The translations under genes and the position numbers were made by a program. This document shows, piece by piece, positions 1 through 21,692 of a DNA stretch of 21,692 nt. Source of the DNA: a virus. The DNA lies in IMG/VR virus record IMGVR_UViG_3300046836_000075, positions 1-21,692 of that record; one strand, written 5' to 3'. Positions within the stretch are counted from its first letter, which is position 1. Every line of letters starts with the position of its first letter. Under the pieces are notes generated by a model. It was not told the origin of the DNA. It ran no database searches and worked only from the letters and a program-made list of their open reading frames with translations.

Positions 1-2
1 TC

Positions 3-419
3 TTCATGGGCCGAATGGACGAGTCCTTGTTCCGGATTGCCTTCTCGTATAGGCCGCAGGCGTCTGTGGTAGGCATCACAAACCGCGCATTTCGTAAGCT
101 GGACGCCCAGGGCTGGAAGATGGTCCTGCAAGTCCACGACTTCGTTGGTATCGAATATCCCCTAGAGCGCAAGGCCGAATGTTATCGGGCTCTTCAAGAT
201 GCATTCGATATCCCACTCACGTTGAATGGTAAGACCTTTACGATCCCCCTGGATATAAAGGCCGGACCTAACTGGCGCGATATGAAACCGGTGGTGGCGG
301 ATGAGCTGGCTGAATCAGTATATGGAGTACACTCACCAGCACGAGTCGCCAGCGATGTTCCATCTGTGGAGCGGACTGACGATCATCTCGGCTCTGCTGG
401 GCCGGAAGTCGTACATTGA
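3..419 (+). CDS. Family A DNA polymerase, C-terminal end (5' truncated)
   Basis: The reading frame is open at the left window edge, so only about the last 138 codons are present. The visible part is the end of the polymerase palm. The segment RPQASVVGITNRAF resembles the helix that follows the fingers. It is followed by motif C, LQVHDFVGIE, where the Asp (codon 138-140) is the metal ligand. The fold appears to end at NWRDMKP (about base 290). Family A polymerases carry out template-directed DNA synthesis, here presumably phage genome replication. Motif C normally reads His-Asp-Glu, or His-Asp-Ser in some phages as I recall; Phe at the third position is odd. The last 40 codons overlap the start of the next gene in another frame and look unlike polymerase sequence. 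Family assignment is confident. Length and other catalytic motifs lie outside the window. Confidence 0.85.
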   Translation, partial: FMGRMDESLFRIAFSYRPQASVVGITNRAFRKLDAQGWKMVLQVHDFVGIEYPLERKAECYRALQDAFDIPLTLNGKTFTIPLDIKAGPNWRDMKPVVADELAESVYGVHSPARVASDVPSVERTDDHLGSAGPEVVH

Positions 420-1449
420 TAAAGGATACTATCGCCTTTACCCGAACCTGTTCACGATCTTGGTGGCCGGTTCGGCACGATGCCGAAAGTCAACGAGCAT
501 CTCCATCGCCAATGGTACACTCCGCGATATAACAGACATCAGAATTGTCGATGGAAAAACATCGTCCGAGAAGTTCGTTCACGCTCACGTGATACCAGCA
601 AATGCAGAGCAGCAGACGACTTTTGTCCAGGCGGACGAGTTGTCTGTCTTCTTGACCAGAGATCAACAGGGCGATAAGCTTATCGATACCCTGACTAAGT
701 TCTTCGATTCCCCGCCGACGTTCACGTGGGACACGTTCAAGCATGGTAAGCTCTCCATGCGTGACATCTACGTGGTCGTCCTGGCAGCGACTACGCCGGA
801 TACTCTCGACAAAGTGCTTCCAGATACTGCTTTTGGCGGCGGCTTCACGAGCCGCGTCCTCCTCGTCTACCAGTCCGACACCGAGAAACCGCGCCGAGAT
901 TTCCAGCAGCTCTCCCCTGAGGACATACGTAACCTCGAGAGTTTGAGGCAAGGGGCGACTTATATCATGCTTCATGGCGGTGAATTTCGGCTGGATGTTG
1001 CTGCCCGGAAAATCTATGATGAGTGGTACGAAAGTATCAAACCTCCCGAGGACAAACGGATGGACGGCTTCGTCGGTCGAAAACACGATCATGCGCTTCG
1101 TGTCTCCATGAGTCTCTGTGGAGCCGAGATGAACGGTTCGAACATAGTCTTAGGGAATCATATTGGCGCGGCCATCAATCTAGTTGAGGGACTGGAAGCC
1201 CAACTGCCAGGTGCCCTCGACGGCGTAGGTTCCAATAATGCGAGTCTCGCCGTTATGAATCAGGTAGGTCGTATTCTCGCACATCACTCGAAAATGCATC
1301 ATAGTGATTTGCTGAGGAAAGTCGCACAGTACGCTAACGCAGCAGAGTTCAGGGCGGTGATGGACACCCTCACACAAGCCGGTATGGTTGGCCGCGATAA
1401 AGATCATCCTAATATATATGTGTGGTTGGGTCGCGGATTCAGGGATTAA
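301..1449 (+). CDS. DUF3987-type AAA+/primase-helicase-like ATPase
   Basis: This 382-aa protein opens with MSWLNQYMEYT and continues through an LWSGL...LLGRKSYID...YYRLYPN block, typical of phage DUF3987 proteins. These usually sit beside replication genes and are thought to act as replicative helicase or primase-helicase components. A Walker A-like loop lies at residues 57-64 (GSARCRKS), with Arg where the second Gly of GxxxxGKS is expected. A Walker B-like FVQADE is at 108-113, a strand with a sensor-like position at 157-165 (YVVVLAATT), and a possible arginine finger at R185. Residues about 325-375 resemble a winged helix. The start at 301 is chosen because the conserved N-terminus begins there, although the Shine-Dalgarno is weak and it overlaps the polymerase by 119 nt. 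The biochemical role is inferred from family and context. Confidence 0.75.
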   Translation: MSWLNQYMEYTHQHESPAMFHLWSGLTIISALLGRKSYIDKGYYRLYPNLFTILVAGSARCRKSTSISIANGTLRDITDIRIVDGKTSSEKFVHAHVIPANAEQQTTFVQADELSVFLTRDQQGDKLIDTLTKFFDSPPTFTWDTFKHGKLSMRDIYVVVLAATTPDTLDKVLPDTAFGGGFTSRVLLVYQSDTEKPRRDFQQLSPEDIRNLESLRQGATYIMLHGGEFRLDVAARKIYDEWYESIKPPEDKRMDGFVGRKHDHALRVSMSLCGAEMNGSNIVLGNHIGAAINLVEGLEAQLPGALDGVGSNNASLAVMNQVGRILAHHSKMHHSDLLRKVAQYANAAEFRAVMDTLTQAGMVGRDKDHPNIYVWLGRGFRD

Positions 1450-1460
1450 CCCTACGAGAC

Positions 1461-1481
1461 TTCAGATTTTCTGAAATGTCA
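1461..1481 (+). promoter_or_regulatory. Inverted repeat in the gap before the 214-aa gene
   Basis: The 45-nt gap between the ATPase and the next gene contains TTCAGA-TTT-TCTGAA, a perfect 6-bp inverted repeat, followed by ATGTCA and then the Shine-Dalgarno AGGAGA. The arrangement TTCAGATT...CTGAA(A/T)TGTCA recurs in the gap at 15412-15439, with a 2-nt spacer here and 9 nt there. It could be an operator, a promoter part or an RNA hairpin. Function is unknown. Confidence 0.3.
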
Positions 1482-1494
1482 TAGGAGATTTCTC

Positions 1495-2139
1495 ATGGCG
1501 CGCATAGACTTTAGCATGATCGGTTACGACGCCGAAGGCGAACCACAATATGGACTAAGGGAGACGGTGGGGATGTCGAGAGTTATCCATACGACGAGAA
1601 GGCAGCCGCTACTCCAAGAGATATCGGAGCTCGTTGGGTACACCAAGCGGCTAGTGCATGTTATCCCTTGCGACTCGGTACAACTGTTAGGTGTCCAGTG
1701 GCAAGGGACCACCCGGGTTCGCTATCGTGCTGTCAACATTAACTCGATGGAAGTGGTGAAGTTGCCCGAGCGCGAAGGCGCAATCGTTCGGTTGAACCTT
1801 ACATTGGCTGTAGCCGCAGCTACCGTTCAGGATGGCCGCGAGGTGCCACTCACTATCTATCTGCGACCAGAGAACGTGCGCGCCACATGGACGGATCTCG
1901 CTCCAGAAGATCTCTCCTGGCCGGAGAAGGTTGTCCTTGCAGCGACGAAGCAATTCCGCTCTAACATTCGGATAGTCGAAGTTCACAATATCTGTGCTCT
2001 AGGTGAGGTGGAATATGAGGTGGCTAAGCACAGACTGATCGAGCGTGGTCTACTCGACACGAAGGGCGCAATCACGTTGATCGGACTCAACGCAATCGGC
2101 TCTACAACTCTTGAGGAATTAGCACCGGACCCCAAGTAG
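1495..2139 (+). CDS. Hypothetical protein, winged-helix-like C-terminus
   Basis: This 214-aa protein has a clear Shine-Dalgarno, AGGAGA, 7 nt before the ATG. I do not recognise a named family. The N-terminal 130 residues look beta-rich, with alternating hydrophobic strands such as RLVHVIPCDSVQLLGVQW and IVRLNLTLAVAAATVQ. The last 50 residues (about 160-205) contain EYEVAKHRLIERGLLDTKGA, which resembles a winged-helix segment where the L..RGL(L/I)D pattern precedes the wing. No signal peptide or membrane segment is seen. It is the last gene of the rightward replication block and converges on the late operon. A DNA-binding or regulatory role is possible from the C-terminus but is inference only. 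It could equally be an accessory replication protein. Confidence 0.7.
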   Translation: MARIDFSMIGYDAEGEPQYGLRETVGMSRVIHTTRRQPLLQEISELVGYTKRLVHVIPCDSVQLLGVQWQGTTRVRYRAVNINSMEVVKLPEREGAIVRLNLTLAVAAATVQDGREVPLTIYLRPENVRATWTDLAPEDLSWPEKVVLAATKQFRSNIRIVEVHNICALGEVEYEVAKHRLIERGLLDTKGAITLIGLNAIGSTTLEELAPDPK

Positions 2140-2195
2140 TTCCACAGCCCTCACAGACGACCGATTCCACCATCGTGAACTTATGGAGTAGTGCC

Positions 2196-2213
2196 CCACA
2201 GGCACACCTGTGG
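2196..2213. terminator. Perfect hairpin at the convergent gene junction
   Basis: In the 101-nt junction between the rightward and leftward transcription units, CCACAGG-CACA-CCTGTGG forms a perfect 7-bp stem with a 4-nt loop. No T-run follows on either strand, so it does not meet the usual rule for an intrinsic terminator. The position suggests a bidirectional or factor-assisted terminator. A near-repeat, TGGAGTAGTGCC and TGGAGTAGAGCC, flanks it. A second short stem, AGGAT/ATCCT at 2235-2250, lies at the 3' end of the leftward operon. Confidence 0.3.
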
Positions 2214-2240
2214 AGTAGAGCCGATCGCTTTCCTAGGATG

Positions 2241-5084
2241 TTAGAATCCTTTGATATCTTTGCTGGCTCCATAGCCCCGTATCCCTGTAGGTTTGGTGCT
2301 GCGTGTGATACTAGAGTATCTGGAGATAGCCTTTAAAGGCGTTGGTTCCTTTCTTGCAGCCATGAGGTCTTGACCCATCCCGGACATGGGTACGAACGGT
2401 GCCACGACGTTTCGGAACACCTCACTAGCCTTGGGCGGCCGACCCTCGGCAGCGCTCTTTATCTGCTGACCTCCAGTTATCATGCTACTCACAATCGGCG
2501 CACCGGTATAAACCACGTGGGACAGCATAGACCATCCGAGGGTATCGGTTAGGTGCGCTTCGTGGTTCACGAACTTAGCAGCCCCGTAGAACGCACCTAC
2601 CATAGCTGCGTTCCCTGCTATGAATCGACTATAGTCCCGAGCAACTTCGTACCACGTTCCGTTTGCGCCCCGATTGGCCATGTTGGCAAGGTACTCGCCA
2701 TACTGCGCCGGCCAGACACCGAACGCTCCGATGGACTTGCCCATACCAGTGAATGCTCTCGGACGCTCTAACGCTGAGTACATGAACTGGGTGTTGTCGA
2801 CCATCATCTGTGCGCCGCGATCCGCAGCACCGGCGGCATCACCCCGTTTCATCAGATCCAGGACGATGTTAGCTTCCGGTTGCGAGTACCGGCCAACACC
2901 GGATTTGGTAAGGAACGCGTCGGTGTTGTCTCCAAACTTCTCCGCAGCCCATAGGATCTTAGCGCGCGTGCCCAGGTATACCGGACCCCGAGCCAACAGA
3001 TCAGCATGCCCAAAGGGTGCCATGAACTTGGCTACAGTCTGATCAACGTAGTTTCCAAGCTTGGTCTTGCCGGCGGCATCCAGCTCCCGCATGATGCTCT
3101 CAGAGGCAACCCCAGAGCTTTCTACAGCAGCACGACCTTCCGCCGAAGCCATCTGCCGATAGCCCTCGGCCAGCCACGAGAAGCCCATCGGCCCCAGCGC
3201 CGTCTGGATCGGGTGGAGCAGTCGTCGAATGATTGGTCCGGGTCGACCAGCTAGCATCGCCGCGTACTGTGTCGAAACCATTCGGTTGGCTATCCCGTCG
3301 CCATCTATCGTCCAGCCAAACTTGTCACCTATGTGAGTAATAGATGCACCGAGAGCCTTGGAGAGACGATCGGGAGTGCCATCCAAAACGCTGGTGTAGT
3401 AGTTGACAGCCTGCTTTATCGCGTCGGGTGCGTCTAGGTTAGCTGAGTACTTCTCCTTGAGGTTACGAACAACGGGGGCAGCTTCCGACTCGAATGCGCC
3501 CATCTTGGTGATTTGCTGCATCATCCGAGGCAGATCGCTGGTCTCGAGGTTCACCGATCCCTTGAGCAACGCATCTTGGAATGGCGCCCACTTCTCCTGC
3601 TTTAAAGTATCCTGAGCGTTCTGATCTAGCGCCGGTAGGTACTCGCTGAACAGATCGTGGGATGTAATACCGAAAGGCTCCAACGCTCTGTCGGCTACGT
3701 CGGTAACGGTACTCATCTTCGCGCGGAGCTTGGGCTGCAAGCTCCCACCGTCGGCCCCGCCGATCGAATCCTGAATCATGGCCTGCCAGTCCCCGCGATC
3801 TGTACCTCTTAGGGCTTTGGTAGACGCGTTAGACATTGTCTTGCTGGACGCTTGGAACTTTCGGTTAGCTTGGCTCAGCTGATCGTAGTCTTGGTAGACC
3901 GGGAAGCCCGTATCCTTCTCCAATCGGATGAAGTACCCCTTGGTCCGGCCTACGTACCGCATGATACCCTTCTGGGTAAGCGGGCTAGGATCGTCGAATT
4001 CCCCGTTACCAGGGATATCGTGGATAGGCTCATTGGCCTGTTGAGCCAAATCCGCCATGCCGCCATCTTCCTCTAGAAGCGGCTGGCCAGGTGTCACGGA
4101 CTCGAGGGGCGGTATGTCCTTGCTGGGTTGAGCCTCGAAGATACCTGGCCGCTGCTGCTCCATCCAGGTATCCATCACAGCCTGTTTGTTCTGCTGCTTT
4201 CGGCTAGATAGGCTTAGGCCAGTAGGTCGCTGAACTGGTGTCTGGCCGACCTTCGTCTCTCCGCCACCAGTCGTAACAGCCGAAGCCTGTAGCGCCGCAG
4301 CGGGATCGGTAGGTCCAACCTCGGGCCTAGGCGGGCCAGCTATCTCGGGATATATCTCCTGTCGGGGGATAGGTTTACCGTACTCATCGACCAGTGAAGG
4401 CGCCGGGATCTCGGTAGGTACACCATCCGGCCCGTGCGTCGGGGCGTCAGGCTTGGTCAAGACACTTACATGCTCCTCGATCTGAGGAACACCCGAGATC
4501 TCTTTGACCGCCTGTGCCTTGACTCCTGCCAGGTTATGAACAGCTTGGAGGCCGCCAGCGGTCAAGAACGCTATAGCATTCTGACCGGCGCTGTTAACCT
4601 CTCCGGTCTCAGCCATGCTGATAGCGTTACTGCTAACTACCCCGAGTGTGCCGGACTTAGCCACGGCAGTTAGGATCGCGTCGCCCATCGGAATACCCGC
4701 AAAGGCGGCGTCGCTCCCTCCTTCCGCGAGAGTTCGCCAGGGGTTGTATTCCTTGCGCTCCCCCCGATGCTTTTCCATAGCCTGGCCGGCTATATCACCT
4801 ACGAAACCACCAAGAGCAGCACCGGTAGCTATCCCCGCGGGACCTCCTGGGATACCCGCTATGCCTCCAAGGATTGGACCGGCTGTCCTAGCGATGGTCG
4901 GCGCGTATTCGACAGCCTTCTGTCCAAGGTCGGACAGACCCATGTATTCGTCGCCGCCAGCATCCGGTGGTTTAGCACCAGCCTTCTGTTGCTGGTCGAT
5001 GACATCATGGACGTGGTTAGTCATCTCGGGGGTAGGGTTATCTCCGAGATCTACCTTGCTGCCATCTGGTAGAGCAACAATCAT
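2241..5084 (-). CDS. Large internal virion / DNA-ejection-type protein
   Basis: This 947-aa protein is the last gene of the leftward late operon. Its ATG directly abuts the TAA of the preceding gene, with GAGG about 6 nt before the start. The N-terminus MIVALPDGSKVDLGDNP resembles the short LPDG leader of many phage internal virion proteins. Residues about 58-105 are a Gly/Ala-rich hydrophobic stretch with glycine-zipper spacing. Residues 205-350 are Pro/Gln-rich and probably disordered. A helical region follows from about 450. Residues 750-800 (DNTQFMYSALERP, then GVWPAQYGEYLANM) resemble a C-terminal module common in very large phage virion proteins. Two further hydrophobic helices lie at about 820-838 and 850-872. 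No lytic transglycosylase motif was recognised. Size, order and membrane-like segments suggest a T7 gp15/gp16-like ejection protein; this is inference. Confidence 0.7.
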   Translation of the reverse strand: MIVALPDGSKVDLGDNPTPEMTNHVHDVIDQQQKAGAKPPDAGGDEYMGLSDLGQKAVEYAPTIARTAGPILGGIAGIPGGPAGIATGAALGGFVGDIAGQAMEKHRGERKEYNPWRTLAEGGSDAAFAGIPMGDAILTAVAKSGTLGVVSSNAISMAETGEVNSAGQNAIAFLTAGGLQAVHNLAGVKAQAVKEISGVPQIEEHVSVLTKPDAPTHGPDGVPTEIPAPSLVDEYGKPIPRQEIYPEIAGPPRPEVGPTDPAAALQASAVTTGGGETKVGQTPVQRPTGLSLSSRKQQNKQAVMDTWMEQQRPGIFEAQPSKDIPPLESVTPGQPLLEEDGGMADLAQQANEPIHDIPGNGEFDDPSPLTQKGIMRYVGRTKGYFIRLEKDTGFPVYQDYDQLSQANRKFQASSKTMSNASTKALRGTDRGDWQAMIQDSIGGADGGSLQPKLRAKMSTVTDVADRALEPFGITSHDLFSEYLPALDQNAQDTLKQEKWAPFQDALLKGSVNLETSDLPRMMQQITKMGAFESEAAPVVRNLKEKYSANLDAPDAIKQAVNYYTSVLDGTPDRLSKALGASITHIGDKFGWTIDGDGIANRMVSTQYAAMLAGRPGPIIRRLLHPIQTALGPMGFSWLAEGYRQMASAEGRAAVESSGVASESIMRELDAAGKTKLGNYVDQTVAKFMAPFGHADLLARGPVYLGTRAKILWAAEKFGDNTDAFLTKSGVGRYSQPEANIVLDLMKRGDAAGAADRGAQMMVDNTQFMYSALERPRAFTGMGKSIGAFGVWPAQYGEYLANMANRGANGTWYEVARDYSRFIAGNAAMVGAFYGAAKFVNHEAHLTDTLGWSMLSHVVYTGAPIVSSMITGGQQIKSAAEGRPPKASEVFRNVVAPFVPMSGMGQDLMAARKEPTPLKAISRYSSITRSTKPTGIRGYGASKDIKGF

Positions 5085-6386
5085 TTACTGCCTCGGATGA
5101 GCCTTCTGGAAGTCTTCGTAAGACATAGTTCCACCAGTTGTGTCTGGTGCGGCTCCAGCCGGCTTCTTTTTCTTGAGTGCTGCGCTTACCGCTCCGACCA
5201 GTGCTGGGCTGACACCCGGGATAGATGCGATGAGCGGTTGGAGCAACGAGGGCTTCGAGTCCGTGGATGTGTAACCGTAGGCCGAGTTGGCCTTGTTTAG
5301 CGCCCACTCCGCCCAGCCACCTTCACCGCTCATTGTACCTAGAGCGTTGATGGAGTCTTCATCGAAGCCGCCCTGCCGCATCAGGTTGGGTATTTCCTTG
5401 TTGAGCATCGTTTCCATATGAGTTTGGGCGTCGCCACCGATAGTCTTGGCCATTCGGTACGAGTCCGTGAGGAGCTTCATCTGCTTAGCAGCCGTGTTGA
5501 TACCTTTATCGGCGAGCAGCGTATCCATCCTGGTGTTGGCCGCATCCAATCGGGCCTTATTAGCTGCTATTGAGGCACTGCTGGCCGCGACGGATGCCGC
5601 TTTAGTCTGCGTGTCAGAGATGGTCTTTGCGTCTTTGTTCGACAGCTTCGTCGGCATGACCTCATTTGGGTACGTCGAGTACCACTGAGGCTCCGTCATC
5701 AGCGTGTTGCTCTTTGGATCTAGCACGTATGGAGATGGAAGCCCATCGGTCTTTGTCGATGCTTCGATCTTACCCCTGTTAGCCAACGCCTGTCTTGCCA
5801 TTCCACCAGCGTTGGCTAACTCCTGCTTGTTTAAGCCGTACTGCCCGGTAAGAATCGTGTTCTGGATCTTGGTATCGTTATCCGCTGCGGCCTTAGCAGC
5901 GTCACCTGCGATCTTCTCCCGATCAGTAGCATCCTTCATCTTTTGAAGCTGTAGATCGTTAGCCGCCTTGAAGGGATCTTGCTCCTTCTCTGCTATCCCC
6001 GCAATGACCTTGCCAGCCTGTGGATCATCCCCGAGCAGCTTGATCGTTGATCGCTTGATTACAGTATCCAGGTCCGGGGTGATCTTGACGTTGCCCTGTT
6101 CGTCAGTAGGCAACGGCACACCAAGGATACCTGGCAACTTGTTCTTGGCCTCTTGTGGCAGGTTGTCCATGCCACCGGACATCGCGCCAGCCATCGTCAT
6201 GGACGCCAGATCACTCTTTTGCTTTTGAGCTTTGAGGTCCTGGTACTGAGTAACGATGTCCATGATGTTCTTGCCGGCGCTACCGATGGTTTCCTGCAAC
6301 ATCTTGGCCCGCATTTGCGTAGCCTCGGCACGCTCGAGCGCTGGCTTCGCTGGATCGAGGACAATGGTCTCGGGAGTACCGGCCAT
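5085..6386 (-). CDS. Putative internal virion protein
   Basis: This 433-aa, highly helical protein is rich in Ala, Lys, Gln and Asp. The ATG at 6386 is preferred over a GTG one codon earlier because AGGTGA sits just upstream. The N-terminal half has coiled-coil-like stretches such as ALERAEATQMRAKMLQETIG and DLQLQKMKDATDREKIAG. Residues about 255-310 form a long Ala/Ser/Lys helix. A hydrophobic segment, LLQPLIASIPGVSPALVGAV, precedes a lysine cluster near the C-terminus. The gene lies 8 nt after the 269-aa gene and directly upstream of the 947-aa gene. Helical, Ala-rich proteins at this position are typical of the internal core or ejection proteins of podoviruses. No enzymatic motif was seen and no specific family is claimed. 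Confidence 0.6.
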   Translation of the reverse strand: MAGTPETIVLDPAKPALERAEATQMRAKMLQETIGSAGKNIMDIVTQYQDLKAQKQKSDLASMTMAGAMSGGMDNLPQEAKNKLPGILGVPLPTDEQGNVKITPDLDTVIKRSTIKLLGDDPQAGKVIAGIAEKEQDPFKAANDLQLQKMKDATDREKIAGDAAKAAADNDTKIQNTILTGQYGLNKQELANAGGMARQALANRGKIEASTKTDGLPSPYVLDPKSNTLMTEPQWYSTYPNEVMPTKLSNKDAKTISDTQTKAASVAASSASIAANKARLDAANTRMDTLLADKGINTAAKQMKLLTDSYRMAKTIGGDAQTHMETMLNKEIPNLMRQGGFDEDSINALGTMSGEGGWAEWALNKANSAYGYTSTDSKPSLLQPLIASIPGVSPALVGAVSAALKKKKPAGAAPDTTGGTMSYEDFQKAHPRQ

Positions 6387-6394
6387 CACTCACC

Positions 6395-7204
6395 TCACTG
6401 TTGCGTAACGACGGAGCCCGGCGGCGAGAACGTCGAGGACCAGTTGAGCATCTTGTCCATCATCTCCGGTGGGCTGGTGCCCATCAGATAGTTTTGCCAG
6501 GCCGTTTGAGCTGCCTGCTGCTGAATGTTGCCGCGGCTAGCACCAACGCCCTGCAGGACCTGCATAGTTCCGCCAAGCTCCTGCATCCGCTGCTGGTTCA
6601 GGTTTGTCATCGCGGTGATACCCTGAGCCGATAGGTCCGTTAGACCTTTCCGGCGCATATCCGCAGAGGCAGTCGTGAGGTCCGATGTGTAACGGCCACC
6701 TCGAGCCCCGTACGCTTCGGTGAGGTCAGCCGTCTGCTTGTCGAGCTCTCGCTCCATCAGATCCTTGTAGGTACCGAACTGCTCCTGATAGGATGGTAGC
6801 GGCATCGCGTTTAAGCGAGACAGATTTGCCGTGGCGGCGTCGCCGGCAGTCGTTAGCTCCTTCGGCATTGGCAGTTCATAGTTCGATACGAACTTGCTGT
6901 ACCAGTCCGGATCCTGTGTCGCAGCCGGCGGGGGCTTCGGTGCGATAGGGGCTCCGCCTGGTGTCGCCGCTGGCGCCCCAGGTCGAACTGGGGTGATCCC
7001 ATACTGCTGGGTCATGCCGGCCCAGTTCTGACCCCGCTTGGACGCAGCCGCCTTGCCAGTTTCGAGGCCACCCAACTGCTTGGTGATGTTCGGATGCGCC
7101 GCCATATATTGGCTAAAGGCATCCTGGCCACCTGAGATGGCGCCCGTAAAGGCTGTTCGGCCCTTCTTACCGAGGCCGAGGCCTAGCCCTAAACCCTTTG
7201 CCAT
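6395..7204 (-). CDS. Putative internal virion / structural protein
   Basis: The 269-aa product starts at MAKGLGLGLGLGKKGR. This start is chosen over one 11 codons upstream because it lies 1 nt after the TAA of the preceding gene and has a purine-rich GGGGAAG before it. The N-terminus is a Gly/Leu repeat followed by a basic patch. Residues about 70-95 are Pro/Ala-rich (RPGAPAATPGGAPIAPKPPP) and likely a flexible linker. Residues about 130-250 are helical with many Gln and Met, including TAMTNLNQQRMQELGGTM. No catalytic motif is visible. Its place between the 202-aa and 433-aa proteins puts it in the internal-protein group of the late operon. The function is inferred from context only. Confidence 0.6.
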   Translation of the reverse strand: MAKGLGLGLGLGKKGRTAFTGAISGGQDAFSQYMAAHPNITKQLGGLETGKAAASKRGQNWAGMTQQYGITPVRPGAPAATPGGAPIAPKPPPAATQDPDWYSKFVSNYELPMPKELTTAGDAATANLSRLNAMPLPSYQEQFGTYKDLMERELDKQTADLTEAYGARGGRYTSDLTTASADMRRKGLTDLSAQGITAMTNLNQQRMQELGGTMQVLQGVGASRGNIQQQAAQTAWQNYLMGTSPPEMMDKMLNWSSTFSPPGSVVTQQ

Positions 7205-7205
7205 G

Positions 7206-7814
7206 TTACTTCCCCGGAGGCGGGAAGCCACCGCCACCCGATGCTAGCTTGGTCTGAACCTTGCCCAGCTTGGTGCCGATATTGCTGAGCCTTGTGTTGA
7301 TCGCTGCGCTACCGGCCACGCCGGAGGTCTGACCCCGCGCCTGCAAGTTCTTCTGGCGGGCGGTGAGCATACCGAGCTGGGCCAGCGGTCCAGTTGCACC
7401 GCCACGAGCCCGCTCCTGACCAAGGAACACCTGCTGCGCCGGGGTCAGTTCGGTCTGGCTCTTGTCCACGAACGGAGTCTTCAGCCCAGTATGCGGATCA
7501 ACGATCCCTAGCTGTGCGGCCTCCGCTGGGGTGAAGCCCGTATCCGTGATTGGATACTTGGCCGTTCCGCCAGAGGCAGCGAACTCCTGCAAGCTCGGGC
7601 GCGTCGAGGTTGCGTTCTCGGCGAGAAGGCGAGCGCTGTAGGACTGAAGGCCCCGCGTGGGACCGAAGCCCTTCAACTGCTTCTCTGTGAAGCCGCCTCC
7701 GCCTCCACTTCCCTTACTACCGCCGAGGGCGCCAGTTTGTGAGGCTACGCCCATCCCAACGCTAGCTACGGTTGCTACCGTACCTGCGACTACGGCTGCT
7801 GTTGCGGCACACAT
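7206..7814 (-). CDS. Putative internal virion protein with hydrophobic N-terminus
   Basis: This 202-aa protein has a strong Shine-Dalgarno, AGGAGG, 5 nt before the ATG. Residues 3-31 form an uncharged Ala/Val/Gly segment (ATAAVVAGTVATVASVGMGV) that could insert in a membrane. A Gly-rich linker (KGSGGGGGF) follows, then a soluble, mostly helical body, and the C-terminus is Gly/Pro-rich. A short Ala/Gly hydrophobic N-terminus followed by a Gly linker resembles the small internal virion proteins of T7-like phages (gp14-like), which form part of the channel used to deliver DNA through the cell envelope. The gene starts the four-gene internal-protein block, right after the oxygenase-like gene. The homology is not certain. 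Confidence 0.6.
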   Translation of the reverse strand: MCAATAAVVAGTVATVASVGMGVASQTGALGGSKGSGGGGGFTEKQLKGFGPTRGLQSYSARLLAENATSTRPSLQEFAASGGTAKYPITDTGFTPAEAAQLGIVDPHTGLKTPFVDKSQTELTPAQQVFLGQERARGGATGPLAQLGMLTARQKNLQARGQTSGVAGSAAINTRLSNIGTKLGKVQTKLASGGGGFPPPGK

Positions 7815-7823
7815 ACGATCCTC

Positions 7824-8411
7824 CTATATATCGAAGAAGGCAACGAAGACCATTCGGCCTTCTGTTGGGTTACTTCCGAACCCGCCTACAGGCTTAGAGG
7901 CATGAAAGAATTGGGTGGACATAACGATTGCCCGGTTCCACTCCATATCCGCTACGCCAGTTACCCGCCACATCTCGAGATTATTGCAATCCTGCTGCCA
8001 TGTATCTAGCTCCGCCTGTGTAGATGGTGTAGTCTCCATGCCCGTTTCGGCATGCTTGAGGAGCCATGTACCTGATCCTTCTGGAAACTGCCCCGGCGGA
8101 TTGAGGTAAACCGTACAGGCGTACTTGGCATACGTATGATCGAGATGAACTATGCGGCGGTCATCCTCGACCTGGCGGTTCATCGTAAGGCGTAGAAACG
8201 CCAAGTTAATCTTGGCCGGGTTACGGAGCAAGTATGATAGCTTGACCTCCGCCTCGTTCTTGAACACCCATGCGGGGTCCTTACAGACGCCCTTATATGT
8301 CATCCCATCGACGGGAGATGTCTCCTCCCGGAAGCCTTTTGCGAGAGCCCAGTTACGAAGTTCCCAAGGCTCCTCGAAGAAATCATCTACTACGATATGA
8401 TGTAAGTTCAT
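7824..8411 (-). CDS. 2OG-Fe(II) oxygenase-like protein
   Basis: This 195-aa protein shows the signature of 2-oxoglutarate/Fe(II) dioxygenases. It has an HxD motif at H89-L90-D91 (VHLDHTYAKYACTVYLNPP), a distal histidine at H170 in TQFFHASKPVGGFG, and an arginine at R186 in EGRMVFVAFFD that would bind the 2OG carboxylate. The strand order YACTVYLN...GTWLLKH...NRAIVMS fits the double-stranded beta-helix core, and the overall look is of the prolyl-hydroxylase/DUF6445-like branch. Such enzymes oxidise proteins, nucleic acids or small molecules; the substrate here is unknown. The ATG overlaps the stop of the second GNAT gene (ATGA), so the two are probably coupled. An oxygenase among virion genes is unusual for a T7-like order. 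Catalytic residues look intact. Confidence 0.75.
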   Translation of the reverse strand: MNLHHIVVDDFFEEPWELRNWALAKGFREETSPVDGMTYKGVCKDPAWVFKNEAEVKLSYLLRNPAKINLAFLRLTMNRQVEDDRRIVHLDHTYAKYACTVYLNPPGQFPEGSGTWLLKHAETGMETTPSTQAELDTWQQDCNNLEMWRVTGVADMEWNRAIVMSTQFFHASKPVGGFGSNPTEGRMVFVAFFDI

Positions 8412-8848
8412 TTAATGTAGTGACTCTCTAAGAGCTGAAAGCCCTTTCTCTCGAGAATGCGCTGCCACAGATCAGTGCGGCCAGAGTGGATGTGACCAAC
8501 CATGACTCTAACTGCGCCCCTAGAACGAGCAACCGTATCAAATTCATCAAGCAAGCGCATCCCGTGCCCGCGGGTATCCGCTGTGACGAACCAGAACTGC
8601 TCAACTGCGACGAATGCATGGTCATTCAGATCCCGGACTATCGTCCCCCCGATCGCTCCCTTCAGAGTTTGGTTCTTCATCAATCCGATTATCAGGGCGG
8701 AGCCCTGTCGGAGCAAGCTCTTCCACGATTCGATCCAGAGTTCCGGTACAAACTTCCCGGGCATCCCCATCTCTTTCCAGAACTCCAGCCCCATCGGAGC
8801 TAGCTGCTGCAATTGTTCGGGCCGTGTAACGCCACACGTCCTCCACAA
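8408..8848 (-). CDS. GNAT acetyltransferase-like protein 2
   Basis: A GNAT fold is read in residues 1-146, counting from a TTG at 8848. It has an N-terminal strand and helix (VTRPEQLQQLAPMGLEFW), the central strand AIGGTIVRDLND...FVAVEQFWFV, and the acetyl-CoA loop at residues 93-98 (RGHGMR). The canonical pattern is RxxGxG/A, so the last small residue is replaced by Arg. The C-terminal part, ILERKGFQLLESHYIK, is the usual end of the fold. The start is uncertain: TTG 8848 gives a full domain without a good Shine-Dalgarno; ATG 8794 would remove the first strand; ATG 8920 adds 24 residues. The whole 5' part overlaps the upstream GNAT gene in another frame. The substrate is unknown, and it could be a virion component rather than an enzyme. 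Confidence 0.7.
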   Translation of the reverse strand: MWRTCGVTRPEQLQQLAPMGLEFWKEMGMPGKFVPELWIESWKSLLRQGSALIIGLMKNQTLKGAIGGTIVRDLNDHAFVAVEQFWFVTADTRGHGMRLLDEFDTVARSRGAVRVMVGHIHSGRTDLWQRILERKGFQLLESHYIK

Positions 8849-9305
8849 GAAGTCCGAAGAGATCGCAGTCTTCGAAGCTGCCGTTCTTCGCTCGGTAAGA
8901 TCGTCTAACGATTCCTTCATGGCGGAAACCCAATCTTCTAGCCAGCTTGGCCACGACTTCCCGTGTACGGGGGACAAGCATGGATATCCGTGCGAGTCCA
9001 GCGATCTTGAACATTTCCGATAACGCGGAGTGGATGCTCTCCTCACGGCCCCGCAATTGCCTGTCGAACATAATGATGCCCAGCCAGGCATCCATGTCCG
9101 GCGTCACTCGTTCGGCATACACAAGACCGACTTCGTCTGTACCGTCCAAGACGACGAAGAACAGTGAGTCGCGTTGCATCAACCACCGTCCAAAAGATTC
9201 GATGGTTCCCCACTGCGGATGCCACGCGAGAGGGACCTGCTGGCACCTTAGCCATAACTCACGAAGGTAGTTGTCGCTCGGGACTATCAGTGGCTTCCAC
9301 GTCAT
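8622..9305 (-). CDS. GNAT acetyltransferase-like protein 1, long overlapping tail
   Basis: From the ATG at 9305 (CGGAG 7 nt upstream; an alternative ATG lies 6 codons earlier) the protein has 227 residues. Residues 1-157 look like a RimJ/RimL-type GNAT domain, with SLFFVVLDGTDEVGLVYAE, WLGIIMFDRQLRG and the end motif LARRLGFRHEGIVRRSYRA. The acetyl-CoA loop at about 85-90 reads RGREES, far from RxxGxG/A, so catalysis may be lost. The last 70 residues are acidic and low in hydrophobics. They lie out of frame over the start of the second GNAT gene and look like read-through of an ancestral end. The position after the nozzle gene matches that of T7 gp13, an internal virion protein with a GNAT-like fold. 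Function is not certain. Confidence 0.7.
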   Translation of the reverse strand: MTWKPLIVPSDNYLRELWLRCQQVPLAWHPQWGTIESFGRWLMQRDSLFFVVLDGTDEVGLVYAERVTPDMDAWLGIIMFDRQLRGREESIHSALSEMFKIAGLARISMLVPRTREVVAKLARRLGFRHEGIVRRSYRAKNGSFEDCDLFGLLVEDVWRYTARTIAAASSDGAGVLERDGDAREVCTGTLDRIVEELAPTGLRPDNRIDEEPNSEGSDRGDDSPGSE

Positions 9306-9465
9306 TGTCGTGCTCCGCACCATTGGTGCTCGCGAGGCTCTGAATTAGCTCATCTACTAGAGTTATCGCGCCTCGGGTCTGTTCGACCACAGTTAACGCA
9401 TCCCGATGGGTTTCAACGAGTTGTGCGCGTCGCTGCGCCAGCGACTCTATAGAAATCTGTGCCAT
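9259..9465 (-). CDS. Small coiled-coil-like phage protein
   Basis: This 68-aa protein starts at an ATG with GGAGTAGG directly upstream. Residues 1-47 (MAQISIESLAQRRAQLVETH, then ...ALTVVEQTRGAITLVDELIQ) form one amphipathic helix with heptad-like leucines and alanines. Short proteins of this shape, beginning MA.(I/V)S(I/L)E.L..QRAQL, recur in phage late operons without known function. The tail is polar and acidic. It overlaps the preceding gene by 19 nt and the first GNAT gene by about 47 nt, so all three are probably translated together. It may be a structural oligomer or a chaperone; nothing in the sequence decides. Confidence 0.6.
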   Translation of the reverse strand: MAQISIESLAQRRAQLVETHRDALTVVEQTRGAITLVDELIQSLASTNGAEHDNDVEATDSPERQLPS

Positions 9466-9731
9466 CCTACTCCATCCGATATGAAGATGCCTTGGGCGGT
9501 TACGGTAGCATTACCTGTTAGGGTTTCCTTAGGCAACGTACTAATCGTCGTACTGGCAGTTGCTAGTACGTAATACGCTAGGTTCTCATAGCGCTTGGCT
9601 GTCGGTAATACGTACGTACCGCCCGCGACCGTAACAAGGGACGGCGAAGCCGGTATCAGCCACCGCTGCAATCGGTCCACAAGTTGGCCAGCCCAAACTA
9701 CCACGTCTTGCTGACGGGCCAGCCGGGGCAA
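9447..9731 (-). CDS. Hypothetical small structural protein
   Basis: The open frame runs through the end of the nozzle gene without an ATG. The TTG at 9731 is the first conventional start and gives 94 residues, but it has no good Shine-Dalgarno. The true start may be a rarer codon a little upstream, near the nozzle stop at 9748-9750. The N-terminus LPRLARQQDVVVWAGQLVDR resembles short tail-associated phage proteins in which a proline-rich start is followed by an amphipathic helix. The second half is beta-rich with many Thr (YVLATASTTISTLP) and ends GWHRFL. The function is unknown. Reading-frame quality and tight packing between two coding genes make it likely real. Confidence 0.5.
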   Translation of the reverse strand: MPRLARQQDVVVWAGQLVDRLQRWLIPASPSLVTVAGGTYVLPTAKRYENLAYYVLATASTTISTLPKETLTGNATVTAQGIFISDGVGWHRFL

Positions 9732-9747
9732 ACCAATTTGAGTTCTT

Positions 9748-11334
9748 TCAGGGAGTGTAGCCAGGAGGTTGATCCAAAGCCAAGTACGGACCGCCCGGCA
9801 CGAACTCTTCGATGAGTCCCTGCCACCGAAATACTGGCTTAGCTGAGGTCTGTCGAATTCGGAATCGAGCTACGTTACCAGTTACTTTCCAATCCGCCAA
9901 CCCGAATCCTACCGCGTTAGGAGTTATCAAGAACGTTCGCCACGATCGTCCACGATCAGTTGAGATGCCTAACTCAAACTTATCTGCATCGTTGTTGTAC
10001 ATGTAGATCAGCATGAGCCGCTCTACGGTTCGCTGAAGAAACGGCCCGCTAGAGTCGGGCATCATCAAGGTACTTGTAGCCATGTTGGAGTAATAGTCTT
10101 TCGTCTCCACGAAGCAGTCGATGAGTTCGCCGGTGTAGTATCCCTGAATATCCCTGCCAACGGAGATAGTAGTTTTGTCGGTTAGCCCTACTATGAGGCG
10201 CTTGGTAGCTTTGGAGGTCATGGACTGCCAAGTAGTCATGCCCCATGAGCCCCAGGATCCAACCGCGTTACCCCAGTTATTCGGGGTAACGTAGAACTCC
10301 GCATCTCCGATCGCAACGATATTCGGGAAGTAGTCGATCATCCACCGGTTCTGGAGGAAGTCGAACACGTATACGTAGGGACCTCCAAACCAGAGCCAAT
10401 ACTCATTCTGATCCGGGTAGATCTTCCCAAAGTAGACGTCCCGGCCCCCTACAGGATCCACCACGTTCTCGATAGTCTTGTAGATAGGGTCGCCAATAGA
10501 TTGTAGCTGCGACCCGTTCCAGCCCCACACGTTACCATCGCTGCCAACGAAGAACAACATAATTCCGTTACATTCGATGGTATACGGATAGACAGTTCCG
10601 ACATTCGAGGTCCGCTGGGCTACCAGGAATATCTGCGCTAGCGATCCTCCAGCGGTAAGCTCTGTCAAGCTATGCTCGCGAAGGACCACCAGCGCATTAG
10701 ACAGAACTTTCATGCCCTGGATAGGCTCTTGCTCCGGCTCGTACAGATCAATGAAACCGGAACCATTACCGCTCCAATCTTCGTGATTACCGTTAACTGG
10801 ATAGCGGATTCGATTCGCCCAGGACTTACCGGCTTCTGCTACGTTAGCGACCACAAGCCGGTTGTTGAAGTACTCAACGAACTTAGCGTTCGTGAATGGA
10901 GCATTAGGCACCGTATCTATAACCGAGGCACCGCCTTTCCAACGATACACTCCGCTACCATTTGTGCGACAGAAGAAGAAGCAATCCTCCCCTGTCGTCC
11001 AATCCCAGCGGCCCGAGCCAGTTAGAGCTACGCCTCCAACCTTGGTCCATTGCAGAACATCACCGGGAGCGTTGGTGCCCCACTTGTAGAACGATTGGTC
11101 CGTGAGCATCACGATCCACTTAGTGACATCGTCCATCGAGAATCGCGCGATCAGTTGGATATTCGAGTCGACTGCTGGCGCGAAGGTAGCTCGACCGGGG
11201 CCGGGACGGATCTCATTGAACCTGAACCGAACGTTGAGCAAGTTAGGGCTCACGCCTTCGGGTAAGCCATCGGCCGGCATCCCGTTATTCATCCCGCCGA
11301 TCGGGATGGCGCGGCGTGCATGTTGAACTGGCAC
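9748..11334 (-). CDS. Tail nozzle / tubular protein (beta-propeller-like)
   Basis: This 528-aa protein starts at a GTG that overlaps the TAG of the upstream gene (TAGTG), with AGGA upstream. It is beta-rich throughout, with aromatic-rich blade-like strands such as KWIVMLTDQSFYKWG, FFFCRTNGSGVYRWKGG and LFFVGSDGNVWGWNG. Residues 175-197 (RIRYPVNGNHEDWSGNGSGF, then IDL) match a pattern typical of phage nozzle or tubular proteins: a gene-product-specific surface 'RhR...(N)..DW...GfidL' block followed by I.GM...LVVLREHSLTEL. In T7 (gp12) and related podoviruses this protein forms the distal end of the short tail. Its position three genes before the GNAT pair and after the adaptor agrees with that. 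A P22 gp10-like role is the main alternative. Confidence 0.75.
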   Translation of the reverse strand: MPVQHARRAIPIGGMNNGMPADGLPEGVSPNLLNVRFRFNEIRPGPGRATFAPAVDSNIQLIARFSMDDVTKWIVMLTDQSFYKWGTNAPGDVLQWTKVGGVALTGSGRWDWTTGEDCFFFCRTNGSGVYRWKGGASVIDTVPNAPFTNAKFVEYFNNRLVVANVAEAGKSWANRIRYPVNGNHEDWSGNGSGFIDLYEPEQEPIQGMKVLSNALVVLREHSLTELTAGGSLAQIFLVAQRTSNVGTVYPYTIECNGIMLFFVGSDGNVWGWNGSQLQSIGDPIYKTIENVVDPVGGRDVYFGKIYPDQNEYWLWFGGPYVYVFDFLQNRWMIDYFPNIVAIGDAEFYVTPNNWGNAVGSWGSWGMTTWQSMTSKATKRLIVGLTDKTTISVGRDIQGYYTGELIDCFVETKDYYSNMATSTLMMPDSSGPFLQRTVERLMLIYMYNNDADKFELGISTDRGRSWRTFLITPNAVGFGLADWKVTGNVARFRIRQTSAKPVFRWQGLIEEFVPGGPYLALDQPPGYTP

Positions 11335-12032
11335 TAGGAAGTCCTACCCATCATCACGTAGCCGAACCGAGGGCTAGCGCCCAACGCAGTCGGATTGACG
11401 TTCATGACCGACTGGGAACCGTTAGTAACCGTTACCCTTAGATCTAGACCCCACCTGGAATCAACGATCGTATTGACAGACATGAAGTTCTGGTTATTAG
11501 CCCAATACTGAACCAACGGACGCCACGCAGCCGAACCGTTGTCGTACTGCTCGATAGCAAGGACCAGTCCTAATCCACCAATAGGACCCACGAACTCTAG
11601 GTAGGCCGATACCATTCCGATGGAATTAGACGGCTGTATGATCTGATGATATTGAGGATAGCCGTATCCGCCAGGATCGTCGATGACGTAGTCAAATGGA
11701 ATCTCGAACCTAGTTGCTCCACTCGCTATAGCAACCTGTGCTGAATGCCACAGGATACAGGCGGTGGCCTTGGCATCTGCGGGGCTTACCCAGGCCGACC
11801 CATTGTCGTACTCCATCGACTTAAGATCGGTGTTGTAGTAGACACGACCAGCACGACCAGCAGCCGGTCGAGCTGCGAGCGTGCCACCCGGTAGCTTATG
11901 CGGGCCATCGAGATAGTGCTCGACGCCTACCGATTGTTTTGTTGCTGCGCGAGTAGCACGGATAGCGTCGTCGCCCAGGGAGACCGGATCGGTATCTTTT
12001 GGGCTGAACTCGTCGAGAGTATCAAGTCCCAT
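11334..12032 (-). CDS. Tail fibre-like protein
   Basis: The 232-aa product begins MGLDTLDEFSPKDTDPVSLG and contains the segment AIRATRAATKQSV..EHYLDGPHKLPGG followed by AARPAAGRAGRVYYNT and a DNGSAWV motif at residues 77-83. This series is typical of the N-terminal, virion-attached part of phage tail fibre or tail-associated proteins. The C-terminal 120 residues are beta-rich, with a GLGLVLAIEQYDNGSAAWRP stretch consistent with a small beta-sandwich. The ATG has AGGAG about 6 nt upstream and overlaps the adaptor gene by 11 nt. It lies between adaptor and nozzle, whereas T7 places its fibre after the internal proteins. It may attach to the adaptor/nozzle ring; this is inferred. Confidence 0.65.
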   Translation of the reverse strand: MGLDTLDEFSPKDTDPVSLGDDAIRATRAATKQSVGVEHYLDGPHKLPGGTLAARPAAGRAGRVYYNTDLKSMEYDNGSAWVSPADAKATACILWHSAQVAIASGATRFEIPFDYVIDDPGGYGYPQYHQIIQPSNSIGMVSAYLEFVGPIGGLGLVLAIEQYDNGSAAWRPLVQYWANNQNFMSVNTIVDSRWGLDLRVTVTNGSQSVMNVNPTALGASPRFGYVMMGRTS

Positions 12033-12639
12033 ACTCTACTCCTATTGTAGCTTCGCTATCCGCGTCGTCCATCTGGAACGCATCGAACCGGCGAGCCAGT
12101 TGCGTTTCGAGCATCTGCTTCTGGGACGATGCCTTGTCCCACTGCTCGAGAGCTTCCCAGCCCTTCTGGACCGCCATTGTTAGAAGGGGCTCGTCCCACT
12201 CCCGTTGTAAGATTGTATCGCTGCCCTGCTGCAACTCGGGCGGACGCATCCTATAGCGGAGAGTAAGCTGGTAATCGACGTCGGGCGTGGGATCTATTTC
12301 GATCTGATCCTGGAATCGGGTGTATCGGGCTGGGATTCCGGTAGTTCGCCAGGCTCGATCGAATTCGCTGGGATCCTTTCGTCGGAGCTTGATCTGATAC
12401 ATCTCGTTACGTATGTCAAGTATGAACCAGAGGTCCGGGAAGTTCGTAGAGACCTGAAAGATGTACTGTCCCGCCGGCGCAAGAAGGCCAGCGGATCTGT
12501 CGATCTCAAAGAACGTGAACCTCGGGGATAGGAGCAGTTCATAGTACGCATCGTTCAGCCAGATCAGCGTGCGAGGGGATAGGTCCGACCGATTGCCCAA
12601 CCGATACGTTAGCTCCGTTAGTAGTTGATTGACGTTCAT
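12022..12639 (-). CDS. Head-tail adaptor protein
   Basis: This 205-aa protein shows the phage adaptor pattern. An N-terminal helix MNVNQLLTELTYRLG leads into LSPRTLIWLNDAYYELLLSP, then a beta region with the FFEID strand and DLWFILDIRN, and the strand pair IEIDPTPDVDYQLTLRYRMR before long C-terminal helices (LLTMAVQKGWEALEQWDKAS). Proteins of this type (T7 gp11 and SU10-adaptor-like families) form a dodecameric ring that links the portal to the nozzle. Its order before the nozzle gene agrees. The ATG overlaps the stop of the 72-aa gene (ATGA), and no other start competes. Length is close to that of T7 gp11 (196 aa). Confidence 0.75.
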   Translation of the reverse strand: MNVNQLLTELTYRLGNRSDLSPRTLIWLNDAYYELLLSPRFTFFEIDRSAGLLAPAGQYIFQVSTNFPDLWFILDIRNEMYQIKLRRKDPSEFDRAWRTTGIPARYTRFQDQIEIDPTPDVDYQLTLRYRMRPPELQQGSDTILQREWDEPLLTMAVQKGWEALEQWDKASSQKQMLETQLARRFDAFQMDDADSEATIGVEYGT

Positions 12640-12854
12640 GATGCCGGAGGAGTAATCCCCGCCTTCTCACACCACGCATCTCGGCACGAGACATCGTGGA
12701 ACATGAGATCAGGCACAGTTGAAGCAAGCGTTCGTCCGCCTGGAGGATTTGGCTGATTCGGGTCGATGTAGATATGCTGGATACTCACGATCAACCATCC
12801 GTTGAGATTATCAGCAGTGACATCGCAGTTGTCGCATCCGTATGAAGCTGGCAT
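12636..12854 (-). CDS. Small CxxC protein, possible zinc binder
   Basis: This 72-aa protein has a near-ideal Shine-Dalgarno, AGGAGG, 5 nt before the ATG. Cysteines at C7 and C10 (CDNC) and a later group H53, C57, C62 (MFHDVSCRDAWCEK) could make a zinc site; the second group resembles the HxxxC...C end of small phage zinc-ribbon proteins. It lies 9 nt after the fibre gene and overlaps the adaptor start by 4 nt. The role is unknown; it may be an assembly factor or a DNA/RNA-binding regulator. It is clearly coding because it fills the space exactly and has the strong ribosome site. Confidence 0.6.
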   Translation of the reverse strand: MPASYGCDNCDVTADNLNGWLIVSIQHIYIDPNQPNPPGGRTLASTVPDLMFHDVSCRDAWCEKAGITPPAS

Positions 12855-12863
12855 CTCGTCCTC

Positions 12864-14726
12864 CTAACTGAATTCCACAGCGTAGAGAGCACCGTTGCTG
12901 TCAGCCGATGTTGACAGGCCACCACCAGCCAACCAGCCCCAGAGTGAATATGTATGGGAGCCCACTGTCGAGGCGAAGAATGCGTTGATACCTGGCATGG
13001 CCTGACTCACGCTCGATGCGATCTTCATCGACGCGATAGCGGTATTGTCCATTCGCAACTGCAAGTATGCGGTCGTCGCACCACCAAACACCGAAACGAG
13101 TCCTGGGTTCGCGAGTAGAAGCACGTAGCCGCCACGGCTTACCATCGCTGGAGTAATTGCTATCTGTGTCCAGACGCTCGTAGCAGGAATCGAGAAGGAA
13201 GTGGGCATGGAAACCCACTGGAAGTTGTTGACGGTGTGTCCCACAGCAATCATGGCACGAAGGACAGACAGATCCGCTAGAGTGCAGACTGTCTTGCCAT
13301 CGCTGCCGCGCACAGATAGTGACGACGCAAACGCTGGAGCACCAGCCGTAGCCGGAGCACGGTATACGGTAAGGGCATCTCCACCGCCCACATTGATCTG
13401 CCAGCTCGCCTTAGCAACATCATCGAGAGCTGCACCCGCCGCGTTAGAATTCACCCGAAGCTGCACCGCACCCGCCGCTGAGTTGAGAACCAGATATCCC
13501 TTGGCCAAACCTCCTGCTGGCGCGCTCGCTGCAAGAATATCGCCAGCCAGGCCACTAGCAGCAGCAGATACCAATGTAGTTAGCTTTGTCTGATCGATCG
13601 GAGAAAGCGCTGCGCCGACGACATTCCAAAGATTCTTTTGAGCGACAACGAGCGTCGGGTTCGGATACGTGCCAGCAAGGTCTCCGCCAGCGGCGCCATT
13701 TGGCGGAAATGCTGTGGGAGCACCAGTGATCTTAGCCCACGCAACATCGTTGATCTTCGCGCTGGTAATCGCTAGCGGAGCTACGACCGGATTCGGATAC
13801 GTACTTCCCGCGAGATCGCCGCCGGCAGCACCCGACGGCGGTACTGTGACACCAGCAGCCAGCTTCGCTGCGGTAATAGTACCGTCGGGGATCTTCGAGG
13901 CTGTGATCGCTCCGTCGCTGATCTTAGCGGTTGTAACGCCGTTAGGCGCATCAGCGATATAAGCTGTAGTGACCTGCCCGGGCGTCAAGTTCGCAGGGGG
14001 CGTTGGCTGGTAGATGAGGCCCGTGCCAGTCGGATTGACTGACACGATCATGTTTGCGTTGCCCGGCGTAAGTTGAGGTGGGAACGCGGCCTGGTCCGCT
14101 GCAACTAGCCGGTCCCTCGTTACGACGCCCGGAGCGATCTTCGCGTTAGAGACTGCGGCTGCTGCGATAATTGGGTTCGGATATGAAGAGCCGGCCAGAT
14201 CCCCACCAGCTGCGCCGTTAGGCGGTAGCGTTGTAGGAATAAGGCCGGCCCGTACAGTCGGATTTGGATAGGTCCCTACAAGATCACCGCCGGCTGCGCC
14301 ACTCGGAGGAAGCGACGTAGGAGCTCCGGTGATCTTTGCCCAGCCTACCGAGGTAACCTTCGCATCAGTCACCGCTCCATTGGCGAGCTTAGGATTCGTG
14401 ACTGATCCATCGGCTATCGGTATCACGATAGCTGGATCTAGGAGACCAGCAGTTATGGTGCCGTTCGCGATCTGTGCCGCCGTAATGGTCTTGTCCGCGA
14501 TCTCCGCCGAGGTGAGCGTCTTGAGGACAATCTTGACGTTAGTGAGCGACCGGTCCTGGACCTGCGGTGGTCCGACAGAGCCGTTGTCGAGCGGCCGGTT
14601 AACCGCATCGTAGAGGACATTGAGATCATCGTCAAGCTCGCTAGCCGGCAATTCAGAATAGCCGCTCGATACCTCGTCGACGTACTGCTGATTGCCGCCG
14701 ATCTTCGTAGGTCGCACGAAACTCAT
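12864..14726 (-). CDS. Tail fibre / spike protein with repeated motifs
   Basis: This 620-aa protein starts at an ATG in a TGATG overlap, with GGGGAG 7 nt upstream (a GTG one codon earlier is less likely). Residues 68-125 and 190-290 consist of degenerate repeats of the kind ITAAQIANGTITAGLL / ITASKIPDGTITAAKL, predicted as a beta-helical or fibrous shaft. Four copies of PP(S/N)GAAGGDLxGxYPNP lie at about 140-158, 168-186, 296-314 and 341-358, and WAKITGAPT occurs twice (129-137 and 330-338). The C-terminal 120 residues (NFQWVSMPTSFSIPATS to the end, with YLQLRMDNTAIASMK) look like a compact beta-sandwich tip. Such repeats are common in host-binding fibres of environmental phages. Host receptor binding is inferred. 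Confidence 0.7.
   Translation of the reverse strand: MSFVRPTKIGGNQQYVDEVSSGYSELPASELDDDLNVLYDAVNRPLDNGSVGPPQVQDRSLTNVKIVLKTLTSAEIADKTITAAQIANGTITAGLLDPAIVIPIADGSVTNPKLANGAVTDAKVTSVGWAKITGAPTSLPPSGAAGGDLVGTYPNPTVRAGLIPTTLPPNGAAGGDLAGSSYPNPIIAAAAVSNAKIAPGVVTRDRLVAADQAAFPPQLTPGNANMIVSVNPTGTGLIYQPTPPANLTPGQVTTAYIADAPNGVTTAKISDGAITASKIPDGTITAAKLAAGVTVPPSGAAGGDLAGSTYPNPVVAPLAITSAKINDVAWAKITGAPTAFPPNGAAGGDLAGTYPNPTLVVAQKNLWNVVGAALSPIDQTKLTTLVSAAASGLAGDILAASAPAGGLAKGYLVLNSAAGAVQLRVNSNAAGAALDDVAKASWQINVGGGDALTVYRAPATAGAPAFASSLSVRGSDGKTVCTLADLSVLRAMIAVGHTVNNFQWVSMPTSFSIPATSVWTQIAITPAMVSRGGYVLLLANPGLVSVFGGATTAYLQLRMDNTAIASMKIASSVSQAMPGINAFFASTVGSHTYSLWGWLAGGGLSTSADSNGALYAVEFS
13640..14560 (-). repeat. 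Protein-coding repeats within the fibre gene
   Basis: This segment encodes the shaft. Four degenerate copies encode GAAGGDLxGxYPNP (around 14309, 14225, 13841 and 13706), and many shorter copies encode I(T/A).AKIADGTIT. Codons differ between copies, so the repeat is kept at protein level rather than being a recent DNA duplication. Copy-number change by recombination could alter fibre length. Confidence 0.6.
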
Positions 14727-15400
14727 CACTTAACTCCCCATACGCATTGGATAGGCGTACCGGCTGAAAGCCCAACGCTAGCGGGATCGAACATGCTTAC
14801 ATCAACGTGTCCACCCGGATCTGCTGCGATGAAAGCCGCGGTTGCCGTCCAATCCTGATAGCGCGTTACGCCATCCGTCGACCAAATCTGGATACGCTGG
14901 CCTACCTGCATCTTGGTCCAGTCGATGTTGACCCACGCTGATCCAAAGCTAATATACAAGGTATCAGTAGGGTTTACCGGATCATTGTAGGTAGAACCAA
15001 TCAAGTTTGGACCATGCGCCCACGAATCCCACGTTACGAGGTCCATTAGGATAGTTGGCGCCGGAGGCACGACGACCTCGACGGTCGGCGGTTGACCTAC
15101 ACGAGGCTCAGCGGTCATTCGAAATTTGCCGGTATCGAAGGATGAAGTCCCAAAGAAGAATCCGTAGTCCTGCGTGACGGTTCCTTGATCGGGGACCTGC
15201 TGCTGCGTCGGATTCGGCCTCTCGTTCTCGGGGAGCCGTAGCTGCTCCATGAAGTCAGAGGCAGCCAGTTCGTCCGCACACTTCATATCCACGAGGACCT
15301 TGTACTTATAATGGCGGACCATCTCAGTCTGGGGGAAGTCCAGACCGCAGATGGCACACTCGGCCCACGAGGACTTGGCGTATCGTGCGTATTGGCTCAC
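14726..15400 (-). CDS. Hypothetical protein with N-terminal Cys cluster
   Basis: This 224-aa protein starts at a GTG; no ATG is available nearby. Residues C15, C18, H30 and C41 (ECAICGLDFPQTEMVRHY... MKCADE) could bind zinc, similar to the CxxCG(L)DFP start often seen in phage late genes. Residues 55-115 are polar and Pro-rich. The C-terminal half is beta-rich with many Trp (WDSWAHGPNLIGS, YISFGSAWVNIDWTKM) and resembles a carbohydrate- or structural-type beta-sandwich. It lies directly before the 620-aa fibre gene, to which it is joined by TGATG. It may be part of the fibre attachment set; no named family is recognised. Confidence 0.6.
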   Translation of the reverse strand: MSQYARYAKSSWAECAICGLDFPQTEMVRHYKYKVLVDMKCADELAASDFMEQLRLPENERPNPTQQQVPDQGTVTQDYGFFFGTSSFDTGKFRMTAEPRVGQPPTVEVVVPPAPTILMDLVTWDSWAHGPNLIGSTYNDPVNPTDTLYISFGSAWVNIDWTKMQVGQRIQIWSTDGVTRYQDWTATAAFIAADPGGHVDVSMFDPASVGLSAGTPIQCVWGVK

Positions 15401-15411
15401 GGCTATGGGAT

Positions 15412-15439
15412 TTCAGATTGCGTGAAAACTGAATTGTCA
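15412..15439 (-). promoter_or_regulatory. Shared inverted repeat in a late-operon gap
   Basis: This gap of 36 nt is one of only two stretches over about 20 nt between late genes. On the + strand it reads TTCAGATT, 9 nt, then CTGAATTGTCA, which includes the TTCAG/CTGAA inverted repeat. The same order, TTCAGATT then CTGAAATGTCA, is found at 1461-1481. The element lies upstream of the 224-aa gene and overlaps the stop codon of the DUF3008 gene. It might be a promoter or operator for the tail genes, or a processing hairpin. Function is unknown. Confidence 0.3.
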
Positions 15440-15571
15440 CTTCTTCTTGGTCTTGCTGGCGAATTCTTTGAGCTGCTTCTCGCTCATGCCGGTCTTCGTT
15501 TTCTTACCGGCTCTTTTACGCGCCAACTCACTTCCCATGAAGCGACGTTGCTTTGGCGTTTCGGAGGGCAT
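15437..15571 (-). CDS. DUF3008 family small basic protein
   Basis: This 44-aa protein, MPSETPKQRRFMGSELARKR followed by AGKKTKTGMSEKQLKEFA, closely matches the short DUF3008 pattern (MP.k...QRFMG.ELARKR.G..T.TGMSE.QL.EFA). It is very basic and starts at an ATG in a TGATG overlap with the upstream gene. DUF3008 proteins are common near phage and prophage structural genes. No role is established that I know of; the charge suggests binding to nucleic acid or to an acidic partner such as the scaffold. The motif match makes it certain as a gene. Confidence 0.85.
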   Translation of the reverse strand: MPSETPKQRRFMGSELARKRAGKKTKTGMSEKQLKEFASKTKKK

Positions 15572-15876
15572 CAGTCAGTCTCGCCTTCGGCCCAGTCAGG
15601 ACCAGAACGACGCTCCTGCATGATTAGAGTTCCAGCTCCACCTGTGGTAGCTACTTGATACCAAGGTGAAACCGGGCACTTCGTTGGATCAATACTGGTG
15701 ACCTGGCCAACAGGAGCCGTCTGAGCGACTGGCGTACTCCACGGTCCCGTTGGACTCAGGCCACCAGCTATCGTTGCAGTCCCGGCTGCCATGAACAGCG
15801 AAACCGGAACCGCTGACCGTCCGTCAACCGTTGCAGTGGCGCCCGAGTTCAGCTTGATTCTATATTGGTGGAGCAT
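15571..15876 (-). CDS. Hypothetical beta-rich small protein
   Basis: This 101-aa protein has the Shine-Dalgarno AGGAGA about 5 nt before its ATG. It begins MLHQYRIKLNSGATATVDGR, a strand-turn-strand pattern, followed by many Thr, Gly, Pro and Ala residues (GTATIAGGLSPTGPWSTPVA). The last third is polar with charged residues (QERRSGPDWAEGETD). No transmembrane or catalytic motif was seen. It lies two genes after the capsid, between the 245-aa protein and the DUF3008 gene, so a head decoration or fibre role is possible but unproven. I do not recognise the family. Confidence 0.55.
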   Translation of the reverse strand: MLHQYRIKLNSGATATVDGRSAVPVSLFMAAGTATIAGGLSPTGPWSTPVAQTAPVGQVTSIDPTKCPVSPWYQVATTGGAGTLIMQERRSGPDWAEGETD

Positions 15877-15885
15877 GGTTATCTC

Positions 15886-16623
15886 CTAACTGAGCGCGTA
15901 CGTCATCCAGTTGGCAGCAACGTCGAACTTCGGTGTATTCGTAGCGTCGATGTACAACGCTATCGCGGTCTTGTGATCGCCACTGAGCAGGATGATCGCC
16001 CCCGACTTGCCCGCGGATTCGACCACGAGAGCCTCACTGTCGTCGTCGTAACCGAAGACAGTCCTGCCATCCCGGCGGTTGCCCAAGGAGCCTGAGCCGG
16101 CTGGGATCGTCAGAGCCATGTGATTGGTTGGATCGCCAGCCGCCCACGCGACCTCGTCACCATAGCAGAGTTGAGGCGTCGCGCCTTCTGTGATGTAGAA
16201 GTACATGATCTTCGAGCTAGCGGAGTACATGATCCCAAAGGCTGGCAGGTTCGCGTTGTTCGCGGTGAACTTGGGACCACAGACCTTCACGGAGCTCGAG
16301 ACTCGATCGGAGCCTAGAACCGTTACGCCTCGAACCCCGCTAGGATCCCACGGAGATGTGGGAATAGCGGTGCCGATCGCGACGCCAGTACCGGGGCTTG
16401 TCATGACCTCGGTGACACCACCGATCCGGGGGGTAACGGTAGTGGTGCCATCGAGGTAGATGTAGTATTCGGCGGGGTTATTCGGCGAAGGGCCGGCGGG
16501 ACTAGGACCCCCACCCCGGCCCATCACCAACACCCCGCAGGTGGACAGCTTCGACTGGATCCCGATTGCGCTAACTGCGCGCTCGGAACCCAGAGCTGTC
16601 ACCTTGCGAGGATACTTGATCAT
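15886..16623 (-). CDS. Hypothetical structural protein after the capsid gene
   Basis: The 245-aa product starts at MIKYPRKVTALGSERAV. The ATG overlaps the capsid TGA (TGATG), with GGAGG 6 nt before. Earlier starts in the same frame lie inside the capsid gene and are rejected. The sequence is beta-rich and low in charge. A short internal repeat, VTALGSERAVS at 8-18 and VTVLGSDRVSS at 100-110, suggests two related N-terminal segments. Residues 37-50 are Gly/Pro/Ser-rich, likely a hinge. The C-terminal part (TVFGYDDDSEALVVESAGKS, then AIILLSGDHKTAIALYID) looks like a beta-sandwich. The position next to the capsid suggests a head-associated protein. I do not recognise a family. Confidence 0.6.
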   Translation of the reverse strand: MIKYPRKVTALGSERAVSAIGIQSKLSTCGVLVMGRGGGPSPAGPSPNNPAEYYIYLDGTTTVTPRIGGVTEVMTSPGTGVAIGTAIPTSPWDPSGVRGVTVLGSDRVSSSVKVCGPKFTANNANLPAFGIMYSASSKIMYFYITEGATPQLCYGDEVAWAAGDPTNHMALTIPAGSGSLGNRRDGRTVFGYDDDSEALVVESAGKSGAIILLSGDHKTAIALYIDATNTPKFDVAANWMTYALS

Positions 16624-17534
16624 CAGACCCCTCCGGACGACCCGTAGAGGTTGCGCCACTCCGAGCAGCCGGCGCTGAGACGCTGCGTGCACTTGAACTT
16701 CGCATCGCCAGTGTCGAAGTCGTCGCCGTTCTGCAGGGTGATCTGCCGACGGTTGAACATGACGAGTCCGTCCTCGGAGTCCTTGTCGCTGATGACCCAC
16801 CATGCGTCCGGATCGGTGAGGTACCGCGACCAGATCGGCGTGAGCCGACCCTTGAGCGGGTTGACCTCGTTGTTCGCGGTGAACGGCCGGTACTCGGACT
16901 CGAGCAGCTCGGTCACGAGGAACAGGTCGCTCGGATGGAACAGGAGGGTTCGCGGCTCGACATCGACGGGTAGCCGCTGATCGTCGACCATCGTGTTGAA
17001 GTTCAGGATCGCCGCCTCGAGTGCCGCGTAGCTGATATCGACATCGTTGGTCGGCCGGTTCGCCAACACGCCACCTCCAAGGAGGTTGTGCGTGGTGGAG
17101 ACGAGAGGCTGGAGGACGCCCTTCTTCGGGAAGCCGTACTCCGTGGTGAAGGAGTTGTTCACCACATTGAAACAGAGGACTTCCCGAGCGACGAGAGCGG
17201 AACGCTTGAGAGCGCGCCCGTTCTTTTTGATCACGTCGTACAGGTCGTCTTCGAGCATCTCCTCCGAAGCCCGGAAGCCCTGACCGAAGGTCAGGTGAGT
17301 GAACCGCTTCGGTTCACCCTGGATCATGTCCTGGTAGATGATCGGAGTGCCCTGAGGCTTGAGGGGCTGGACGCCGAGGGCAGCGACTTCCAGGTTTTCC
17401 TCCCACGCGCGGGACGAGGTCTCGACCTTGAAGATCCTCTCGTACTCGGTTGGCGCGTCCTTCTTGTACAGGAAGAACACGTTTCGCACGCCGGGGACGA
17501 GTAGCCTACTGAATGCACCAGTTACGGCTGCCAT
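16623..17534 (-). CDS. Major capsid protein (HK97-fold type)
   Basis: This 303-aa protein has a TGATG start with GGAGG 6 nt upstream. The pattern fits a compact HK97-fold capsid subunit. There is an N-terminal segment, an extended-loop region (FKVETSSRAWEENLEVAALG), a spine-type helix at about 87-125 with FRASEEMLEDDLYDVIKKNG, and a later central domain containing VDVEPRTLLFHPSDLFLVTE. The end QRLSAGCSEWRNLYGSSGG is typical of tailed-phage capsid proteins. It follows portal, scaffold and decoration-like genes, which strongly supports the call. Third codon positions are unusually C/G-rich compared with neighbours, consistent with high expression. The short length suggests no N-terminal maturation domain, in line with a separate scaffold gene. 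Confidence 0.85.
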   Translation of the reverse strand: MAAVTGAFSRLLVPGVRNVFFLYKKDAPTEYERIFKVETSSRAWEENLEVAALGVQPLKPQGTPIIYQDMIQGEPKRFTHLTFGQGFRASEEMLEDDLYDVIKKNGRALKRSALVAREVLCFNVVNNSFTTEYGFPKKGVLQPLVSTTHNLLGGGVLANRPTNDVDISYAALEAAILNFNTMVDDQRLPVDVEPRTLLFHPSDLFLVTELLESEYRPFTANNEVNPLKGRLTPIWSRYLTDPDAWWVISDKDSEDGLVMFNRRQITLQNGDDFDTGDAKFKCTQRLSAGCSEWRNLYGSSGGV

Positions 17535-17995
17535 CAGGCGCCTCCACTCGGAGTCCGAGTAGACGCAGCCATCTTGAAGTAGACGGTCTGGAGCTGCGCT
17601 AGCGGGCTATACGGGCCAATGCCCGTGATGATGCAGGTGCCGGTGGTGCCCTGCGAAGTATTGTCGACGATCCACCCCAGGGTGCCGTCCTTCACGAGAT
17701 TGTAGGTGTCACCGACAATCGTGTCGGTCTTCTGTGCACCCTTCATCACGCTCTGTAGCGTAATGTCGTCGTTGTTCATCAATACGATGACCTTGTTTGC
17801 CGGGTCACGTACCGTGTAGAGATGCCCGTTCTCCTGGGCAAAGCCCAAGAAGGGACCGGCTGCTGCCGCTTCCGCTGCACCTGTCGCCAAAGCGAAGGTC
17901 AACGGAGCCCCCACCTCGAACGATTGAGTGATCGCCTCCATGAAGCTTGCTAGAAGAGGCGGTCCCCCAGTCGTCGACTGAGCTACTTGAAGCAT
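17534..17995 (-). CDS. Putative head decoration / stabilisation protein
   Basis: This 153-aa protein lies directly before the capsid gene, with a 1-nt stop/start overlap. It begins MLQVAQSTTGGPPLLASFME and has the motif FEVGAPLTFALATGAAEAAA, then a GFAQENG step and several strands (IVLMNNDDITLQSVM, YNLVKDGTLGWIVDN), ending with YFKMAAS. This order matches the small beta-barrel proteins that often sit beside phage capsid genes and decorate or stabilise the head. The pattern 'F.VG..L...' then 'G...' then 'Y.L......W.VDN' then 'Y..PLA..' is common in them. No catalytic motif. Assignment is by pattern and position. Confidence 0.65.
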   Translation of the reverse strand: MLQVAQSTTGGPPLLASFMEAITQSFEVGAPLTFALATGAAEAAAAGPFLGFAQENGHLYTVRDPANKVIVLMNNDDITLQSVMKGAQKTDTIVGDTYNLVKDGTLGWIVDNTSQGTTGTCIITGIGPYSPLAQLQTVYFKMAASTRTPSGGA

Positions 17996-17998
17996 AGC

Positions 17999-18451
17999 TT
18001 AGCCTTTCTTACTGGATGAAGTTGATTCGTTGAATTGGCTTTCGGTCATCTGTCCACTGTAAGAGCCCTTGCCCTCTTCCTGGAACGCTCGGCCTTGCAC
18101 TTCACCCTTGAATTGGTCGAACACGGCTCTCATCGAGCGCCGCTCTTGCAAAAGCTCGTTGCGCTTCACGATTCGTGCGTGCCTTTCGAGCGGAATCCGA
18201 GCGAGGACCACATCGCTGAACCGACGAGTCGTATCCAGCTGTGCTCCGCGCTTTATTGGCGTAGTTTCGGTGATGACGAGCTGCTCCTCGTCCTTATCGC
18301 CAACGATTTCGTAGCCCTGGGACTTTTTGACGGCCAAATTCCGCTCGTTGATGTTGAGGAAGCGGTATTTGTAGCCCGGCTTCGGGTTTTTGACCTCGAA
18401 CGGCTTGAATTGCTCTTGATCCAGCTCATCCAGGGTCAGTTCGACGCCCAT
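17999..18451 (-). CDS. Conserved-looking phage protein between scaffold and head genes
   Basis: This 150-aa protein starts in a TAATG overlap with the scaffold stop. Residues 20-50 (VKNPKPGYKYRFLNINERNL, then KKSQGYEIVG) form a pattern often seen in phage genes next to the capsid: 'PGY.YR(F/W)LN....N......GYE.V'. The middle is strand-rich and contains DVVLARIPLERHARIVKRNE, and the C-terminus is a charged helix with a Ser-rich tail. No known domain function is recalled. It may be a minor head component or an assembly factor. The opposite strand also holds a long open frame here, but operon continuity favours this strand. Confidence 0.6.
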   Translation of the reverse strand: MGVELTLDELDQEQFKPFEVKNPKPGYKYRFLNINERNLAVKKSQGYEIVGDKDEEQLVITETTPIKRGAQLDTTRRFSDVVLARIPLERHARIVKRNELLQERRSMRAVFDQFKGEVQGRAFQEEGKGSYSGQMTESQFNESTSSSKKG

Positions 18452-19161
18452 TAGAATGGCTCCTCTTCGGTTTCGCCCCTCTCAGCGGGAGTTTTGCTCT
18501 TGACCCACTCCTCTTCGGTCATTCCGAAGCCCTTTGCGAACGCCTTTTCCGTTTCGGTGAGGCGAACCCGGCGACCGGAACCGTTCGAACCGCCAACCAG
18601 GGTGCCACGACCCTCCAGTTGGGACCGCTTCTCGGCCTCCTCCTTGGCTTTCATGCCCTTCTCGACCAACTTATCGACGTGTTTGCCCCGAATGTAATTG
18701 AGACCTTCCTCCCAGGAGCCCGGCTTGGCCTTCGTGGACATCGACATCGGCTGCATGAAGGCGTCGATCTCCTTGCCGAACTCCTGCCAGTCGTCCTTGT
18801 TACGATCTATGAAGGCTTGACGGATGATCTTCGCTTGGGTGTCGAGATGCTCATGAAGAACAGGACCCATCCGAGCAGCGAAGTGTCGATCGAGAAGCCC
18901 GACGGGATTTTCCTTGAACTCTTGGATGAGCTCTTCTGCCGAGGCGAGCTGCTCGGCCGGCGGGGTGTTCGCGGCTTCGGCATTTTGGCCCATCCTCGAT
19001 ACCAGATCGACCAGGTATCGCTTGGCCTGATCCGCGTCCGCCGCATGTGCGGTGGCCCGAGCCTCGGCCTGTTCGGCCCGCGCCTTTAGCGCGGAGGTAT
19101 CTTCGGCTGCCGGCTGCGCCGGTTCAGCTGTCGTAGTCGCCGGCGTCGTGTCGTCTGGCAT
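18451..19161 (-). CDS. Capsid scaffolding protein
   Basis: This 236-aa protein has a GGAG Shine-Dalgarno 8 nt before its ATG. It is acidic, rich in Ala, Glu and Lys, and mostly helical. An unstructured Thr/Pro/Ala N-terminus precedes a coiled-coil (SALKARAEQAEARATAHAAD), a central helical part with DDWQEFGKEIDAFMQPMSMS, and a C-terminal basic and acidic part containing GSGRRVRLTETEKAFAKGFG. Scaffolds of tailed phages direct capsid assembly and carry a basic C-terminal capsid-binding helix, and the gene lies in the expected place between portal and capsid. It overlaps the upstream 86-aa gene by 38 nt. A protease function is unlikely as no catalytic motif is seen. Confidence 0.8.
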   Translation of the reverse strand: MPDDTTPATTTAEPAQPAAEDTSALKARAEQAEARATAHAADADQAKRYLVDLVSRMGQNAEAANTPPAEQLASAEELIQEFKENPVGLLDRHFAARMGPVLHEHLDTQAKIIRQAFIDRNKDDWQEFGKEIDAFMQPMSMSTKAKPGSWEEGLNYIRGKHVDKLVEKGMKAKEEAEKRSQLEGRGTLVGGSNGSGRRVRLTETEKAFAKGFGMTEEEWVKSKTPAERGETEEEPF

Positions 19162-19384
19162 CTTCAGTCTCCACTATTTCGGTTGCCACATCTTGTTTGA
19201 GCTCGAGTAACTGATCTATTACTCGTATACCAGCTCGAGTTTCGATAAATTGCTCCCAGTTATCAGACTCCAGGAGCTCCCCCATTGCCGCCTCCCGGAG
19301 GGAGCATAGGCGGTCCAGCAGCGCCTGGACCACCGGGCCCTGGAGGGCCTCCCATAGCTCCCGGAGGTCCTTGAATCCCTCCAT
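19124..19384 (-). CDS. Small helical protein overlapping the portal tail
   Basis: This 86-aa protein begins MEGFKDLRELWEALQGPVVQ and contains the pattern SDNWEQFIETRAGIRVIDQL, much like small proteins in many phages between portal and capsid (about 'W.EF...RG.I.ALR.L'). An ideal AGGAGG (19390-19395) lies 5 nt before the ATG and is itself part of the portal Pro/Gly codons. The first 41 codons overlap the portal 3' end out of frame and the last 12 overlap the scaffold start. It is a single amphipathic helix pair by eye. The role is unknown; an assembly factor linked to portal or scaffold is plausible. Confidence 0.7.
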   Translation of the reverse strand: MEGFKDLRELWEALQGPVVQALLDRLCSLREAAMGELLESDNWEQFIETRAGIRVIDQLLELKQDVATEIVETEDARRHDAGDYDS

Positions 19385-21146
19385 TTGGTCCTCCTGGCAT
19401 TCCAGGTTGTTGTTGCGGTGGTTGGAACGACTGCATCAGATCCGGTATATCTACCGGCGGCTGATCGAAGGTCATCATGGTTCGCTTGACAAGCTCAGTG
19501 AGCGATTCCATGTATTTGGCGGTATAGTCTTTGACCTGCGGCGGGATCTGTGGATTCGCGAGGAGCATGGCGGCCTGCTGACCGGCTTGCAAGTTTTGAG
19601 TTAGCATCTGGAGCAACTGAAGCAAACCAGCTTGCTCGACCTGCTTGTTGATCGTGGCGCTCGAGGCGGTAAGGGAGAAGCCTAGCATGTTTGAGATGAT
19701 CTCATCGGGCATGTCGAACGCAAACTCAGTCATTGCTCCCTGCGGACCTTGCGTAACATACGAGAGCCCTTTGGGACGGTATTGGTGGTTAAGTTCGAAT
19801 AGCATTCGACCAATTGCTCCGTAAGACTCACGCATGTCTCTAACATTGAGATCGAATCGTCGATTACCTTCCTGGATGATCGCAAGAGTTCCAGTTGCCG
19901 TCGCACGGTCGCCGATAGCTGACGATTCTCGTCCAAGAGAATAATCGCTAATTCCTGAGCGTCTTTCGGCATAGGCCATCACCGAGACTTCGAGCTGTCT
20001 CATGCTGTTGTAGACTTCGCCCATCTGCATCACTTTGATGTCAGATTCGGGGTTAGGAGTAGTCAACATTCTGCCAGGCCAGATGCGCGTGTCAGCCTTG
20101 ACTACTCCTCGCTTTCCGAGGAACCAACGAGTGTTGGCGAGAGTCGCGTTGTCAAGTTGCTGGCAGTGGATCGTAGAGACCTCATCCTGCATGAACTTGA
20201 GCTGATCGACGATGCCGTATCCCTCGGACTTCGATCCCCGAAGTTCGACGAAGCGTGTTTTCACATAAGGCACCCCTCCTGTAAAGAGCGGGTTATAGAT
20301 GCACCTCATGATCGTCTTGGTTGGCCGGTGATATGTGACGACGATGGAAACCGGAGGCTTTCTCGGGCCTTCGAGGGGAAACTGGAGCCACAGTTCGTAA
20401 AAGCGATTCAGCTTTACGCGGAACGCGTTCTCATAGTTCTTGGTCTGGTTCAGACGCTCTTGCGGATTCTCCTTGGAATCGATGACGGTCTCGACATCTT
20501 TGTAAACTCCGTCGAGGTACTTCATGCGGAGCGTACCATCGGTAGCGTCGATAACCTGGCCCATCCATTCGGCATCAAACGGATTATCTACCCCGACCTG
20601 TGTTAGCATCTGGGATATCGGGATGTAGTAGACGTTAGGCTTCTTGGTCGTTATGTCGTAATAGCTGTGGTCTTGCGGGTTCCAAACCCGGCGCGATTGA
20701 ACGTCCCAGATGATTTTGAGCCACGACCAGCCTAGCTGGACCGTTTCAATAGCGTTAGATTTGACCGCGGTGTACATATCGAATTCCGTTTGCCGGGACC
20801 ATTCCATCTGGCCCTCAACTGACTTCGAGATGTCGGCCATGCGCGGATTGATAGCACGCACGGACCAAAAGGGCTGTACACCGAAGATAGTGTTAACGAT
20901 CCTGGCGACAATTGAGTCGACGGTAATTCCGATAGAAGGAATGACGAGGTTAGCTGCGCCGCGCCAGGGGAAGGTCTTGATCTTCGTTTTCGGTTCCGCC
21001 TTGTAGAACCTATCACACTCGTCCACCCTATCGAGAAGTTTGTCATTCTCGATTAGAGCCTCCTCGAGTTCCGGATCAATGTACGCTTGTAGGCGCTTGA
21101 CCTGCTCGGAGGTCAAACTAACGTCGATGCCAGGAGAAGCTTCCAT
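19263..21146 (-). CDS. Portal protein
   Basis: The 627-aa product is the twelve-fold head vertex protein through which DNA is packaged and ejected. Evidence includes the N-terminal helix before FPWRGAANLVIPSIGITVDS, the segment TAVKSNAIETVQLGWSWLKI, and the later pattern RRSGISDYSLGRESSAIGDR followed by ATATGTLAIIQEG, which is typical of portals in short-tailed phages. The tail from about residue 570 is Pro/Gly/Gln-rich, unlike the rest, and also encodes the start of the 86-aa gene in another frame. GGAGG lies 8 nt before the ATG, but the nine bases around it are complementary to bases just after the preceding stop codon. The scaffold and capsid genes follow directly. Confidence 0.85.
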   Translation of the reverse strand: MEASPGIDVSLTSEQVKRLQAYIDPELEEALIENDKLLDRVDECDRFYKAEPKTKIKTFPWRGAANLVIPSIGITVDSIVARIVNTIFGVQPFWSVRAINPRMADISKSVEGQMEWSRQTEFDMYTAVKSNAIETVQLGWSWLKIIWDVQSRRVWNPQDHSYYDITTKKPNVYYIPISQMLTQVGVDNPFDAEWMGQVIDATDGTLRMKYLDGVYKDVETVIDSKENPQERLNQTKNYENAFRVKLNRFYELWLQFPLEGPRKPPVSIVVTYHRPTKTIMRCIYNPLFTGGVPYVKTRFVELRGSKSEGYGIVDQLKFMQDEVSTIHCQQLDNATLANTRWFLGKRGVVKADTRIWPGRMLTTPNPESDIKVMQMGEVYNSMRQLEVSVMAYAERRSGISDYSLGRESSAIGDRATATGTLAIIQEGNRRFDLNVRDMRESYGAIGRMLFELNHQYRPKGLSYVTQGPQGAMTEFAFDMPDEIISNMLGFSLTASSATINKQVEQAGLLQLLQMLTQNLQAGQQAAMLLANPQIPPQVKDYTAKYMESLTELVKRTMMTFDQPPVDIPDLMQSFQPPQQQPGMPGGPNGGIQGPPGAMGGPPGPGGPGAAGPPMLPPGGGNGGAPGV

Positions 21147-21149
21147 CAG

Positions 21150-21218
21150 CTCACCCTCCCCAACCAGCGAGGGAATAGGCCGGGGGCGGCCTTTTCTTTG
21201 AAGATCAGAGAGGGTGAG
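21150..21218 (-). promoter_or_regulatory. Portal leader hairpin that may hide the ribosome site
   Basis: On the - strand, CTCACCCTC (21218-21210) begins 1 nt after the stop codon of the previous gene. It is perfectly complementary to GAGGGTGAG (21158-21150), which includes most of the portal Shine-Dalgarno. Up to four more pairs (three G-U wobbles) could extend the stem inward. A second inner stem, AGGCCG/CGGCCT, lies between. A ribosome finishing the upstream gene would cover the first arm and free the ribosome site, so this may couple the two genes. This is inference from pairing alone. Confidence 0.4.
21177..21199 (+). terminator. Terminator-like hairpin facing against the late operon
   Basis: On the + strand, AGGCCG-GGGG-CGGCCT is followed by TTTCTTT, which has the form of an intrinsic terminator, though the stem is short (6 bp). 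It would stop transcription entering antisense to the portal upstream region. The leftward late transcript would read it with an A-run in front, so it would not stop there. It may instead be only the inner part of the portal leader structure. Confidence 0.25.
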
Positions 21219-21219
21219 T

Positions 21220-21360
21220 TCATCGAACCTTCGAGGGCCGGGTGATTTTAGGAGTTAGGACCTTGCCAGTCGAGCTGACTGTTGACTTGTACTTGGTAGC
21301 CATATGTGGCGCAGCCAGCTTGGCCTTCTTACCTTCGGGCCATCCCTTTCGACCTTTCAT
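21220..21360 (-). CDS. Small basic protein upstream of portal
   Basis: From the ATG at 21360 the product has 46 residues, MKGRKGWPEGKKAKLAAPHM followed by a Thr/Ser/Lys stretch; it is strongly basic. GGAGA lies 10 nt before the ATG. The same frame is open further upstream to a GTG at 21462, which would give 80 residues with a Cys-containing N-terminus (RIRCCSRAGKLRCY) and would overlap the previous gene by 11 nt. That longer form would fit the tight packing of this operon but has a poor start context. I do not recognise the family. The stop codon lies just before the hairpin leading to the portal gene. Confidence 0.5.
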   Translation of the reverse strand: MKGRKGWPEGKKAKLAAPHMATKYKSTVSSTGKVLTPKITRPSKVR

Positions 21361-21451
21361 ATACGGTTTGTCTCCATTGAAGATCTGCAGATGGCTCCAG
21401 GACTGGTAACATCGCAGCTTGCCAGCCCTGGAGCAGCACCGAATTCTGACG

Positions 21452-21529
21452 CTACTTCCCACTTTCCTTGGGGATCTTGACAGGACCCGGCTTACCCTTT
21501 CGCTTCTTGCCGACAGCGCCCGCTGGCAT
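21452..21529 (-). CDS. 25-residue basic peptide gene
   Basis: The sequence encodes MPAGAVGKKRKGKPGPVKIP followed by KESGK. Its ATG overlaps the TGA of the upstream gene by one base (TGATG), the same coupling seen at many junctions of this operon. Eight of 25 residues are Lys and one is Arg. Its size is below normal gene-finder limits. The evidence is the stop/start coupling and the coherent composition; there is no independent proof of translation. It could bind nucleic acid or an acidic partner, but no function is known. Confidence 0.45.
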   Translation of the reverse strand: MPAGAVGKKRKGKPGPVKIPKESGK

Positions 21530-21692
21530 CACGAGGCCTTGGCCACCGGAGGTGGCTTCGCTGCCTCGAGGAGCGCCTTGAAGTCGGGCTTATCCTTGGG
21601 TGGGTGCTCCATCTTGCCGAGCTTCGCCTCGATCTTCCCGATCGCCTCCGCGAAGTCCTTCGGCGGATCCTCGACCTCGGGGAGCGGGTGGA
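21529..21692 (-). CDS. 3' end of an unknown gene (5' truncated)
   Basis: The frame is open at the right window edge and gives 54 residues ending PPPVAKAS. It includes FAEAIGKIEAKLGKMEHPPK and is rich in Lys, Pro and Glu, with one likely amphipathic helix. The other two - strand frames lack this composition: one is Arg/Ser-rich, the other has a stop. It is not recognisable as a terminase end. It probably belongs to the late operon because it is coupled to the 25-aa gene by TGATG. Nothing further can be said without the upstream sequence. Confidence 0.55.
   Translation of the reverse strand, partial: HPLPEVEDPPKDFAEAIGKIEAKLGKMEHPPKDKPDFKALLEAAKPPPVAKAS

Follow-up and report, generated by a model that had tools for sequence, protein, structure and literature searches.

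The stretch analysed here (the window) is a 21,692-base contig from an uncultivated phage, IMG/VR record IMGVR_UViG_3300046836_000075, in which all virion genes lie on the minus strand, from the portal through the candidate ejection proteins. The portal protein (19263..21146, minus strand; phrog_1216, 2.4e-13) and major capsid protein (16623..17534, minus; phrog_371, 4e-12; 33% identity to the Pag-Yong1 capsid protein) precede a fibre gene (12864-14729, minus), which itself lies upstream of a virion structural gene (9748..11334, minus) on the nozzle side of the locus. The latter has homologues in contigs L017, L098-L102, L134 and L141, and the L134 homologue matches phrog_3287, a virion structural protein (6e-15). 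A gene for 68 amino acids (9259..9465, minus), with a homologue in L003, leads into a cassette of three genes: GNAT1 (8622..9305, minus; 227 aa, from the ATG at 9305 to the stop at 8622), GNAT2 (8408..8920, minus; 170 aa, phrog_1249 family) and a 2OG-Fe(II) oxygenase (7824..8411, minus; 195 aa, DUF6445/phrog_1644). The original prediction had placed two GNATs and a 2OG oxygenase in the virion operon, with the nozzle-side genes on one side and the internal virion proteins on the other, and we confirmed both coordinates and strand. The 5′ end of GNAT1 overlaps the preceding gene by 47 nt in the window (9259-9305), while in L098-L102 and L141 it reaches as far as ~140 nt into the structural gene on the nozzle side, provided that translation begins at the first start codon.

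The first gene past the cassette (7206..7814, minus) encodes a 202-aa candidate small ejection protein with a hydrophobic N-terminus. It is kept downstream of the oxygenase in the window-lineage genomes, and in L150 and L033 the gene at the equivalent place is a phrog_598 DNA ejection protein. A further gene (6395-7237, minus) separates it from candidate middle (5085..6389, minus; 434 aa) and large (2241..5084, minus; 947 aa) ejection proteins, which were assigned by position and size only and have homologues in L003 and L004. A near-identity search of the whole window against 50,697 phage records returned no match, a promoter and terminator scan gave no clear excess over shuffles, and there was no tRNA or Rfam match. 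By capsid, the closest named phages are Pag-Yong1, CRP-902, HTVC023P and their relatives (~33% identity); the phage is not T7-like. A related contig of 45.9 kb with a 97-base terminal repeat (G002) encodes a phage terminase, a DNA polymerase, a primase-type protein, a Sak4-like annealing protein and an exonuclease. Its replication region also encodes a 486-aa protein whose N-terminus matches ParB-like nucleases and whose C-terminus matches DNA methyltransferases (L112:14043-15503, minus).

We characterized the oxygenase by profile, alignment and structure comparison. It matched phrog_1644 (1.4e-15; PHROG name "minor coat protein") and DUF6445 (PF20043; 2.2e-7, 31.5 bits, above the curated 24-bit cut-off), a family that no paper names in the non-subscription literature searched. 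The HxD...H iron triad and the downstream arginine for 2OG are present at exactly the residues predicted (H89, D91, H170 and R186), and all four are invariant in an alignment of ten homologues with identities of 30-82%. Their invariance down to 30% identity argues for kept catalysis. The structure was predicted from four sequences with moderate confidence (pLDDT 70), and its Foldseek matches in the PDB were 2OG oxygenases such as ColD, proline hydroxylase H11, PHD2 and collagen P3H1 (E 1e-5 to 4e-4), sharing the double-stranded beta-helix with a probability of 1.00 but a TM of only 0.4-0.5. Viral 2OG proteins were matched in BFVD.

GNAT1 consists of a GNAT fold (~residues 1-165) followed by an acidic tail (residues 167-227; 17 D/E versus 7 K/R among 67 residues). 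The AlphaFold pLDDT falls from ~80 in the core to ~30 in the tail, which is probably disordered. The protein matched phrog_1249 acetyltransferases (3e-6) and, below the 24.3-bit cut-off, PF13420 (0.0028; 18.1 bits), and its model matched SpeG-type acetyltransferases (E 6.5e-9, TMt 0.74). The structure comparisons called for originally thus support the predicted folds of GNAT1 (GNAT) and of the oxygenase (2OG). The CoA loop of GNAT1 reads MFDRxLRGRE, with RGRE in every homologue; it has no GxG and does not follow the [R/Q]xxGx[G/A] pattern. Because the loop lacks GxG, GNAT1 is more likely a non-acetylating GNAT-fold protein, and the acetylation that had been proposed is doubtful for it. Full-length GNAT1 is restricted to the window lineage (10 genomes), a tblastn search of phage records returned no match, and a lone GNAT at the equivalent slot of L033 (16376-16828) gave a weak partial match (2e-3). 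As judged from homology, GNAT1 is a lineage-specific addition.

The start of GNAT2 was set at the ATG at 8920, since L003 and L004 share the residues MKES there. GNAT2 also matched phrog_1249 (2e-6 for the window, 1.9e-15 for the L102 homologue). The window protein had no Pfam match, and the L102 homologue matched PF00583 (26.8 bits versus a 20.7-bit cut-off). All ten GNAT2 proteins carry [R/K]GxG just ahead of a helix, with the first R/Q of the motif replaced by D/A in an ungapped reading; as the GxG of the CoA loop is kept, GNAT2 may be a real acetyltransferase. A tblastn search of phage records with GNAT2 returned no match. The two GNATs have no profile similarity to each other, and we rejected a recent tandem duplication.

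GNAT2, and not GNAT1, is homologous to the lone GNATs of CRP-902 (gp35) and QDWS535 (gp16) at the matching place, a homology at the family level across long branches. On these comparisons, it is GNAT2 that corresponds to the single GNAT found in the same slot of other podoviruses. This reverses the original assignment, in which the first GNAT might correspond to T7 gp13 and the second would then be an addition. The GNAT that cobaviruses carry beside their internal virion proteins has been proposed as the counterpart of T7 gp13 (PMC6775973), and the GNAT of ZP6 is located after a tail tubular gene (PMC8515928). T7 gp13 has the same gene position as the cassette, between nozzle and ejection proteins (tail gene 12 and gp14-16), but T7 has no oxygenase at this slot. 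When the single gp13 sequence was aligned to the GNATs with hhalign, the probabilities were 2.1 (GNAT2) and 0.2 (GNAT1), showing no sequence or profile similarity. The relation is therefore positional: T7 gp13 is a positional counterpart only, and the link comes from PMC6775973. The gp13 family (PF11090, phrog_308) carries the label "probable scaffold".

The junctions between the three genes had been described as overlapping, and both do overlap. The GNAT2 stop and oxygenase start share the 4-nt sequence ATGA (8408..8411, minus), which likely couples the translation of the two genes. The GNAT1/GNAT2 overlap is 299 nt (8622..8920, minus), far above what had been implied, and covers the GNAT1 tail and the N-terminal 58% of GNAT2 in two frames; the GNAT1 frame stays open until 8622, so the tail has to be read through the 5′ half of GNAT2. 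The out-of-frame overlap is kept in 10/10 genomes, with lengths of 299 nt (window, L003 and L004), 290 nt (L017), 269 nt (L098), 257 nt (L099), 224 nt (L100), 218 nt (L141), 215 nt (L102) and 212 nt (L134).

We compared the overlap with random codings in which the GNAT2 amino acids were fixed and codons were drawn from phage usage; the other frame was open in only 1-2% of them in each of three genomes. We then counted synonymous changes, defined as changed codons with an unchanged amino acid, inside and outside the overlapped part of GNAT2. Their frequency was approximately halved within the overlap (14/71 versus 32/58 for window-L004, 11/67 versus 21/51 for L017-L098, 11/52 versus 33/74 for L100-L102 and 15/43 versus 32/60 for L134-L141; Fisher-combined p of 5.6e-8 over these four pairs). 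The remaining genome pairs had a weaker effect, nearly all in the same direction. A codon effect at 5′ ends was rejected as the cause: no such drop was seen in the opening 90 codons of either the oxygenase or the 7206-7814 gene. An RNA element located in the overlap would be another possible cause of the reduced synonymous change. Since the overlap is kept and synonymous change within it is reduced, both frames of 8622..8920 appear to be under selection. The region would then be a long stretch in which two GNAT-type genes are encoded on the same strand in different frames, each under selection that can be measured.

Ten other contigs, including one from the same species as the window, also have the cassette, which is therefore not a chance arrangement. 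The gene-order survey proposed with the original prediction found it in the same slot in all close relatives recovered, which speaks against an unrelated insertion. Scans with progressively broader oxygenase alignments yielded three sets of IMG/VR contigs, and a search of genome contigs with one narrow pattern confirmed no oxygenase relative. A GNAT lies directly beside the oxygenase in 21/23 of the IMG/VR contigs read (~16/18 once near-identical contigs are merged). The order GNAT1-GNAT2-oxygenase defines the window lineage (window/L002, L003, L004, L017, L098, L099, L100, L102, L134 and L141), and the order oxygenase-GNAT occurs in L103-L107, whose layout resembles that of Zobellviridae phage CRP-4, and in L133, L139, L143, L150/L151 and L152. 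Upstream, the pair is flanked by proteins of the nozzle, tail or head closure (phrog_8094, phrog_578, phrog_511 and phrog_3287); downstream come ejection proteins (phrog_598 DNA ejection and phrog_12003 internal virion protein). At least four podovirus architectures therefore bring the oxygenase and a GNAT together at a single functional slot. The opposite gene orders and the long branches are compatible with repeated assembly of the pair or with its rearrangement.

Known phages hold parts of this arrangement. The cobaviruses SIO1 (pc40) and CRP-4 (gp41), of the Zobellviridae, likewise have a phrog_1249 GNAT between nozzle-type and internal virion protein genes, but the GNAT is single and has no long overlap; no oxygenase was detected in the CRP-4 record. 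HTVC023P, a podovirus with a related capsid, encodes tandem 2OG oxygenases in its tail region (gp65/gp66; L014:37256-38526), and these were not recovered as homologues of the window oxygenase. The same DUF6445/phrog_1644 family occurs in the T4-like cyanophage S-SSM7 (SSSM7_030) and in Marine virus AG-345-L05, whose full-length copy keeps HxD...H...R. Unlike the podoviruses described here, S-SSM7 is a myovirus, and its oxygenase adjoins a tail fibre gene and has no GNAT beside it. In S-SSM7 (L108:2632-3970), the phrog_1644 protein directly precedes a second 2OG-Fe(II) oxygenase, behind the large tail fibre gene. Two contigs that form the third set, L142 and L149, likewise carry the oxygenase within a tail module and have no GNAT. 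Together with the T4-like cyanophage relatives near tail fibre genes, they indicate that the oxygenase does not need a GNAT. In L142 (4400-5546), the oxygenase gene overlaps a methyltransferase-like gene.

The explanation that we favour, tentatively and at a little short of even chances, is that the oxygenase is an active hydroxylase, made late, whose target during assembly is a virion or ejection protein, and that GNAT2 is its structural partner from the gp13 slot. The cassette would serve the podovirus ejection module as an accessory unit expressed late, in which GNAT2 would act as the gp13-slot morphogenesis or ejection-complex protein and the oxygenase, translationally coupled to it, would hydroxylate a nozzle, ejection or fibre protein as the particle is built. 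GNAT2, joined by GNAT1 through its acidic tail, would be an adaptor and not an acetylating enzyme, and the 299-nt overlap and ATGA junction would hold the three products at a fixed ratio. Placement in a late operon alone does not prove a virion target. A wider version, in which a widespread two-protein unit of podoviruses hydroxylates their own ejection or tail machinery by way of a GNAT-fold adaptor, and in this lineage the acidic, disordered tail of the additional GNAT, overprinted on the other GNAT, is needed for the complex, is on the unlikely side.

Several mechanisms could otherwise account for the cassette. One possibility is that the particle carries the oxygenase and one or both GNATs alongside its ejection proteins, and that they arrive in the cell with the DNA to modify proteins of the host early in infection. 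The cassette does sit among ejection genes, GNAT2 retains its GxG loop, and there is a precedent for a phage GNAT-like protein that alters a protein post-translationally: Rac of phiKMV-like phages leads to cleavage of the host RNA polymerase (PMC7552054). Rac has a host target and serves as an example of a host-acting GNAT only. No fusion of a cassette protein to an ejection protein was seen. We consider such ejected effectors unlikely.

Somewhat less probable again is a purely structural or morphogenetic role, in which all three proteins have lost catalysis or do not need it. The absence of a GxG CoA loop from GNAT1 in all homologues, the "minor coat protein" name of phrog_1644 and the scaffold label of the T7 gp13 family speak for such a role. 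However, the HxD...H...R set is invariant across a large divergence, which structure alone would not need, and the coat label appears on an annotation of S-SSM7 and may be misleading.

The oxygenase could instead be a prolyl hydroxylase of collagen-like fibres, acting on Gly-X-Y repeats encoded by the same genomes. Prolyl hydroxylases, collagen P3H1 among them, are its closest structural matches, and PF01391 repeats occur in 6/9 window-lineage records with the oxygenase versus 2/40 records without it; among the misses is the window, a fragment from a species that a positive record also represents. All six positives have prolines at the Y position. These positives form one clade and are not independent, though, and the association is broken in both directions: a 48.8-kb contig (G007; L100) has the oxygenase and no Gly-X-Y repeats, and G015 has repeats and no oxygenase. 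The second lineage, represented by fragments, has no repeats. Fibre hydroxylation of this kind is accordingly improbable. The repeats recorded lie at L111:8202-8363 (the same species, just past the window end), L112:307-486, L114:264-434 and 13622-13756, L115:13277-13519, L118:6274-6390, L098:3079-3159, L123:369-620 and L127:7469-8538.

Least probable of all, at a very small chance, is an auxiliary metabolism or DNA repair gene merely sitting in the late operon, auxiliary metabolism being the usual classification of such oxygenases and GNATs in phages (PMC11288001, PMC3037559); a GNAT-adjacent place at the ejection slot recurs across lineages, which is unexpected for an unlinked metabolic gene.

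GNATs at the ejection slot have been described before, as have 2OG oxygenases of phages, and the literature read treats the two separately (PMC11288001). Neither their pairing at this slot nor the dual-coding overlap appears to have been reported in the non-subscription literature searched. The pairing points to the phage particle itself as the place to look for the substrate of these oxygenases and GNATs, and its recurrence bears on the role of gp13-slot proteins. Because the pair recurs at one spot in several types of phage, it suggests that the assembly or delivery of the phage particle includes a step of protein modification not recognised before.
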